Assembly (NCBI GenBank): GCA_018223125.1
Contig: JAAEZA010000004.1
Coordinates: 1 to 64,000, forward strand
Reading direction: 5' to 3'
DNA length: 64,000 nt
DNA from: Paracoccaceae bacterium
GTDB lineage: Bacteria > Pseudomonadota > Alphaproteobacteria > Rhodobacterales > Rhodobacteraceae
Positions 1 to 64,000 of the stretch are shown piece by piece; the first letter of the stretch is position 1; each line of letters begins with the position of its first letter. Below the pieces are notes generated by a model that was not told the origin of the DNA, searched no databases, and saw only the letters and a program-made list of their open reading frames with translations. A program made the position numbers and the translations under genes.

Positions 1-59
1 AGGCAAAGCCCCCGGCCGGACATGGTGATTATGCCATCGCTATAACAGGCAGGTCTTAA

Positions 60-1736
60 TCAGAACAGACCTTCGATCTGTCCGGCTTCGTTCAGGTGGA
101 TATTCTCCGCGCTGGGGACACGGGGCAGGCCCGGCATCGTCATGATTTCACCGCAGACCACTACCACAAAACCCGCGCCCGCGCTTAGCCGCACTTCACG
201 CACCGGCACCGAATGCCCTGTGGGTGCCCCGCGCAGGTTCGGATCTGTCGAGAAGGAATATTGCGTTTTCGCCATACAAACCGGCAGGTTTCCATAGCCC
301 TGTTCTTCCCACAACCGCAGTTGATCACGGATTTTCTTGTCCGCAAGCACCTCATCTGCGCGGTAAATCCGCTTGGCGATGGTCTCGATTTTTTCGAACA
401 GGGGCATTTCGTCACCGTAAAGCGGCGCGAATTGGGATGCACCGCTTTCGGCAATTTCCGCCACGCGGGTTGCCAGCGCCTCGGAACCTTTGGAGCCGAA
501 TTCCCAATGTTGGGACACAATCGCCTCAGAGCCTTGCGCAGCTACGTAATCCTTCACCGCCTGAACCTCGGCTTCCGTGTCGGTGACAAAATGGTTAATC
601 GCCACAACCACAGGCACACCGAAACCTTTCAGGTTGCTGATATGACGGCCGAGGTTCGGACAGCCCGCCTTGACGGCATCCACGTTTTCCGCGCCAAGAT
701 CGGCTTTGGCCACGCCGCCGTTCATCTTCATGGCACGTACCGTGGCCACCAGCACAACACAATCCGGCGCCAGCCCCGCCTTGCGGCATTTGATGTTCAG
801 GAATTTTTCCGCCCCGAGGTCCGCCCCGAAACCGGCTTCCGTTACAACGAAGTCCGCCAGCTTCAGCGCCGTTGTCGTCGCCATGACAGAGTTACAGCCA
901 TGCGCGATATTTGCAAAAGGACCGCCATGCACAAAGGCCGGATTGTTTTCCAGTGTCTGCACCAGATTGGGCTGCATCGCGTCTTTCAGCAGGACTGTCA
1001 TCGCCCCGTCTGCCTTGATATCGCGGCAGTAGACAGGGGTACGGTCACGGCGGTAGGCCACGATCATATTGCCCAGACGCTCTTGCAGGTCGGACAGATT
1101 GCGTGCCAGACACAGGATTGCCATCACTTCGGAGGCGACCGTGATGTCAAAACCCGCTTCGCGGGGGAAGCCGTTCGCAACACCCCCCAAAGAGGCGGTA
1201 ATCTGGCGCAAGGCACGGTCGTTCATATCCACAACGCGGCGCCAGACCACACGACGGACGTCAATTTCAAGATCGTTGCCCCAGTAGATATGGTTATCGA
1301 TCATAGCGGACAGCAGGGAATGGGCAGAGGTGATCGCGTGGAAGTCTCCTGTAAAGTGCAGGTTCATGTCTTCCATTGGCACGATTTGGGCATAACCGCC
1401 GCCCGCAGCGCCGCCTTTCATGCCGAAGTTCGGCCCGAGGGAGGCCTCGCGGATGCAAACACAGGCGTTTTTGCCGATCCGGTTCAGACCGTCGCCCAGA
1501 CCGACGGTTGTTGTGGTTTTACCTTCGCCTGCCGGTGTCGGGTTAATGGCTGTTACCAGCACCAGCTTGCCGTCTTTGCGGTCTTGCACGGAATCGATAA
1601 AGGATTGGCTGACCTTGGCTTTGTCATGGCCGAACGGCAGCAAGTCATCCGTGCCGATACCCAATTTCGCGCCGATCTCCTGGATCGGTAGTTTCGACGC
1701 CTCCCGCGCGATTTCGATGTCGGTCTTATAAGCCAT
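60..1736 (-). CDS. fhs: Formate--tetrahydrofolate ligase
   Basis: Cytosolic enzyme that joins formate to tetrahydrofolate at the expense of ATP, giving 10-formyl-THF for one-carbon metabolism. The 558-residue product has the usual family length (about 555-560) and a clear ATP-binding loop TPAGEGKT near residues 67-74, followed by the conserved [14 protein letters not shown] stretch. I start it at the ATG reading [10 protein letters not shown] because GGAAGAG lies about 8 bases upstream; the reading frame stays open upstream to a GTG at 1775, but that extension has no homology-like character. It stands alone, about 165 bp upstream of the MOSC gene on the same strand. No folD is in view. In methylotrophic-leaning Rhodobacterales this enzyme also feeds or drains formate from methylated-compound oxidation (known of the group, not shown here). 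Confidence 0.97.
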
Positions 1737-1901
1737 TTTCACTCTTCCCTGTGTCTGGTGGTCTTGTAGTGTCACATCGGTAATTAATGCCGAAAAACAC
1801 GCCCTCTAACCCAGAGCAAATACGACACAATCCAATCCGTAATCGCCGCCTGTGTTGATTCACGCTGACCCAGGGGCAGTTTTAATGCCTTCCACACTGT
1901 G

Positions 1902-2489
1902 TCAGGCCTCCGGCGCCCATTGGCGCTGGTCAGGAATGTGCAGGGTAAAGCGGTCCCCGACCCGCAGTACGCCTTCCCGCTCCACCCAGGCCGTCACGCC
2001 GCGCCGGTTCGTGGCCGCTGTCTTGAACAGTTTGCCTTTTCCCGGATGGCGCGGTTCCACCTCTTCTTTTCCGGGAAAAATGCAGGGACGGTTCTCCATA
2101 TCCACAACAAGCGTTGTGCCCTCTTCGGTTTGCAGGCGGGATGACGGAGGGATAAATGTGAAATCCCGAAGGCCGCGCACCATGATGCTGGCCCCGAGCC
2201 ATGCCGGATCAATGCTATCCAGTCCGATTTCTGCAGCAATCAGATCGAGTTCTTCGGCACTGACGATGGAAAACTGGCGTGCATTGCGGATTTCCGTGCC
2301 TCTTGGATGCTGGGACAAAACGCGGGAGCAAGACGGACGGGTTAGCCCCGCATGGCATTCGCCTTCGACGCCTGCGAAACTGGCAAATACATCGCTCTGG
2401 GAATCCGAGGCCAGAGCCGCTTCACGGTCCGGCACCACGCCAAGGTAGACGATCTCACAGCTGTAGGTCGTGGGTTTCAATGCCGGCAT
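1902..2489 (-). CDS. MOSC domain-containing protein
   Basis: A 195-residue stand-alone MOSC domain, the sulfur-carrier module also found at the C-terminus of molybdenum-cofactor sulfurases and in YiiM/YuaD-like proteins. Visible family marks are ECHAGLTR near residues 44-51 and the conserved cysteine in MENRPC (Cys136), which in the family carries persulfide sulfur. The start ATG has a GAGGAAG ribosome site 8-9 bases upstream. The gene lies downstream of ftsH but is separated from it by a strong terminator, so it is probably its own transcription unit. Substrate unknown; a role in handling molybdenum cofactor or reactive N-hydroxylated compounds is only inferred from family members. Confidence 0.85.
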   Translation of the reverse strand: MPALKPTTYSCEIVYLGVVPDREAALASDSQSDVFASFAGVEGECHAGLTRPSCSRVLSQHPRGTEIRNARQFSIVSAEELDLIAAEIGLDSIDPAWLGASIMVRGLRDFTFIPPSSRLQTEEGTTLVVDMENRPCIFPGKEEVEPRHPGKGKLFKTAATNRRGVTAWVEREGVLRVGDRFTLHIPDQRQWAPEA

Positions 2490-2573
2490 CGGGCTACTTC
2501 CTCAAAATTCTGTTACGGGTCCACACCCTCCGGCGTGGTTTGTGGCAAGTTAGACCCCAGACCGGACCAAAAG

Positions 2574-2602
2574 AAAAGACCCGCGCGAAGCGCGGGCCTT
2601 TT
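2574..2602 (-). terminator. Rho-independent terminator after ftsH
   Basis: On the minus strand a GC-rich stem (GGCCCGCGC / GCGCGGGTC) closed by a TTCG tetraloop is followed by TCTTTTCTTTT. It lies 40 bp past the ftsH stop and ends the long ruv-tol-ftsH transcription unit before the MOSC gene. Confidence 0.85.
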
Positions 2603-2641
2603 ACAGGATCAATATCGGTGCTTACTGAAACGAAGGGTTCG

Positions 2642-4573
2642 TTACACCGGATCGGGTTCCATATCCCCTTTGGGTGTGTTCTTCGGCTTCTTCGTTTTCG
2701 GAACAGCCGCCACACTAGGGGAGTTTCCACCGGTGTCTGTGTCATCGTCATCATCCGAACCGCGGTTCAACGGTTCGCCAGCGATGACTTTCTTGATTTC
2801 AGCCCCGGTGAGGGTTTCGTATTCCAAGAGACCTTGCGCCATGTTTTCCAACTGGTCCGCATGTTCTGTCAGGATCTGCTTGGCCCGTTCATAGCCTTCG
2901 TCCACCAGCTTGCGGACTTCGGCGTCGATGATTTCCTGTGTGTCAGGGCCAGCGTTTACACCGCCGCCCTGCGGGCCGAGATAAGTGTCCTGACGGTTCG
3001 CATAGTCGATATTGCCAAGCTTGTCAGACATGCCGAACTGCGTAACCATCGCCCGCGCAATCCGCGTGACCTGCTGAATATCAGAAGATGCACCGGAGGT
3101 CACATTCTCTTCGCCAAAGATCAGTTCTTCTGCAACCTTGCCGCCCATCGCCATCGCAATCTGCGACTTGTATTTGGTCTTGGTCACGGACAACTGATCC
3201 CGTTCCGGCAGGGACAATACCAGACCCAGCGCACGGCCGCGCGGGATGATTGTCGCTTTGTGGATCGGATCGTGCTGGGGCACATTCAGACCGACAATAG
3301 CATGCCCTGCTTCGTGATAGGCGGTCAGCTTTTTCTCATCCTCGGACATCACCATTGAGCGGCGCTCAGCACCCATCATGACCTTGTCTTTGGCGTTTTC
3401 GAAATCTTCCATCGTCAGATAGCGTTTGCCACTGCGGGCCGCCATAAGCGCGGATTCGTTCACAAGGTTCGCCAGATCCGCACCGGAAAATCCGGGTGTA
3501 CCACGAGCGATGATGCGAAGATCCACATCCGGCCCGAGCGGGGTCTTGCGGGCGTGAACCTCAAGAATTTTCTTGCGGCCGTTGATATCCGGATTGGGCA
3601 CCTGAACCTGACGGTCAAACCGGCCCGGACGCAGCAGCGCAGGGTCCAGAACATCGGGGCGGTTGGTTGCCGCCAGAAGGATCACACCTTCGTTGGCCTC
3701 AAACCCGTCCATTTCAACCAGCAACTGGTTCAGTGTTTGCTCGCGCTCGTCATTGCCGCCGCCGTAACCGGCGCCACGGTGGCGACCGACCGCATCAATT
3801 TCGTCGATGAACACGATACAGGGCGCGTTTTTCTTGGCCTGTTCGAACATATCGCGGACACGGGAAGCCCCCACACCCACAAACATCTCAACAAAGTCGG
3901 AACCGGAAATGGTGAAGAAAGGCACGCCCGCCTCCCCTGCGATGGCACGGGCCAGAAGGGTCTTACCAGTACCCGGAGGACCAACAAGCAGCGCGCCTTT
4001 GGGAATCTTACCACCAAGGCGGCTGAATTTTTGCGGATCGCGCAGGAATTCCACAATCTCTTCCAGTTCGTCTTTGGCTTCGTCGATGCCGGCCACATCG
4101 TCAAAAGTGATACGCCCGTGACGTTCATTCAACAGTTTTGCCTTGGACTTCCCGAAACCCATTGCGCCGCCACGTCCGCCGCCTTGCATCCGGTTCATGA
4201 AGAAGATCCAGACCCCGATCAGCACCAGAAACGGCAGCCACAAAGACATCGCAGAAAGGAAACCGGATTGTTCCTGCGCCTTGACGTTCACATTCACGCC
4301 CGCGTCGATCATCTGATCGGTCAGCTTGTCGGATTCCATCGCCGCGCGGGGCTGGATCGTCTGGAAGCGGGAACCGTCCTTGTTCACGATAGTGATCAAT
4401 TCACCATCCATCTGAACTTCGGACACATTCCCCTTTTCAACAGACTGGATAAATTCGGAATAAGTGATCTGATTCTCGTTGCCAGCGCTTTGTCCGTTGC
4501 TGAACATGTTGAAGAGGGCAACGATCAGCAGAAACAGCACGACCCAAAAAGCCAGATTTTTGGTATTTCCCAA
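2642..4573 (-). CDS. ftsH: ATP-dependent zinc metalloprotease FtsH
   Basis: Membrane-anchored AAA+ protease that extracts and degrades misassembled membrane proteins and regulators such as RpoH. The 643 residues show two N-terminal membrane segments (about 8-24 and 108-125) flanking a periplasmic domain, Walker A GPPGTGKT at 198-205, the second region of homology with RPGRFDR near 315-321, and the zinc site HEAGH at 420-424 with a third ligand Asp near 498. The tail is acidic and Pro/Lys rich. The start codon is TTG: no ATG precedes the first membrane segment, and AAGGAG sits 7 bases upstream of the TTG. It is the last gene of the ruv-tol-tilS-ftsH block, 79 bp after tilS. Confidence 0.97.
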
Positions 4574-4652
4574 GGCGGTTCTCCTTAAGGCACTTTACGT
4601 GCCGAGTATTTAATAAAGTGTTACGGGAAACATATGTTTCCGAAGCCTGTTT

Positions 4653-5879
4653 TCAATGCGTCACAATGGTTGCATAAAAACTTTCTGTTCCATTCCGCAG
4701 CCAACACTTGCAGTCAGGGTTATTATCGACAAAGGGCGCCGACTTCAATTCGTTATTATACCATAAAGACGGAGAGGCGAGGATAGCATTTCTGCTTTCG
4801 GCAGTTTCACGCCAGTCCGGCCGCTGGATTATCCCGTCCTTCCCCAAAGGGCGCCACACTCCGCTGGTTGGCTCACACTTGAAGCGCCCGTCAAACACAC
4901 AGGTTTCCCCATGGCTTGCCGGGATCGCAGCAATCTCTCGCGTGATTTCGCTCCCTCCGGCTCCGAACGGCGCGATAAGGCAGCCCGACAAGCTGTGCGA
5001 CCGGCGTTCCAGACAGGCTGTCAAAGCCCGCTTCAACGCCTTGAAACGGGGACGGTACGGCGCGCCGGACACCCAGCGCAGACAGTGGGCAAGGATGCGG
5101 AACCGGATTTCTTGGGGCTCATTCGCAAGGGCTTCGGTATCGAGCCGGACCGAGCCAATTGCACGTGGGGTCGCGATACGCAGCAGGGCAGCTTTGCTTG
5201 CCGTTTCCAATGCAGAGCGGGCCGGTTGCAGACGGGTCGCAGTATCCGCCAGAACCTCGACGCCCAACCCCAGTTCCTCCAGAAATGTCAGCGCGTTGCG
5301 CATTTTCACCCGATCAAACCGGATGTCCTCGTTGCTCGGATCTTCCACCCAGCCGAGATGCCGCTCCTGCAGGACTTCGCGCAAGGCCTCCCGTCGCAGC
5401 TCCAGCACGGGCCGCACCCACAAGACTCCGTCTTTCATCCTTTGCGGCAGGATGCCCGACAATCCGTCCACACCACTGCCCCGCTTCAGACGCAACAACA
5501 GGGTTTCTGCCTGATCGTCTTTCGTATGCCCCGTCGCGACAGCCGTGATCCCCTTCCGGCGCGCCCAGTCTGCAATCAGCCGCTGGCGCGCCTGTCGCGC
5601 ATTATCCTGCAAGTTGCCCCGTTCGGGATGATCCTGCCACACGAGCGTTTCATGGGGAATGCCATGACCGGCGCATAATTGCGCCACAGACAGGGCTTCC
5701 GCATCAGAGCCGTCTCGCAAGCCGTGGTCCACTGTCACCGCAGAAATGTTTCGGCCTGCCTGATCCGCCCAATCTACCATCAGGACAAGCAGGGCGAGCG
5801 AATCGCCGCCACCCGAAACAGCCACCCCAAGCGGCCCTTCCGGCACTGTTTTCATGAACTGGTGAAACGCTTGCGTCAT
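4653..5879 (-). CDS. tilS: tRNA(Ile)-lysidine synthetase
   Basis: Cytosolic N-type ATP pyrophosphatase that converts C34 of the CAU anticodon of tRNA-Ile2 to lysidine, needed to read AUA codons. The 408 residues carry the PP-loop VSGGGDSLAL (residues 21-30), the DHGLR motif near 51-55 and the ATGHTKDDQAETLLLRLKRG segment around 115-135, all typical of TilS; the C-terminal half is poorly conserved as usual. It starts 16 bp after cpoB and is 79 bp before ftsH, an order shared across alphaproteobacteria, so it is read in the same operon. Confidence 0.95.
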   Translation of the reverse strand: MTQAFHQFMKTVPEGPLGVAVSGGGDSLALLVLMVDWADQAGRNISAVTVDHGLRDGSDAEALSVAQLCAGHGIPHETLVWQDHPERGNLQDNARQARQRLIADWARRKGITAVATGHTKDDQAETLLLRLKRGSGVDGLSGILPQRMKDGVLWVRPVLELRREALREVLQERHLGWVEDPSNEDIRFDRVKMRNALTFLEELGLGVEVLADTATRLQPARSALETASKAALLRIATPRAIGSVRLDTEALANEPQEIRFRILAHCLRWVSGAPYRPRFKALKRALTACLERRSHSLSGCLIAPFGAGGSEITREIAAIPASHGETCVFDGRFKCEPTSGVWRPLGKDGIIQRPDWRETAESRNAILASPSLWYNNELKSAPFVDNNPDCKCWLRNGTESFYATIVTH

Positions 5880-5895
5880 AGCTTGCGCCGAAGGG

Positions 5896-6726
5896 TCAGG
5901 AACACCCTATGGCGCTGCGGCTGGCCTGCGCTTCCCCGAGAATTGCAGCCGCCGGATAGCGGACCGGCAGTTCTGCCAGCATCAGACAAGCCTCTTCCTG
6001 CTGCCCCAGTTCCTTCAGGCTCAGCCCCAGCCGGTACAATGCCTCCGGCGCTTTGGTGCCTTGCGGGGCGCCGCTGAAGCTTTCAAGAAAACTGCGCGCG
6101 GCACCGTCCCAGTTGTTTTGCGCAGCCAGGGCCGCGCCCTTCCAGTAATAGGCTTCGCCGGTCAGCGGTCCGCCCGGAAAGTTGGAAATCAGAGTGTCAA
6201 ACTGGGCTGCTGCACTGGCATAGTCCTGCGCTTCATATGCCGCCATGGCCCGCTGGAAGGTATTCTGTTCTGTACTTGTGGTGCTGCCGGTTCCGCCGGT
6301 CTGCCCCCCGTCACCGGTTGGAACCGGCGCACGCGGACGGGTCGTTACCTTTCCCCCCAGAGGCGCCGTCCGGTCCAGTGCAGACACATCACAGTTCGGC
6401 TCCAGTTCGCACAAACGGAATTCAAGGTCACCGATCCGGTTGGTACCGTCGCTGACGATACTTTCGATCCAGAACTGTTTCTCCTCGATCGCCCCCGTCA
6501 GACGCCGCATTTCGGCCTCCAGCGCATCAATCCGCTGAAGCGCGGGGGCATTGCTGTTGCTTTGGGCCGCGGCACCGGTGGTAGAGAGTTCCCGCTTCAT
6601 GGAAACAAGATCCGCGTAAAGAAACTCCAGTTCCTGCCGGATATCGGCCAGCGTTTCGCCATTCTGCGCTTGCGCGCCCAGTGGCGTCAGAACCGCCGCT
6701 ACCAAGATTGCCCGCAAAATCCGCAT
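5896..6726 (-). CDS. cpoB: Tol-Pal system protein CpoB/YbgF
   Basis: Periplasmic coordinator of Tol-Pal constriction and peptidoglycan synthesis at the division site. The 276-residue product starts with a signal peptide (MRILRAILVAAVLTPLGAQA), then a coiled-coil trimerisation stretch (about 25-85), a low-complexity Gly/Thr linker and a C-terminal TPR-type domain (about 155-270). I chose the ATG at 6726; an in-frame ATG 24 bases upstream would encode MSIWGTLK, but those codons are the dispersed GAGTATTTGGGGAACATT element and not part of a signal peptide. It lies 69 bp after pal and 16 bp before tilS. Confidence 0.9.
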   Translation of the reverse strand: MRILRAILVAAVLTPLGAQAQNGETLADIRQELEFLYADLVSMKRELSTTGAAAQSNSNAPALQRIDALEAEMRRLTGAIEEKQFWIESIVSDGTNRIGDLEFRLCELEPNCDVSALDRTAPLGGKVTTRPRAPVPTGDGGQTGGTGSTTSTEQNTFQRAMAAYEAQDYASAAAQFDTLISNFPGGPLTGEAYYWKGAALAAQNNWDGAARSFLESFSGAPQGTKAPEALYRLGLSLKELGQQEEACLMLAELPVRYPAAAILGEAQASRSAIGCS

Positions 6727-6727
6727 C

Positions 6728-6748
6728 TTCAATGTTCCCCAAATACTC
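6728..6748 (-). repeat. Dispersed GAGTATTT element, copy 1
   Basis: On the minus strand the sequence reads GAGTATTTGGGGAACATT followed by GAA, ending one base before the cpoB start codon at 6726. The same 21 bases recur at 13517-13537, with one change at 12416-12436, and in weaker form at 37176 and 48843. Here it lies exactly where the ribosome-binding region of cpoB should be. Confidence 0.8.
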
Positions 6749-6795
6749 ATAAGAGCGCCGCTTGCAGCCCGTGCAAACGGCGCCGGTCACAGGTG

Positions 6796-7305
6796 TCAGC
6801 TTGTCAGTCCCGTCGCCACCAGCGTCACAGCGCGGCGGTTTTTGGACCAGCATTCTTCGTTCGAGCAGATCGCCAGCGGCCGTTCCTTGCCGTAGGTCAC
6901 GGTGTCGATCCGGCTGGCCGCAACACCACGGGTGACCAGATAGTCCCGTACGGAGTTTGCCCGACGCGCCCCGAGCGCAAGGTTGTATTCCCGTGTGCCG
7001 GTCTCATCCGCATGGCCTTCGATCGTGATCGAGTAGCTGCTGTTCTGTTGCAGCCAGTTTGCCTGCGCATCCAGTGTCTGCATCGCCACCGGCGTCAGCG
7101 TGTGCTGGTCCACAAGAAACAGGACCCGATCACCGATGGTCTGGTTGAAATAGGCCACAGAGGCAGGATCGTTCACGCCTCCGACGCCACTGCCGTTGGC
7201 ATTTGCACCGGCGTATCCGGTGTCACCGCCTGTTTTGGGGCGCATATCACAAGCCGCCAGAGCGGTCACACAGGCCAGCATCAGGCCGATTTTCGTCATT
7301 TTCAT
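6796..7305 (-). CDS. pal: Peptidoglycan-associated lipoprotein Pal
   Basis: Outer-membrane lipoprotein that binds peptidoglycan and TolB, tethering the envelope layers during division. The 169 residues show a lipoprotein signal with lipobox LAAC (acylated Cys19) and a C-terminal OmpA domain with the peptidoglycan-binding signature around IEGHADETGTREYNLALGAR, ending in KNRRAV. Start chosen at the ATG preceded by AAAGGATG about 8 bases upstream; upstream in-frame codons would put a charged stretch before the signal sequence. It follows tolB by 102 bp and precedes cpoB in the tol operon. Confidence 0.95.
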   Translation of the reverse strand: MKMTKIGLMLACVTALAACDMRPKTGGDTGYAGANANGSGVGGVNDPASVAYFNQTIGDRVLFLVDQHTLTPVAMQTLDAQANWLQQNSSYSITIEGHADETGTREYNLALGARRANSVRDYLVTRGVAASRIDTVTYGKERPLAICSNEECWSKNRRAVTLVATGLTS

Positions 7306-7407
7306 CTGCTCATCCTTTCGTTCAACAGCGTCTCGGGCGCTTTGGAACTGCGTTAAATTCACTGCATCTATAGCAGTTCTTCTACCTTATGGGAAACGCC
7401 GTGTCAC

Positions 7408-8733
7408 CTACTCCAGCAGTCCGGACCAGGCCGGATCGGAGGCAAAAGTCGGCGTTGTAATCTTGCGTAGGTTCTGTCCCGTCACATCCATCGAATACAG
7501 CGCAGGGGCACCGCTTTCCCCTTGGGTTTCGCGAAAAAACATGATGACCCGCCCGTTCGGAGACCATGTCGGCCCTTCATCAAGAAAAGATCCGGTCAGC
7601 AGTTTTTCCTGACTGCCATCAGTGCGCATCACACCAATGTGAAAACGGCCGCCGCTGATATTGGTGAAGGCGATCAGATCACCGCGCGGGGACCAGACCG
7701 GTGTGCCGTATCGTCCGGGCCCGAAACTGATCCGCTTCGCCTCACCGCCGTTTGCGGGCATAACATAGATTTGCTGTCCGCCGCCCCGATCGCTTTCAAA
7801 CACGATCTGGCTGCCGTCAGGACTGAAACTTGGCGCAGTCTCAATGGCAGGAGAATTTGTCAGCTGGGTTTTCTGTCCGGTGGCAATATCAAAGGTGTAA
7901 ATATCCGAATTGCCCCCGTTGCTGAGCGACATGATCACCTTGCGACCATCAGGGCTGAAACGGGGCGCAAAGGTCATGTCCTGACCGGCAGCGTCAAGGG
8001 CGCGCCGGGACAATGTATCCACATTCATCAGGAAGACCTGCGGCACACCGGTTTCATAGGTGGTATAGATAATTTCACGTGCATTTGGTGAGAAGCGCGG
8101 CGCGAGAACAATATCCTCGCTTCCGGTCAGATAACGCACATTGGCCCCGTCATAATCCATGACAGCAACCCGTTTCTTGCGGTCGTTTTTCGGGCCTTCT
8201 TCGGCAATATAGGCCACGCGACTGTCAAAATAGGGGTCTTCACCGGTCAGGCGGCTGTAGATCACATCTGCAACCTTATGGCTCATCCGGCGCCAGCTCT
8301 GGCTGCTAGCCGCAAATTGCACGCCTTCCAGTTGCTCTTGCCCGAAGACGTCAAACAGACGGAATTTAACAACCATCTGGTTGTTTTCAGTCAGGCTTAC
8401 CGCTCCTGTCACCAGAGCTTGTGCATTGATCGCCTTCCAGTCGGAGAATTGGGCCGGTGCGTTGAAATTGGAGATGGTCCCGATATGGGCGCTGGCCGGA
8501 ATGGCACGAAACAAACCTGTATTCACCAGATCGGCTGTTACAACATCCGTCAGTTGCTGGGCGAAGGACTGCGCAGCGGCATTTTCCGCCACAAAGGTGG
8601 GAATCGCGATGGGCATTGGTTCGATCACACCTTCGGTAATCTCGATCCGCAAGGGGCCGTCACTTTGAGCCTGCCCCTGAAGCGGAGCCAGTACCGCTGC
8701 TGCCAGTATACAGAGTTTCAAAAACTGTTTCAT
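7408..8733 (-). CDS. tolB: Tol-Pal system beta-propeller protein TolB
   Basis: Periplasmic protein linking the inner-membrane TolQRA motor to Pal. The 441 residues begin with a signal peptide cleaved near Ala22, an N-terminal TolB domain, and then six TolB/WD40-like propeller blades recognisable by repeated FSPDG/FSPNG/WSPRG motifs between about residues 195 and 430. The start codon overlaps the tolA stop by one base (TAATG), so the two are translationally coupled. Confidence 0.96.
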
Positions 8734-10001
8734 TATCTCACCGCCATGTTTTGGGGGTTAAAGACGACTTCGATTTGCCGCCACTGTTCGTATTTGTCTT
8801 GGGGCAGGCTGTAAGGCGCACAGCGGATCAGGGCCCGCCGTCCTGCCTCATAAGCCTGCTGGACCAAACCCTGCGGCGTGCCGGATGGTTCAATCAATTT
8901 CGGATTTCCGATCAGTTTACCGTCTTGCGAGAGTTCGACCGACAGGGTCACAACCAGATCTGCCGCACCCTGCACACCAACCGGAGGCGCCCAGCATTGC
9001 TGCACAGCCAAAACCAAAGCCCCTTTTTCACGCCCTGTCAGGGGCGGACCGCTCGGCTTGGCGGCGGCCTCTGCTGCGGCTTCGGCTGCTGCGGCCTTGA
9101 CCGCCTCCTCAATGGCGCGGGCCTGAGCCTCTTTTGCTGCCTTGTCCGCTGCGGCCTTGTCAGCAGCCGCCTGTTTTGCCTGTTCCTGCTCTGCGGCTTT
9201 ACGGGCTGCATCCTTTGCGGCCTGCGCACGGGCGACAATATCGGACGGGCGCCCTTTGGGCCGTGCGGATTTGACCGGAGCAGCCGAATTCGGGTCCTGC
9301 TCTGCTTCGGTCACGATCTCGGTCGTGCTTTCCTTTGGCGCAGCTTCTTCCTTGGTTTCTTCAGGCTCTGCTGCGTCTTCACTTGGCGTTGTGGATTCCA
9401 CAGCTTCTGCTGCGGTCTCTGCATCTGTGGGCGGCTCTGGCGATACAGTGTTATCAATGCGCGGTGCCGGCCGTGGTTTTGGCCGCAGCAAAGCCAGACG
9501 GTCCGGTGAAACCTGACCGCTTGTATCCGTATCGGAGACCTGCGCATCCGGCGTTACAATTGTGTTGCCGGTTGCCTCCTGCGCCTGCTCGGCGGTTTCG
9601 GTGCTCTCCACCACTGGCTCCGGTGGTGTTTCCACGACCGGCTCTGGCGGGGTGTCAGGCTCTGCTGCCTCGGCAAGGTCAGGGGCTTCGGGCGATGTGT
9701 CCGTTTCCGGCGGTGTCTGGGTGTCCTGAACCGGTGGTTCTTCGACCGCCTGTTCCACCTGCGGTGCCTCGACCGTATCCGCGGGCTCTTCCAGCGGGGA
9801 CGGCAGGGATTGGGACGGCTCGTCCAGCTGCGGGGACGGTGCGCTTGACATCAGGCCGTCAAACTCTGCGCTGGTGATGATCGACACTTCGGAAATCTGG
9901 ATGGCCTTGCTTTCGTCACTGTCAAACAGCGGACCGCCGAAGGCGGCCAGCCCCAACAGGATGCCATGCATTCCGATTGATATTTTGGTGCCGGTCTCCA
10001 C
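8733..10001 (-). CDS. tolA: Cell envelope protein TolA (TonB-type energy transducer)
   Basis: Inner-membrane anchored link of the Tol-Pal system that carries proton-motive force from TolQR to TolB/Pal. The 422 residues show one N-terminal membrane helix (about 8-25), a long Pro/Glu/Thr-rich region (60-235), an Ala/Lys-rich helix rich in AAADKAA repeats (about 255-320) and a compact C-terminal TolA/TonB domain with a conserved cysteine pair. The start is GTG, preceded by AGGGG about 6 bases upstream. Only 9 bp separate it from tolR. The repeat-rich middle probably varies in length between relatives. Confidence 0.9.
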
Positions 10002-10010
10002 GGAACGCCC

Positions 10011-10499
10011 CTATTGCTCCGCCGGGGCGTCGGTCCCGTCCAGACGCGGACCACCCGCATCCGTGACCAGCCCGATATTGCGGAACCCGCCTGCATTCAG
10101 CGCGCCCATGATTTCCATCACATTTGCATAGGGCACCGCCCCGTCTGCGCGCAGGAAAACCTTGTCGTCCTGACGTTCTGCCGCGATGGCCCGCATTTTG
10201 GCCACCAGATCGGCGCGGTTGATTTCGGTGTTTTGCAGCATCAATGTGCCATCGGCCGCAATCGCCAGCGCCAGAGGCTCTTCTTCCTCGGTCGGCAGGG
10301 GTTGGGCGGCTGTTTTGGGCAATTCGATTGGCACACCAACGGTCAGCAACGGGGCGGCCACCATGAAAATGATCAGCAGCACCAGCATCACATCCACAAA
10401 GGGTGTCACGTTGATTTCCGCCATCGGCTTGCTTTTTCCGTGGCTGCGACGGCCCTTGCGACCGCCTCCGCCACCTCTGTCTACAACACCGGCCCCCAT
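10011..10499 (-). CDS. tolR: Tol-Pal system protein TolR
   Basis: Inner-membrane ExbD/TolR family protein that forms the proton channel of the Tol motor with TolQ. The 162 residues contain a basic Gly-rich cytoplasmic start, then MAEINVTPFVDVMLVLLIIF (about 26-45), the family membrane helix with its essential aspartate (FVD), and a periplasmic peptidoglycan-binding domain. It begins 2 bases after the tolQ stop and ends 9 bp before tolA. Confidence 0.95.
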   Translation of the reverse strand: MGAGVVDRGGGGGRKGRRSHGKSKPMAEINVTPFVDVMLVLLIIFMVAAPLLTVGVPIELPKTAAQPLPTEEEEPLALAIAADGTLMLQNTEINRADLVAKMRAIAAERQDDKVFLRADGAVPYANVMEIMGALNAGGFRNIGLVTDAGGPRLDGTDAPAEQ

Positions 10500-10501
10500 G
10501 A

Positions 10502-11197
10502 TCAGCTATCCAACTGACGGGACAGGATTGTGGCAAATTCGTCGGCAAAACTGTCAAAGCCGCTGATGATCCGATCTGAATCCGTGCTCAGCTTGTTGTA
10601 AAAGATAACAGCCGGAATCGCCGCCAGCAGGCCCAGCGCGGTCGCCACCAGCGCCTCGGCAATACCGGGCGCCACAACGGCGAGGTTGGTGTTCTGCTGG
10701 ATTGCGATTTCCTCAAAGGCGTTTTTGATCCCCCAAACCGTGCCGAACAACCCCACAAACGGGGCAATCGCGCCCACGGTGGCCAGAAAGGTCAGCCCGT
10801 TATTCAGCTTCTCGCTCTCGCGGTTGATGGCCACATCCATACTGCGATCGATCCGCGCCTGTGCACCGGCGATCAGGTTGCCGTCACTGCGGTGAGAGCG
10901 CCGCCACTCCACCATACCGGCAGCAAAAATCCGTTCAGCCGCGCCGGAAGGCTCCGGCCCGAGCCGGTCAAACAACTCGTCCAGCGGATCGCCCGACCAG
11001 AAGGCCCGGTCGAAAGACTCGGACTCGCGCCGGGCAATCCGGTAATTTATGAATTTCTGGATAATGATCCCCCAGCTCCAGATACTGGCAAAGATCAGGA
11101 TCAGCATCACAAGCTTCACCGTAAGAGTTGCGCGAAGGAACAGCGCAAGCATCGAGAAATCGACCTCCTGCACTGCGGCGAGTGTTTCAGTTTCCAT
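10502..11197 (-). CDS. tolQ: Tol-Pal system protein TolQ
   Basis: MotA/TolQ/ExbB proton channel subunit of the inner membrane. The 231 residues contain a first membrane helix near 22-45 and two later helices (about 137-160 and 172-198) with the family stretch TVGAIAPFVGLFGTVWGI. It works with TolR and TolA to energise outer-membrane constriction. A 141-bp spacer separates it from ybgC upstream, which could hold a second promoter. Confidence 0.95.
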   Translation of the reverse strand: METETLAAVQEVDFSMLALFLRATLTVKLVMLILIFASIWSWGIIIQKFINYRIARRESESFDRAFWSGDPLDELFDRLGPEPSGAAERIFAAGMVEWRRSHRSDGNLIAGAQARIDRSMDVAINRESEKLNNGLTFLATVGAIAPFVGLFGTVWGIKNAFEEIAIQQNTNLAVVAPGIAEALVATALGLLAAIPAVIFYNKLSTDSDRIISGFDSFADEFATILSRQLDS

Positions 11198-11233
11198 GTG
11201 TCCGCCCGACTATGTTACGTCTTACATCCAAGA

Positions 11234-11291
11234 CTGCCTGATGCCGCTGTTTGTCAACGGCGTGATTGTTGCAGTAAACATAATCAGGCAG
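11234..11291. repeat. Inverted repeat in the ybgC-tolQ spacer
   Basis: Perfect 9-base arms CTGCCTGAT (11234-11242) and ATCAGGCAG (11283-11291) with a 40-base interior, in the only sizeable gap of the tol operon. It could fold in the transcript ahead of tolQ or be a chance match; there is no T-run, so it is not a standard terminator. Confidence 0.35.
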
Positions 11292-11338
11292 CGCGGAAAA
11301 AACCATATTTCATTGCAGGATCGGCAGTGAAATGTACG

Positions 11339-11731
11339 TTACAGCCCCAGACTTGCGCGAATTTCTGCCGGCAGACGCACCACGCGCCCCGCAGCATTCA
11401 TGCAAATCACTGTAATTTTTGAGGAAAATAACAACTCCTTACCCCGCATGACATCCTGCGCGAACAGCAGCTTGGCACCGGACAATTGTTGCAGTTTTGT
11501 AGCAATGGTCAGCGCATCATCCAGTTTGGCAGGCCGCAGGTAGGTTGCATCCACATGACGCACGGCAAAGACCAGCCCTTCGCCCTCTTTCAGGGCCATC
11601 TGGTCAAGCCCCGCCTCGCGCACCATGGTAGAACGCGCGCGTTCTATGAACTTCAGGTAATTGGCGTAATAGACGATGCCCGCCAGATCCGTGTCTTCAT
11701 AATACACGCGGACCGGAAACTCATGCACCAT
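11339..11731 (-). CDS. ybgC: Tol-Pal associated acyl-CoA thioesterase YbgC
   Basis: Hot-dog fold acyl-CoA thioesterase conserved at the head of tol-pal operons, thought to act in phospholipid metabolism at the membrane. The 130 residues include RVYYEDTDLAGIVYYANYL (8-26), whose second Asp (Asp15) matches the catalytic residue of the family. I start at the ATG reading MVHEFPVRV; the gene then overlaps the end of the upstream hypothetical gene by 11 bases, suggesting coupled translation. Confidence 0.93.
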   Translation of the reverse strand: MVHEFPVRVYYEDTDLAGIVYYANYLKFIERARSTMVREAGLDQMALKEGEGLVFAVRHVDATYLRPAKLDDALTIATKLQQLSGAKLLFAQDVMRGKELLFSSKITVICMNAAGRVVRLPAEIRASLGL

Positions 11732-12377
11732 CTTCGATATCCTGCACCAGTTTGGTTGCACGGGCCGACAGGCGCAGCGCGTGGCTCGGGTCTTCTGTCG
11801 CAGCGGGCATCATCGGATCATAGGCGGCACGCACAATGGCGGCATATTCCGGCTTTACGATGCACATGTTGTTGCTTTTGATAATGGCGATGGGCGATTC
11901 ATCTGCAAAGGCGCCCTCCCCCCATGTCAGCAGGGACTGAAAAGTCTCGCTGGTGCCAAGGGTCTGGAGCGACATCGCTTCGGTCGCCGCATCCACACGG
12001 ATCAGCACAATGCACAGTTGCACAGCGCCTTCCCTGTCAAATCCGAAAGAGCGGTAACGGCTTGCCCCCTGCTCCTCCAGCGAGGCCATCAGCCGCTGGA
12101 AATTCGGCAGCAGCTTGTCCAGATTGGGCACTGCGGCCAGTTCGGACCAGTTGCGGCAGAAGAACCACATAAAGTTCGCGCCAAGTTCGGGATCGGTTTC
12201 CGCCAACACACCGCCGGTGATCCCCACCGTCTGGGCAATCGCCTCTTTCAAATGGGGCAAACTTTCATCGCCCACACCAAAGACGACAGGCGCCAGCGGC
12301 CTGCCCCAGCGGGCAAAGCGATAGGTGGTGTCAGAGGCGGTAAACAAGGGGGCGGGGTTTTGCGTGATCGTGCTCAT
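11721..12377 (-). CDS. Conserved hypothetical protein between ruvB and ybgC
   Basis: A 218-residue soluble protein with no motif I recognise. It has no signal peptide or membrane segment and is rich in aromatic and acidic residues (ANFMWFFCRNWSEL near the middle). The start ATG (MSTITQNPAPLF) is chosen over one 36 bases upstream because the longer form begins with codons overlapping a GC-rich non-coding stretch. Its stop overlaps the ybgC start by 11 bases and it follows ruvB by about 80 bp, so it is read in the ruv-tol operon and may serve either DNA repair or envelope functions. Function unknown. Confidence 0.8.
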   Translation of the reverse strand: MSTITQNPAPLFTASDTTYRFARWGRPLAPVVFGVGDESLPHLKEAIAQTVGITGGVLAETDPELGANFMWFFCRNWSELAAVPNLDKLLPNFQRLMASLEEQGASRYRSFGFDREGAVQLCIVLIRVDAATEAMSLQTLGTSETFQSLLTWGEGAFADESPIAIIKSNNMCIVKPEYAAIVRAAYDPMMPAATEDPSHALRLSARATKLVQDIEDGA

Positions 12378-12415
12378 GTCCGCCCTTCTAGCGGATTTAA
12401 AATCCGGCTGCACCC

Positions 12416-12436
12416 TTCAATGTTCCCCAAGTACTC
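12416..12436 (-). repeat. Dispersed GAGTATTT element, copy 2
   Basis: Minus-strand reading GAGTACTTGGGGAACATT plus GAA, one base different from copies 1 and 3. It lies between ruvB and the downstream hypothetical gene, about 40 bp before that gene's start codon. Confidence 0.75.
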
Positions 12437-12458
12437 ACCCCCGACACCCGCGCCAATC

Positions 12459-13487
12459 CTAGCCGTCAAACAGCTCTCCCTGCGGGCCGCGCTTGGGCGC
12501 GTCCAGCCCCAGATGGGCCCAGGCCCTGGCTGCCAGCATCCGGCCGCGCGGCGTACGCTGGATCAGCCCCTGTTGCAACAGATAGGGTTCGATCACTTCT
12601 TCAATGGCATCCCGTGCCTCGCTCAGCGCCGCGCACATGGTTTCCACCCCGACCGGACCGCCGGCAAAATTCTCGGCGATCATCCGCAAATAGCGCCGGT
12701 CCGCATTATCAAGCCCCAGATGATCCACACCAAGCCGCGTTAAAGACCGGTCCGCCAGTTCCTGCGTCACGGTTCCGTCACTCTCGACAACTGCAAAATC
12801 CACCACGCGGCGCAACAACCGTCCCGCAATACGGGGCGTCCCACGGGCACGGCGGGCAATTTCCATCGCGCCGTCCGGCGTCGCCTTGGCCCCCATCAGC
12901 CGCGCGCCCCGCTCCACAATGGAACACAACTCCTCCACGGTATAAAATTCCAGCCGTGTCGGAATGCCGAACCGGTCCCGCAAGGGCGTTGTCAGAAGAC
13001 CAAGCCGCGTGGTCGCCCCCACCAGCGTAAAGGGTTGCAAATCAATCCGAACAGTCCGCGCTGCCGGACCTTCCCCGATCACCAGATCCAGCTCAAAATC
13101 TTCCAGTGCTGGATAGAGCACTTCTTCCACCACCGGATTGAGCCTGTGGATCTCGTCAATGAACAAAACATCCCGCGCATCCAGATTGGTCAGAATCGCC
13201 GCGAGATCCCCCGCTTTGGCCAGAACCGGCCCGCTGGTCATGCGAAAGTTCACGCCCAACTCGCGGCTGACAATCTGCGCCAGCGTGGTCTTGCCCAAAC
13301 CGGGCGGGCCATAGAACAGCGTGTGATCCATCGCCTGCCCGCGCATCTTGGCGCTTTCGATAAAGACCTTCAGGTTGGCCCGCGCCTCCGCCTGCCCCGT
13401 AAACTCGTCAAGCGTTTGGGGCCGCAACGCGCGGTCCATATCTTCGGGACGCGCATCAGGGCGCAGGGTTGGATCAGGCTCGCTCAC
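12459..13487 (-). CDS. ruvB: Holliday junction branch migration helicase RuvB
   Basis: AAA+ motor that drives branch migration of Holliday junctions with RuvA. Walker A GPPGLGKT lies at about residues 60-67, Walker B FIDEIHRL follows, then the arginine-finger stretch [10 protein letters not shown] and a C-terminal winged helix. Length (342) matches the family. The start is a non-ATG codon: I prefer the GTG giving [10 protein letters not shown], which has GGTGG upstream and fits family N-termini; GTG at 13496 and TTG at 13499 are alternatives. Confidence 0.95.
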
Positions 13488-13516
13488 AAAATCCACCAAT
13501 CAAATACAGACATCAT

Positions 13517-13550
13517 TTCAATGTTCCCCAAATACTCCCGCCGGAGGCAC
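13517..13550 (-). repeat. Dispersed GAGTATTT element, copy 3 with GC flank
   Basis: Minus-strand reading GTGCCTCCGGCGG followed by GAGTATTTGGGGAACATT and GAA. The 21-base core equals copy 1; the GC-rich leader resembles the flank of the copy at 48843-48875. It lies in the 95-bp gap between ruvA and ruvB, 18 bp before the earliest possible ruvB start. Confidence 0.8.
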
Positions 13551-13581
13551 TCTTTCCCATCCGGCCTGCGCAACATCCGAC

Positions 13582-14268
13582 CTAGGCTTTCGGTGCCAGC
13601 AACCGCAAGGCTGCCTTTATCAACGCACCGCTATCCGCTTCGGGAGCGTCACCGCCCGCCTGCGCGACGGCCATGGCTGCATCCCCGTGGCCGTAACCAA
13701 GGTTGACCAGTGCCGAAAGCGCATCCGCCTGCGCCCCGGCCGATGCCGCACCTGCCGATACGGCGGCCACCGGTGCGGCAGGGGGCGGGGCTGCAACGGG
13801 GGGTTCAATCACCACGGAATCATCCGCCTGCACCTGTTCTGACCCCTGCGCCCCCATGGCGATCACACTGGCTGCCTTGTCCTTCAGTTCCACCACAATA
13901 CGCTGCGCCAGCTTCGGCCCGACACCGGGCGCTGCCTTGACTGCGGCCACATCTCCAAGGGTGATGGCGCGGCTGACGCCGTCAACACCCAGTGTTCCGG
14001 CGATAGCCAGCCCCACTTTGGCCCCGACCCCCTGCACACTGGTTAACAAGCGGTGCCATTCTTTTTCCGCCAGCGTCAGAAAGCCGAAAAGTTGCAGGTT
14101 GTCCTCGCGCACCAACAAGTCTGTATAAAGCGCCACAATCCCGCCTTTCGGGGGCAGTGCCGACAAAGTCCGCTCTGAACAATAGACCAGATAGCCGACC
14201 CCCTGCACATCCACCAGCACATGGTCTGTAGCCTTAAAGTCAACCCGACCTGTTATCTTGCCGATCAT
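13582..14268 (-). CDS. ruvA: Holliday junction branch migration protein RuvA
   Basis: Tetrameric junction-binding partner of RuvB. The 228 residues begin [11 protein letters not shown] with the OB-fold domain, followed by helix-hairpin-helix motifs ([14 protein letters not shown] and [13 protein letters not shown]), an Ala/Pro-rich flexible linker and the C-terminal RuvB-binding domain. Start chosen so that ATGA overlaps the ruvC stop; the longer in-frame form lies inside ruvC. Confidence 0.95.
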
Positions 14269-14789
14269 GCGGCCCCCTTTCGCGTCTCTGCTTTGGCCAG
14301 TGCCGCGTCGAGCCGCCCTGAAAACCGGGCGTGATGGGCGTGGCACAGGGCAATTGCCAGCGCATCCGCCGCATCCGGCCCGACCGGATCTACCCCGCCA
14401 AGCTGCATCTTCACCATATGAAGCACCTGCCCCTTGTCCGCATGGCCAACACCGACCACAACTTTCTTAACCGCGTTGGGCGCATATTCCGCCACCTCCA
14501 GCCCGAATTGCGCAGGCACCAGCAAGCAGATCCCCCGCGCCTGGCCCAGCTTCAGTGTTCCGGCCCCGTCTTTGTTCACAAAAGTATTCTCAACAGCCGA
14601 GGTTGTCGGCTGATGGCGCCGGATCACATCCTCTAGCTGGCTGTGCAGGCTCAGCAACCGCTGTGCCAGCGGTCCGCCAGTGGTGGACTTGCAGATACCG
14701 TTGGCCACATGGGACACCCGCGTTCCCGCCACATCCACAATTCCCCAACCCAGATTGCGTAAGCCCGGATCAATCCCGATAACGCGCAT
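14265..14789 (-). CDS. ruvC: Crossover junction endodeoxyribonuclease RuvC
   Basis: Holliday junction resolvase. All four acidic catalytic residues of the family are visible: Asp7 in IGIDPG, Glu67 in SAVENTF, and Asp139 and Asp142 in PDAADALA. Length of 174 residues is typical. Start is MRVIGIDPG; the open frame continues upstream without homology. First gene of the minus-strand ruvCAB-tol block, so the main promoter should lie in the 470-bp region to its right; I did not find a GTTC-N7-GTTC LexA site there. Confidence 0.96.
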
Positions 14790-15135
14790 AGCTGCCCTGC
14801 CTTGTCGCTGCTCTTGTTGTTCTTTTCGCCAGTCGTAGCACGAAACGAGAACATCCGCCAAGCAGAATACGCGGGGCACCGGATGGATGATTCGCCACGA
14901 CTTTACCCTGACAGAACCCGCCGTGCGTTTTCAGGCGATGAAAAGTCGGTTTTTAACACCTGACTGGACGGCAGCCTGTTGCCGGAAAGCCACGAAGCCG
15001 CACCCTGCCATGCGAGCCCGAAAAAATCGCAGAACTGTTACAAATCAGGGGGCATTTTCACCTGTTCTAAAAACGACATTTTCACACGAAAACCAGCCTG
15101 TTTCGGGCCTTTGTAATTCAAAAGCGACATCGGGT
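14790..15135. other. Gene-free stretch between ruvC and the DUF1127 gene
   Basis: No convincing gene. A 98-codon plus-strand open frame (14887-15183) has no ribosome site, unusual composition for a protein and runs into the promoter of the next gene, so I leave it out. This stretch must carry the ruvC promoter, but no clear -35/-10 pair stands out. Confidence 0.6.
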
Positions 15136-15168
15136 TTCAGCTATGCAAAACAGGCAGTTCAGCTATGC
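15136..15168 (+). promoter_or_regulatory. Direct repeat TTCAGCTATGC x2, likely activator site
   Basis: Two identical 11-base copies at 15136-15146 and 15158-15168. Their starts are 22 bases apart, two DNA turns, so both face the same side. The second ends 10 bases before the -35 region of the promoter at 15179, a common position for an activator dimer. Confidence 0.5.
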
Positions 15169-15178
15169 GATTTTGACA

Positions 15179-15207
15179 TTTGAATGCGCAGAAAACCCAA
15201 CCTATCT
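15179..15207 (+). promoter_or_regulatory. RpoH (heat-shock sigma) type promoter
   Basis: TTTGAA at 15179-15184, a 16-base spacer, then CCTATCT at 15201-15207 followed by GG. This fits the alphaproteobacterial RpoH pattern CTTG-N17/18-CYTATNT with GG after it. It is about 50 bp before the DUF1127 start. The same layout is found before msrA. Confidence 0.6.
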
Positions 15208-15259
15208 GGGGCTCAAACGAACCGACGCGCTGCGTCATTCACTCATAAGGAAAGTTATC

Positions 15260-15469
15260 ATGGCCCTGGCTCCCAACACTTACGTGGCTCCTTTTGGTGC
15301 CATTGCAACACATACTGTTGTTGCACGTCTCGAAGCAGCATTCTCTGCATTCGTAGAGTGGAACACAAAGCGCAAAACCGTCAAAATCCTGTCCCAGTTG
15401 TCCGATCGTGAACTGAACGACATCGGCCTGATCCGTGGCGATCTTGACAACATCCCGACACGCTTCTGA
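15260..15469 (+). CDS. DUF1127 small basic protein
   Basis: A 69-residue protein with the C-terminal DUF1127 helix pattern LSQLSDRELNDIGLIRGDL (about 45-63). Members are short, Arg/Lys-rich and stress induced; in Rhodobacter sphaeroides one (CcaF1) is an RNA-binding protein encoded just ahead of CcsR small RNAs. AAGGAAAG lies 6 bases upstream of the ATG. An RpoH-type promoter precedes it and two hairpins with CTCCC loops follow it, the same design as at 25.2-26.0 kb. Confidence 0.9.
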   Translation: MALAPNTYVAPFGAIATHTVVARLEAAFSAFVEWNTKRKTVKILSQLSDRELNDIGLIRGDLDNIPTRF

Positions 15470-15479
15470 GCGTAGGTAC

Positions 15480-15574
15480 AAGGCAGCACATTTTCTCCCT
15501 GTTGTGTACTGCCTTCCAGCGGCTTTGATGCCGTAAATGAAAAAGACCGCTGCCCTCCCTCAGCGGTCTTTTTT
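15480..15574 (+). ncRNA. Putative CcsR/cuckoo-like hairpin RNA, single copy
   Basis: Just after the DUF1127 stop comes a hairpin with stem AAGGCAG / CTGCCTT (15480-15515) whose loop reads TTTTCTCCCTGT, a small CGGC/GCCG hairpin at 15519-15532, and then an 11-bp stem (AAAGACCGCTG / CAGCGGTCTTT, 15542-15571) whose loop is CCCTCCCT, followed by T residues. Two consecutive C-rich loops downstream of a DUF1127 gene match the architecture of CcsR / cuckoo RNAs, though the loops lack the full CCTCCTCCC. The last hairpin is also the terminator. Assignment is inference. Confidence 0.5.
15541..15574 (+). terminator. Rho-independent terminator after DUF1127 gene
   Basis: Perfect 11-bp stem AAAGACCGCTG / CAGCGGTCTTT with loop CCCTCCCT and a run of six or more T. 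It closes the DUF1127 transcript and may be the 3' hairpin of a processed RNA. Confidence 0.85.
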
Positions 15575-15651
15575 GCGTTTGGGGCGCTGGTAATGAAATA
15601 GGGCGCACCCGATTAAAGGCCGCCCTTCTAACAGGTCATGTGTGAACCGGC

Positions 15652-15966
15652 TTAAAGAAAGTTGCCTTCCACATAGTTGATTACCGGATCACGGCGCAGC
15701 AGTTTGGCTGCGATCCTTGATCCGTCGGACCCCGAGGCAAGTTGTGCGACTTTGGCTTCATACCCCTGCGGGCCAAGTTCCTTGATCATTACAACCTTGG
15801 TGACGGTGACAGTGCCATAAAGCAGCACCATGCACAGGGCCGTTCTTGCCAGAGGAATGTGAATCTTGCGGCGGGGGCGCCGCTGCCACTTGCGCCAGAT
15901 CGTAGGATTGAAGTCCGGATCAAAGCGGGCAATGCGTTTCTGAAAGGTTTTTAGATCCTCGGTCAT
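15652..15966 (-). CDS. Small membrane protein of unknown function
   Basis: A 104-residue protein with a basic cytoplasmic start (RRPRRKIHIP), one membrane helix at about residues 38-58 (LARTALCMVLLYGTVTVTKV) and a polar tail. ATG start with AAGAG upstream. Such proteins recur in Rhodobacterales without assigned role. It is a single-gene unit, separated from prmA by 226 bp in which I see nothing specific. Confidence 0.7.
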   Translation of the reverse strand: MTEDLKTFQKRIARFDPDFNPTIWRKWQRRPRRKIHIPLARTALCMVLLYGTVTVTKVVMIKELGPQGYEAKVAQLASGSDGSRIAAKLLRRDPVINYVEGNFL

Positions 15967-16192
15967 GATACTCTTACCCCAAATACAGGCCAGCTACAGG
16001 TTACAAAACACGCAGCCCGCAATACACTGACTGAATGTCGTGCAGTCTGCACCCCGTGCCCGAACACATTCGCAAAAACACACGAACAAAATACTTTAAT
16101 CGACGGGAAAACCGAGACTGTCTTGCCTCTTTCGCGGCGATGCAAACTGCTAAGGAAAAATTAGGCGTGAATTGGGGCAAAATCTGGGCAGA

Positions 16193-17065
16193 TTAAGACC
16201 GCTTTTGTAAACAGAGCGTTGACCATTCCCCAACAATGAGGTGGTCCACCAGATCGAAACCCTGCCGACTATAGGCCTCTTTTACAGCTTCGGCCTGTTC
16301 GTTCAGGATGCCGGAAAGGATCACGTAGCCTTCTGTCGCACAGCTTTCGCCCATATCCGGAGCCAGCGCAATTAGCGGCCCTTTCAATATGTTAGCAAAG
16401 ATCAGATCATAAGGCGCCTTTTCCCGCAGGCGGGCATGATCAAAGCCGGCGCATGTGACAATTTCCACACGACCGTCCAGATCATTGCATGCCACATTTG
16501 CGGCTGCCGTGTCTGTGGCGACTTCGTCGATGTCGCTCGCCAACACCACGCCCTGCCATATTTTGGCAGCCGCCATCGCCAGAACGGCTGTGCCGCACCC
16601 CACATCTACCACATTTTTGCCACAAAATCCTTTGGCGTCGAGATCATGAAGCGCCTGCAAGCAGCCCTGCGTTGTACCGTGGTGGCCGGTTCCAAAGGCC
16701 ATCGCGGCCTCTATCAGCAAGGGCACAGAATCCTGCGGCACCTGATCTGCATCATGGCTGCCGTACAGGAAAAACCGGCCTGCACGGATCGGGGCCAGTT
16801 CGCGGCGCACATGGGCGACCCAATCGGTTTCCGGCAGTTCGGAAATAGCAAAAGGTTTCGCATCATGGGCCGCAGCAAGCAGGGACAGGGCAATATCGTC
16901 GGGTTGTTCGATAAAATAGGCGCCCACTTCCCATGTGCCTGTACCGTCTTCCACCTCAAACACCCCAACGCCGGTCGGTTCGGGGATCAGGTCTTCGCAG
17001 GCCTCGGCAAGGGCTTCGGCGCGGGATTTGTCTCTGAGTGTGGTCAGGGCAGTAAATGTCGGCAT
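16193..17065 (-). CDS. prmA: Ribosomal protein L11 methyltransferase
   Basis: SAM-dependent methyltransferase modifying ribosomal protein L11. The 290 residues contain the N-terminal substrate-recognition region, then FGTGHHGTTQGCL and the SAM-binding motif VVDVGCGTAVLAMAAAKI, followed by FANILKGPL (NPPF-like motif IV region). I start at MPTFTALTTL, which has GGAG upstream; an ATG 54 bases further upstream gives an unlikely extension. Monocistronic as far as seen. Confidence 0.92.
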   Translation of the reverse strand: MPTFTALTTLRDKSRAEALAEACEDLIPEPTGVGVFEVEDGTGTWEVGAYFIEQPDDIALSLLAAAHDAKPFAISELPETDWVAHVRRELAPIRAGRFFLYGSHDADQVPQDSVPLLIEAAMAFGTGHHGTTQGCLQALHDLDAKGFCGKNVVDVGCGTAVLAMAAAKIWQGVVLASDIDEVATDTAAANVACNDLDGRVEIVTCAGFDHARLREKAPYDLIFANILKGPLIALAPDMGESCATEGYVILSGILNEQAEAVKEAYSRQGFDLVDHLIVGEWSTLCLQKRS

Positions 17066-17166
17066 TTTGCAGGCTCCAATCGTTGTGTTCCGATTAGGTA
17101 AGTGCAGCCCCATCGTCAAGCGTCATGCCCGACCGGCCTGCAAATCAGGCACTTCCGCCTGAACAG

Positions 17167-17203
17167 AAAAGACCGGACACAGATTACTGCATCCGGTCTT
17201 TAT
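17167..17203 (-). terminator. Terminator after msrA
   Basis: Stem AAAGACCGGA / TCCGGTCTTT with a 14-base loop, 30 bp past the msrA stop. Read on the minus strand it ends in TCTTTTCTG. It also insulates prmA from msrA. Confidence 0.7.
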
Positions 17204-17230
17204 CATTTCCAGTTACCATAGTCTCGGTGG

Positions 17231-17878
17231 TCAGGCACCGACGCCAATCGGACAGGTCACACCTGTTCCACCGATCCCGCAATATCCCGCCGGATTTTTT
17301 GCCAGATACTGCTGGTGGTAATCTTCGGCGTAGTAGAATGTGGGCGCGGGCAGGATTTCGGTTGTGATCATCCCGAAACCCTTTTCCCGCAACCTTGGCT
17401 GGAACGCCTCGCGGGAAGCCTCGGCCAATGCCTGCTGTTCCTCCGAGAACGTATAGATGCCGCTGCGATACTGGGTGCCCCGATCGTTCCCCTGTGCCAT
17501 TCCCTGCGTCGGGTCGTGCCCTTCCCAGAATACTGTCAGCAGTTGTTCATAGCTGATGACAGAAGGATCATAGATCACACGCACCACTTCATTGTGGCCG
17601 GTCTGACCTGTGCACACTTCTTCGTAAGTGGCGTTCGGAGTCGATCCACCGGCATAGCCCACCATTGTGGACCAGACGCCGTCAAGTTTCCAGAACAGGC
17701 GTTCCACGCCCCAGAAACAGCCCATGCCAAAGATTGCTTCCTCGAACCCGTCGGGGATCGGCCCTTTCAGCGGGCGACCGTTTACAAAGTGCATTTCCGC
17801 AGTCGGCAGTTCGGTTGCCCGGCCCGGCAGGCAATCGGCAGGGGAAGGAATCGTTGTAGGTTTAGATGAAAACAGCAT
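17231..17878 (-). CDS. msrA: Peptide methionine sulfoxide reductase MsrA
   Basis: Repairs oxidised methionine (S-sulfoxide) in proteins using thioredoxin. The 215 residues contain [12 protein letters not shown] with catalytic Cys54, the HDPTQG motif, and a C-terminal [15 protein letters not shown] with recycling cysteines. Start at MLFSSKPTT is supported by GAGGAGA 7 bases upstream; a further ATG 15 bases upstream has the ribosome site inside it. An RpoH-like promoter is visible at 17906-17934, in line with known stress control of msrA in this group. Confidence 0.95.
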
Positions 17879-17905
17879 GGCAAATCTCCTCATGAGTTAA
17901 AGCCA

Positions 17906-17934
17906 AGATAGGTGTGTGCAGGCGGAAATTCCAG
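17906..17934 (-). promoter_or_regulatory. RpoH-type promoter of msrA
   Basis: On the minus strand CTGGAA, a 16-base spacer and CCTATCT followed by TGG. Same spacing as the promoter at 15179-15207, and close to CTTG-N17/18-CYTATNT. It lies 28 bp before the chosen msrA start, between yghU and msrA. Confidence 0.55.
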
Positions 17935-17960
17935 CCGCCTGCACAGCCCCGTGATGATGC

Positions 17961-18836
17961 TCAGGCGTTTTCGGCCGGTTCCAGCTTGTCTTGTGTGCGG
18001 GTTTCAAAGTCCGAGGCAGCGTGACGCTCGCGCAGTTGTTCCGTCAGAGGTCCGGAAGCGCGGTTGACCATACGCCCCCGCTGAACGGCCGGACGCGCGG
18101 CAATGGCCTTCTGCCAGCGCTGGACGTTTTTATAGCTGTCTACCTGCAGGAATTCACCGGCATCATAGATCTTGCCTTGTGCCAGAACACCGTACCACGC
18201 CCAGTTCGCAATATCCGCGATAGTGTATTCGGCGCCGCCCAGATACTCGGATTCAGCAAGGCGACGATCCAGAACATCCAGCTGCCGTTTCACCTCCATC
18301 GCAAAGCGGTTGATCGGATATTCAAACTTTTCCGGCGCATAGGCGTAGAAATGGCCAAAGCCGCCGCCAAGGTAGGGCGCAGAGCCCATCTGCCAGAACA
18401 GCCATGACAGGGTTTCGGTCCGTGCCGCCGGATCGGTTGGCAGGAACGCCCCGAATTTTTCGGCCAGATACAGCAGGATCGCACCGCTTTCGAACACGCG
18501 CGTTGGTGTCTCTGTCGAGTGATCCATCAACGCCGGAATTTTGGAATTCGGGTTCACATCGACGAATCCGCTGCCGAACTGATCCCCGTCCCCGATGTTG
18601 ATCAGCCATGCGTCATATTCCGCACCCGTATGGCCGGCGGCAAGCAGTTCTTCCAGCATGACCGTAACTTTTACGCCATTGGGTGTCGCCAGAGAGTAGA
18701 GCTGCAACGGGTGTTTCCCGACCTTTAGTTCCTTGTCATGGGTAGGCCCCGCGATCGGGCGGTTGATATTGGCAAACTTGCCGCCGCTCTCGGAATCCCA
18801 TTCCCAGACTTTTGGCGGTACATATTCTTCAGACAT
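17961..18836 (-). CDS. yghU: YghU-like glutathione S-transferase / disulfide reductase
   Basis: A 291-residue GST of the YghU/YfcG (Nu-class) type that binds two glutathiones and reduces disulfides or peroxides. An N-terminal extension (EEYVPPKVWEWDSESGGKFANINRPIAG) typical of YghU precedes the thioredoxin fold with LYSLATPNGVKVTVMLEEL and the NPNSKIPAL cis-proline region, then the helical domain. ATG chosen because GGAAGTGA lies upstream; an earlier ATG adds 20 non-conserved residues. It is followed by msrA, which has its own promoter; both fit a thiol-redox theme. Confidence 0.9.
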   Translation of the reverse strand: MSEEYVPPKVWEWDSESGGKFANINRPIAGPTHDKELKVGKHPLQLYSLATPNGVKVTVMLEELLAAGHTGAEYDAWLINIGDGDQFGSGFVDVNPNSKIPALMDHSTETPTRVFESGAILLYLAEKFGAFLPTDPAARTETLSWLFWQMGSAPYLGGGFGHFYAYAPEKFEYPINRFAMEVKRQLDVLDRRLAESEYLGGAEYTIADIANWAWYGVLAQGKIYDAGEFLQVDSYKNVQRWQKAIAARPAVQRGRMVNRASGPLTEQLRERHAASDFETRTQDKLEPAENA

Positions 18837-18931
18837 AGTCACTTCCTTCAATTTCATGTTGGCGCTGAACCTAGTGTGACCCTTGGAGGAGAGCAAAGCC
18901 CAATTCCGCAGTGCAAGGTTTTGTGAACAAG

Positions 18932-20101
18932 TTACCCTGCGGCGAGGGGCTGGGCGCGTTCCACAATACGGGCGAGCACCGATGCACCTGTCGGGCTGGC
19001 CTCGTCGTTGAAGTCGTATTTCGTGTGATGCAGATAGGCGCTGTCGCCGTTTCCGATATAGAAGTAGGCTCCGGGCACCTCTTCCAGCATATAGGAAAAA
19101 TCCTCTGCCCCCATTGTCGGGGGAATGTTGCGGGCCACGCGGGTCTCTCCGACAACTTCGGCAGCAACGTCGCAGGCAAAGCCGGTCTTTTCCGCATCGT
19201 TGATGGTGGCCGGATAGCCGTAATTGTAATCAAGCCTTGCCTTGCCGCCCATCATCTCGGCGGTGCTGTGAATAATCGCTTTCATCCGCTCCACCACCAG
19301 CGACTGTACGTCCTTGTCAAAGGTGCGCACCGTACCGGCCAGCATGGCTGTTTCGGGCACGACGTTATGGGTGGTGCCCGAATGGATCTGTGTCAGGGAC
19401 AGAACAACCGTCTTGATCGGGTCAACGTTACGGGTCACGATGGATTGCAGGTTCTGGTACATATTCACTGCGATCATCACCGGATCGACGGATTCATGGG
19501 GGCTGGCCGCGTGACCGCCCGCGCCGGTGATGTGGATTTCAAAATCATCCGCCGCAGCCATCAAGGGGCCGGGACAGGTTTCAATGTTGCCCAAAGGGGA
19601 TTTGGGCAGGGAATGCTGCCCGTAGACCTGCGAGATATTGAACCGGTCTATCAGACCGTCTTCCACCATGAACCGCGCCCCGCCGGAGCCTTCTTCGCCG
19701 GGTTGGAAGATCAGCGCCACGCGCCCCGAAAACCTACGGGTTTCAGCCAGATAGCGGGCCGCGCCAAGCAGCATGGTGGTGTGCCCGTCATGGCCACAGG
19801 CGTGCATCATGCCCTCGACCGTGCTGGCATAGGGCAGTCCGGTTTCTTCGGGCATCGGCAGCGCGTCCATATCCGCCCGCAGCCCGATGGTCGGACCGTC
19901 GCCCTGCCCGTTGATGATTCCAACAACCCCGCTGACGCCGACTTTTTCATGGATTTCATCGACACCGAAGGCGCGCAGCTTTTCCGCAACAAAGGCGGCC
20001 GTCCGGTGACAGTCCATGTCCAGTTCCGGATGGGCGTGCAGATGCTGGCGCCATTCCTTCATATCTTCAAAATATTCTGCAATGCGGTTGATCACGGCCA
20101 T
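18932..20101 (-). CDS. M20 family amidohydrolase (hippurate hydrolase type)
   Basis: Zinc-dependent cytosolic amidohydrolase/aminoacylase, 389 residues. Visible motifs: HAHPELDMDCHRTAAFV, GLRADMDALPM, HACGHDGH with metal histidines, and QPGEEGSGGARFM with the catalytic Glu pair. Members cleave N-acyl or N-aromatic amino acids and some IAA-amino acid conjugates; the exact substrate cannot be read from sequence. Start chosen at MAVINRIAEYF, with AAAGGAGA 10 bases upstream. Divergent from mazG with only 44 bp between the starts. Confidence 0.88.
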   Translation of the reverse strand: MAVINRIAEYFEDMKEWRQHLHAHPELDMDCHRTAAFVAEKLRAFGVDEIHEKVGVSGVVGIINGQGDGPTIGLRADMDALPMPEETGLPYASTVEGMMHACGHDGHTTMLLGAARYLAETRRFSGRVALIFQPGEEGSGGARFMVEDGLIDRFNISQVYGQHSLPKSPLGNIETCPGPLMAAADDFEIHITGAGGHAASPHESVDPVMIAVNMYQNLQSIVTRNVDPIKTVVLSLTQIHSGTTHNVVPETAMLAGTVRTFDKDVQSLVVERMKAIIHSTAEMMGGKARLDYNYGYPATINDAEKTGFACDVAAEVVGETRVARNIPPTMGAEDFSYMLEEVPGAYFYIGNGDSAYLHHTKYDFNDEASPTGASVLARIVERAQPLAAG

Positions 20102-20145
20102 GGATTCTGGTCTCCTTTTGCGCGGACTATCAGGAACAGCGCAGC

Positions 20146-20988
20146 ATGAGTAAAGACCAATCCGCCTCTCAATCCCTTTGTCTTGATCCAAACGGCGGCC
20201 TGCCCCGTCTGCTGGAAATCATGGCGCGCCTGCGCGACCCTGAAACAGGGTGTCCGTGGGACATTGAACAAACCTACGAAACAATCGTGCCCTACACGAT
20301 CGAGGAAGCCTATGAGGTAGCAGATGCCATCGCGCTTGGGGACATGGCAGAACTTGAGGGCGAGTTGGGCGATCTGCTGTTGCAAGTGGTTTACTATACC
20401 CAGATGGGGGCAGAAGACGGGCATTTTACCTTTGAGACCGTCACCAAAAAAATAGCCGACAAGATGATCCACCGGCACCCCCATGTGTTCGGTAATGAAA
20501 GCCGTGACAAATCCGCAGCGCAGCAGACCGCCGACTGGGAAAAGATCAAAGCGGCAGAACGGGCGGACAAAGGGCAGTCCAAGACCCGCACGCTGGACGG
20601 GATCGCAGGCAATCTGCCGGCGCTGACCCGTGCGGTAAAGCTGCAAAAACGTGCCGCGCGCGTGGGGTTTGACTGGCCGGAAACGGCTGAGGTGCTCGAC
20701 AAAATTACCGAAGAAGCGCGCGAACTGGTCGAAGCAGTAGACACCCTGCCCCGCGACAAACAGGTGGAAGAATTCGGGGATCTGATGTTTGTGATGGCCA
20801 ATCTGGCGCGACACCTGCAAATTGATCCTGAAGAGGCGCTGCGCAGTGCCAACCGCAAGTTTACCCGCCGTTTCGAATATATCGAGGATGCGCTGGAAGC
20901 CGCAGGCAGGACGCCACAGCAGTCCGATCTGGACGAAATGGACGGGTTGTGGAATGCGGCCAAGGCAGCAGAACGCGCCGGAGCCTAG
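20146..20988 (+). CDS. mazG: Nucleoside triphosphate pyrophosphohydrolase MazG
   Basis: House-cleaning pyrophosphatase that hydrolyses (d)NTPs to monophosphates. Two tandem all-alpha MazG domains are visible: GCPWDIEQTYETIVPYTIEE with EEAYEVADAI near residues 45-60, and a second EEARELVEAVD near 185-195, as in E. coli MazG (about 263 residues). AGGAACAGC precedes the ATG. The 3' end overlaps the convergent TauE/SafE gene by 4 bases. Confidence 0.94.
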   Translation: MSKDQSASQSLCLDPNGGLPRLLEIMARLRDPETGCPWDIEQTYETIVPYTIEEAYEVADAIALGDMAELEGELGDLLLQVVYYTQMGAEDGHFTFETVTKKIADKMIHRHPHVFGNESRDKSAAQQTADWEKIKAAERADKGQSKTRTLDGIAGNLPALTRAVKLQKRAARVGFDWPETAEVLDKITEEARELVEAVDTLPRDKQVEEFGDLMFVMANLARHLQIDPEEALRSANRKFTRRFEYIEDALEAAGRTPQQSDLDEMDGLWNAAKAAERAGA

Positions 20989-21731
20989 AACAGCCGCGCA
21001 AAGAAAACCGCGCTCATGCTGAGGCCGACTAGAATGACTATGGCGCGGACCACCGCTTTGGGCAGAATACGCGCGACCGGCGCACCGGCATAGCCTCCGG
21101 CGGTTGCGGCAACCATCATCACAATGGCTTGGGGCCACTCTACCAGCCCGCTGATCGCAAAGGCAGCCACCGAGATTGCGGACAGTGCAAAAGACAGACC
21201 GTTCTTCAGCCCGTTCATTTCGTGGATGTTTGTCATCCCCCAGAGCGAGAATAACGCCAGCAGCACGATTCCCAAACCGCCGTTGAAATATCCGCCATAG
21301 ATGCTGACCAGAAACAATCCTGCCGCACCGAAAGGCGTCACCGCGCGGGCCTTGCGGGCGGCCCAGTCGCGAATGGCATCTCCGAACCAGAAAGCCAGCG
21401 TCGCAGCAAGCAGCAGGAAGGGCACAACGACGGCAAAAGCCTCGTTCGAAGACACCACCAGCAGCAGCGCCCCGACCAGACCGCCCGCAAGTGTGATGAC
21501 CGTCAACCGTACCATCTGACGCCGGTTAAACGCCTTTAACTCATCCTTGAAGCCAACAGCACCTGCCAGATACCCGGGAAAAACGGCCACCGCTGAAGTC
21601 GCGTTCGCAACAACAGGGGGCACGCCGGTAAAGGCCAGCGCCGGAAAGGTCAGGAACGTTCCGCCACCGGCTATGGTGTTCAGGACGCCAGCCCCGAAGG
21701 CTGCGATAATAAGAAGAATATAATCAGTCAT
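20985..21731 (-). CDS. TauE/SafE family sulfite/sulfonate-type permease
   Basis: A 248-residue inner-membrane protein with about eight helices and the family repeat pattern (IAAFGAGVLNTIAGGGTFLTFPAL at the start; GGYFNGGLGIVLLALFSLWG in the second half). TauE/SafE proteins export small anions such as sulfite or sulfoacetate, but specificity cannot be inferred here because no sulfur-metabolism gene is adjacent. Single-gene unit, convergent with mazG. Confidence 0.85.
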   Translation of the reverse strand: MTDYILLIIAAFGAGVLNTIAGGGTFLTFPALAFTGVPPVVANATSAVAVFPGYLAGAVGFKDELKAFNRRQMVRLTVITLAGGLVGALLLVVSSNEAFAVVVPFLLLAATLAFWFGDAIRDWAARKARAVTPFGAAGLFLVSIYGGYFNGGLGIVLLALFSLWGMTNIHEMNGLKNGLSFALSAISVAAFAISGLVEWPQAIVMMVAATAGGYAGAPVARILPKAVVRAIVILVGLSMSAVFFARLF

Positions 21732-21832
21732 GGCGCATGCTTAGCCCCAAATCAGGCAGAGCACCACAAAAATTGCCTTAGATTTGTGCAGCACGGGTGC
21801 GGCAAATAAATTCCGAGCAATTCAGTCACCCA

Positions 21833-21859
21833 TTGACCCGAGTATTTTAGTCATATTAA
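21833..21859 (+). promoter_or_regulatory. Iron-responsive (IscR-like) box over the fbpA promoter
   Basis: TTGACC (21833-21838) and TATTAA (21854-21859) resemble a promoter, though with a short 15-base spacer. The bases 21836-21856, read on the minus strand, give ATATGACTAAAATACTCGGG then T, which follows the E. coli IscR type-1 pattern YYGACTRWWWYAGTCRRST at nearly every position. A site overlapping the promoter of an iron-binding protein suggests repression when iron is sufficient. Inference from motif only. Confidence 0.5.
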
Positions 21860-21894
21860 GAGGAACCACCGAAACTTACACAGGATTCGCACTT

Positions 21895-22899
21895 ATGAGA
21901 TTTATCAGCGCCATCGCAGCCGCCGCTGCCACACTGACAAGCGCCCCCGCATTCGCCGACGTTACCGTCTATTCCTATCGCCAGCCTGAACTGGTTTCGC
22001 CTCTGCTGGACGCGTTCACCAAGGAAACCGGTGTTGAGACGAACCTCGTGTTCCTGAACAAGGGCATGATCGAGAAGCTTCAGGCCGAGGGCGACCGCTC
22101 TCCTGCGGATCTGGTGATGACCGTTGACATCTCTCGCCTGCAGGCACTGGTGGACGCCGGCGTGACACAGCCTGTCGAGTCCGAAACACTGAACGCAAAC
22201 ATCCCCGCAGAATTCCGCCACGCGGATGGCGAATGGTTCGGCCTGACATCCCGTGCGCGGATCGTTTACGCCTCCAAGGACCGCGTGGCCGACGGTGAAG
22301 TCACCACCTACGAAGATCTGGCCTCCGACAAATGGGAAGGGCGCATCTGCATCCGTTCCGGCACCAACGCCTATAACCTTGCGCTGATCTCTGCGATGAT
22401 TGCCCATCACGGTGAAGAAGAGACAAAAACATGGCTCGAAGGCATCAAATCCAACCTCGCGCGCAAACCTTCGGGCAATGACCGCGGTCAGGTAAAAGCC
22501 ATCCATGCCGGTGAATGTGATATTTCGCTCGGCAACACCTATTACATGAAAAAGATGCTGGAAGAACCCGAGCAAAAAGCATGGGCCGAATCCGTTCGCA
22601 TCGTTTTCCCGAAATTTGAAGACGGTGGCACCCACGTGAACCTGTCCGGCGTTGCGCTGACCAAAGCCGCCCCGAACAAGGAAGAAGCGGTACAACTGAT
22701 GGAGTGGCTGTCTTCCGAACAGGCACAGGAAATTTACGCTCAGGTAAACGGGGAATACCCGCTGAAAGAAGGCACCGAAGCGTCCGATCTGGTGAAAAGC
22801 TGGGGTAGCTTCACGCCGGACAACAAGCAGCTGGGCGAAATTGCAAAGCTGCGTCCAACGTCCCTGAAGCTGGTTGAAACGGTTGATTTCGACGGCTAA
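21895..22899 (+). CDS. fbpA: Ferric-iron ABC transporter substrate-binding protein
   Basis: Periplasmic Fe(III)-binding protein of the FbpA/FutA/AfuA family, 334 residues. A signal peptide ends near Ala21 (APAFA), followed by DVTVYSYRQPELV; the tyrosine pair that binds iron in the family is at Tyr216-Tyr217 in GNTYYMKK. ATG at 21895 is preceded by AGGA; longer in-frame starts run through the promoter. It is an orphan: a terminator follows at once and no permease or ATPase gene is nearby, so FbpB/FbpC must be encoded elsewhere. Confidence 0.92.
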   Translation: MRFISAIAAAAATLTSAPAFADVTVYSYRQPELVSPLLDAFTKETGVETNLVFLNKGMIEKLQAEGDRSPADLVMTVDISRLQALVDAGVTQPVESETLNANIPAEFRHADGEWFGLTSRARIVYASKDRVADGEVTTYEDLASDKWEGRICIRSGTNAYNLALISAMIAHHGEEETKTWLEGIKSNLARKPSGNDRGQVKAIHAGECDISLGNTYYMKKMLEEPEQKAWAESVRIVFPKFEDGGTHVNLSGVALTKAAPNKEEAVQLMEWLSSEQAQEIYAQVNGEYPLKEGTEASDLVKSWGSFTPDNKQLGEIAKLRPTSLKLVETVDFDG

Positions 22900-22925
22900 T
22901 CGCACGCGACACTGCAAACGGTTGG

Positions 22926-22960
22926 AAAGCGCTCCTTTACGCAAAGGGGCGCTTTTTCTT
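22926..22960 (+). terminator. Terminator after fbpA
   Basis: Stem AAAGCGCTCC / GGGGCGCTTT around a loop TTTACGCAAA, followed by TTTTTCTTTT. It separates fbpA from the nucleoside hydrolase gene. Confidence 0.85.
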
Positions 22961-22987
22961 TTGGGACGACTGCTCTAAAGCAATGGT

Positions 22988-23917
22988 ATGACACGTAAAA
23001 TCATAATCGACACAGACCCGGGGCAGGATGATGCGGTTGCCATCCTGCTTGCGCTCGCCAGTCCGGAACTGGAGGTTCTGGGCATTACTGCAGTGGCGGG
23101 GAATGTTCCTCTGGCGCTGACCGAACTCAACACCCGCAAGATCGTGGAACTGGCCGGACGCCCCGATATTCCGGTGTTTGCGGGCTGCGATGCACCGCTG
23201 GACCGCCCGCTGGTCACGGCCGAACACGTGCACGGGCGCACGGGACTGGACGGGCCCGACCTGCCCGAACCGCAGATCCCCTTGCAGGACAAACACGGGG
23301 TGGATTTCATCATCGACACCCTGCGCAGCACCAAAGACGTCACGCTCTGCCCGCTGGGACCGCTGACAAATATCGCAGCCGCCCTGACCCAGGCGCCCGA
23401 CATTAAACAGAACATCCGCGAGATCGTTTTGATGGGGGGCGGCTTCTTTGAAGGGGGCAACATCACGCCTGCTGCAGAATTCAACATCTATGTGGACCCG
23501 ACGGCGGCTGACATCGTTCTGCGCTCCGGCCTTCCGGTTACAATGCTGCCGCTGGATTGCACCCATCAGGCGCTGACGACCGCGCCGCGCGTTGCAGCCT
23601 TTCGCGCCCTTCCCAACGGCGCAGGCCCTGTCGTGGCGGAACTGACGGATTTCTTCGAACGTTACGACAAAGAGAAATACGGCTCGGACGGTGCACCGCT
23701 GCATGATCCATGCGTGATCGCCTATCTGCTGCGCCCTGATCTGTTTCACAGCCGCCTGATCAATGTCGAGGTGGAAACCATCTCTAAACTGACTCTCGGG
23801 GCAACCGTTGCGGACTGGTGGCGGGTAACCGACCGTCCGGCAAATGTGAACTACGTGAAAGACGTAGACGCCGACGGTTTTTTTGAGCTGCTTGTCGAAC
23901 GGATCGGCACACTCTGA
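22988..23917 (+). CDS. Inosine-uridine preferring nucleoside hydrolase
   Basis: Calcium-dependent N-ribohydrolase that splits ribonucleosides into base and ribose for salvage. The N-terminal metal site IIIDTDPGQDDAVA (Asp10, Asp14, Asp15) is intact, as are LTNIAAAL, MGGGFFEGGNITPAAEFN and HDPCVIAYLL in the C-terminal part. The 309 residues match family length. Located 88 bp after fbpA beyond a terminator, so independently expressed. Base preference cannot be decided from sequence. Confidence 0.9.
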   Translation: MTRKIIIDTDPGQDDAVAILLALASPELEVLGITAVAGNVPLALTELNTRKIVELAGRPDIPVFAGCDAPLDRPLVTAEHVHGRTGLDGPDLPEPQIPLQDKHGVDFIIDTLRSTKDVTLCPLGPLTNIAAALTQAPDIKQNIREIVLMGGGFFEGGNITPAAEFNIYVDPTAADIVLRSGLPVTMLPLDCTHQALTTAPRVAAFRALPNGAGPVVAELTDFFERYDKEKYGSDGAPLHDPCVIAYLLRPDLFHSRLINVEVETISKLTLGATVADWWRVTDRPANVNYVKDVDADGFFELLVERIGTL

Positions 23918-23945
23918 TTACAGGTTCTGAGCAGGGAGCGCCTGC

Positions 23946-24839
23946 TCAGAACGACTGTTTGCGCGGTTTATGATTGATCAACACAATTCCCGCGCTCACC
24001 AGAACAAGAGCGGCCACGATCCAGATTGTGATCGTCTCTCCCAGCATCAACCATCCCAGTAAAACGCCAAAGAGCGGCGCAAGAAAGCCGAAACTGGCCA
24101 TTTCCGATGCGGGGTATTTCGACAGCACCCAGAACCATGTTGAAAATCCGAAGCCAACCACAACAACCGACTGGAATGCCAGCACGCCCCAATGCAGCGG
24201 TTGCAGGTCGCGGATCTGGTCCCCGATCAGGAAGGCGGCAGGAATCAGAACAATGGCCGAAACCACAAGCTGGTAGAGCAGCTGCATTTCCGGCACGGAA
24301 CGGTTCAACGGGGTGACGCGGGCCACAATGCCGATTGCAGCCCAGATCATCGCCCCCGAAATGCAGAAAATGTCGCCAAGCAGTTCGTTCTCGCCACCTT
24401 CACGTCCCCACATCGCCACAACCACTCCGCTGACCGCCACCACAAGCCCGATGACCTTGTTACGGGTCAGGTGTTCTTCGCGGATCATGAAATGGGCGCC
24501 GAGGGTCATCCAGACCGGCATGGTGTAAAAGAGAACGGACACCCGCGCGACAGAGGAATAGTCCAGCGCAAGAAACAGCATCAGGAATTCCAGCGCGAAC
24601 AGAATACCGGTAAAGACACCCCAGCCGAAACTGCCGTCCCGAAGGCTGAGCCTGCGCCGGAACAACAGGGCCAGCGCAAGGACCGGCAGCACCGCCATGG
24701 CGCTGCGCAAACCGGCCTGAAGCGCCGGATGCATGCCTTGCGCAACGATTTTGACCAGAACCTGATTCAGCCCGAGCAGCAGCGAGACCCCGACCAGCAG
24801 GCTGGCGCCCAAGGCATCGACACGATCTTTCTTTTCCAT
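23946..24839 (-). CDS. DMT superfamily transporter (EamA family)
   Basis: A 297-residue inner-membrane protein with about ten helices in two EamA repeats, as in YdcZ/RhaT-like metabolite exporters. The start MEKKDRVDALG has GGAGGG 7 bases upstream. Substrate unknown. Convergent with the nucleoside hydrolase gene (28-bp gap) and divergent from the DUF1127 pair. Confidence 0.85.
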   Translation of the reverse strand: MEKKDRVDALGASLLVGVSLLLGLNQVLVKIVAQGMHPALQAGLRSAMAVLPVLALALLFRRRLSLRDGSFGWGVFTGILFALEFLMLFLALDYSSVARVSVLFYTMPVWMTLGAHFMIREEHLTRNKVIGLVVAVSGVVVAMWGREGGENELLGDIFCISGAMIWAAIGIVARVTPLNRSVPEMQLLYQLVVSAIVLIPAAFLIGDQIRDLQPLHWGVLAFQSVVVVGFGFSTWFWVLSKYPASEMASFGFLAPLFGVLLGWLMLGETITIWIVAALVLVSAGIVLINHKPRKQSF

Positions 24840-25157
24840 GTAAACCCTCCGCGCAACATCGCCGCCGCGTATGCCGCACACCACATCACGCAATGAATCA
24901 CTTGGCAATTCGCAAAGGTGGCGAATCTTTGGGAACGGCTGTTTAAAAGGGAAAACGTCCCGTCACTTTCTGTGATCACAAACTGGCAGCAGCGCCGCGC
25001 AAACCCTGCGCAAATAACGGGCAAAGCCGGTCGGAATTGCCCCGTGGCAGCGCAAACATAGACCAAACCCTTCATTTTCAAGGAAAACTGCCTTTCCATT
25101 TATGCATACCCCCTTTGCGCAGAGTTGCGTTGTATCCGGCGGGAGGAATTCATATTG
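24840..25157. other. Upstream region of the DMT transporter and DUF1127 pair
   Basis: No gene. A 10-base palindrome TGTGATCACA sits at about 24971-24980. Weak promoter-like sequences (TTGCGT at 25125 with TTCATA about 17 bases on) lie just ahead of the PhaR-like boxes. I could not find a convincing RpoH-type promoter here, unlike at the 15-kb DUF1127 gene. Confidence 0.45.
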
Positions 25158-25188
25158 TTGCATTGCAGCAAGAAATTCTGCGCTGCAG
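25158..25188 (+). promoter_or_regulatory. Two PhaR-like boxes upstream of the DUF1127 pair
   Basis: TTGCATTGCAG (25158-25168) and CTGCGCTGCAG (25178-25188), 20 bases apart centre to centre, ending 20 bases before the start codon. The second fits CTGC-N3-GCAG exactly and the first has one mismatch. The same kind of pair precedes phaP (53224-53263), and GCATTGCAGCA is shared. PhaR of Rhodobacter/Paracoccus is known to bind such TGC-rich sites. Binding here is inferred. Confidence 0.55.
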
Positions 25189-25208
25189 CAAAACGAAGGA
25201 AAACCGAA

Positions 25209-25439
25209 ATGTCGATCTCTAGCACACACAATGGCACAGCACTCGGCGACCTGAAAACCAAGTTCGCCTCTGCGTTTGCCAAAACCGCCGAGAGCTGGAA
25301 CACGTACCGCCGCAAACGTCAGGCGTACACATCAACTTTTGCCGAGCTTGCAGGCCTCTCTGCCCGCGATCTCGCAGACCTCGGGTTTTCCCGTGGTGAC
25401 ATCAGACGGGTCGCTCGCGAAGCGGCAGAAATGGTATAA
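25209..25439 (+). CDS. DUF1127 small protein, first of pair (CcaF1-like)
   Basis: A 76-residue, Arg-rich protein with the DUF1127 pattern LAGLSARDLADLGFSRGDI in the C-terminal half. The ATG is preceded by GAAGGAAAAC. It stands directly ahead of a second DUF1127 gene and an array of CCTCC-loop RNA hairpins, the arrangement in which CcaF1 of Rhodobacter sphaeroides is encoded with the CcsR RNAs; by analogy it may bind RNA and help processing. Its promoter region carries two PhaR-like boxes. Confidence 0.88.
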   Translation: MSISSTHNGTALGDLKTKFASAFAKTAESWNTYRRKRQAYTSTFAELAGLSARDLADLGFSRGDIRRVAREAAEMV

Positions 25440-25443
25440 GAAC

Positions 25444-25692
25444 ATGAAAACGATCACATACAATAACATCTCCGAAACCGGCTTTGCATCTGTACGGACA
25501 CGCGCTTTCGAAGCAATCGCTTCCGGTTTCAGCGGACTGAAAACACGGGCAGCCGCCTCCTTGCAAAGCCTGCAAACAGCCCGCATGATTTCTGCCCTTC
25601 AAGGCATGAGCAACGAGCAGCTGGATCAAATCGGCGTGAAACGGGCTGACATTCCAGCCTACGCACACCAACTGGTTGTCAACGAGAAGTAA
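25444..25692 (+). CDS. DUF1127-like small protein, second of pair
   Basis: An 82-residue basic protein beginning 4 bases after the first DUF1127 gene. The C-terminal part, LQGMSNEQLDQIGVKRADIP, follows the DUF1127 helix pattern but is more divergent than its neighbour. No clear ribosome site of its own, so it probably relies on translational coupling. The stop is directly followed by hairpins. Confidence 0.8.
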   Translation: MKTITYNNISETGFASVRTRAFEAIASGFSGLKTRAAASLQSLQTARMISALQGMSNEQLDQIGVKRADIPAYAHQLVVNEK

Positions 25693-25700
25693 AACCCAAA

Positions 25701-25720
25701 GCTCCTGCGCAATCAGGAGC
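25701..25720 (+). other. Stem-loop after the DUF1127 pair
   Basis: Perfect 7-bp stem GCTCCTG / CAGGAGC with 6-base loop CGCAAT, 8 bases past the stop codon. No T-run follows, so transcription can continue into the RNA array; it may mark an RNA processing boundary. Confidence 0.55.
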
Positions 25721-25728
25721 AGGTTACA

Positions 25729-25802
25729 AAACGGCGCTTCCTCCCAGATGCCGTTTCGTACAAATGCCGGTCCCCTTTCCTCCTCCCAGGGGGGCCGGTG
25801 TC
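25729..25802 (+). ncRNA. CcsR/cuckoo-type small RNA, unit 1
   Basis: Hairpin 1 has stem AAACGGC / GCCGTTT (25729-25735 / 25750-25756) with loop containing CTTCCTCCC; hairpin 2 (25764-25801) has a stem built on GCCGG / CCGGT with loop TTCCTCCTCCC. This is the anti-Shine-Dalgarno loop signature of CcsR and cuckoo RNAs. It is the most diverged of the three units; the position that is G-C in unit 2 and A-U in unit 3 is a G-U wobble here. Confidence 0.7.
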
Positions 25803-25815
25803 AAAAACAACCGAA

Positions 25816-25894
25816 TACCGCGCGGTCGTTCCTCCCAGATCCCGCTTGGTAAAGACGCCGGTCCCTCTATCCTCCTCCCAGAGGGGCCGGCGTC
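25816..25894 (+). ncRNA. CcsR/cuckoo-type small RNA, unit 2
   Basis: Hairpin 1 (25816-25851) pairs TACC with GGTA and GCGG with CCGC around the loop TCGTTCCTCCCAGAT. Hairpin 2 (25854-25894) has the perfect stem GACGCCGG / CCGGCGTC extended by CCCTCT / AGAGGG, loop ATCCTCCTCCC. A short A-rich linker (CAAAAAAACAACCGAA) joins it to unit 3, a likely cleavage site. Confidence 0.75.
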
Positions 25895-25909
25895 AAAAAA
25901 ACAACCGAA

Positions 25910-25988
25910 TACCGCGCGGTCGTTCCTCCCAGATCCCGCTTGGTAAAGACACCGGTCCCACTATCCTCCTCCCAGAGGGGCCGGTGTC
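25910..25988 (+). ncRNA. CcsR/cuckoo-type small RNA, unit 3
   Basis: Hairpin 1 (25910-25945) is identical to that of unit 2, 94 bases away. Hairpin 2 (25948-25988) has stem GACACCGG / CCGGTGTC: relative to unit 2 both partners of one pair changed (G-C to A-U at 25951/25985), so the stem is preserved by compensation. Loop contains ATCCTCCTCCC. The stretch 25989-26093 after it holds a second CCTCCC and a CTTTTT run but no further full unit. Confidence 0.75.
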
Positions 25989-26093
25989 ACCTCCCACCTT
26001 CCTTTTTCGTTGTCCCGGACCGTTGCGTTAATATCTTTCGCCAACGCACCAGCGATGCTACATGCATTCACACAAACAACGGGAACAGGCTCC

Positions 26094-27344
26094 ATGAACG
26101 AACTTCAGATTGCATCCTTGCTGATCGTCCTTGCAGGGGTGTTCGGCGCCATAAACTATCTGTTCTTCAAACTCCCTTCCGCCATTGGCATCATGATTGT
26201 CGCCCTGATGGCCTCGTTGGCGATCATGGGGGTGGACGCGGTTTATCCCGCGCTCGACATTCGCGATACGGTGCGCAGCTTTGTGATTGATCTGGAATTT
26301 TCAACCGCACTGCTGGAAGGGATGCTTGGTCTTCTGCTCTTTGCAGGTGCGCTTCATGTCAAGATCGGCGATCTGCGGCAGCAGGCCTGGGTGGTTGTGT
26401 TGATGGCAACCATCGGCGTCGGCCTGTCCACAGCCATTGTCGGCGGCGCGGTGACTTTCGCCCTTGGCGTGCCGCTGATGATCGCGCTGGTATTCGGCGC
26501 GCTGATTTCCCCGACCGATCCGGTCGCGGTTTTGGGCGTGTTGCGCGCTGCCAACCTGCGCAAGGAACTGGAAACCAAAATCGCCGGAGAAAGCCTGTTC
26601 AACGACGGTGTGGCCTATGTGGTTTTCCTGATCCTTGTCGGTCTGGCCTTTCCAAGCGGCCATGACACCCACGGCGCCACACTCTCCGGAGCCTTTCTGC
26701 TGTTCGGGCAGGAAGCTTTCGGCGGCGCAGCCCTTGGCGGTATTCTCGGCTATCTGACCTTTGCGGTTATGCGCCGGATTGACGATTACCCGCTGGAGGT
26801 TCTGCTCTCTCTCGGGCTGGCCTTTGGCGGATACCAACTGGCTACGTATTTTCACCTGTCAGGGCCGATTTTCGCAGTTGTCGCCGGACTTTTTATCGGG
26901 GATGTCGGGGTCAAATACGGCATGAGCGAGGAAACCCGCAAATACCTCGATGCCTTCTGGTCCCTGATCGACGAAATCCTGAACGCGATCCTGTTCCTGC
27001 TGATCGGTGTCGAAGTGTTTGCGGTTGCCTTCAACATGGATGCGCTCCGGGCCGGCTTGCTGGCGATTGCCGTCGCTCTGGTGGCGCGGCTGGTGGCTGT
27101 CTCCGTGCCGGTCCTGATGCTCAAACCGTTCCGGACATTCCCCCGCGATGTAATCCCGATCATGACATGGGGCGGGCTGAAGGGCGGGATTTCCGTGGCT
27201 TTGGTGCTGACCCTGCCGGATACGGAATGGAAACCCCTGCTCCTGACCATGACCTATATGGTTGTGCTGTTCAGCATCATCATTCAGGGCCTGACCATCG
27301 CACCGCTGGCCCGCCGTCTGGGGCGCACACCGGAACTGCTTTGA
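26094..27344 (+). CDS. NhaP-type sodium/proton antiporter (CPA1 family)
   Basis: A 416-residue inner-membrane exchanger with about twelve helices. Family marks include GALISPTDPVAVLGVLR and AGESLFNDGVAYV, whose Asp residues line the ion site in NhaP proteins, and a C-terminal WGGLKGGISVALVLTLP. No cytosolic regulatory domain. I start at MNELQIASLL; an ATG at 26055 is possible. It probably exports Na+ in a marine host. It follows the small-RNA array on the same strand and could be reached by read-through. Confidence 0.88.
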   Translation: MNELQIASLLIVLAGVFGAINYLFFKLPSAIGIMIVALMASLAIMGVDAVYPALDIRDTVRSFVIDLEFSTALLEGMLGLLLFAGALHVKIGDLRQQAWVVVLMATIGVGLSTAIVGGAVTFALGVPLMIALVFGALISPTDPVAVLGVLRAANLRKELETKIAGESLFNDGVAYVVFLILVGLAFPSGHDTHGATLSGAFLLFGQEAFGGAALGGILGYLTFAVMRRIDDYPLEVLLSLGLAFGGYQLATYFHLSGPIFAVVAGLFIGDVGVKYGMSEETRKYLDAFWSLIDEILNAILFLLIGVEVFAVAFNMDALRAGLLAIAVALVARLVAVSVPVLMLKPFRTFPRDVIPIMTWGGLKGGISVALVLTLPDTEWKPLLLTMTYMVVLFSIIIQGLTIAPLARRLGRTPELL

Positions 27345-27350
27345 CCGGAC

Positions 27351-27917
27351 CTAGCCTGCGGTGTGCTCCAGCAGGATACCGCTGCCCAGCATTATCAGTG
27401 CCAGCCCCGCCGCAGCCCCCGCCATACGGCCGAAGCGCGCGCCCAACAGATGCCCCAGCATCATCCCCGCGGTCGAGGCGGCGGTTGTGGTCAGCCCTAC
27501 GATCAGGGCAACCAGCAAGATGTTCACATTCAGCACGGCCAGTGACACGCCGACAACCATGGCGTCGATCGACGTTCCGATTGCCGCCAGCACCACCGCG
27601 CCAGGGCCGCGTGCCCCCTGCTCCGGCAAGGCATCGCCTGCAGGCCGGTACCACGACTGGAACGCCATACGCGCCCCCACACCCCCCAAAAGGACAAACG
27701 CGATCCAGTGGTCAATCGCCGCAACATGGCTTGCGGCTGCCAGTCCCATGACCCAACCGATCAACGGTGTCGCCATTTCCACAAACCCGAAGATCATACC
27801 CGTCTGCACAGCCGCAGCGAAACCGCGCCGTTCCGCAACGGCACCCTGCCCGAGCGATACCACAAAGGCATCCATTGAAAGGCCGATCGCCAGTAATCCC
27901 AGTGCAACAGGTGTCAT
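27351..27917 (-). CDS. mntP: Manganese efflux pump MntP
   Basis: Inner-membrane Mn(II) exporter, 188 residues, six helices in two repeats. Each repeat carries the MntP aspartate signature: LSMDAFVVSLGQG near residues 14-26 and GTSIDAMVVGVSLA near 110-123. ATG chosen because GGAG lies 7 bases upstream; the frame can be read from a TTG 12 bases earlier. It is divergent from the mur gene with a Fur-family inverted repeat between them. Convergent with the antiporter gene with a 6-bp gap. Confidence 0.9.
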   Translation of the reverse strand: MTPVALGLLAIGLSMDAFVVSLGQGAVAERRGFAAAVQTGMIFGFVEMATPLIGWVMGLAAASHVAAIDHWIAFVLLGGVGARMAFQSWYRPAGDALPEQGARGPGAVVLAAIGTSIDAMVVGVSLAVLNVNILLVALIVGLTTTAASTAGMMLGHLLGARFGRMAGAAAGLALIMLGSGILLEHTAG

Positions 27918-27990
27918 GGACGGCTCCAAGTTGGCTCAGGTGGACCCAATGACTGGATTCTATTTTTCTGTCAACAATATCAATTGCATA

Positions 27991-28005
27991 TGCGAATGAT
28001 ACGCA
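27991..28005. promoter_or_regulatory. Mur/Fur-family operator between mntP and mur
   Basis: TGCGAATGATACGCA is a 7-1-7 inverted repeat (TGCGAAT / ATACGCA, one mismatched pair), the form used by Fur-family repressors and similar to Mur boxes of alphaproteobacteria. It lies 73 bp ahead of the mntP start and 130 bp ahead of the mur start. Confidence 0.55.
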
Positions 28006-28135
28006 ACTACAGACAGGCTGACCGGCATGTCCGGACAGTTTGAAACCCGCCCATTTTTAAACCGCTGCGAACGTTAACAGGGTTGCACCAAACGCCATGG
28101 CCGCTAAAACGCCACACAGCAAGAGGGACTCGGCC

Positions 28136-28570
28136 ATGACACCACCCACAATCATTCAGCGTTGCGAGGCTGCGGGCCTGCGCATGACGGAGCAGCGCCG
28201 CGTGATTGCCCGTGTCTTGCAAAACAGCGAAGACCATCCCGATGTGGAAGAACTCTACGCCCGTGCCTCCGAGGTGGATAGCGGGATTTCCATCGCAACC
28301 GTTTATCGCACCGTAAAACTCTTCGAGGAATCCGGCATACTGGAGCGGTTGGAATTCGGCGATGGCCGTGCCCGCTACGAGGATGCAGAACGGGACCACC
28401 ACGACCATCTGATAGACCTGCACTCCGGCGAGGTTATCGAATTCGTCGATCCCGAGATCGAGGAATTACAGGAGCGGATTGCGGCCAAGCTCGGCTATGA
28501 TCTGCGCGGCCACAAAATGGAACTTTACGGCGTCCCCCGCGATACTGGGAAAGAGCGGTCGAAAAAGTGA
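28136..28570 (+). CDS. mur: Fur-family metalloregulator, probably Mur (manganese)
   Basis: A 144-residue Fur-fold repressor: winged helix with ITVYRTVKLFEE-like segment (ISIATVYRTVKLFEESG) and the metal site HHDHLIDLHSGEVIEF. It lacks the C-terminal CXXC pairs of zinc-structural Fur proteins. In Rhodobacterales this orthologue mostly acts as the manganese sensor Mur, and its divergence from mntP fits that. ATG chosen with AAGAGGGA 8 bases upstream. The stop overlaps the GTG start of the next gene by 4 bases (GTGA). Confidence 0.88.
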   Translation: MTPPTIIQRCEAAGLRMTEQRRVIARVLQNSEDHPDVEELYARASEVDSGISIATVYRTVKLFEESGILERLEFGDGRARYEDAERDHHDHLIDLHSGEVIEFVDPEIEELQERIAAKLGYDLRGHKMELYGVPRDTGKERSKK

Positions 28571-29493
28571 TTTCCGCCCCCCATAGCGACACGTTGCGCG
28601 CAATCCTGATGATGATCCTGTCGATGGCGGCCTTTGCCGCGACGGATATGTTCGTCAAACTGTCCTCTGTCACGCTGCCCCCGTCGCAAGTGATGTTTTC
28701 CATGGGGATCGGCGGCACATTGCTGTTCGGACTTCTGAGCAAAGCCAGTGGCACGCCGGTTCTGTCGCGGCGTATCCTGCACCCCGCAATCCTCAGCCGC
28801 GGCGTTGCAGAAATCGTTGCGGCCTGCGGTTTTCTGATGGCACTTACCATTCTGCCGTTTTCGACCGCCTCTTCGATCCTGCAAGTCACCCCGTTGCTGG
28901 TCACACTCGGCGCGGCGCTGTTTTTGCGGGAAACCGTAAGCTGGCGGCGCTGGAGCGCGATCTTCGTGGGGATGAGCGGCGTTCTGATCATTCTCAACCC
29001 CTTCGCAGAAACAACCGAAGCGCACCCTGCCCTGTTCTCCACGGGCTCCCTTCTTGCGATTATCGGTGTGTTCGGCCTAGCGGGGCGCGATCTGTCCACG
29101 CGATTTATCCCGAAGGATGTGCCCAACCTGCAAGCCTCGACATGGGGCTTCTTCACTGTCGCAATTGCCGGTGTGATCCTGTCCCTGTTCGGCGCTCCCT
29201 GGCAGGTGCCGGATCTGCTGACTTCGGGCTATATCTGCGGTTTGATCGCCTTCTCGGGGATCGGTTACTTCGCGATCACCTCGGCCATGCGCATCGGGGA
29301 TATTTCCGCCGTTGCACCATTCCGTTATTCCCGCATCATCTTTGCCTTCGCCCTGTCTGTTGTTGTCTTTGACGAGGTGCTGACCCTTCAAACCCTGTTT
29401 GGCGCCGCTGTGATCGTGGCGGCCGGACTTTATGTCTGGCTGCGGGAACGCAGGCTGGCCCGCACTATCCCCCCTGAAACCGTAGCGGCATAA
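28567..29493 (+). CDS. DMT superfamily transporter (EamA family)
   Basis: A 308-residue protein with ten predicted helices in two EamA repeats, starting at GTG that overlaps the mur stop codon. Closest in style to S-adenosylmethionine/drug-metabolite exporters of alphaproteobacteria, but the substrate cannot be read from sequence. Translational coupling to mur is notable, yet such overlaps are common in compact operons. Confidence 0.85.
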   Translation: MISAPHSDTLRAILMMILSMAAFAATDMFVKLSSVTLPPSQVMFSMGIGGTLLFGLLSKASGTPVLSRRILHPAILSRGVAEIVAACGFLMALTILPFSTASSILQVTPLLVTLGAALFLRETVSWRRWSAIFVGMSGVLIILNPFAETTEAHPALFSTGSLLAIIGVFGLAGRDLSTRFIPKDVPNLQASTWGFFTVAIAGVILSLFGAPWQVPDLLTSGYICGLIAFSGIGYFAITSAMRIGDISAVAPFRYSRIIFAFALSVVVFDEVLTLQTLFGAAVIVAAGLYVWLRERRLARTIPPETVAA

Positions 29494-29523
29494 GCCACAT
29501 GCCCTGTTAACCGAACGAACTGA

Positions 29524-30816
<1,293 letters not shown>

Positions 30817-30834
30817 TCCTTCACGCTACGAACG

Positions 30835-30866
30835 GGAAACCGGGTTATCGCACCCGGTTTTCCTTT
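30835..30866 (+). terminator. Terminator after eno
   Basis: Stem GGAAACCGGGT / ACCCGGTTTTCC around loop TATCGC, then TTTCC. About 18 bases past the eno stop. Confidence 0.75.
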
Positions 30867-31015
30867 CCGGCCTGGCCGGTGTGCCGTCGGGCCGTCGCGG
30901 GACATGTGCTATTTTGGTCCCGCATCCCCCGCCCCGCGCCTTGGCCCTTGCTAAATTACTGGACGACAGGCCACACAACCGATAAGACACCCGCTACAAG
31001 TCCAAAGGTGCAGTC

Positions 31016-31639
31016 ATGGCCGATCCAGAACATCCCCAGATTTACCTTATCACCCCGCCGCAGTTCGAGCTTTCCGCCTTCTCGTCAGAGCTGAGCCGTA
31101 TGCTTGACAGTTTCGAGATTGCCTGCGTGCGTCTGCGCTGTGCCTCTGAAGCGGCAGAGGATATCGGCCGTGCGGCTGATAACCTGCGCGAGGTCTGCCA
31201 CGCCCGCGATGTTCCGCTGGTGGTGGAAAATCACGGCAAGATCGCTTCTGTTCACGGGTTGGACGGGGTGCATCTGACAGACGGGCCAAGGCAGGTTCGT
31301 GACATGCGAAAGCTGCTGGGCGACGATGCGATTGTGGGCAGTTTTTGTGAAAACTCCCGTCACACCGGCATGGCCGCCGGCGAGGCTGGTGCGGATTACA
31401 TTTCCTTTGGCCCGCTGGCTGAAAACCCGCTGTCCGTGTCCGATCCGGTGGATTTCGACACCTTTGAATGGTGGTCTGAAATGATCGAGCTTCCGGTGGT
31501 TGCCGAAGGCGCGATTTCCCTTGAAATGGCTGCGAAACTGGCTCCGGTTACGGATTTCTTTGCCTTCGGGCCGGAACTCTGGTCTGCAAAGGACGGGCCG
31601 GATACTGCGCTTAAAGCCTATCTAGAGCGGATCCTGTAA
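31016..31639 (+). CDS. ThiE-like thiamine phosphate synthase family protein, degenerate
   Basis: A 207-residue TIM-barrel protein of the ThiE/TenI superfamily. The fold pattern is clear (YLITPP, GVHLTDG, ADYISFGPLAENP, VVAEGAI), but residues that bind pyrophosphate and pyrimidine in true ThiE are changed: RLRCAS stands where the QLR-x-K motif should be, VENH replaces the IND motif, and NSRHTG replaces the GxSTH loop. It is therefore probably not an ordinary thiamine phosphate synthase. Its 3' end overlaps the convergent olsA gene by 18 bases. Confidence 0.75.
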   Translation: MADPEHPQIYLITPPQFELSAFSSELSRMLDSFEIACVRLRCASEAAEDIGRAADNLREVCHARDVPLVVENHGKIASVHGLDGVHLTDGPRQVRDMRKLLGDDAIVGSFCENSRHTGMAAGEAGADYISFGPLAENPLSVSDPVDFDTFEWWSEMIELPVVAEGAISLEMAAKLAPVTDFFAFGPELWSAKDGPDTALKAYLERIL

Positions 31640-32425
31640 GCCGCTGCGCACGGCTGCCTCGCAGCGCCGTGCCAGTTCCTTGCGACAGGTTACAGAAGCC
31701 GCCTGCACCGGCGGATGGAACACGATTTCAATCCGCCCCTGATGCTTTTGCGCCAGAACGCGGAACAGGTCCGGCGCAAAGGCTGTATCGCCCCACCAGC
31801 CATAGAACCGCGGATCTTCCCCTTCGGGCGCGATATAGTTCAGCGTCACAGGCTGCACCCAAAGACGCTTCTGCAATTCCGGCTCCATAAAGGCCGCAAA
31901 CAGGGTAGAGCGGAACGGCAACACCCTTCGCCCGTCCGTGCTGGTGCCTTCAGGGAAAAACAACAACCGGTGTCCCTGCGCGATATAGTCCAGCACAAGG
32001 CTCCGGTGCCTTGCCGCATGGCTCGTGCGACGCTCAATGAAGATCGTGCCGACCGAACGGGCTATAACACCGATCAGCGGCCAGTGCTGCACCTCGGCCT
32101 TGGCCACGAACAGCACCTCCTGCACAGCGTTCAATGTGAAGATATCGAGCCATGAACAATGGTTTGCAACCACCGCGCCCCCGTAAGACATCGGCGTGCC
32201 GGTACAGATCACCGGCAAACCGATCACCCGCAACACACCGCGGCAGGCAAGCCCCACAATCCACTGGGCCGCCTTGGTAAAGCCTGCGATCCGCAGCAAC
32301 ACCATCGGCCCCATCAGCCCGAAGATGATCACCGCCATCGCAGACACCCGCAGAATGCAGCGCAGCCAGCCCGCGGCCCCGAACGGTTTCACCGCCGGTC
32401 GGCTGCCATCATCCCAAGTGGTCAT
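31622..32425 (-). CDS. olsA: Lyso-ornithine lipid O-acyltransferase
   Basis: PlsC-type 1-acyltransferase, 267 residues, that adds the second, ester-linked fatty acid to lyso-ornithine lipid. The active-site block NHCSWLDIF (the HX4D motif, here H-CSWL-D) and the FFPEGTS substrate loop are both visible, after an N-terminal membrane segment. The start overlaps the olsB stop (ATGA), and the olsB-olsA order identifies it as OlsA rather than the general PlsC. Confidence 0.88.
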   Translation of the reverse strand: MTTWDDGSRPAVKPFGAAGWLRCILRVSAMAVIIFGLMGPMVLLRIAGFTKAAQWIVGLACRGVLRVIGLPVICTGTPMSYGGAVVANHCSWLDIFTLNAVQEVLFVAKAEVQHWPLIGVIARSVGTIFIERRTSHAARHRSLVLDYIAQGHRLLFFPEGTSTDGRRVLPFRSTLFAAFMEPELQKRLWVQPVTLNYIAPEGEDPRFYGWWGDTAFAPDLFRVLAQKHQGRIEIVFHPPVQAASVTCRKELARRCEAAVRSGLQDPL

Positions 32426-33198
32426 GCCGCCCGCCCTTGCAACAGTTGAGCCCGTTGCTTGGCCGGAATATTCTGCTGGTCGAGTACAAGGCAAACGTCA
32501 ATCGTGTTGAAATCCCGATCCACATAGGCCCCGTCCCCGACCCAGCCGCCCAGCCGGATATAGCTTTTGATCAGGGCGGGTATCTGGCGCACGGCAGCCA
32601 CACGATCTATTTCCGTGGCCGCCTTTATGCTCATCTTCACGCGGGACTGCGCCTTTGCGGTCACCCGCAACTCTGGCGGTGCAAGGTGGCTGTGGTGAAG
32701 ATAGGACAGACCGTCGCTGTAAACATCTGGATCTGTACCGGCAAAGGACGCCACGCCAAACAACAGCTCGATCCGGTTCCCAAGCACATAATCCGCCACC
32801 CCCTGCCACAGAAGATGCAGGGCAATACCATTGCGATAGACCGGATCGATACAACTGCGCCCCAGTTCCACAGCAGGGCGACCGGATCGGATGATCGGGC
32901 CGAGATCATATTCCTGCGCCCCGTAGAATCCTTGCCCTCGCGCTGCTGTTTCGCTGCGCATCAGACGGTAGGCTCCCACCACATTGTTGTCGTGATCCTT
33001 AATGCGGGTGTCGATCAGAAGAAGGTGGTCGAAATACGGATCAAAAGCGTCAGACTCGCGGAGTTCGGCATCGCCGCCGAAAGCCGGACGGGCGCCCATT
33101 TCCTCGACAAACACGCGGTAGCGCAGACGTTGCGCCGCAGCCAGTTCCTGTTCTGTTTCTGCCAGTTTCAACGTAAATTGTGAGGTATTCACGATCAT
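32422..33198 (-). CDS. olsB: L-ornithine N-alpha-acyltransferase
   Basis: GNAT-fold enzyme that transfers a 3-hydroxyacyl group from acyl carrier protein to ornithine, the first step of ornithine-lipid synthesis, making a phosphorus-free membrane lipid. The 258 residues show the OlsB pattern LRYRVFVEEMGA at 26-37, VGAYRLM, and ELGRSCIDPVYRNG, typical of the hemolysin-like GNAT family. AGGGAGAG precedes the ATG. The 128-bp region upstream probably carries the promoter; no PHO box was recognised. Confidence 0.9.
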   Translation of the reverse strand: MIVNTSQFTLKLAETEQELAAAQRLRYRVFVEEMGARPAFGGDAELRESDAFDPYFDHLLLIDTRIKDHDNNVVGAYRLMRSETAARGQGFYGAQEYDLGPIIRSGRPAVELGRSCIDPVYRNGIALHLLWQGVADYVLGNRIELLFGVASFAGTDPDVYSDGLSYLHHSHLAPPELRVTAKAQSRVKMSIKAATEIDRVAAVRQIPALIKSYIRLGGWVGDGAYVDRDFNTIDVCLVLDQQNIPAKQRAQLLQGRAA

Positions 33199-33326
33199 CT
33201 GTGGCTCTCCCTACCGGTTAGGAAACTGTTAACCAATCCGGCTTAATATTTCCAATCAGACTGCAACTCAGGAAAATAACTTGAAAACTCAACCGAAAGT
33301 AGCATACTTGTTTTACAGCACGCCAG

Positions 33327-33491
33327 CTACACCGGCTCCAGGGCCACATGGTCGCCATTGACTACAATTTTGCCGACCTCTTCGAAGTTGACGGTTATTT
33401 TGCCGTCTATAACAGATTGAACCTGCCCCAGCCCCCATTCGGGATGTTCGGGACTGCGCACCAACTGTCCGGGTGTGAGGAATTCAATCAT
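33327..33491 (-). CDS. DUF3553 small protein
   Basis: A 54-residue protein reading MIEFLTPGQLVRSPEHPEWG at the start, then the pattern GLGQVQSVIDGKITVNFEEVGK, which matches the small DUF3553 / CarD-like SH3-type fold family. In UvrD/PcrA helicases a similar module forms the RNA-polymerase binding tail, so a transcription-linked role is possible but unproven. ATG with AAAGG 6 bases upstream. It is divergent from chpT, with start regions touching. Confidence 0.8.
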   Translation of the reverse strand: MIEFLTPGQLVRSPEHPEWGLGQVQSVIDGKITVNFEEVGKIVVNGDHVALEPV

Positions 33492-33525
33492 GGAAAGCCT
33501 TTTGTTAAGCCTGTTGGTGATGCAT

Positions 33526-34128
33526 ATGTATGATACTTCCGATGACATTACAGCCCTAATCAGCGCCAGAATCTGCCACGATCTTGCCAGCCCGCTTGGT
33601 GCGATCGCCAATGGTGTCGAACTTCTCGAACTGTCAGGGGTCGCTGAAATTCCCGAAGCTGTCCTTCTCGCCGATAGTGTAAATTGTGCCACTGCACGAA
33701 TGGCGTTTATCCGTGTGGCCTATGGTTTTGCCAACAGCCGTTCTTTGATGGCGCCGTCACAGGCCCAACAACTGCTTTCGGGAAATTTTGCCGACCGCAA
33801 GATAAACCTTAAATGGCGGATTTCGCAGGACATCCCCAAACCGCTCGCCAAACTGTTGTTTTTATTGACGCAATGCTGCGAAACCGCCCTACCCTACGGG
33901 GGGGAAATCCAGCTGAACCAGAGAGGGGATGTGTACGACCTTCACACCAACGCCAAGGAGGTCCGGCACGAACCGGACCTTTGGGCCTGTCTTACCCCAG
34001 ATGCAGCGCGTCCGGCACTGACATCTGCACTGGTGCACTTCGAACTGGCCCGTTTACAGGCTGTCAAACTCGGTCGGGACGTTCGCGTTCGGTTCAGCGA
34101 CACCACACTGGACATGACCGTCCAGTAG
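33526..34128 (+). CDS. chpT: Histidine phosphotransferase, ChpT-like
   Basis: A 200-residue protein with the HPt dimer motif ICHDLASPLGAIANGVELLE; His18 is the expected phosphorylated residue. ChpT relays phosphate from CckA to CtrA and CpdR, controlling cell cycle or, in Roseobacters, motility and gene-transfer-agent traits. The C-terminal half is a degenerate ATPase-like domain. Start is uncertain: MYDTSDDITAL fits the family N-terminus; an ATG at 33490 with GAGGA upstream would add 12 residues and overlap the divergent DUF3553 gene. Confidence 0.85.
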   Translation: MYDTSDDITALISARICHDLASPLGAIANGVELLELSGVAEIPEAVLLADSVNCATARMAFIRVAYGFANSRSLMAPSQAQQLLSGNFADRKINLKWRISQDIPKPLAKLLFLLTQCCETALPYGGEIQLNQRGDVYDLHTNAKEVRHEPDLWACLTPDAARPALTSALVHFELARLQAVKLGRDVRVRFSDTTLDMTVQ

Positions 34129-34141
34129 GACCGCTGACAGA

Positions 34142-34675
34142 TCACCCGACCTCGACAGGAACCAATCCTTTGCGGAAGCGACGCATGTTCGCCTGATAGC
34201 CTTCGGCGGATTTGGTCAGCATCGCTTGGGCAGCGGCGTCCAACTCCCGCACAACCTTTCCAGGCGCACCCATAACCAAAGAGTTGTCCGGAATGACTTT
34301 ATTTTCTGTAATCAGCGCATTGGCCCCGATCAGGCAGTTTTTACCGATCACCGCACCATTCAGAACAGTCGCCCCCATGCCGATCAGGGAGTTGTCCCCG
34401 ATGGTACAGCCGTGCAGCATTGCCTTATGCCCGATGGTGCAGTTTTTACCGATTGTCAGAGGATAGCCGATATCTGTATGCAGGACCGAATTCTCCTGAA
34501 TGTTGGACCCTTCGCCCAGCAGGATCAGTTCGTTATCCCCGCGCAGCACGGCCCCGAACCAGACGGATGCGCCGCTTTCAACCCGCACACGGCCCATCAA
34601 CTGTGCGTTCGGCGCAATCCAGTAATCCCCGTCCTGCGCCAGTTCCGGCGCGATTCCGTCCAGTTCGTAAATCAT
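34142..34675 (-). CDS. Gamma-carbonic anhydrase family protein
   Basis: A 177-residue left-handed beta-helix protein with hexapeptide repeats. The three zinc histidines of the family are present (His66, His83, His88 in HTDIG and IGHKAMLH). Members include CamH-type carbonic anhydrases and the YrdA/PaaY group; activity cannot be assured. The start overlaps the gmk stop by 4 bases (ATGA), so it is translated with gmk. Confidence 0.88.
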
Positions 34676-35319
34676 AACATTGCCTCGCATTCTGCATTCA
34701 ACTTGCGCACCCGCTCTACCAGACCGGGTTGGCGGTCCCGCCGCAAACGTTCTGCCGTAACGATAGAACGCAACTGGGTTTCGCAAGCTTCCAGATCCTC
34801 GTTCACCAGCACATAGTCGTATTCCGGCCAGTGGCTTATCTCGTCCCGTGCTTTGGCCATCCGGTTATTCACCACTTCCGCACTGTCCTGCCCCCGCGAA
34901 TTAAGCCGGCTTTCCAGTTCCGCAATCGAAGGGGGCAGCAGGAAGATAGACACCACATTGTCCCGCAGGCTGGAGGCGCGAATCTGCTGCCCGCCCTGCC
35001 AGTCCACGTCGAACAAAACATCCCGCCCGTCCGCAACCGCCGCCGCGACAGGGGCAAGCGGAGACCCGTAGTGATTGCCGAAAACCTCGGCATGTTCCAG
35101 CATTTCGCCATCGGCGACCATGCGCAGGAATTCCTCTTTGGATTTGAAGTAATAGTCTTTGCCTTCAACCTCTTGCGGGCGCATCGGGCGGGTGGTGGCG
35201 GAAACAGAAAAGTCGATCGCCGGATCTTTTGCCAGAAGCCGTTTGGCCAGCGTGGACTTTCCCGCGCCCGATGGCGATGAAATGATGATCAAAAGCCCGG
35301 ATCGTATCTGTTCAGACAT
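34672..35319 (-). CDS. gmk: Guanylate kinase
   Basis: Phosphorylates GMP to GDP with ATP. The 215 residues contain the P-loop SPSGAGKST (15-23), the GMP-binding stretch [17 protein letters not shown] and the lid region after [10 protein letters not shown]. It follows yicC by 2 bases and overlaps the gamma-carbonic anhydrase gene, so yicC-gmk-CA form one operon. Confidence 0.96.
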
Positions 35320-35321
35320 GG

Positions 35322-36206
35322 TTACTCCACATTTTGCACCTGCTCGCGCATCTGGTCGATTACAGCTTTCAGGTCAAGCCCGATCCCCGTCAGGTCGGTG
35401 TAATTCGCCTTGGAACACAGGGTATTGGCCTCTCGATTGAATTCCTGCGTCAGGAAATCGAATTTACGCCCGATGGGACCATCCTGCGCCAGCAATTCGC
35501 GCGCCGCAATGACATGAGCCTGCAACCGGTCCAGTTCCTCTGAAACATCGGCTTTCACGGCAAGCAGGGCAAGTTCCTGTTCGAGACGCTGTTCGTCCAC
35601 CGCATCCGTGGTGCCCAGAACACGGGCGAGGTTCATTCGCATGGTTTCCGCCACGTGATCCCGCCGCCCGTCAAGCACTTCGGCCGCGCGGGCACACAGG
35701 CCGTCGATCTGCTCGATCTGCTGGGCCAGAACCTCTGCCAGCGCCGCACCTTCCGCGGCCCGCGCCTTTGCAAAACCGGCAAGCGCCGTTTCGAAATCCT
35801 TCTTCACCGGATCATTCACGGCGCTGAGGGGATCAGCCTCTCCCTCCACCGTGCCAAACACGCCCGGCAGGGCAAGAATTGCAGCAATATCAAGTGGTGC
35901 CACCTCTACTTTGGCTTCATGCGTTGCAATTCTGGCCACTTCGAGGGCCCGCTCCAGCCCTTCCGGATTGAGCTGGGCAACGCGGGCAGTACTGTTGCGC
36001 TTCACCCGCAGCCCGACGGTTATCGTACCGCGCTTGCAAATCGCGGCAATCTGCTTTCGGGCGAGGGCTTCAAGTCCGTCAAAACCCTCGGCAAGCCGCA
36101 TCCGCACGTCCAGCCCCCGCCCGTTTACACTGCGAATTTCCCAAGCCCAGGAAACTGCGCCACTACTGCCATTGGCCGATGCGAAGGCCGTCATAGAATT
36201 AACCAT
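35322..36206 (-). CDS. yicC: YicC family endoribonuclease
   Basis: A 294-residue member of the YicC/RmuC-neighbour stress family, reported in E. coli to be an endoribonuclease acting on the small RNA RyhB with PNPase. Visible features are the N-terminal MVNSMTAFA with the [12 protein letters not shown] stretch, and the C-terminal [17 protein letters not shown] signature (DUF1732). It is the first gene of the yicC-gmk operon. The upstream 128-bp region is shared with the divergent PAS gene. Confidence 0.93.
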
Positions 36207-36334
36207 ATAAGAAAATTTGCCTCACTTTTGAATCGATTGTGTGCCAGATAGTCGCCGAGGGGACTGTTAAAAAATCCTTATCAAAATACACTAGGGTTCT
36301 CAACAAATGCATAGCAACTGCGCCGGAGTGACGT

Positions 36335-37138
36335 ATGCGACACCACTTGCAAAAGCCCGATACAGGCAGCGCGGATCTGCTGCATCTGCCGCGGAACGCT
36401 GCGGATATGCGCAATCCGGTTATTCGCGAAGTTTTTGCCTATTGGGAGGGATTGCGAAAAGGCCGCCTTGCCCCGCTGCGTTCGGAACTGGATCCGCGCA
36501 AGATCGGCAAGGTATTTGATCAGGTCTTTATGCTGGAATTCAATAATGCGCAGGATATCCGTTTCCGGCTGGCCGGCATGGACCTGTGCCAGATGCTGGG
36601 CATGGAACTTCGCGGGATGCCGTTAAGAGCCTTGTTCAGCATTGGCCACAGAGACCAATTGGCCCGCGTGATCGCCGAAATGGCGCAAGCCCCGAAGATA
36701 GTAGAACTGGCGTTGAAAACGCCTGTCCATGATACACCAATGCTGAACGCCCGTATGCTTTTACTGCCCATGCAGGACGCGCAAGCGCGGTTTTCAAGGG
36801 TTTTGGGCTGTCTGGTGTCAGACGACCCGCCGTTACAGGCCCCGGTCCGGTTTGACATCGTTGCGGTGAAAACCACCCGCATCGTTGCAGCGATGGCCCC
36901 CGCCCCGTCCGGCAGGCAAAAGCACAGCGCCGACAACCGACAGGACGCCGGTGCAGAGCCGCTTGCAACAGGAATCGATCCCTTATCCGACGCGCCGCCG
37001 CCATGCGCGAAACCGGAAGGATTGCAGCAACCGCCTGACCGTTTTGACGGCTTCCACAGACCTGTATCCGTCACAAAAGCCACCACACCACGTCCGGTGG
37101 CCGGTAAACCCTACCTGCGATTGATTAAAGACAGGTAA
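36335..37138 (+). CDS. PAS domain-containing protein (PAS_5 type)
   Basis: A 267-residue soluble protein. The N-terminal half (about 25-170) fits the alphaproteobacterial PAS_5 pattern: VFAYWEGLRKGRLAP-RSELDP, FRLAGMDLCQMLGMELRG, then a beta-sheet ending in RVLGCL. The C-terminal 90 residues are Pro-rich and low complexity, ending KPYLRLIKDR. No output domain, so it may sense a ligand or redox state and act by protein contact. GGAG lies 6 bases before the ATG. Confidence 0.8.
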   Translation: MRHHLQKPDTGSADLLHLPRNAADMRNPVIREVFAYWEGLRKGRLAPLRSELDPRKIGKVFDQVFMLEFNNAQDIRFRLAGMDLCQMLGMELRGMPLRALFSIGHRDQLARVIAEMAQAPKIVELALKTPVHDTPMLNARMLLLPMQDAQARFSRVLGCLVSDDPPLQAPVRFDIVAVKTTRIVAAMAPAPSGRQKHSADNRQDAGAEPLATGIDPLSDAPPPCAKPEGLQQPPDRFDGFHRPVSVTKATTPRPVAGKPYLRLIKDR

Positions 37139-37140
37139 AC

Positions 37141-37172
37141 AAAAAAACGCGGCCCCGAAGCGCCGCGTTTTC
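37141..37172. terminator. Bidirectional terminator between PAS gene and DAHP synthase
   Basis: Stem AAAACGCGGC / GCCGCGTTTT with an 8-base loop. Read on the minus strand it ends in seven T, making it the terminator of the DAHP synthase gene; on the plus strand TTTTCC follows, weaker but usable for the PAS gene. Confidence 0.8.
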
Positions 37173-37175
37173 CTG

Positions 37176-37196
37176 TTCATCCTGAAAAATACTGTA
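37176..37196 (-). repeat. Dispersed GAGTATTT-like element, copy 4 (diverged)
   Basis: Minus-strand reading TACAGTATTTTTCAGGATGA then A. It keeps the AGTATTT...GAA frame of the element at 6728, 12416 and 13517, and again lies in a spacer, here directly after the DAHP synthase stop codon. Confidence 0.45.
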
Positions 37197-38567
37197 TCAG
37201 ACGGCCTGACGCTGCGCCTCGACACGCTGTTCCAGTTCTCCTGCAACCAGAAACGCCAGTTCCAGCGCTTGTGATGCGTTCAGTCGTGGATCACATGCAG
37301 TGTGGTAGCGGTCAGACAGATCCTCGTCAGTTACCGCGCGCACGCCACCGGTGCATTCGGTAACATCCTTGCCAGTCATTTCAAAATGCACACCACCCGG
37401 AACCGAGCCTTCCGCTTTGTGAATACCGAAGAACTCCTGCACTTCGCGCAGGATACTATCGAACGGCCGGGTCTTATAGCCGGAAGATGATTTGATTGTA
37501 TTGCCGTGCATCGGATCACAGGACCAAACCACATTGGCTCCTTCCTCACGCACTGTTTTGATCAGGCGTGGCAGGTGATCCCCCACAGAACCGGCACCGA
37601 AACGGGCGATCAGGGTCAACCGGCCTGCTTCGTTTTCAGGGTTCAGCTTGGCCATCAGTACCTTCAGATCCTCGGCTGTGGTCGTCGGTCCGCATTTCAG
37701 ACCGATCGGGTTTTGCACGCCGCGGCAGAATTCCACATGGGCGCCGTCAGGCTGGCGGGTCCGGTCCCCGATCCAGATCATGTGACCCGAACCTGCCACC
37801 GGCAAGCCACTGGTGGAATCGATCCGGCACAGCGCCTCTTCATATTCCAGCAACAGCGCTTCGTGGCTGGTATAAAAGTTCACCGTATGCAGGGCCGATG
37901 TGTTGTCGGATGTCACACCTGCGGCTGTCATGAAATCCAGACTGTCGGAAATCCGGTTGGCAAGTTGTGTGTATTTTTCAGACGCCCCTGCTGCATTGGC
38001 AAAGCCGAGGTTCCATTCGTGGACACGGTGAATATCCGCGAAACCGCCCATGGAAAAAGCGCGCAGCAGGTTCAGCGATGCCGCAGCCTGTGTGTAAGCC
38101 TGCAACATGCGGTCCGGATTGGGAATACGGGCTTCCGCCGTGAAATCAATATCGTTGATGATGTCACCACGGTAGGACGGCAGTTCGACACCGTTAACGG
38201 TTTCCGTACCCGCAGAACGGGGCTTGGCGAACTGGCCCGCAACGCGGCCCACTTTGACAACCGGAACCTTGGCACCATAGGTCAGCACCACCGCCATTTG
38301 CAGCATCACTTTGTAAGTGTCGCGCAACATGTCGGCGTTGAATTCCGCAAAGCTTTCGGCGCAATCGCCCCCTTGCAGCAGAAACGCTTCCCCGCGGGAA
38401 ACAGCCGCGAGCTTCGCTTTCAGCGCACGGGCTTCACCCGCAAAAACCAGCGGCGGATAGCTGGACAACCGGGTCTCCACTGCTTGCAGTGCAGCCGCGT
38501 CGGTATAGTCCGGCATCTGAATCCGCTCTTTGGAACGCCAGTCAGATTTTTTCCAAGCCGAAGTCAT
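37197..38567 (-). CDS. aroG: Class II 3-deoxy-7-phosphoheptulonate synthase
   Basis: First enzyme of the shikimate pathway, condensing PEP and erythrose-4-phosphate. The 456 residues match the plant/Mycobacterium-like class II family: [11 protein letters not shown] with the metal cysteine, [22 protein letters not shown], and [10 protein letters not shown] near the C-terminal half. AAGGAGAG sits 6 bases upstream of the ATG. Single-gene unit with its own terminator. Divergent from the GlxA-type regulator gene across 220 bp. Confidence 0.95.
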
Positions 38568-38787
38568 CGGGTCTCTCCTTGGTGGGGTATCGGGAGTCCG
38601 GTCATACAGCAGCGCCCCCCCTTTGGCCAGAACTCCATCTGCGGTATCAGCCCTAATTGCTGCTTTTTGACGGTCTGAAAAAGGGATAGGATGATAACGT
38701 TAACCCCTTGTGACAAATTTACAAAAACCTACAAGTTGACCCCGACGCTAACTGCCCGAGTGATTCGGCCTATCAAACGGTGCTGCC
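38568..38787. promoter_or_regulatory. Divergent control region aroG / glxA-type regulator
   Basis: TTGACG near 38667 with TAGGAT about 17 bases later could be a plus-strand promoter. An interrupted inverted repeat CTTGT ... ACAAG lies around 38705-38735 in an AT-rich stretch, a possible operator. Nothing else stands out. Confidence 0.35.
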
Positions 38788-39795
38788 ATGCCCTCTGCCA
38801 AACCATCCCCAGCCGAAACGAAAACCCGCAAATACGTCTTTCTGCTGCTCGACAAATTCTCGCTGGTGCCGTTTTCCTCGGCTTTGGATTCCTTGCGCAT
38901 TGCCAACCGTTTTGACAAACGCATGCGCTACAGCTGGCGTATCATGACAGAGGATGGCGGGCCTGTTGCCTGTTCCAACGGAACGCGGATCATACCGGAT
39001 TCCGGATTGGAAGACATAGCGCGGGAAGATACCGTGATGATTTGCGGCGGGCTGGAGATCGACCGGACATCCACAAAACCGGTGATGAACTGGCTAAGGC
39101 GCGAGGCACGCAAGGGGGTATCCATTGGCGGGCTGTGCACCGGTGCGCATACGATGGCCAAGGCCGGATTGCTTGACGGAAAGAAATGCACGATCCACTG
39201 GGAAAACTACGACAGTTTCACCGAAGAATTCGACGAGGTAGAGCTGTTCAAATCGGTCTATATGATCGACGGCAACCGGTTCACTTCTGCGGGCGGTACG
39301 TCATCGCTTGATCTGATGCTGAAACTGATGGCGACCCGCGACGGCGAGGATATCGCAAACTGGGTGGCGGACCAGTGCCTGCACACCAACATCCGCAGCG
39401 AACGGGATGAACAACGCCTGTCTATTCCAACCCGTATCGGCGTGCGGCATCCTAAACTGTCCACCGTGATCCAGATGATGGAAAGCAACATAGAAGAGCC
39501 GGTCAGCCCGTCCGTTCTGGCGCAGGATGTGGGCATGTCCACCCGCCAGCTGGAGCGTCTGTTCAGCCGCTACCTCAGCCGATCGCCCAAACGGTACTAT
39601 ATGGAACTGCGGCTGCAAAAGGCGCGCAACCTGCTGATGCAGACAGAAATGTCTGTCATCAACGTGGCGCTGGCCTGCGGGTTTGCATCACCGTCGCATT
39701 TTTCAAAATGCTACCGCGCGCAATATGATACCACACCCTATCGTGAACGCGGCTCGCAGGCGTCGCGCAATCCGGATCTGAAGTCTAACGACTGA
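38788..39795 (+). CDS. GlxA-family AraC-type transcriptional regulator
   Basis: A 335-residue regulator with an N-terminal DJ-1/PfpI-like domain (about 15-195, with GGLCTGAHTMAKAGLL around the nucleophile elbow) and a C-terminal AraC helix-turn-helix pair (about 225-325, VLAQDVGMSTRQLERLFSRY and VALACGFASPSHFSKCYRA). This architecture is shared by GbdR/CdhR-type regulators of glycine betaine and carnitine catabolism. That, and the dimethylglycine-dehydrogenase-like gene 7 kb downstream, hints at a methylated-amine role, but this is inference. The last 11 bases overlap the convergent dehydrogenase gene. Confidence 0.85.
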   Translation: MPSAKPSPAETKTRKYVFLLLDKFSLVPFSSALDSLRIANRFDKRMRYSWRIMTEDGGPVACSNGTRIIPDSGLEDIAREDTVMICGGLEIDRTSTKPVMNWLRREARKGVSIGGLCTGAHTMAKAGLLDGKKCTIHWENYDSFTEEFDEVELFKSVYMIDGNRFTSAGGTSSLDLMLKLMATRDGEDIANWVADQCLHTNIRSERDEQRLSIPTRIGVRHPKLSTVIQMMESNIEEPVSPSVLAQDVGMSTRQLERLFSRYLSRSPKRYYMELRLQKARNLLMQTEMSVINVALACGFASPSHFSKCYRAQYDTTPYRERGSQASRNPDLKSND

Positions 39796-40885
39796 TCCGG
39801 AACAGCCCGCCGCGATCCACGCTCAGAAACCAGATCGATCCGTCAGGGGCCTGACGGATGTCCCGCACCCGACCGGTTTCGCGGGACTGTAGCTGTTCAC
39901 CGGCAGAAAGCCTTGCGCCAGAGCGGTCCAGCCGCGCAATATGGTCGAATTTCAGCGATCCGACGAATATGTCGCCCTTCCATTCGGGAAACATCTGTCC
40001 CGAATAGATCATCATGCCGGATGGCGCGATGGAGGGATCCCAGTAAAACGCCGGTTGTTCCATCCCTGCTTTTGCGGTGCCTTCCCCGATCTTGCCGCCG
40101 GAATAGTGTTCCCCGTAAGAAATCACCGGCCAGCCGTAGTTCGCGCCCTTCTTGACGCGGTTCACCTCATCCCCGCCTTTTGCGCCGTGTTCCACCACCC
40201 AAAGCTGCCCCGAGGCATCAAGCGCGGCCCCCTGTGCATTGCGGTGGCCATAGGACCAGATTTCCGGCAGGGCCCCGCCGGTGCCGGAAAACGGGTTTGA
40301 TTTCGGTACACCACCACTGCGGTCCACGCGAATGACTGAACCGTTGTGCATGGACAGATCCTGCGCCGAGGGGCGGTTGCCCCGCTCCCCCACCGTAACA
40401 AACAGGGTGCCATCGCCGGATTCCACCACCCGCGATCCGAAGTGCCGCCCGCCCCGGTTCCCGGACTTCATTTCAAACACCTTACGCAAGTTGGTAAGTT
40501 TGGCGGCTTGCGCATCAAACCGCGCCACTGCAAGCGCTGTGCCTGCCCCGCCGGATTGGGATTTCGCATAGGTCAGAAACAGTTCGCCACTTTGGTCAAA
40601 ATCCCGCGCAAGCACCACATCAAGCAATCCGCCCTGCCCTTTGGCATAGACTTTCGGAACACCGGACACGCGGGTTTTACCCCCCTGCCCGTCAAACAAC
40701 CAAAGCCGCCCTTTGCGTTCTGTCACCAGAAACCGCCCGTCAGGAAGAATCGCCACGGCCCAAGGCTCGTCCAACCCTTTCGCAAGCTGTGTCACCTGCA
40801 AGGAACCAAGCGAGGATTCCACTGTTTGCGCCAGCGCACCAGTGGAAGAAAAGCAAAACATTACGGCCATTAACATCATTTTCAT
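39785..40885 (-). CDS. PQQ-dependent sugar dehydrogenase (YliI/Asd type)
   Basis: A 366-residue periplasmic six-bladed propeller of the glucose/sorbosone dehydrogenase family. Signal peptide about 1-19 (ending TGALAQ); typical stretches are LDEPWAVAILPDGRFLVTER, RNAQGAALDASGQLWVVEHGAKGGDEVN and NYGWPVISYGEHYSG. Such enzymes oxidise aldose sugars with pyrroloquinoline quinone; no PQQ synthesis genes are in the window. Convergent with the regulator gene. Confidence 0.88.
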   Translation of the reverse strand: MKMMLMAVMFCFSSTGALAQTVESSLGSLQVTQLAKGLDEPWAVAILPDGRFLVTERKGRLWLFDGQGGKTRVSGVPKVYAKGQGGLLDVVLARDFDQSGELFLTYAKSQSGGAGTALAVARFDAQAAKLTNLRKVFEMKSGNRGGRHFGSRVVESGDGTLFVTVGERGNRPSAQDLSMHNGSVIRVDRSGGVPKSNPFSGTGGALPEIWSYGHRNAQGAALDASGQLWVVEHGAKGGDEVNRVKKGANYGWPVISYGEHYSGGKIGEGTAKAGMEQPAFYWDPSIAPSGMMIYSGQMFPEWKGDIFVGSLKFDHIARLDRSGARLSAGEQLQSRETGRVRDIRQAPDGSIWFLSVDRGGLFRISR

Positions 40886-41040
40886 TACAAAAATCCCTTT
40901 TCGGCTTTCACTATATTACTTGCGGCAGAATCGGCGTGGGACAAGGGTGCCATTTGACCTTTGGTACAGCAAGGATACCCTTGCATTTGGCACCGTAGCC
41001 ACTAGTGTTCGTGCCTATTATTCATGCAGGGAGAGAACAC

Positions 41041-42228
41041 ATGAAAAAACTACTGCTCGCATCCGCCGCCACAGTTGCGCTGGCCGGATCCGCCTTCGCC
41101 GAAGCCCACGGGGACGTCAAACTGGGCGTAATCCTCGGCTTCACCGGCCCGATTGAATCGCTCACACCCGCTATGGCTGCCGGTGCGGAACAGGCCATGT
41201 CCGAAGTGTCCGAATCCGGCAAGTTCATGGGTGGCAAGTCCATCACTTCCGTGCGCGCCGACAGCACCTGCGTTGACTCTGCCGCGGCCAGTGCAGCTGC
41301 CGAACGTCTGATCACATCTGACGGTGTGTCCGGTATTGTCGGTGCAGACTGTTCCGGTGTGACCACAGCGATCCTGACAAACGTTGCTGTTGCAAACGGT
41401 ATGGTCATGATTTCTCCGTCCGCGACATCTCCGGCACTTTCCGACGTTGAAGACAACGGTCTTTTCTTCCGCACTTCCCCGTCTGACGCCCGTCAGGGTC
41501 AGGTCATGACTGAAGTGATCATGGACCGCGATATCAAATCCGTTGCCATCACCTACACCAACAACGACTACGGCAAAGGTCTTGCCGATGCATTCCAGTC
41601 TTCCTTTGAAGCTGCAGGCGGTACTGTAACCATCTCTGCCGCGCATGAGGACGGCAAGGCAGACTATTCCGCCGAGGTTGGCGCGCTTGCGGCTGCCGGT
41701 GGCGATGTTCTGGTGGTTGTCGGCTACCTCGACCAAGGTGGTAAAGGCGTGATCGAAGGCTCGCTTGACTCCGGTGCCTTTGACACATTCGTTCTGTCCG
41801 ACGGGATGGTGGGCGACAGCCTGCCCGAAGCCATCGGTTCGGACCTGAACGGCTCTTTCGGTCAGGCCCCTGGTACAGACAGCGAAGGCGCTGCGATGCT
41901 GAACGATCTGATGGCCGATGTGGACGCATCCGCGCCATATGTTGCGGAATCCTATGACGCCGCAGCCCTGATCGCACTGGCCATGCAAGCCGCAGATTCC
42001 ACAGATCCTTCTGTTTACAAAGAAAAGATCATGGACGTCGCCAACGCACCGGGCGAAAAAATCATGCCGGGTGAACTGGGCAAGGCGCTGGAAATCATCG
42101 CCGGTGGTGGCGATGTTGACTATGTCGGCGGCTCCAATGTGGAACTGATCGGCGCAGGCGAAAGCGCAGGCAGCTACCGCGAGATCGAGATCAAGGACGG
42201 CGCACTGTCCACGGTCGGCTTCCGCTAA
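41041..42228 (+). CDS. livK: Branched-chain amino acid type ABC transporter, substrate-binding protein
   Basis: Periplasmic binding protein of the LivJ/LivK/AmiC family, 395 residues. Signal peptide 1-20 (ending GSAFA), then the type I fold starting VKLGVILGFTGPIESL. A Cys pair (ADSTC and GADCS) may form a disulfide. The usual ligands are branched-chain amino acids, amides or urea; here the downstream dimethylglycine-dehydrogenase-like gene suggests a methylated amino compound instead. Start ATG has GGGAGAG upstream. A terminator directly after it separates it from the ATPase genes. Confidence 0.88.
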   Translation: MKKLLLASAATVALAGSAFAEAHGDVKLGVILGFTGPIESLTPAMAAGAEQAMSEVSESGKFMGGKSITSVRADSTCVDSAAASAAAERLITSDGVSGIVGADCSGVTTAILTNVAVANGMVMISPSATSPALSDVEDNGLFFRTSPSDARQGQVMTEVIMDRDIKSVAITYTNNDYGKGLADAFQSSFEAAGGTVTISAAHEDGKADYSAEVGALAAAGGDVLVVVGYLDQGGKGVIEGSLDSGAFDTFVLSDGMVGDSLPEAIGSDLNGSFGQAPGTDSEGAAMLNDLMADVDASAPYVAESYDAAALIALAMQAADSTDPSVYKEKIMDVANAPGEKIMPGELGKALEIIAGGGDVDYVGGSNVELIGAGESAGSYREIEIKDGALSTVGFR

Positions 42229-42246
42229 TCGCTCGTTAACGCATTT

Positions 42247-42283
42247 AAGCAGCCCGCAATCCACATTGCGGGCTGCTTTTTTA
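42247..42283 (+). terminator. Terminator between binding protein and livG
   Basis: Stem AAGCAGCCCGCAAT / ATTGCGGGCTGCTT with loop CCAC, then six T. It lies inside the importer operon, a common device to make more binding protein than membrane subunits. Confidence 0.85.
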
Positions 42284-42299
42284 GATCGGCTGACACACC

Positions 42300-43082
42300 A
42301 TGATCAAAGTTGAAAATCTGGCGAAGCGGTTCGGCGGCTTTTATGCCGTGAACAACGCTTCGCTTGAAATCGCCAAAGGCTCCATCACGGGGCTGATCGG
42401 CCCGAATGGCGCGGGCAAAACCACACTCTTTAACGTGATTGCAGGGGTTCACAAACCCAGCGCCGGACGGGTGCTGCTGGACGGAGAGGACATCACCGGC
42501 CTTCCGCCCCATTCCCTGTTCGACCGCGGCCTGCTGCGCACCTTCCAGATCGCCCACGAGTTTTCCACCATGACCGTGCGCGAGAACCTGATGATGGTTC
42601 CCCCCGATCAGGCGGGCGAACGTCTGTGGGACGCATGGTTCAAACCGGGCCTCGTGCGCAGTCAGGAGGCCGAAATCCGCAAGAAGGCGGATGAGGTGAT
42701 CGAATTTCTGGAAATCTCCCATGTGGCGGACGAACTGGCGGGCAATCTGTCCGGCGGTCAGAAAAAGCTTCTGGAACTGGGCCGGACCATGATGGTCGAT
42801 GCCAAGATCGTGTTTCTGGATGAAGTGGGCGCCGGTGTGAACCGGACACTGCTCAACACCATCGGGGATGCCATCCTGCGCCTGAACAAGGAGCGGGGGT
42901 ATACCTTCTGTATGATCGAACATGACATGGATTTTATCGGCCGCCTGTGTGATCCGGTGATCGTTATGGCCGAAGGCACCGTGCTGGCCGAAGGTACGAT
43001 TGACGACATCAAGTCGAACGAGCAGGTGATCGAAGCCTATCTCGGCACCGGCCTGAAAAACAAGCCGCAGGTGAGCGCATGA
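42300..43082 (+). CDS. livG: Branched-chain amino acid type ABC transporter ATPase LivG
   Basis: A 260-residue ABC ATPase with Walker A GPNGAGKTT, signature LSGGQKKLLELGRTM and Walker B VFLDEVGAGV. The long insert after the Q-loop is typical of LivG. Its stop overlaps the livF start (ATGA). Confidence 0.93.
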   Translation: MIKVENLAKRFGGFYAVNNASLEIAKGSITGLIGPNGAGKTTLFNVIAGVHKPSAGRVLLDGEDITGLPPHSLFDRGLLRTFQIAHEFSTMTVRENLMMVPPDQAGERLWDAWFKPGLVRSQEAEIRKKADEVIEFLEISHVADELAGNLSGGQKKLLELGRTMMVDAKIVFLDEVGAGVNRTLLNTIGDAILRLNKERGYTFCMIEHDMDFIGRLCDPVIVMAEGTVLAEGTIDDIKSNEQVIEAYLGTGLKNKPQVSA

Positions 43083-43786
43083 GCTATCTTTCAGCCAGTA
43101 ACATGACCGGCGGCTACGGCCGTGGTGCGGATATCCTGCACGATTGCACGATTGAGGCCGCAGAGGGCGAGATCGCCGTCATCGTCGGCCCCAACGGTGC
43201 GGGCAAATCCACCGCAATGAAAGCCGTTTTCGGGATGCTGAACCTGCGCAAGGGCAGCGTTACACTGGACGGAGAGGATATTACCCGTCTGACACCGCAG
43301 GACCGTGTGGCCAAGGGCATGGCCTTTGTGCCCCAGACCTCCAACGTGTTTCCGTCCATGAGCGTGGAAGAAAACCTTGAAATGGGGGCTTTCCTGCGCC
43401 GTGATAATATCAACGGCACGATGGAGCAGGTCTACGAACTGTTTCCCATCCTGAAGGAAAAGCGCCGCCAGAACGCCGGCGAACTGTCCGGCGGGCAGCG
43501 CCAGCAGGTCGCGGTGGGCCGTGCCCTGATGACCCAGCCCAAACTGCTGATGCTGGATGAACCCACTGCGGGGGTTTCCCCGATTGTGATGGACGAATTG
43601 TTCGACCGCATCATCGAAGTGGCCCGTACCGGCATTTCCATCCTGATGGTGGAACAGAATGCCCGTCAGGCGCTGAACATCGCCGACAAAGGGTATGTTC
43701 TGGTTCAGGGGCGCAACCGGTTTACCGACACCGGCGAAGCGCTGATGAATGATCCCGAAGTCCGCAAGAGCTTTTTGGGGGGATGA
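43079..43786 (+). CDS. livF: Branched-chain amino acid type ABC transporter ATPase LivF
   Basis: The second ATPase, 235 residues, with GPNGAGKST, LSGGQRQQVAVGRALM and MLDEPTAGVSP. Overlaps livG by 4 bases. A 97-bp gap with no visible signal follows before livH. Confidence 0.94.
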   Translation: MSYLSASNMTGGYGRGADILHDCTIEAAEGEIAVIVGPNGAGKSTAMKAVFGMLNLRKGSVTLDGEDITRLTPQDRVAKGMAFVPQTSNVFPSMSVEENLEMGAFLRRDNINGTMEQVYELFPILKEKRRQNAGELSGGQRQQVAVGRALMTQPKLLMLDEPTAGVSPIVMDELFDRIIEVARTGISILMVEQNARQALNIADKGYVLVQGRNRFTDTGEALMNDPEVRKSFLGG

Positions 43787-43883
43787 TGCAACGCACTTTC
43801 CCGCCCCGCCCTGCGGTTCGCCCTCTCTCTTCCGGAACCACGGTGACGCCCGTTCCTTCCGCCAGCCATCAGAAAGCCTTGTT

Positions 43884-44894
43884 ATGGAACTCCTGAACGC
43901 CTTTATCCTATTGTCGAATTTCGTGCTGGTGCCCGCAATCGCCTATGGCTCCCAACTTGCGCTGGGGGCGCTCGGGGTCACGCTGATTTACGGTATCCTG
44001 CGTTTTTCCAACTTCGCCCACGGCGACACAATGGCCTTTGGCGCCATGGTCACGATCCTGTTTACATGGTGGTTCCAGTCCATGGGGATCAGCATTGATC
44101 CGCTGCCGACCGCCCTGCTGGCCCTGCCCTTTGGTATCCTGTGCTGCATCGGTTTCGTGCTGGCGACCGACCGGATCGTCTATCGCTTCTACCGCCGTCA
44201 GAAGGCTGCGCCGGTTATCTTCCTGATCGCTTCTATGGGCGTGATGTTTGTAACCAACGGCATCGTGAGGTTTATCATCGGCCCGAACGACCAGCAGTTC
44301 GCCGACGGCGAGCGGTTTATCGTCAAGGCCCGCACCTTCAAACAGATGACAGGTCTGGAAGAAGGCCTGTCCTTCAAGGTTTCCCAGGGGATCACCGTAG
44401 TGACCGCCATTCTGGTGGTGATCGCGCTGTTCTGGTTCCTGAACCGCACCCGCACCGGCAAATCCATGCGCGCCTATTCCGATAACGAGGATCTGGCGCT
44501 GTTGTCAGGCATCAACCCTGACAAGGTGGTTATGGTTGCATGGATCATCGCCGCAACACTGGCCACCATCGCCGGTACGCTTTACGGGCTGGATAAATCC
44601 TTCAAACCCTTCACCTATCTGCAACTGCTGTTGCCGATCTTTGCGGCGGCTATTGTTGGCGGGCTCGGCTCCCCCATTGGGGCGATTGCAGGGGGATTTG
44701 TGATCGCCTTTTCGGAAATCATGGTCACCTATGCCTATAAGAAATTCATCGCCTATCTGGTTCCCGAAAGCTGGGAGCCGGATACGCTGGTGCAACTATT
44801 GTCCACGGACTATAAATTCGCGGTCAGCTTCATGATCCTTCTGCTGGTGCTGCTGTTCCGTCCGACAGGTATTTTCGCGGGGAAATCGGTATGA
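43884..44894 (+). CDS. livH: Branched-chain amino acid type ABC transporter permease LivH
   Basis: A 336-residue inner-membrane permease with about eight helices. The LivH pattern GALGVTLIYGILRFSNFAHGD is near the N-terminus and GGLGSPIGAIAGGFVIAFSE near the C-terminus. Start at MELLNAFILL; the frame is open further upstream but with non-membrane, Pro-rich codons. Weak ribosome site. The stop overlaps livM by 4 bases. Confidence 0.93.
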   Translation: MELLNAFILLSNFVLVPAIAYGSQLALGALGVTLIYGILRFSNFAHGDTMAFGAMVTILFTWWFQSMGISIDPLPTALLALPFGILCCIGFVLATDRIVYRFYRRQKAAPVIFLIASMGVMFVTNGIVRFIIGPNDQQFADGERFIVKARTFKQMTGLEEGLSFKVSQGITVVTAILVVIALFWFLNRTRTGKSMRAYSDNEDLALLSGINPDKVVMVAWIIAATLATIAGTLYGLDKSFKPFTYLQLLLPIFAAAIVGGLGSPIGAIAGGFVIAFSEIMVTYAYKKFIAYLVPESWEPDTLVQLLSTDYKFAVSFMILLLVLLFRPTGIFAGKSV

Positions 44895-46276
44895 TTGTAA
44901 CACTTCTCGGACTCGCCTGTTTCGCCCTTCTGGTGGTTTCCCTTACCCCCCGTCTGGTGGGAATGGCACCGCTTCCGGACCGGATCAGGAATGTTTCCCT
45001 TTTCGCAATCATGGCGCTGCTGATCACCATTGTCGGCCTGATCCAGAGCTGGAACGTGGCGCTGGCCCTGCTGAACCTGTGCCTGATCTCCTCGATCATG
45101 GCGCTCGGGGTGAATATCCAGTGGGGCTATGCGGGCCTGCTGAACGTGGGGATCATGGGGTTTGCCGCCCTTGGCGGTGTTGCCGCTGTCCTGATCTCCG
45201 CCGATCCTGTGGCCGACGCATGGGCCGCCGGAGCCTTGGGGATTTTCGTGTCGTTCATCCTTGCCGTGGTCACGGTCATGGCCGCGATATACACCTACCG
45301 CAATATTGCCCCGTCCATGGCCCGCAATCTGGCCCTGTTTGCGATTATCGTCATCGGTCTGGTCGTGATCCGTTATTTTTACGGTCCGGCCCGTGACGCA
45401 ATTGAAGATGTGAACCCTGCCTCCGAAGGTTATCTCGGCGGGTTGGGACTGCCGATTATTCTGGCGTGGCCTGTTGGCGGCGTCTTCGCAGGGCTGGCCG
45501 CCTGGGTGATCGGCAAGACGGCCCTTGGCCTGCGCTCTGACTATCTGGCGATTGCAACCCTTGGCATTGCCGAAATCATCGTCGCAATCATCAAGCACGA
45601 AGACTGGCTGACACGGGGCGTCAAGAACGTCTCCGGCCTGCCACGGCCTGTGCCCTATGAGATCGACCTGCAACAGTCCCAGTGGTTTGTGGATCTTGCA
45701 ACCCGTCTGGGGCAGGATCCGGCGTTGTCCTCTTCGGTCTTTGTCAAACTCTGCTATGCGATCCTGTTTGCAATCGTACTGCTGGCGGTGCTCTGGCTGT
45801 CGGAACGGGCGCTCAACTCCCCTTGGGGGCGTATGATGCGGGCGATCCGTGATAACGAGGTCTCGGCCAATGCGATGGGCAAGGACGTGGTGGCACGCCA
45901 TCTTCAGGTCTTTGTGCTTGGCTCTATCGTTGTGGGCATTGCAGGCGCGATGCTGACCACGCTGGACGGGCAGCTGACCCCCGGTGCCTACCAGCCGCTG
46001 CGCTTTACCTTCCTGATCTGGGTGATGGTGATCCTTGGCGGTTCCGGTAACAACTGGGGCGCGGTTCTGGGCGGATTTGTTGTCTGGTTCTTCTGGATTC
46101 AGGCAGAACCGATCGGCTCCTGGCTGATGGAAACCATTACATCCGGCATGGCCGAGGATAACGCCCTGCGCATCCACCTGCTGAACTCCACAGCACATAT
46201 GCGCCTGATGACCATGGGGATTATCCTGCTTCTGGTCCTGCGGTTCAGCCCGCGCGGGTTGATCCCCGAAAAATAA
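44891..46276 (+). CDS. livM: Branched-chain amino acid type ABC transporter permease LivM
   Basis: A 461-residue permease, longer than typical LivM (about 360-420) by an N-terminal membrane extension. The family core IQWGYAGLLNVGIMGFAALG, LGLRSDYLAIATLGIAEI and VILGGSGNNWGAVLGG are clear. It completes the transporter started by livG-F-H. Confidence 0.93.
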   Translation: MIVTLLGLACFALLVVSLTPRLVGMAPLPDRIRNVSLFAIMALLITIVGLIQSWNVALALLNLCLISSIMALGVNIQWGYAGLLNVGIMGFAALGGVAAVLISADPVADAWAAGALGIFVSFILAVVTVMAAIYTYRNIAPSMARNLALFAIIVIGLVVIRYFYGPARDAIEDVNPASEGYLGGLGLPIILAWPVGGVFAGLAAWVIGKTALGLRSDYLAIATLGIAEIIVAIIKHEDWLTRGVKNVSGLPRPVPYEIDLQQSQWFVDLATRLGQDPALSSSVFVKLCYAILFAIVLLAVLWLSERALNSPWGRMMRAIRDNEVSANAMGKDVVARHLQVFVLGSIVVGIAGAMLTTLDGQLTPGAYQPLRFTFLIWVMVILGGSGNNWGAVLGGFVVWFFWIQAEPIGSWLMETITSGMAEDNALRIHLLNSTAHMRLMTMGIILLLVLRFSPRGLIPEK

Positions 46277-46291
46277 ACGGCATACCCTGCC

Positions 46292-46318
46292 GCCAGAGGG
46301 CTGTCACGGCCCTCTGGC
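46292..46318 (+). other. Stem-loop between livM and the flavoprotein gene
   Basis: Perfect 10-bp stem GCCAGAGGGC / GCCCTCTGGC with loop TGTCACG and no T-run. It may protect the livM transcript end or attenuate read-through. Confidence 0.5.
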
Positions 46319-46417
46319 ACACCGCTGGCGATCACGACAAAACCTGTCGCAAACCGGTTTGCGAAATACGACAAACCCGTCCAGCCTGATCCCCGTCCAA
46401 TGCGCGGGAGTCACACT

Positions 46418-48841
46418 ATGAAAACCACCACTCGGGTCTGTGTTATCGGCGGCGGCGTTGTCGGCTGCTCGGTGCTCTATCACCTTACCAAACTCGGCTG
46501 GTCCGATGTGATGCTTGTGGAACGTTCGGAACTGACTTCCGGCTCTACATGGCATGCGGCAGGCGGTTTTCATACGCTGAACGGCGATACCAATATGGCG
46601 GCGCTGCAAGGCTATACCATCCGGCTTTATAAGGAACTGGAGGCGCTGACCGGCATGTCCTGCGGCTTGCACCACGTGGGCGGCGTGACACTGGCCGACA
46701 CGCCGGAGCGGATGGATATGCTGCTGGCAGAACGGGCCAAGCACCGCTACATGGGGCTTGAAACCGAAATCGTCACACCGGACGAGATCGCCCGCATTGC
46801 CCCTGTGACCAACACCAAGGGCATCATCGGCGGGCTCTACGATCCGCTTGACGGCCATCTCGATCCCTCAGGCACTACACACGCTTACGCCAAAGCTGCA
46901 CGCATGGGCGGCGCAACGATTGAGACCCATTGCATGGTGCGCGAAACCAATCAGCGGGCGGATGGAACGTGGGATGTGGTGACGGACAAGGGTACCATCC
47001 ATGCCGAACATATCGTCAATGCCGCCGGACTCTGGGCGCGGGAAGTGGGCGCGATGGCGGGGATATATCTGCCGCTGCACCCGATGGAGCACCAGTATCT
47101 TGTGACCGAAACAATTCCGATGATCTCGGGCATAATCGACAGCGGCGCAGAGCACCCCCATGTGATGGACCCTTCCGGCGAAAGCTATCTGCGGCAGGAA
47201 GGCCGTGGCCTATGTATCGGCTTTTACGAACAACCCTGCCGTCCCTGGGCCGTTGACGGTACATCCTGGGATTTCGGCCATGAACTGCTGCCCGATGATT
47301 TTGACAAGATCGAGGACAGCATCGCCTTTGCCTATAAACGTTTTCCGGTGCTGGAAACCGCTGGCGTGAAATCGGTAATCCACGGCCCCTTTACCTTTGC
47401 CCCTGACGGCAACCCGCTGGTTGGCCCGATCACTGGGCTGCGCAACTACTGGTCCGCCTGTGGCGTCATGGCCGGATTTTCACAAGGCGGCGGAGTCGGC
47501 CTGATGCTGGCGCAATGGATGGTGGAGGGTGAAACCGAACGGGACGTCTACGCCATGGACGTTGCCCGCTTCGGGGACTGGATCACACCGGGATACACGC
47601 GGCCCAAAGTGGTGGAAAACTACCAGAAACGCTTTTCGGTGTCCTACCCGAACGAAGAACTCCCCGCGGGGCGCCCCTTCCAGACCACACCGGCCTATGG
47701 CATCTGGGATCAGCAAAACGCCGTTTTCGGGGCGCAATACGGAATGGAAGTCGTTAACTACTTCGCGCCCGAAGACGAACCGCGTTTTGAAACTCCAAGC
47801 TTCCGGCGCTCCAACGCATGGGATGCCACCGCCGCCGAAGTGAAAGCCGTGCGCGAGGCGGTTGGCATTAACGAAATCCATAACTTCGGCAAATACATCG
47901 TCTCTGGCAGGGATGCCCGCAACTGGCTTGACCGGATCATGGCAGGGCGCATCCCGAAACGAGGACGCATATCCCTGACGCCGATGCTGTCTCACAAAGG
48001 CAAACTGCTGGGGGATTTCACCGTGACCTGCCTGTCGGAAACCCGCTTTCAACTCACGGCGAGTTTCGGGATGCAATCCATTCACATGCGCTGGTTCCTG
48101 AAACACCTGTCTGGTGATGTGCAGGTCGAAAATGTCTCAACCCGCCGGCTCGGTTTCCAGATTGCCGGTCCGAACGCCCGCGAGTTGCTGTCCCGCTGCA
48201 CCCGCGCCGATGTCTCAAATGCGGCGTTCCGTTTTATGGATGCAAAACACCTCTCCGTCGGCTTTTGCGATGCGCTGGTGCAACGGGTCAGCTATACCGG
48301 CGACCTTGGCTATGAAATCTATGTGGACGCAGAGAATCAGCACGCGCTTTACCAAACCCTTGCAGCCGCTGGCGCAGACCTCGGGCTGAAGCCCTTTGGA
48401 ATGCGGGCAATGATGTCACTGCGACTGGACCGCTTTTTCGGCTCGTGGAATGCAGAGTTTTCACCCGATTACACCCCTGCCGAAACCGGCATGGACCGCT
48501 TTGTCAGCTATGACAAACCGGCCGATTTCATTGGCAAACAGGCAGCACTGGCGGAGCGGGCAAACGGCCCCGCGCGCAAGCTCTGTACCTTTGAGGTGGA
48601 CCCGCTGGATGCGGATGTGAACGCCTATGAACCGATCTGGCTCAACGGCGAGGTTATCGGCTTTTGCACATCCGGCGGCTATTCCCACCATGCGCAAAAA
48701 TCCGTCGCCTTCGGTTTTGTGCCGAGCAACCGGATCACAGAGGACTTGCAGGTGGAAATCGAAATCCTCGGCCAGATGCGCCCCGCAAATCGGATCACGA
48801 CACAGTTGTTCGATCCCGAAATGGCCAGAATGCGCGGCTGA
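46418..48841 (+). CDS. Dimethylglycine dehydrogenase-like FAD/folate protein
   Basis: An 807-residue two-part enzyme. The N-terminal half is a DAO-type FAD oxidoreductase with VIGGGVVGCS (9-18) and SGSTWHAAGG, whose His46 matches the covalent FAD site of DMGDH/sarcosine dehydrogenase. The C-terminal half is a GcvT-like domain (from about 430) that in the family binds tetrahydrofolate and takes the released methyl group. Substrates in the family are dimethylglycine, sarcosine and related N-methyl compounds. It follows the liv-type importer on the same strand, so importer and enzyme probably serve one compound. ATG has CGGGAG upstream. Confidence 0.88.
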   Translation: MKTTTRVCVIGGGVVGCSVLYHLTKLGWSDVMLVERSELTSGSTWHAAGGFHTLNGDTNMAALQGYTIRLYKELEALTGMSCGLHHVGGVTLADTPERMDMLLAERAKHRYMGLETEIVTPDEIARIAPVTNTKGIIGGLYDPLDGHLDPSGTTHAYAKAARMGGATIETHCMVRETNQRADGTWDVVTDKGTIHAEHIVNAAGLWAREVGAMAGIYLPLHPMEHQYLVTETIPMISGIIDSGAEHPHVMDPSGESYLRQEGRGLCIGFYEQPCRPWAVDGTSWDFGHELLPDDFDKIEDSIAFAYKRFPVLETAGVKSVIHGPFTFAPDGNPLVGPITGLRNYWSACGVMAGFSQGGGVGLMLAQWMVEGETERDVYAMDVARFGDWITPGYTRPKVVENYQKRFSVSYPNEELPAGRPFQTTPAYGIWDQQNAVFGAQYGMEVVNYFAPEDEPRFETPSFRRSNAWDATAAEVKAVREAVGINEIHNFGKYIVSGRDARNWLDRIMAGRIPKRGRISLTPMLSHKGKLLGDFTVTCLSETRFQLTASFGMQSIHMRWFLKHLSGDVQVENVSTRRLGFQIAGPNARELLSRCTRADVSNAAFRFMDAKHLSVGFCDALVQRVSYTGDLGYEIYVDAENQHALYQTLAAAGADLGLKPFGMRAMMSLRLDRFFGSWNAEFSPDYTPAETGMDRFVSYDKPADFIGKQAALAERANGPARKLCTFEVDPLDADVNAYEPIWLNGEVIGFCTSGGYSHHAQKSVAFGFVPSNRITEDLQVEIEILGQMRPANRITTQLFDPEMARMRG

Positions 48842-48842
48842 T

Positions 48843-48875
48843 TTCCATTTTCTGCAAATATCCGCGCCGCAGGCA
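48843..48875 (-). repeat. Dispersed element, copy 5 (diverged) with GC flank
   Basis: Minus-strand reading TGCCTGCGGCGC then GGATATTTGCAGAAAATGGA. The GC leader and the G-N-TATTT core match copy 3 in layout. It fills the 37-bp space between two convergent genes. Confidence 0.45.
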
Positions 48876-48878
48876 TTC

Positions 48879-49952
48879 CTAGGACAGCCGCACGATATGC
48901 CCTGTCTGTGGATCAGCACGCCCTTCGGCCAGATCGGCAAAGGGTTGCAGGGCTGCCTTCAGCCCCTCATGTGTTTGCAGCGTCAGCCAACGGGCCGCAT
49001 CAGCCACAATCTGCGCCGTTGCTTCCGTGATCTTACCCTCGATCACACCTTTCCCCCAATCCGCCTTGCGCTTGGCAATTTGTGCGGGCGCAAAGAAGAA
49101 CTGGGGCTTTGGCCCAGCCAGTTCTTCGGGTTTTGCAAATTGATCCCAATGGCTCAGCCCCACGGCGCTGGAGTGTTTCAACACCCCGTCCAGCCGCGCG
49201 TGCAAGGCCTGCTTGACCGCCGCATTCCCGGCCATATCCACATAGACAGAGTCCAGCTGTTCCAGCTCTCCGACCTGATCGTAGGTCAGGACGTCGTCAC
49301 AAAAGCCAAGCTCCCGAACAAACGCCGCATTGGCTGATCCGGTCAACCCGACCACTTTGTAAGGCCGGTTCGCCTGTTCTGCCAGAAACGCGCAAAGCCC
49401 GAGACCTGTTTTGGAAGAGGCCGAGCCAACGATGATCTGCCTTGCGCCAAACCATTCGTTATCCGACAGCCAGTCAAACAGCAGGTAAGAGGTGGCTATC
49501 AGCGGTTGCATCAGCGCCTGATAAGGATCGGAGGATGCCGCCGGACCAACACGGGAATAAATGTTGTAAACCTCCGGCAAACCGTCCCGATGGGGTGCCG
49601 CGTCCCGCACCGCACTGCGCCCGTGTGCGACGGGATCAATCACCAGTTCGGTTGCCATCGGATAAAACCCGTACAACCGTTCGCCAACTTGCAGAACATC
49701 CGATCGGCTCTCGACGACGCGGGCAAAGCCCCAGACCGGAACCAGCCCCTTCCGGTCCTGCTCAACCGGAAAGAATTTCCAGTAACCGATGTCAAAGCCC
49801 GTGGCCGCATAGGTCACGTTGTTGGCGGTCAGCGCAAAACTCTCGATCGCCAGACGTACCTGCTCGTCGTCGAGCGGTAGGGCTGCGCATTGGTCCAGAT
49901 TCTGTCGGGTGATGGTTTTCTGGTCTGTCAGAACACGGGTAACTGCGGGCAT
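48879..49952 (-). CDS. DUF2855 family protein
   Basis: A 357-residue soluble protein of the DUF2855 family, distantly like medium-chain dehydrogenase/quinone reductases (VPVWGFARVVESRSDVLQVGERLYGFYP, then a Rossmann-like IIVGSASSKTGLGLCAFL), but without visible zinc ligands. It lies 52 bp after phaZ, downstream on the same strand, so it may act in acyl or ketone metabolism linked to PHB breakdown. GAGGAGG lies 9 bases before the ATG. Confidence 0.8.
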   Translation of the reverse strand: MPAVTRVLTDQKTITRQNLDQCAALPLDDEQVRLAIESFALTANNVTYAATGFDIGYWKFFPVEQDRKGLVPVWGFARVVESRSDVLQVGERLYGFYPMATELVIDPVAHGRSAVRDAAPHRDGLPEVYNIYSRVGPAASSDPYQALMQPLIATSYLLFDWLSDNEWFGARQIIVGSASSKTGLGLCAFLAEQANRPYKVVGLTGSANAAFVRELGFCDDVLTYDQVGELEQLDSVYVDMAGNAAVKQALHARLDGVLKHSSAVGLSHWDQFAKPEELAGPKPQFFFAPAQIAKRKADWGKGVIEGKITEATAQIVADAARWLTLQTHEGLKAALQPFADLAEGRADPQTGHIVRLS

Positions 49953-50004
49953 GGGTAAGGCTCCTCCTCTGGATGCCTTACCCTGCACGCTGGAAGAAGG
50001 CCTG

Positions 50005-51345
50005 TTAAGCCTTCTTCGCAGGTTTCGCCGCGTCAGTCTTTCCCAGTTTTTCGGGCATTTTCTTCGCCGGTGTCGCGGCTGCCTGTGCTTTGGGGGCCTG
50101 CGCGGCTTTGACCGGCGCTTCGGGCGCATCGTTGTGCTTGTCGATAAAGTTCAGCACCGCAGGGCGGATGTCATTGCGCCACGCGCTGCCACTGAAGATA
50201 CCGTAGTGTCCCGCATCGGGTGCAAGGAAGGTTTCCTGCATGTCTTCGGGCAGATCCGGCAACAGGTCCAGCGCGGCGAGGCACTGGCCCGGAGCAGAGA
50301 TATCATCGCGCCCGCCTTCTACAATCTTCACGGCGGTTTTGGTGATCTTGCTTATGTCTACATGTCTGCCGTCCACCTTGAACACATTCCGCGCCACTTC
50401 GCGGCGTTTGAACACCCGATCCACGGTGGACAGATAAAATTCCGCAGGCATGTCCATAACGGCCAGATATTCATCATAGAACTTGTTGTGACGGTCCAGA
50501 TCCGCCGCTTCGCCGCGGGCCACAGCACCGATCTGGTCAGCAAAGGCTTTGGCATGGGTCTGCGCATTCATCGCAATGAAAGAGGAAAGCTGTACAGCAC
50601 CCGGATAGACCTTGCGCCCGACACCGGCAAAGGCAAAGCCGACAGGGGTAATCACACTGTGTTCCAGCTGGCCCATTGTCACGCGGTTGCCAAAATCCGT
50701 TACTTCGGTCGGGTTGGCATCCGGATCAACCGGACCGCCGATCAGGGTCAGCGTACGGGGCTGCGGCGCGGTTTCGTCTTCGGCCAGCATCGCCGTTGCC
50801 ACCAGCGTCAGGGGGACAGGCTGGCACACGGCGATAATGTGGATATTCTCCCCCAGATGCCGCAGCATTTTCACCACGTATTTGGTGTAATCCTCTACGT
50901 CGAATTTTCCGGCGGACAGGGGCACATCCCGCGCATTTTTCCATTCGGTGACATAGACATCACAGTTGGGCAGCAGGCTGGCCACGGTCTTGCGGCACAA
51001 GGTTGCGTAATGCCCCGACATCGGCGCCACCAGCAGTACACGACGGTTTACCGGGCGATCCCGTTCGGCGGTGAAGTGGATCAGGTTGCAAAACGGCAGT
51101 TCCAGTTCGATCTGCTTTGTCACAGGATAATCGGAATCCGCCGACACAACGCTGTCGATCCCCCAGGACGGTTTGGTCGCCACCTTTTCAAAGGTGCGTT
51201 CCGTAACTTCGCCCCAAGCAGAGAACAGCGCGGGAAGCGGACTCATGGTTACGGAGAAGGCAGGATTCTGCCAGAAGGCCTTGGTCGTTGCACCCACCCA
51301 AGCACTGCTTTGGCGCATGCTTTCGCTCATGTCATAAATGGTCAC
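50005..51345 (-). CDS. phaZ: Intracellular polyhydroxybutyrate depolymerase
   Basis: Cytosolic enzyme that mobilises PHB granules. The 446 residues contain the type-II intracellular depolymerase motif IAVCQPVPL with nucleophile Cys174, LVAPMSGHYATL and a C-terminal APDAGHYGIF with the catalytic His, followed by an Ala/Lys/Pro tail. I start at the GTG reading (V)TIYDMSESMRQ because AAAGG lies 9 bases upstream and family members begin similarly; the ATG at 51378 has no ribosome site. Divergent from phaC. Confidence 0.93.
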   Translation of the reverse strand: MTIYDMSESMRQSSAWVGATTKAFWQNPAFSVTMSPLPALFSAWGEVTERTFEKVATKPSWGIDSVVSADSDYPVTKQIELELPFCNLIHFTAERDRPVNRRVLLVAPMSGHYATLCRKTVASLLPNCDVYVTEWKNARDVPLSAGKFDVEDYTKYVVKMLRHLGENIHIIAVCQPVPLTLVATAMLAEDETAPQPRTLTLIGGPVDPDANPTEVTDFGNRVTMGQLEHSVITPVGFAFAGVGRKVYPGAVQLSSFIAMNAQTHAKAFADQIGAVARGEAADLDRHNKFYDEYLAVMDMPAEFYLSTVDRVFKRREVARNVFKVDGRHVDISKITKTAVKIVEGGRDDISAPGQCLAALDLLPDLPEDMQETFLAPDAGHYGIFSGSAWRNDIRPAVLNFIDKHNDAPEAPVKAAQAPKAQAAATPAKKMPEKLGKTDAAKPAKKA

Positions 51346-51434
51346 AGTCTGAACCTTTTGTTGTCTCTTTGCCTGCATGTTGCGTAAAGTGATGCGTGAA
51401 TACTAGTGCAATCCTCACTAATGGAGGTTTAATT

Positions 51435-53213
51435 ATGACTGACCAAACGTCACCTGATGCAGAGATTTTAGAGCAGAATTTAAACAAAATTAATGATTTA
51501 ACCAAAAGAATGATGGCTGCGCTAGCGGATCGAAAAAGTCACAGTCCAAACCTCGAAACCCCCGACCACCAGTTCTATGCAAAGGCAGCCGCGGCCTATT
51601 TTGCCGAAATGATGAGCGATCCGAGCCGTATCATAGAGGCGCAAGTGGGCTATTGGACCGAGAGTTTGAAGAATTGGTCAGAGATTCAGCAACAAATGGC
51701 CGGTACTGTTGAAGAAAAGAACAGCGAACCTACGAAGGACAAGCGCTTTAAGCACGAGAATTGGGAAAAGAACCCCTATTTCAAAATGATCAAGCAGCAG
51801 TATCTGCTGTCCTCCAAAACAATTGAAACCATCACCAAGGATATGTCCCACCTGCCCGAACGGGAGCGCGAGAAAGTGAATTTCTTTGCCAAACAGGTGG
51901 TGGACATGTTTGCGCCCACCAATTTTCTGGCCTCCAATCCGGATGCACTGGAGCGGGCGATGGAAACCAACGGCCAGTCTCTTGTAGACGGATTGCAGAA
52001 CTTTGTTGCCGATCTGGAAAGCAACCAGCAGGGAATCGCCGTGCGTCTGGCCGATCCGGATGCCTTTGTCGTGGGCAAGGATATTGCCACAACCCCCGGT
52101 TCGGTGGTGTTCCAGAACCGTATGTTCCAGTTGATCCAGTACAGCCCGAGCACCAGCAAGGTTTACAAGAAACCCCTGCTGATTACGCCGCCGTGGATCA
52201 ACAAGTTCTATATTCTTGACCTGCGGCCCGAAAACAGCCTGATCAAATATGCGGTTGATCAGGGCCATACCGTTTTTGTTGTGTCTTGGGTCAATCCGGA
52301 TGCCAGCTATGCGGATTGCGGCTTTGATACCTATCTGGAAGAAGGCCTGCTGGTCGCGATTAACAAGGTGCTGGAAATCACCCGTCAGAAATCTGCGAAT
52401 GTCGCAGGATATTGCATCGGTGGCACGCTCCTTGCCTGTGCCATGGCCTATCTGACAGCCATTGGCGAGGATCAGAAGGTTAACAAAGCCACGTTCTTTA
52501 CCACCATGACGGATTTCAGAAACCCGGGAGAGTTGGGGAACTTTCTGGAACCCGGCTTTCTGAAAGGGATACGGGCGCAGGTTGAGGAAACCGGCTATCT
52601 GGAAAGTTATTTCATGTCCCGTGCCTTCAGTTTCCTGCGCGCGCGGGATCTGGTCTATGCGCCTGCTGTACGTTCTTACATGATGGGAGAGGCCCCGCCC
52701 GCCTTTGATCTGTTGCAGTGGAATGCCGACAGCACCAACCTTCCCGGCCGAATGGCGGTGGAGTATCTGCAAAAGCTTTACGTGGATAACGAGCTTGTCG
52801 AGGGCAAGTTCGAGCTTTTGGGGGAAAAGATCCGCCTGGCCCAGATCAACCGGCCGATTTTCGCAGTCTCTACCATTCAGGACCATATCGCGCCTTGGGC
52901 CAGCACCTTTCGGGGTCTTACCAAAACAGGGGGAGAACGCACCTTTATCCTGTCCGAAAGCGGCCATATCGCCGGTATCGTCAATCCGGCCTCCAAGGAT
53001 AAATACGGACACTGGCACAATCCCGAGCCGCCACGCGATCCGGAGTTCTGGCTGGAAAATGCCACCTACGTCAAGGAATCATGGTGGCACCGCTGGTCCG
53101 AATGGCTGGCAAAAGGAGAGGAAAAAACCACTCCTGCACGCAAGCCGGGCAATAAACACAATCCTGAAATCGAACCGGCACCGGGAAGTTATGTCTTGAA
53201 ACCAGGGGTTTGA
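51435..53213 (+). CDS. phaC: Class I polyhydroxyalkanoate synthase
   Basis: Polymerises (R)-3-hydroxybutyryl-CoA into PHB at the granule surface. The 592 residues hold the lipase-like box GYCIGG with Cys327, and the other triad members Asp483 (IQDHIAPW) and His511 (SGHIAG). ATG with GGAGG 8 bases upstream. The 90 bp between phaZ and phaC is TGC-rich (CCTGCATGTTGCG) but lacks an exact CTGC-N3-GCAG site. Confidence 0.97.
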   Translation: MTDQTSPDAEILEQNLNKINDLTKRMMAALADRKSHSPNLETPDHQFYAKAAAAYFAEMMSDPSRIIEAQVGYWTESLKNWSEIQQQMAGTVEEKNSEPTKDKRFKHENWEKNPYFKMIKQQYLLSSKTIETITKDMSHLPEREREKVNFFAKQVVDMFAPTNFLASNPDALERAMETNGQSLVDGLQNFVADLESNQQGIAVRLADPDAFVVGKDIATTPGSVVFQNRMFQLIQYSPSTSKVYKKPLLITPPWINKFYILDLRPENSLIKYAVDQGHTVFVVSWVNPDASYADCGFDTYLEEGLLVAINKVLEITRQKSANVAGYCIGGTLLACAMAYLTAIGEDQKVNKATFFTTMTDFRNPGELGNFLEPGFLKGIRAQVEETGYLESYFMSRAFSFLRARDLVYAPAVRSYMMGEAPPAFDLLQWNADSTNLPGRMAVEYLQKLYVDNELVEGKFELLGEKIRLAQINRPIFAVSTIQDHIAPWASTFRGLTKTGGERTFILSESGHIAGIVNPASKDKYGHWHNPEPPRDPEFWLENATYVKESWWHRWSEWLAKGEEKTTPARKPGNKHNPEIEPAPGSYVLKPGV

Positions 53214-53223
53214 CAAATTTTTT

Positions 53224-53263
53224 CTGCATTGCAGCATTATTTCATTGAAATGCCGCAATGCAG
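53224..53263 (+). promoter_or_regulatory. PhaR-box pair upstream of phaP
   Basis: CTGCATTGCAG (53224-53234), an exact CTGC-N3-GCAG site, and CCGCAATGCAG (53253-53263), one mismatch. The second lies inside the spacer of the phaP promoter (53245-53273), where bound PhaR would block RNA polymerase. PhaR itself is encoded just downstream. Confidence 0.7.
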
Positions 53264-53273
53264 CATCTATATC
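53245..53273 (+). promoter_or_regulatory. Sigma-70 type promoter of phaP
   Basis: TTGAAA (53245-53250), a 17-base spacer and TATATC (53268-53273), 57 bp before the phaP start. An alternative TTGACA at 53210 lies over the phaC stop. Confidence 0.5.
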
Positions 53274-53330
53274 TTGGTCACAGGCAGCGATCATGCTGGC
53301 TCCGAAATTCCGATCAAAGGATCAAACCCG

Positions 53331-53756
53331 ATGGCAAACCAAGACTTCGACTTCGCAAAAGCAACTGAAGATTTCTTCGCTGCTTTCAAAATCGACACAA
53401 AAACGTTTGACGACGCGACCAAGAATGTTGCCGAGTTCAACGTGAAAATGGGCAAGATTGCGCTGGCGGCTGCAAAGAAAAATGCAGAACTGACCAACAC
53501 ATGGACAGCCGAAACACTGAAATCCTTCGAAGCTGCGAACAAGGTTCAAAAAGACCCTTCCGCTTACACAACCATTGCTTCCGATTTCGCATCTGCACAA
53601 GCACAGGCCCTGCCAGAAAAACTGGCTGCTTACGCTGAAGTGGCAAAATCTGCCCAACTGGAAGCTGTTGAACTGTTCGTTGCCGCTGGCAAGGACCTTC
53701 AAGCTGAAGTTGCTGCTGCGACCAAAGATGTCACAGCTAAAGCGAAAGCTGCCTAA
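53331..53756 (+). CDS. phaP: Phasin (PHB granule-associated protein)
   Basis: A 141-residue Ala/Lys-rich amphipathic helical protein that coats PHB granules (FDFAKATEDFFAAFKIDTKTF at the start; Phasin_2 type). AAAGGA precedes the ATG. Located between phaC and phaR, with two PhaR boxes upstream and its own terminator, as expected for a PHB-induced gene. Confidence 0.93.
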   Translation: MANQDFDFAKATEDFFAAFKIDTKTFDDATKNVAEFNVKMGKIALAAAKKNAELTNTWTAETLKSFEAANKVQKDPSAYTTIASDFASAQAQALPEKLAAYAEVAKSAQLEAVELFVAAGKDLQAEVAAATKDVTAKAKAA

Positions 53757-53796
53757 GCCTTTACCGCGGGTTCCGACCTCCCACGGAAACTGCACA

Positions 53797-53830
53797 ATAA
53801 GGGGTACCGTCTGCCGGTGCCCCTTTTTTT
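53797..53830 (+). terminator. Terminator after phaP
   Basis: Stem AAGGGGTACCG / CGGTGCCCCTT with a short loop and seven T, 40 bases past the phaP stop. Confidence 0.85.
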
Positions 53831-53904
53831 GCGTTTGGTTTCCCCCTTTGAATACGCAATGAACTGCGCTACGGTGCAGCATTACCGCGCATTTCGGGGA
53901 AACC

Positions 53905-54465
53905 ATGACCAACACGATTTTGATCAATCGCTATGCAAGCCGCCGGCTGTATAACACGCAGACCAGCGAATATGTGACGCTTGACGAAATCGCGGAACTG
54001 ATCCGGCAGGGCAACGATGTCGAGATCAAGGACCGCAAAACAGGCGAGGATCTGACCCGCCAGTTTCTGTTGCAGATCATCACCGAACAGGAAAGCAAGG
54101 GTGAAAACGTATTGCCCGTCAATGTGTTGACGGGTCTTGTACGCTCTTACAGCACCGCCGCCCAAGGGGTGCTGCCGGATTTCCTGTCCAAATCCTACGA
54201 AATGTTTTCCGAACAGCAGGCCGCCATGATGGAACGGATTCCCGGTATCGGTTCGGGCATGGGGGCTGGCGCCAACTGGCAGAAACAGCAGGCAGAACTG
54301 ATGCAGTCCATGATGGCCGCATGGATGCCGCAACTGCAAAACAGCGCCGCTGCATCGCAAAAAGAAGCCGAGGCCAAACCCGATCCGAAATCCGAAACGG
54401 ACGAAGAACTCTCTGCTGTGAAACAACAACTGGCAGAGCTGATGAAAAAAGTTGAAGGACTTTAA
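53905..54465 (+). CDS. phaR: PHB synthesis repressor PhaR
   Basis: DNA-binding sensor of PHB that represses phasin genes and is released when granules form. The 186 residues begin with the conserved PHB/PHA accumulation regulator domain INRYASRRLYNTQTSEYVTL, followed by a second domain (LPVNVLTGLVRSYS) and a Gln/Met-rich, helical tail ending in a coiled coil. CTGC and GCAG half-sites 8 bases apart lie about 30 bp upstream, a weak hint of autoregulation. Confidence 0.95.
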   Translation: MTNTILINRYASRRLYNTQTSEYVTLDEIAELIRQGNDVEIKDRKTGEDLTRQFLLQIITEQESKGENVLPVNVLTGLVRSYSTAAQGVLPDFLSKSYEMFSEQQAAMMERIPGIGSGMGAGANWQKQQAELMQSMMAAWMPQLQNSAAASQKEAEAKPDPKSETDEELSAVKQQLAELMKKVEGL

Positions 54466-54474
54466 GACCCTCCC

Positions 54475-54927
54475 ATGAAACTGAACGTATACCTTGCCGG
54501 CGAAATCCACACGTCATGGCGCGAAGATATCATTGCCGAATGTGAAGCCCAGAAGCTGGACATTACCTTTACTGCACCGGTCACAGACCACGGCGCATCG
54601 GATGATTGCGGCGTGGAAATTCTGGGAGCGGAAGAAAACAAGTTCTGGCACGACAGCAAGGGCGCGAACCTGAATTCCATCCGCACCCGCAAGGCGATCA
54701 AGGATGCGGATGTGGTCGTTGTGCGCTTTGGTGAAAAATATCGCCAGTGGAACGCTGCCTTTGATGCAGGCTTTGCCCATGCGCTCGGCAAATCCCTGAT
54801 TGTGCTGCAAATGGACGAACACCAGCACGCCCTGAAAGAAGTTGATGCCGCCGCGCAAGCTGTCTGTTCCACTCCTTCGCAGGTAGCGAAATGCCTGTCC
54901 TACGTCCTGACAGGCAAGCTCGGCTGA
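54475..54927 (+). CDS. YtoQ family protein
   Basis: A 150-residue cytosolic protein matching the YtoQ family: [17 protein letters not shown] at the start and [28 protein letters not shown] in the middle, a nucleoside 2-deoxyribosyltransferase-like fold. Biological role unknown. It begins 9 bp after phaR and ends 1 base before dtd, so it is in the same operon. Confidence 0.85.
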
Positions 54928-54928
54928 T

Positions 54929-55366
54929 ATGCGGTGTTTGTTGCAACGGGTCCGGCAGGGCTCGGTTTCGGTAAACGGTGAGGTTATCGGGGAAACCGGA
55001 CCGGGCCTTGTTATTCTCGCCTGCGCGATGCAGGGGGATACCGAAGCCAACGTACACGGGATGGCAAAGAAAATCGGTGCATTGCGCATCTTCAAGGATG
55101 AGGACGGGCGGATGAACCGCTCCCTTCTGGATACCGGAGGCAGCGTTCTGGTCGTCAGCCAGTTCACGCTTGCCGCGGACACCAGAAGCGGCAACCGCCC
55201 CGGATTTTCCAGCGCAGCCCCGCCCGATCAGGGCGAAAAGCTTTACGAACTGCTCTGCACCACCCTGTCGGATATGGGGATCACGGTTGGCAAGGGGCGG
55301 TTCGGGGCCGATATGCAGGTGGCGCTGGTCAACGACGGTCCGGTGACGATCTGGCTGGAAAAATAG
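54929..55366 (+). CDS. dtd: D-aminoacyl-tRNA deacylase
   Basis: Removes D-amino acids from mischarged tRNA. The 145 residues contain the active-site motif SQFTLAADT with the catalytic Thr and the cross-subunit cis Gly-Pro motif NDGPVT near the C-terminus. Starts 1 base after ytoQ stop; ends 6 bp before the convergent COG0523 gene. Confidence 0.94.
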
Positions 55367-55372
55367 CCTGAC

Positions 55373-56275
55373 CTAGCCGGTCAAATCCGCAACCTTCCGC
55401 GCTACAGCATCCCTGTCAAACCCCGGTTTCAACCCGATGCAGACCAGTCCGATGGGCGAGTCTTCAGGCGCAGCTTCGCTACTCCAGCGGCGTGATACGG
55501 ATTGCACCGCATGGATGGCCCCGTCTCTATCCCGTACAAAGCCCTTTGCCCGCACCAGATCCAATTCTTCTGACGCCAGAAGCTGGCCCAGCGCCGCCGG
55601 ATCACACGGGCTATCCATTGGCAAACTGACAGAGTCAAAACCGCTGGTATCATGCCGTGCGCCGCTGTCGCGGTTGCGCCCGACAAAGCTTTGCAACAGA
55701 ACTTCCGGCGGCAGGGCACCATGCTTGGCCAGCAGAAGCTGTGCGTCTTTGGCATGGGAGCGTGCGAAAGACTCGCTGTCGGCGCGGGTCTTGTCGCTGA
55801 CCAGATCCACCTTGTTCAGCACCACAATATCCGCATCGGCAAGCTGCCGCGTCACGGTATCGCCCATGTATTTATGGTAGGCATTGGCCCGCAATGTCTC
55901 GGCGTCTGCCACGATCACAACCCCGTCCATACTGTAGCCCTGCATCAGCCCGACAGACCCCGCAATCGCACCGGGTAATGCCACGCCGGAGGCTTCCAGC
56001 ACCACATGATCCGGCGCCGGATCGAGCTTGCGCAGGTCGGACAGGGCCGCCGCCATATCCGAACCGTAAGAACAGCAGACACAGCCCCCCGCGATAGAGA
56101 TGATGTCGTCGTCCTGCGCCACGATCAGGTCTTCGTCGATGGGCAGCGCGCCAAATTCATTGACCAGCACCGCCAGCCGCAGCCCGTCCGCGTTGCGCAG
56201 CAGGTGATTGACGAGCGAGGTTTTCCCCGCCCCCAGATACCCGCCGATAACCGTTACAGGAAGCCGCTTTATCAC
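55373..56275 (-). CDS. CobW/COG0523 family metal-chaperone GTPase
   Basis: A 300-residue G3E GTPase with Walker A GGYLGAGKTS (11-20), the metal motif CVCC within GGCVCCS (Cys65, Cys67, Cys68), NKVD, and a C-terminal CobW domain. COG0523 proteins hand metals, often zinc, to client enzymes or act in metal starvation. The start is GTG, overlapping the stop of the upstream amidohydrolase (GTGA), so that metal-dependent enzyme is a plausible client. No Zur box was recognised. Confidence 0.88.
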   Translation of the reverse strand: MIKRLPVTVIGGYLGAGKTSLVNHLLRNADGLRLAVLVNEFGALPIDEDLIVAQDDDIISIAGGCVCCSYGSDMAAALSDLRKLDPAPDHVVLEASGVALPGAIAGSVGLMQGYSMDGVVIVADAETLRANAYHKYMGDTVTRQLADADIVVLNKVDLVSDKTRADSESFARSHAKDAQLLLAKHGALPPEVLLQSFVGRNRDSGARHDTSGFDSVSLPMDSPCDPAALGQLLASEELDLVRAKGFVRDRDGAIHAVQSVSRRWSSEAAPEDSPIGLVCIGLKPGFDRDAVARKVADLTG

Positions 56276-57915
56276 AGGTCTGCCGCCGCAAAGACGCGCC
56301 CGCCCTGTACGGTGCCCCAGACTTTCACGTCTTTCAACTCCGCCGGATCAACCGCTGTCGGATCATCTTCCAGCACAGCGAAATCCGCCTTCTTGCCGAT
56401 CTCGATGGAACCGACCTCACCGTCCAGCTTTAACGTAAAAGCCGCGCCGATGGTGATCGCATAAAGCGCATCCGCAACCGAGATTTTCTCCCCCTCGCCC
56501 TGCACCCTGCCGGATGCTGTCAGCCGGTTCACCGCACACCAAGCGGTGAACAGCGGGCCAAGTGGCGTCACTGGCGCATCGGAGTGGATCGCCATTGGAA
56601 CACCGGTATCCAGCGCGGTGCGGCAGGCATTCATGCGCAGCGCACGTTCCGGTCCGACGGTCAGGTTATAGTGTTCGTCACCCCAGTAAAAATGGTGGTT
56701 GGCAAAGAGGTTCACACACATGCCAAGCTGCTTCATCTTGCGGAACTGCGCGGCATCCGCAAGCTGGCAGTGTTGCAGCGTATAGCGGTGATCCGGCGAT
56801 GGATGGTTGCGCAGCGCCTCTTCCATGGTTTCCAGCACCAGTTCGGTGGCCTGATCCCCGTTTGTATGGGTATGGATGTGCAGCTCGTTTTCCAGCGCAA
56901 GGTTCAGGATTTGCGACAGGTGGTCCGGTGTGATGTACCACAATCCGTTGTCCGCCCCGTTGTGATAGCCGGGCCAGCGCAGACGGGCAGAGAACCCCTG
57001 AATGGACCCGTCCGCCACAACCTTGATCATCCCCATTCGCAACTGATCGGTTGATTTCCCTTTGAGTTCTTTTGCATGGGCAATCAGTTCTTCGGGCGTT
57101 GATCCCATGAAATGGCGCAGCGGGACGATGCGGGTCGGAAAATCCGCTTCGGATGTCACGTCCAGCATCATTTCAACCGCGTCATCATTCAGACGGGCGG
57201 CCAGATCGGTGATGGTGGTCGTGCCGGTGCGCACGCACAGCTTGCCAAAGTCCCGCAAGCCATCAGCGTCACAGCCCAGAACATCGCGGTCAAAGCCGAC
57301 ATGTTCGCCCACGGGCATATAGGCATCCGGCCCGCGCAGCTCCCCCGTGGGATAGCCGTCATCACCCAGCGGAATTCCCGGATGGTTGATACCGGTTTTC
57401 ATAAGTCCGGCCAGTTCCAGCCCTTTGGTGTTCACATTCATGATGTGGCCCGAGGCATGAAGAACACCAATCGCGCGGGTTGAGGAAACAGAATCCAGAT
57501 CCGCACGGCTGACCAGCGCGTTATCCATATAGATCGGATCCAACTGCCACCCCGGCAACGGCGCATCCGGATCATCCAGTTTGGCTTCGGCTTCCTTCAG
57601 GCGCTCCAGCATGGAGTCTATGGTTTTCACACCTTCCCAAACCTTGCCGTTCGGGTCCATCCGGTCAAAGAAACCGCAATAGACGTTGCGCCACATTGTG
57701 CCTTCCATTGTATGGGCATGGCCTTCCACAAAACCGGGCATCAGCACCTTATCCGCAAATCTTTCATCCAGGGTATAGTCCCCCCAGACCGCCAGTTCTT
57801 CGAGACTGCCCGCCCCGAGCACCCGCCCTTCGCGCACGGCGACGTGGCTTACCTCGGGCTGGTTCGGGTTCATGGTGATAATCTTGCGTGCGGAATAAAT
57901 TGTAGTTTGTGACAT
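56272..57915 (-). CDS. Metal-dependent amidohydrolase (YtcJ-like)
   Basis: A 547-residue amidohydrolase of the Amidohydro_3 / YtcJ type. The first metal motif HAH is at 66-68 (VEGHAHTMEG), a composite beta-sandwich surrounds the barrel, and later HTHTNGDQA and HSDAPVTPLGP provide further metal ligands. No signal peptide. Substrate unknown: relatives act on amides, N-acyl compounds or cyclic ureas. Translationally coupled to the COG0523 GTPase. Confidence 0.85.
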   Translation of the reverse strand: MSQTTIYSARKIITMNPNQPEVSHVAVREGRVLGAGSLEELAVWGDYTLDERFADKVLMPGFVEGHAHTMEGTMWRNVYCGFFDRMDPNGKVWEGVKTIDSMLERLKEAEAKLDDPDAPLPGWQLDPIYMDNALVSRADLDSVSSTRAIGVLHASGHIMNVNTKGLELAGLMKTGINHPGIPLGDDGYPTGELRGPDAYMPVGEHVGFDRDVLGCDADGLRDFGKLCVRTGTTTITDLAARLNDDAVEMMLDVTSEADFPTRIVPLRHFMGSTPEELIAHAKELKGKSTDQLRMGMIKVVADGSIQGFSARLRWPGYHNGADNGLWYITPDHLSQILNLALENELHIHTHTNGDQATELVLETMEEALRNHPSPDHRYTLQHCQLADAAQFRKMKQLGMCVNLFANHHFYWGDEHYNLTVGPERALRMNACRTALDTGVPMAIHSDAPVTPLGPLFTAWCAVNRLTASGRVQGEGEKISVADALYAITIGAAFTLKLDGEVGSIEIGKKADFAVLEDDPTAVDPAELKDVKVWGTVQGGRVFAAADL

Positions 57916-58022
57916 ATTAAGAGAGTCCCGATCTGGCTGTTTGGAAAAAGACTACGGCGGGACCTCCCATTGGAAAAATAGTTTTATGAGGCGATAAACC
58001 TCAGAAAAATCGTGTAAGCTTC

Positions 58023-58856
58023 CTACAATATAACACGATGTTCCTGCTGTCCCGCTACTGGGGACTCGATCGCGAAAACCTGCCCCTCCGAGGGACCGTC
58101 CAAACCATCCGCCGCAGAAGTTACAAACAGTGTTTTGAAATCTTCGCCCCCGAAGGCAGGGCAGGATATTTGCGCTGCCGGAAACTCCACCGCGTCCAGA
58201 AACTTCCCGTTTGCATCATATCGGGCCACGCGGTGCGCGCCCCATTGGGCATTCCACAGACAGCCTTCGCCGTCCACCACGGACCCGTCGGGGTTCAGTT
58301 CTTCCGCACGCAAATCGAGAAACAGTTCCGGCGCGCCGACCGGCCAGCCCTGTGCATCAAGCGCAACCTGCATGATCCGCCGCCCGCGTGTGTCGGTAAA
58401 ATAGGCGCGGTCCCCGCTTGGCGCAAAGCAGATGGAATTGCTGATGGTGATCCGGTCGAACAACTGGCGCAGTTCCCCGCGGTAGTAACGGTAAATCGCC
58501 CCGGCATAGCTTTCAGCATTCTTGCCCATGGTCCCGATCCAGAAGCCACCCTGCGGATCGGCACGCCCGTCGTTGGAGCGTGTCAGCGGGTTGTCTGCCT
58601 CCAGCCCGACGATATCGGTGACGGCCTGCGTGTTCAGGTCAAACGTGAACAAGGCGGTTTCCCCCGCCACCAGCAGCGTATCCGCATCCACCCATCCCGC
58701 CGCCGAAACATGGCCGCTGAACGTCCAGTCCGCCCCGCTGTCACAGAGCAGTTTCATGCCCAGAATGTCAAACCAGAACAACTGCTTGCGTAAAGGATGC
58801 CAGAGCGGACCTTCCCCCAGAAGGCACTGTCGGGAATCATGAAGTGTGACGGTCAT
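58023..58856 (-). CDS. SMP-30/gluconolactonase family sugar lactonase
   Basis: A 277-residue six-bladed propeller that hydrolyses sugar lactones. The metal Glu is in LGEGPLWH (about 12-19); SNDGRADPQGGFWIGTMG and FTDTRGRRI are the other conserved blades. ATG with AGGAG 9 bases upstream. With dgoK and an SDR upstream it forms a sugar-oxidation cluster, plausibly galactonolactone to galactonate. Confidence 0.88.
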   Translation of the reverse strand: MTVTLHDSRQCLLGEGPLWHPLRKQLFWFDILGMKLLCDSGADWTFSGHVSAAGWVDADTLLVAGETALFTFDLNTQAVTDIVGLEADNPLTRSNDGRADPQGGFWIGTMGKNAESYAGAIYRYYRGELRQLFDRITISNSICFAPSGDRAYFTDTRGRRIMQVALDAQGWPVGAPELFLDLRAEELNPDGSVVDGEGCLWNAQWGAHRVARYDANGKFLDAVEFPAAQISCPAFGGEDFKTLFVTSAADGLDGPSEGQVFAIESPVAGQQEHRVIL

Positions 58857-58936
58857 CGGGCTGGCTCCTGTCTTTGGTCGCAACACTGTTGCCTGCACAG
58901 CCAGCTGCGTCAACGGCGCAATAGACAGCCGCCCGA

Positions 58937-59860
58937 CTAGTCTTTGGCGGCTGTCAGCGCCTCATAAGCGGTTTGCAACCCTTCACGAACCAGCGGTGCA
59001 CTATCAAGGACCGGAGCCTGCAATCCTTGCAGGGACAGGGCACGGGCGTAAATTTTTCCGATGTCCGGCGCTGCCAGTACCGTCAGGTTCTGCCCCAGCC
59101 AGTAGGGGCGCGTTGCGGCAAGCTCCATGCCAATCAGCAGACCGGACAGTCGCGCGCGGGCCGCTTCCGGTGTGCCTTGTGCAAGCAGTGACTCCGCTTG
59201 CAGGCTGAAAAGTTTGGCGGCCACGGATTCGGGGCGTGAAATGGCTTCGCTGACCCCGCTTTCAAATGCGGCATCATCCCAGCCACCAATCGCTACAGCA
59301 TTGCGCAGCACCGACTGTCTGGCCAGCAGGGCATAGAGCTCTCCGGTCAGGAAAGTCTGGAAGGAAACCACTTCCTCGGCGCTGATATGGACCCATTTGG
59401 AATGGGTGCCGGGCATGACCAGAACACCGTCGAATTTGGGACTGGATTGCAGGAACCCTGCGATCTTCGTTTCCTCGCCCCGCATGAGATCCGGCGCAGG
59501 GCTGGTCTGGCTTAACCCCGGCACAATAGTAACCGCGATGCGGGCGTCACCGGTTCTTGCGCTTACAAAAGAGTCTGCCGACTGCGGGGCACAGGGGACC
59601 GCCTGAAACGGAACTTCGGCCCAATCTTCGGCAGAGCCGACCATGCCGGAACACAGGACCGGCGTGGTTCTTGCGTCACTTAAAAAATCTTCAATCATGG
59701 CAAGCAGGGTTGTTTCAAACCCGTCCCGCGTCAAACGCTCCATCCCCTGATCGGCACTGCGCTCTGCCAGCAGGTTCCCCCCTGCCCCCATCACCCAGAC
59801 CCGCTGGCGGGTTTGGCCCCAGTCAACTGCGATCCATTCGGTCTTTTCCTGCAAGGACAT
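58937..59860 (-). CDS. dgoK: 2-dehydro-3-deoxygalactonokinase
   Basis: Phosphorylates 2-keto-3-deoxygalactonate in the De Ley-Doudoroff pathway. The 307 residues start with the ATP-binding VDWGQTRQRVWVM and include VLVMPGTHSKWVH and ARLSGLLIGMEL, as in DgoK. Its start codon shares one base with the SDR stop. The partner aldolase (dgoA) and dehydratase (dgoD) are not in the window. Confidence 0.9.
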   Translation of the reverse strand: MSLQEKTEWIAVDWGQTRQRVWVMGAGGNLLAERSADQGMERLTRDGFETTLLAMIEDFLSDARTTPVLCSGMVGSAEDWAEVPFQAVPCAPQSADSFVSARTGDARIAVTIVPGLSQTSPAPDLMRGEETKIAGFLQSSPKFDGVLVMPGTHSKWVHISAEEVVSFQTFLTGELYALLARQSVLRNAVAIGGWDDAAFESGVSEAISRPESVAAKLFSLQAESLLAQGTPEAARARLSGLLIGMELAATRPYWLGQNLTVLAAPDIGKIYARALSLQGLQAPVLDSAPLVREGLQTAYEALTAAKD

Positions 59861-60630
59861 CAGCCTGTCACCACCACGCCGCCGTCCACCACCAGTGCCT
59901 GTCCGGTCATCATCCGGCTGGCTTTGGAGGCGAGAAACAGCGTGGCATCCACAATATCATCGGCCACGAGATGTTCTTTCAGACACTGCCTTTCCAGATG
60001 CGCAGCCAGCCCTTCAGGTGTGGCCCAAAGCTCCATCTGCCGTTCTGTCAGAACCCATCCGGGCATCAGCGCATTGACGCGGATGTTATGGGGTCCAAGT
60101 TCGCGGGCCAGACCACGGGTCAGGCCGGTAATCGCGGCTTTTGCGGCCACATAGCCCGGATAATCCCCGTTCCCCATCATGTAGGACACAGAAGAAAAGT
60201 TGATGATAGACCCGCCGCCTGCGTCTTTCATGCCCTCCACTGCGGCCTGCGCGGTAAACACATGGGGGCGCAGGTTCACCGCCTGTCCCATGTCCCAGCT
60301 TTCCGGCGTAATATCGGCCAGTTGGTGGCGGTTGTCGTTGGCGGCATTATTCACCACCACATCAAACGCTCCGTTGACGCTGGCGGCTTGTGCCATTGCC
60401 TCTTTCAGCGCCGCAATATCGGTGATGTCGCACTGGATAAAAACGGGCGTACTGCCGTATTTCGATCCCATTTTCGCAGCAAAGTTGCTGGCGTCCGAGC
60501 GCTGCACAAATGCAACCTTTGCCCCTTGCTGTAAAAAACCTTCCGTCAGGCTTGCGCCGATACCGGATCCGCCGCCGGTGATGAAAACGCTTTTGTCTTT
60601 CAGGTCATGAAAGGTGACGATATCGCTCAT
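59860..60630 (-). CDS. SDR family sugar dehydrogenase (probable galactose dehydrogenase)
   Basis: A 256-residue Rossmann enzyme with TGGGSGIG (18-25), NNAAND and the catalytic Ser with YVAAK. Gene order SDR-dgoK-lactonase fits an NAD-dependent sugar 1-dehydrogenase making the lactone, but other SDR activities cannot be ruled out. Starts 66 bp after the LysR stop on the same strand. Confidence 0.82.
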   Translation of the reverse strand: MSDIVTFHDLKDKSVFITGGGSGIGASLTEGFLQQGAKVAFVQRSDASNFAAKMGSKYGSTPVFIQCDITDIAALKEAMAQAASVNGAFDVVVNNAANDNRHQLADITPESWDMGQAVNLRPHVFTAQAAVEGMKDAGGGSIINFSSVSYMMGNGDYPGYVAAKAAITGLTRGLARELGPHNIRVNALMPGWVLTERQMELWATPEGLAAHLERQCLKEHLVADDIVDATLFLASKASRMMTGQALVVDGGVVVTG

Positions 60631-60696
60631 GGGTGGCTCCTTTATTTTCCGGCTCCGGCGGGTTGGCCCTTCCGGAATACTGTTTACCCTCTTTAG

Positions 60697-61614
60697 TCAC
60701 TGACCGTCGGGATCGCAATCACCAGCGGCTTCGGGCGCCAGCGCCTTGAGGGTTCGCGGTAGCGCCAGAACCTCGGCCATATCGTTGCGATAGGCGGCTA
60801 CGATGTTTTCCTGTGCAAAGGCATCGCTGATTTCTACCCGCTTCAATGGCAGGCCGTCATAACTGTGATCCGACAGGGGCGCGGTGTAGCTGATCCCTAC
60901 GCCTTCCCCGTTGGCAGCGAAAGAGCGCATAACCTCAAGCGAGGCGACCCGATGGGCCACACGGGGCCGCACGCTCGCCTTTGCAAAAAGCGCAAGCATA
61001 TGACGGACCGAAAGGCCTTCATCAAACAGGATCAGATCCCGCGTGGCGAGCTGTTCCAGCCGGACGGTTTCCTGCCGCGCAAGCGGATCATCCGCAGCCA
61101 CAAAAGCCCCCGGCGCAACGCTCGAAAGCCTGTGGCGGGTGAACCGCGCATCAAGCCCGAGATCATAGGTAATCGCAAGATCGAGCTGCCCTTCGGCCAT
61201 ATCTGCGGCCAGCGTTTCAAAATCCGCTACAACCGGATGGAAATCAACATCCCTGAATTCTGCCCGCAAGCGTTTCAGGGCGGGAGCCAGCCAGACCGGT
61301 GCGAGATCGGAAAAGCAGCCAATCCGCAGCTTTTGCGGTGGTTTGCTGAAATCCGCCCGCGGGTTTTCAAGCTGTGCTGCGCGGGCGAGTAACGCTTCTG
61401 CCTCTGCCAGAAAACCTTTTGCAAAACCGGTGGGACGGATCGGAGCACCCTTGCGCCGGATGAACAATGCCCTGCCAAGATGCGCTTCGACCGTAGACAC
61501 GGCCACGGACAGGGCAGGCTGGGAGATGTTGAGCATCTGTGCTGCCGCGCTCATACTGCCGGCTTTGGAAACCGCGACCACATATTCATAATGGCGCAGG
61601 GTAAGGTATAACAT
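60697..61614 (-). CDS. LysR family transcriptional regulator
   Basis: A 305-residue LTTR with the N-terminal winged helix (SKAGSMSAAAQMLNISQPAL, about 15-34) and a periplasmic-binding-like effector domain. It is divergent from the phytanoyl-CoA dioxygenase gene with an 84-bp AT-rich spacer and is directly upstream of the sugar genes, so either could be its target. Confidence 0.88.
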   Translation of the reverse strand: MLYLTLRHYEYVVAVSKAGSMSAAAQMLNISQPALSVAVSTVEAHLGRALFIRRKGAPIRPTGFAKGFLAEAEALLARAAQLENPRADFSKPPQKLRIGCFSDLAPVWLAPALKRLRAEFRDVDFHPVVADFETLAADMAEGQLDLAITYDLGLDARFTRHRLSSVAPGAFVAADDPLARQETVRLEQLATRDLILFDEGLSVRHMLALFAKASVRPRVAHRVASLEVMRSFAANGEGVGISYTAPLSDHSYDGLPLKRVEISDAFAQENIVAAYRNDMAEVLALPRTLKALAPEAAGDCDPDGQ

Positions 61615-61698
61615 GGCATTATACTTGAGTTAGTTAATTATGATTTGAAGCTATGTCATAAAACAGTCATCCCTGTCATCGCATAAAGGAGATGAAAC
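61615..61698. promoter_or_regulatory. LysR / dioxygenase divergent spacer
   Basis: AT-rich with TTGAGTTAGTTAATTATGAT around 61625-61645, containing overlapping short dyads of the T-N11-A style used by LysR regulators. No single site is decisive. AAAGGAG at 61685-61691 is the ribosome site of the dioxygenase gene. Confidence 0.35.
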
Positions 61699-62496
61699 AT
61701 GCACCATCCGCTGATTACCCAAGATCATATCGACACCTACCAACGGGACGGCGTGGTCCTGATCAAAGGGTTGTTTGCCGATCACGTTGAAACCCTGCGC
61801 GACGGGGTTGAGGTGAACATGCAGGAACCCGGCCCCTATGCGGCCGAAAACCTCAAGAGCGGGGACACCGGCCGCTTTTTTGACGATTACTGCAACTGGA
61901 CGCGGATTTCACAGTTTGAAGAGGTGATCCGCAATTCCCCTGCGGCGGCGGTTGCGGCGGATTTGATGCAATCGCGATCTGTGCAGGTGTTTCACGACCA
62001 TGTGCTGGTGAAAGAGCCCGGCACCTCCAAGCCGACCCCGTGGCATCAGGATGCGCCCTATTATTTTGTCGAAGGCCGGCAGACCATCAGCTTCTGGTCG
62101 CCGCTTGACCCTGTAACAGATGCGTCACTGCGCTGTGTCGCTGGAAGCCACTTGTGGGAAAAGCAGGTCCTGCCAACCCGCTGGCTGAACGAGGACAATT
62201 TCTATCCCGACAGTGACGCCTATATGCCGGTGCCAGACCCTGATGCGGAAGGCATGCAGATCACAGAATGGGCGATGGAACCGGGCGATGCGGTGGCCTT
62301 TAACTATGGTATTTTGCACGGGGCACGGGCCAATGTCTCCGACCGGCGCCGCCGCGCGTTTTCCCTGCGACTGGTGGGCGATGATGCACGCTATGTAGAG
62401 CGGCCGGGGCCGACCTCTCCGCCGTTTCCGGGGCATGACATGACAGCGGGACAGAAACTGCGCGAAGACTGGTTTCCGGTAATATACCAGCGGTGA
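61699..62496 (+). CDS. Phytanoyl-CoA dioxygenase family protein
   Basis: A 265-residue Fe(II)/2-oxoglutarate oxygenase of the PhyH family. The iron triad is visible: His116 and Asp118 in WHQDAPYY and His207 in GILHGA; the Arg of RRRAFSLRLVGDD should bind 2-oxoglutarate. Bacterial members hydroxylate varied small molecules such as ectoine, so the substrate is open. AAAGGAG lies 8 bases before the ATG. Divergent from LysR, which may control it. Confidence 0.87.
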   Translation: MHHPLITQDHIDTYQRDGVVLIKGLFADHVETLRDGVEVNMQEPGPYAAENLKSGDTGRFFDDYCNWTRISQFEEVIRNSPAAAVAADLMQSRSVQVFHDHVLVKEPGTSKPTPWHQDAPYYFVEGRQTISFWSPLDPVTDASLRCVAGSHLWEKQVLPTRWLNEDNFYPDSDAYMPVPDPDAEGMQITEWAMEPGDAVAFNYGILHGARANVSDRRRRAFSLRLVGDDARYVERPGPTSPPFPGHDMTAGQKLREDWFPVIYQR

Positions 62497-62570
62497 GTGC
62501 GGCACCCTGCCCTTTACCGGAAAAACTATCCTTTTGATAGAATGGCAAAATCCGGTTTATCACCCTGCAA

Positions 62571-62641
62571 ATATGAAGCGTCATACAAGACGCTTCATAT
62601 ATGACGCGTGTTACATGAAGCTTCATATATGAAGCTTCATG
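62571..62641. repeat. Array of nested palindromes (ATGAAGCTTCAT type)
   Basis: Within 71 bases: a perfect 12-bp hairpin ATATGAAGCGTC / GACGCTTCATAT with loop ATACAA (62571-62600), then a perfect 28-base palindrome (62614-62641) made of two ATGAAGCTTCAT palindromes joined by AT. The whole reads as repeated ATGAAGCNTCAT units. It lies between two convergent genes, 75 bp past one stop and 30 bp before the other. No T-run, so not a standard terminator. Confidence 0.75.
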
Positions 62642-62670
62642 GTTAACTGATTGTTAGGAAATCACCGTCC

Positions 62671-63618
62671 TCAGCCCCGATCGGCCGCCGCACGGGTCAG
62701 ACGATCGTTTATCGCCAGCCCCAGCCCCGTCATCGGCACCGGAGACACCGCAATACTGCGCCCGTCCTGCCGAGCCAGCCCGTCCGCCCGACGCAACATA
62801 TCAAACAGGTTGGCTGCCGCCTCTGACAGATTACCGGCTGCGGACAGGTTCAGATCAGCCCCTGTCACAGCGCCAAAACCGATCAGCACCTCGCCCGCCC
62901 GCCGCTCTGTCGCGTTGATCCGCACCTGCGCATCCGGTGCATAATGGGACGCCAACTGCCCCGGAGCCTTCGGCGTATCGGGGTCTTCGGTGCGGGCCAC
63001 AGCCTGCCCGATCACCGCTTCCACATCCTCTACCGTTACACCGCCTGCCCGCAGCAGCGCGATTTCGGCGCCCGCATAAAGGATCGTGGATTCCAGCCCG
63101 ACCGCACAATCGCCGCCTTCCAGCACAGCGTCGATTTTCCCGTCCAGACCGTCCAGCACATGGGACATCCGCGTCGGGCTGATCCCACCCGACGGATTCG
63201 CCGAAGGGGCTGCCACCGGCCCGCCAAAGGCGGCCAGCACCGCACGCGCCCCATCATGGGCTGGCACACGGATTGCCACAGTATCAAGACCTGCCGTGAC
63301 CAGAGAAGACAGCCCCGCCCCTTCGCGCACGGGGACAACAAGGCTGAGCGGGCCGGGCCAGAAAGCCTCTGCCAGTTTGCGCGCCAGAGGGGAAAACACA
63401 CCAAACCGTTCTGCCGCGGCGAGATCGGGAAGATGGATTATCAACGGATTGAAGGACGGCCGTCCTTTTGCGGCATAAACCCCTGCAACGGCCGTTCCGT
63501 TACAGGCATCCGCACCAAGCCCGTAGACCGTTTCCGTTGCAAAGGCCAGCAACCCGCCGCGCCGCAGGACACCGGCGGCCTGTTCAACTTGGTGGCTCTC
63601 GAAACGCTCTGTCTGCAT
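62671..63618 (-). CDS. L-threonylcarbamoyladenylate synthase (Sua5 type)
   Basis: Makes threonylcarbamoyl-AMP for the t6A37 modification of tRNAs reading ANN codons. The 315 residues have the YrdC domain (FATETVYGLGADA, KGRPSFNPLIIHL, SANPSGGISPT) plus the C-terminal Sua5 domain, so it is Sua5 rather than the short YrdC/TsaC. Start at MQTERFESHQ; an ATG 12 bases upstream with GGAG nearby is an alternative. Confidence 0.92.
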   Translation of the reverse strand: MQTERFESHQVEQAAGVLRRGGLLAFATETVYGLGADACNGTAVAGVYAAKGRPSFNPLIIHLPDLAAAERFGVFSPLARKLAEAFWPGPLSLVVPVREGAGLSSLVTAGLDTVAIRVPAHDGARAVLAAFGGPVAAPSANPSGGISPTRMSHVLDGLDGKIDAVLEGGDCAVGLESTILYAGAEIALLRAGGVTVEDVEAVIGQAVARTEDPDTPKAPGQLASHYAPDAQVRINATERRAGEVLIGFGAVTGADLNLSAAGNLSEAAANLFDMLRRADGLARQDGRSIAVSPVPMTGLGLAINDRLTRAAADRG

Positions 63619-63781
63619 ACCTGTTCTCATCCTGCTCCGGCCTTTGAAAGGCCCCACAATGACGTTGTGTTCCAGTTGTCGTGACGCAACGGGCAGTTTA
63701 GGTTGCCCCGGAACCGCCGTTACCGTGCGTTTACCCGAATGACTTCGTAATGCAAGCCTGCACCGCAAAGGACAAGACCAT

Positions 63782-64000
63782 ATGCCCTACACCGCCCCGA
63801 CAGACGAACACCTTCACCTTTTGCGCAATGTGCTCGGGTATGACCGCATCAGCAGCACCGAGAAGTTCGAGGATGCCGGCGATGACATGATTGCAGCGAT
63901 TCTGTCCGAGGCTGGCAAAATGGCACAGGATGTGCTGGCCCCACTGCAACGCCCCGGCGATCTGGAACCGGCCCGACTGGAAAACGGCGTGGTGCGCACC
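63782..64000 (+). CDS. Acyl-CoA dehydrogenase, N-terminal part (cut by window end)
   Basis: The frame is open from an ATG with AAAGGA 10 bases upstream to the last base. The 73 residues read MPYTAPTDEHLHLLRNVLGY and continue with a helical stretch matching the N-terminal extension of the large acyl-CoA dehydrogenases with AcdH-type C-terminal domain (family about 590 residues) used for fatty acid or DMSP-derived acyl-CoA oxidation. Only the start is visible, so the subgroup is uncertain. Confidence 0.75.
   Translation, partial: MPYTAPTDEHLHLLRNVLGYDRISSTEKFEDAGDDMIAAILSEAGKMAQDVLAPLQRPGDLEPARLENGVVRT

Follow-up and report, generated by a model that had tools for sequence, protein, structure and literature searches.

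What kind of RNA is encoded by the tandem array that follows two small genes in this Paracoccaceae genome, what may switch it on, and what might it control? These questions were addressed in the 64,000-nucleotide stretch of DNA that was analysed (the window), in the rest of the genome and in genomes of related bacteria.

Array anatomy, covariation and RNA family

The tandem array of three anti-Shine-Dalgarno-loop RNAs that had been predicted is present: three two-hairpin units with CCUCC loops occupy 25725-25988 on the + strand, with measured repeat spacings of 91-94 nucleotides. Unit 1 (25725-25802) and unit 2 (25816-25894) were delimited by folding against shuffles and by covariance-model matches, and unit 3 (25910-25988), also with two hairpins and anti-Shine-Dalgarno loops, carries an A-A mismatch in its second stem (columns 51-67). 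The loops are identical across the units, UUCCUCCC in the first hairpin and UCCUCCUCCC in the second, longer one, while units 2 and 3, but not unit 1, have an A ahead of the second loop (AUCCUCCUCCC). In every case the native sequence gives a better fold than any of its 200 dinucleotide shuffles (z -3.55, -5.23 and -3.38 for units 1, 2 and 3). A leader hairpin (25701-25720, + strand; fold z -3.79 for 25690-25728) lies between the second gene and the array. Downstream is a sodium/hydrogen exchanger gene; the nearest T run stands about 14 nucleotides beyond the last array stem, and a scan of 25000-26150 found no intrinsic terminator 3' of the array on the + strand.

The original prediction took one varying stem pair as direct evidence of selection on RNA pairing. 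The pair itself exists, being G-U, G-C and A-U in units 1, 2 and 3 (columns 42-76), but the claim was overstated, as one pair in one genome is weak on its own, and unit 3 breaks the second-stem pair at columns 51-67. A nine-unit alignment from three species, in which units other than unit 3 also have broken cells, is more informative: 94.0% of cells are paired, compared to 41-51% when the partner is slid by 1-3 columns. Five pairs are changed on both sides, a number reached by 14 of 500 shuffles, and the covariation score is reached by 1 of 500, with the caveat that related sequences may exceed shuffles even without structure. Covariation thus supports the two-hairpin fold, and it is the nine-unit set, not the single pair, that carries the case.

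The closest named relatives, Amylibacter cionae m18 (G031) and Neptunicoccus sediminis CY02 (G004), have kept the locus with six and three units, respectively. Copies 2 and 3 of the present array agree at 97% over 93 nucleotides, in line with the near-identity first reported for them, and the recent duplication or gene conversion proposed on that basis is supported from two sides. Units 3-6 of A. cionae are identical across the 79-nucleotide unit, and units 2 and 3 here, with three differing positions, are closer to each other than to A. cionae units 2-6 (4-8 differences).

Assignment to a known family depends on how Rfam thresholds are read. At gathering scores, Rfam gave no match in the 64,000-nucleotide window. 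The best CcsR1 (RF02791) score was 28.6 bits (E 1.2e-4 in 1,201 bases) against a gathering score of 65.3, and the array is therefore CcsR-like rather than a formal RF02791 member; the ar14 model (RF02344) scored 39.4 bits against 58.8. The best of 15 related loci scored 57.1 against 58.8, and all of them stayed under the gathering scores. Among 295 genomes of the family, 243 matched CcsR1 at E<=0.001 and 10 passed the cut-off, compared to one match, under the cut-off, in 14 control genomes. Since the RF02791 gathering score excludes 233 of the 243 matching genomes, annotation at that score would miss most such RNAs in the family. The expectation that a covariance model would lift the region above background was borne out in part: a model built from the array's own units scored far above it, which is circular, and the Rfam models were significant but below their cut-offs.

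The units, of about 80 nucleotides with CCUCC-type-loop hairpins and a DUF1127 gene directly upstream, have the features of the CcsR/cuckoo (CIN1) group. Members of ar14 have three hairpins with CCUCCUCCC in each, whereas there are two per unit here, the first with UUCCUCCC, inside a DUF1127 operon. By structure and context, then, the array is a cuckoo/CcsR-type locus below the Rfam cut-offs, and the parallel drawn earlier with CcsR1-4 behind ccaF1 and with the cuckoo RNAs holds on structure, context and these sub-threshold matches. It is not a new kind of RNA, and the first reading was right in kind. The CcsR RNAs, the cuckoo family and CcaF1 were reportedly established in papers of 2015 and 2021.

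The two-gene operon and its double box

Two DUF1127 genes had been predicted before the array. Gene 1 (25209-25439, + strand; 76 aa) belongs to the family without difficulty (PF06568, 44.2 bits; cut-off 23.3). Gene 2 (25444-25692, + strand; 82 aa) scores 18.9 bits, under the same cut-off, and is therefore better described as a divergent paralogue than as a plain member. Its probable descent from DUF1127 is supported by its homologues, 8 of 9 of which, when aligned, match DUF1127 at E<0.1, and by a profile comparison with the gene 1 type (probability 89.8). NCBIfam has no name for either gene. A gene 2 profile gave 25 matches in 18 of the 295 family genomes, and many lower-scoring matches are simply other DUF1127 proteins. 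One or more CTCC-loop hairpins lie within 600 nucleotides after the gene at 11 of these 25 loci, three of which have weak or short CTCC loops only (L214, in its second hairpin, L215 and L226), and none was found at the other 14; in total there are 22 hairpins after the genes and two in equal upstream stretches. A gene-1-type protein precedes the gene at no fewer than 7 of the 25 loci, a lower bound because the motif search missed the gene pair studied here. Clear cases of the two-gene form outside the clade occur in G045 (two loci), G108, G127, G264 and G299, and only the gene-2-type frame was seen at L046, L038 and L041. Another genome, G228, has four gene-2-type DUF1127 proteins (L218, L229, L232, L233), three of them clustered in about 1.2 kb, and no anti-Shine-Dalgarno hairpins were found after these genes.

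The operon leader contains two YTGCNNYGCAGCA boxes starting at 25158 and 25178. Both were found by pattern searches, resemble PhaR boxes and are identical in the two relatives: box 1, TTGCATTGCAGCAA, at 25158-25171 and box 2, CTGCGCTGCAGCAA, at 25178-25191, both on the + strand. A promoter is tentatively proposed at 25130-25158 (+ strand; TTGTAT, 17 nucleotides, TATTGT), as it was read by eye from aligned related promoters and a sigma-70 consensus scan at the operon found none. When the promoters of the array and of the solo RNA described below are aligned by eye, the start of box 1 coincides with the end of a possible -10 element. Between the two proposed promoter elements (25141-25148) lies a GGGAGGAA motif with complementarity to loop 1; it is not kept in the relatives and was set aside. 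Further upstream, between the operon and a divergent EamA gene, a TGTGATCACA palindrome (24971-24980) is kept in three species; we take it to be perhaps a CRP/FNR-type site.

Single boxes with at most one mismatch occur six times in the window, compared to 1.21 expected, and none of 100 shuffles reached six. With an AA end, the single box has eight matches in the genome, two of them here, and neither a phasin-like gene nor an anti-Shine-Dalgarno RNA was seen at the other six, so the double box was used instead. The strict double box is found at exactly three places in the genome, namely the array operon, a phasin-like gene and a solo anti-Shine-Dalgarno RNA (C26:24642), and the trio is repeated in both relatives, the three genomes forming one clade. 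Under a looser rule of one mismatch per box, 656,370 strand-bases of other loci in the genome yielded only four pairs, all at the site of the solo RNA.

The phasin-like copy of the double box (53224-53265, + strand; pattern searches) precedes a gene of 141 aa (53331-53756, + strand; PF09361 17.5 bits, cut-off 24.9) that lies between phaC, a TIGR01838 match, and phaR (53905-54465, + strand), the polyhydroxyalkanoate synthesis repressor (TIGR01848 142.9 bits, cut-off 109.45; PF07879, PF05233). The solo RNA (L013 1450-1525, corresponding to C26:24724-24799) has two hairpins with the double box upstream, scores 35.8 bits with model R1 and is kept in A. cionae and N. sediminis. Its neighbours are presumably LysR-type and EamA-type reading frames.

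Across 148 genomes, the strict double box is present in 43 and the reversed pattern in none. The 65 readings correspond to 56 distinct places, 55 of which were classified: 32 border a phasin-like gene, as labelled by our own profile from four sequences (the Pfam Phasin_2 cut-off was passed by one of three checked), seven a DUF1127 gene, five anti-Shine-Dalgarno hairpins and 11 something else. Six of these 11 lie outside the family, which leaves 49 family loci (32, 7, 5 and 5). The 56th place, a second site at L258, likewise precedes a phasin-like protein. Among the five remaining family loci, L268 and L280 lead into anti-Shine-Dalgarno hairpins by reading, L291 leads into a small protein with no family assignment, and no label was given to L264 or L267. 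At L280 (genome G110), the double box is followed by a CCUCCUCCCCC-loop hairpin with a T run and then by a gene resembling a transporter substrate-binding protein, so that an anti-Shine-Dalgarno RNA adjoins a gene of a likely target class.

Under the looser rule, boxes are found at 11 gene-2-type loci with anti-Shine-Dalgarno hairpins (the present one, G031, G004, G005, G045 twice, G108, G127 twice, G264 and G299) and are absent from four (L022, L038, L041, L230); at L215, where the hairpin is weak, boxes are missing, and L219 has boxes with no hairpin found. None was found at 21 other CcsR-type loci, which comprise a set of 11, where a DUF1127 gene is listed for nine, and a set of ten from the 295-genome CcsR1 search, two of them incomplete. 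The wiring of the array seems to be what is new here, judged from sequence: a double box that it has in common with phasin-like genes and with the solo anti-Shine-Dalgarno RNA, in several genera, which seems to set this branch apart from the other CcsR-type loci examined.

PhaR is the candidate regulator. The genome has phaR, and TGC-rich PhaR-type boxes are shared with the phasin-like gene. PhaR of Paracoccus denitrificans and R. sphaeroides is reported to recognise repeated TGC sequences (PMC10888616), and the Sinorhizobium meliloti PhaR motif is described as containing YGCRNYGCR (PMC12542648), which the leader boxes fit in our own reading. Sequestration of PhaR by PHB relieves its repression, according to the same source (PMC12542648). 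We infer that PhaR would bind the boxes. Among the publications that the literature search listed, from a collection with a minority of the subscription literature, none connected PhaR with DUF1127 or with loci of the CcsR type, which is no proof that such a report is absent.

An ordinary stress-induced CcsR operon, with an RpoH-type promoter answering oxidative and heat stress and with boxes that are incidental or minor, would explain the architectural likeness to R. sphaeroides, where ccaF1-CcsR1-4 is described as having an RpoHI/RpoHII promoter (PMC10253847). It would leave unexplained why the double box is kept across genera at these loci, stands otherwise mostly before phasin-like genes and is missing from all 21 other CcsR-type loci, and we regard it as unlikely.

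Related elements were also seen elsewhere in the genome. Eight further matches to TCCTCCTCCC include the clear solo RNA (C26) and three (C5, C10, C43) that overlap GGGAGGA-ATG sites on the opposite strand. At C29 (L014, minus strand, about 1490-1560), a short hairpin whose loop carries UCCUCCUCCCC stands ahead of a strong terminator-like stem and is perhaps a 3' UTR anti-Shine-Dalgarno element; the remaining matches showed no such hairpin by eye. A DUF1127 gene in the window (15260-15469) is followed by a UUCUCCC-loop hairpin (15480-15515) and a terminator-like CCCUCCC-loop hairpin (about 15540-15574); this locus (15260-15575) scores 17.6 bits with model R1 (E 0.067) and has no double box. C27 (L001, minus strand, about 1130-1310), which lies immediately before a DUF1127 gene, has three CUCCC-type-loop hairpins with a T-rich end. 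It scores 35.9 bits with ar14, under the cut-off, and likewise has no double box.

Putative targets and the proposed circuit

The complement of UCCUCCC, GGGAGGA, is found 3-9 nucleotides before an ATG at 72 places in the genome, compared to four for the reversed pattern; for the two control classes (AAGGAGG or AAGGAGA), the reversed patterns number 11 against 33 and 25 against 96. The 72 sites gave 71 distinct proteins, 13 of which were dropped as shorter than 60 aa, leaving 58 to be scanned. Controls came from 60 of 129 sites, 30 out of the 33 in one class and 30 out of the 96 in the other, with 12 proteins dropped by the same rule and 48 scanned. Among the best 25 of 63 families, substrate-binding families account for 23 of the 58 proteins, a count in which one protein may appear twice (DctP 11, Peripla_BP_6 4, SBP_bac_1 3, TctC 3, NMT1_3 1 and Peripla_BP_4 1). 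DctP accounts for 2 of the 48 controls among the best 25 of 76 families, where single matches lower down are possible, alongside three ABC ATPases and one permease family. The difference (23/58 vs 2/48) has a p value of 1.6e-5 for the best 25 families of each list. The GGGAGGA set also includes five AMP-binding enzymes, an E1 dehydrogenase with a transketolase-like partner, and CoxG.

Such sites do not mark genomes with the array. They occur in all 61 genomes searched. The three array genomes have about 18-20 sites per Mb by our own division, a density that is equalled in G025 of the same genus, nearly reached in G023, and exceeded in G034 and G036 from outside the genus; G025, G034 and G036 have no R1 match.

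The reading that we favour, with moderate confidence, joins these elements into one circuit. A single transcript would encode both small DUF1127-type proteins and the three anti-Shine-Dalgarno RNAs, and PhaR would occupy the two boxes, which start where the proposed -10 element ends. As PHB accumulates, PhaR would be drawn to the polymer, and the operon, the phasin gene and the solo RNA would be released together. The transcript would then be cut into RNAs of about 80 nucleotides, probably by RNase E and with modulation by the DUF1127 proteins, as for CcsR. The UCCUCCC loops would base-pair with ribosome-binding sites of the GGGAGGA type, many of which precede transporter substrate-binding proteins, and this pairing would lower uptake while stores are full. 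What the sequences show directly is the anatomy, the conserved pairing, the shared boxes and the enrichment of complementary sites; binding by PhaR, processing, and the repression of targets and its direction are predicted.

Could the enrichment arise otherwise? PhaR might control the RNAs while their main targets lie elsewhere, in central carbon or PHB metabolism, and the GGGAGGA sites might reflect other anti-Shine-Dalgarno RNAs or translation strength. The presence of sites in every genome searched and before enzymes would agree with this, as would the report that CcsR1-4 target flhR mRNA and affect pyruvate dehydrogenase (PMC8307010). The dominance of substrate-binding families (best 25 of 63) argues otherwise, as does the precedent of the ar14 member NfeR1, described as silencing periplasmic transporter components through its anti-Shine-Dalgarno loop motif (PMC10746234); the probability of this alternative is judged to be low. 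Least probable is an array that mainly binds its own DUF1127 proteins as a sponge or feedback element rather than pairing with mRNA: CcaF1 is described as binding RNA and altering CcsR maturation (PMC10253847, PMC8307010) and DUF1127 genes adjoin hairpins here and in several genera, but the solo RNA is kept in three species with no DUF1127 gene seen within 450 nucleotides of its boxes, and DUF1127 proteins may, as reported, work through protein contacts (PMC12501420).

It is conceivable, and put forward more tentatively, that this circuit of PHB-titrated PhaR and uptake-curbing RNAs belongs to a satiety circuit in part of the Rhodobacteraceae, in which PHB, through PhaR, frees DUF1127/anti-Shine-Dalgarno operons and solo RNAs. 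Together these would silence, at GGGAGGA sites, the translation of dozens of uptake proteins, and tandem duplication of units would set the dose. CcsR-like RNAs occur in most genomes of the family (243 of 295), and RpoH is the control described for the operon of R. sphaeroides. Control of this branch by PhaR, if real, would connect carbon storage with nutrient uptake through a short RNA-based route. In the host, a marine bacterium, nutrient uptake may be lowered by the array RNAs in response to stored carbon. In S. meliloti grown in rich medium, 30% of PhaR-activated genes are reported to concern transport, yet the motif is reported to precede just seven activated genes (PMC12542648), a gap that an indirect PhaR route of this sort could fill.

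Comparison with known systems

The nearest known system is CcsR1-4/ccaF1 of R. sphaeroides (RF02791; CIN1, cuckoo), which likewise consists of tandem two-hairpin CCUCC-loop RNAs after a DUF1127 gene. As described, CcsR1-4 are cut by RNase E from the ccaF1 transcript, which has the RpoHI/RpoHII promoter and a Rho-independent terminator (PMC10253847, PMC8625941). The present locus differs in its three units (six and three in the relatives), its second, divergent DUF1127 gene, its double PhaR-like box and its Rfam score under the cut-off, and no intrinsic terminator was found on the + strand. NfeR1/ar14 (RF02344) shares the anti-Shine-Dalgarno loops and, as seen above, the array matches its model below the cut-off.

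On the regulatory side, S. meliloti offers a parallel in MmgR, an sRNA with a predicted anti-Shine-Dalgarno loop that is reported to be repressed by the PhaR homologue AniA (PMC7143759, PMC12542648). MmgR differs in being a single Hfq-dependent RNA of 77 nucleotides in the ar8 family, and the available text of these sources describes no DUF1127 operon or array for it. With the phasin genes of the PhaR regulon, finally, the locus shares the double box that stands at phasin-like genes; what differs here is the putative controlled product, an array of anti-Shine-Dalgarno RNAs.
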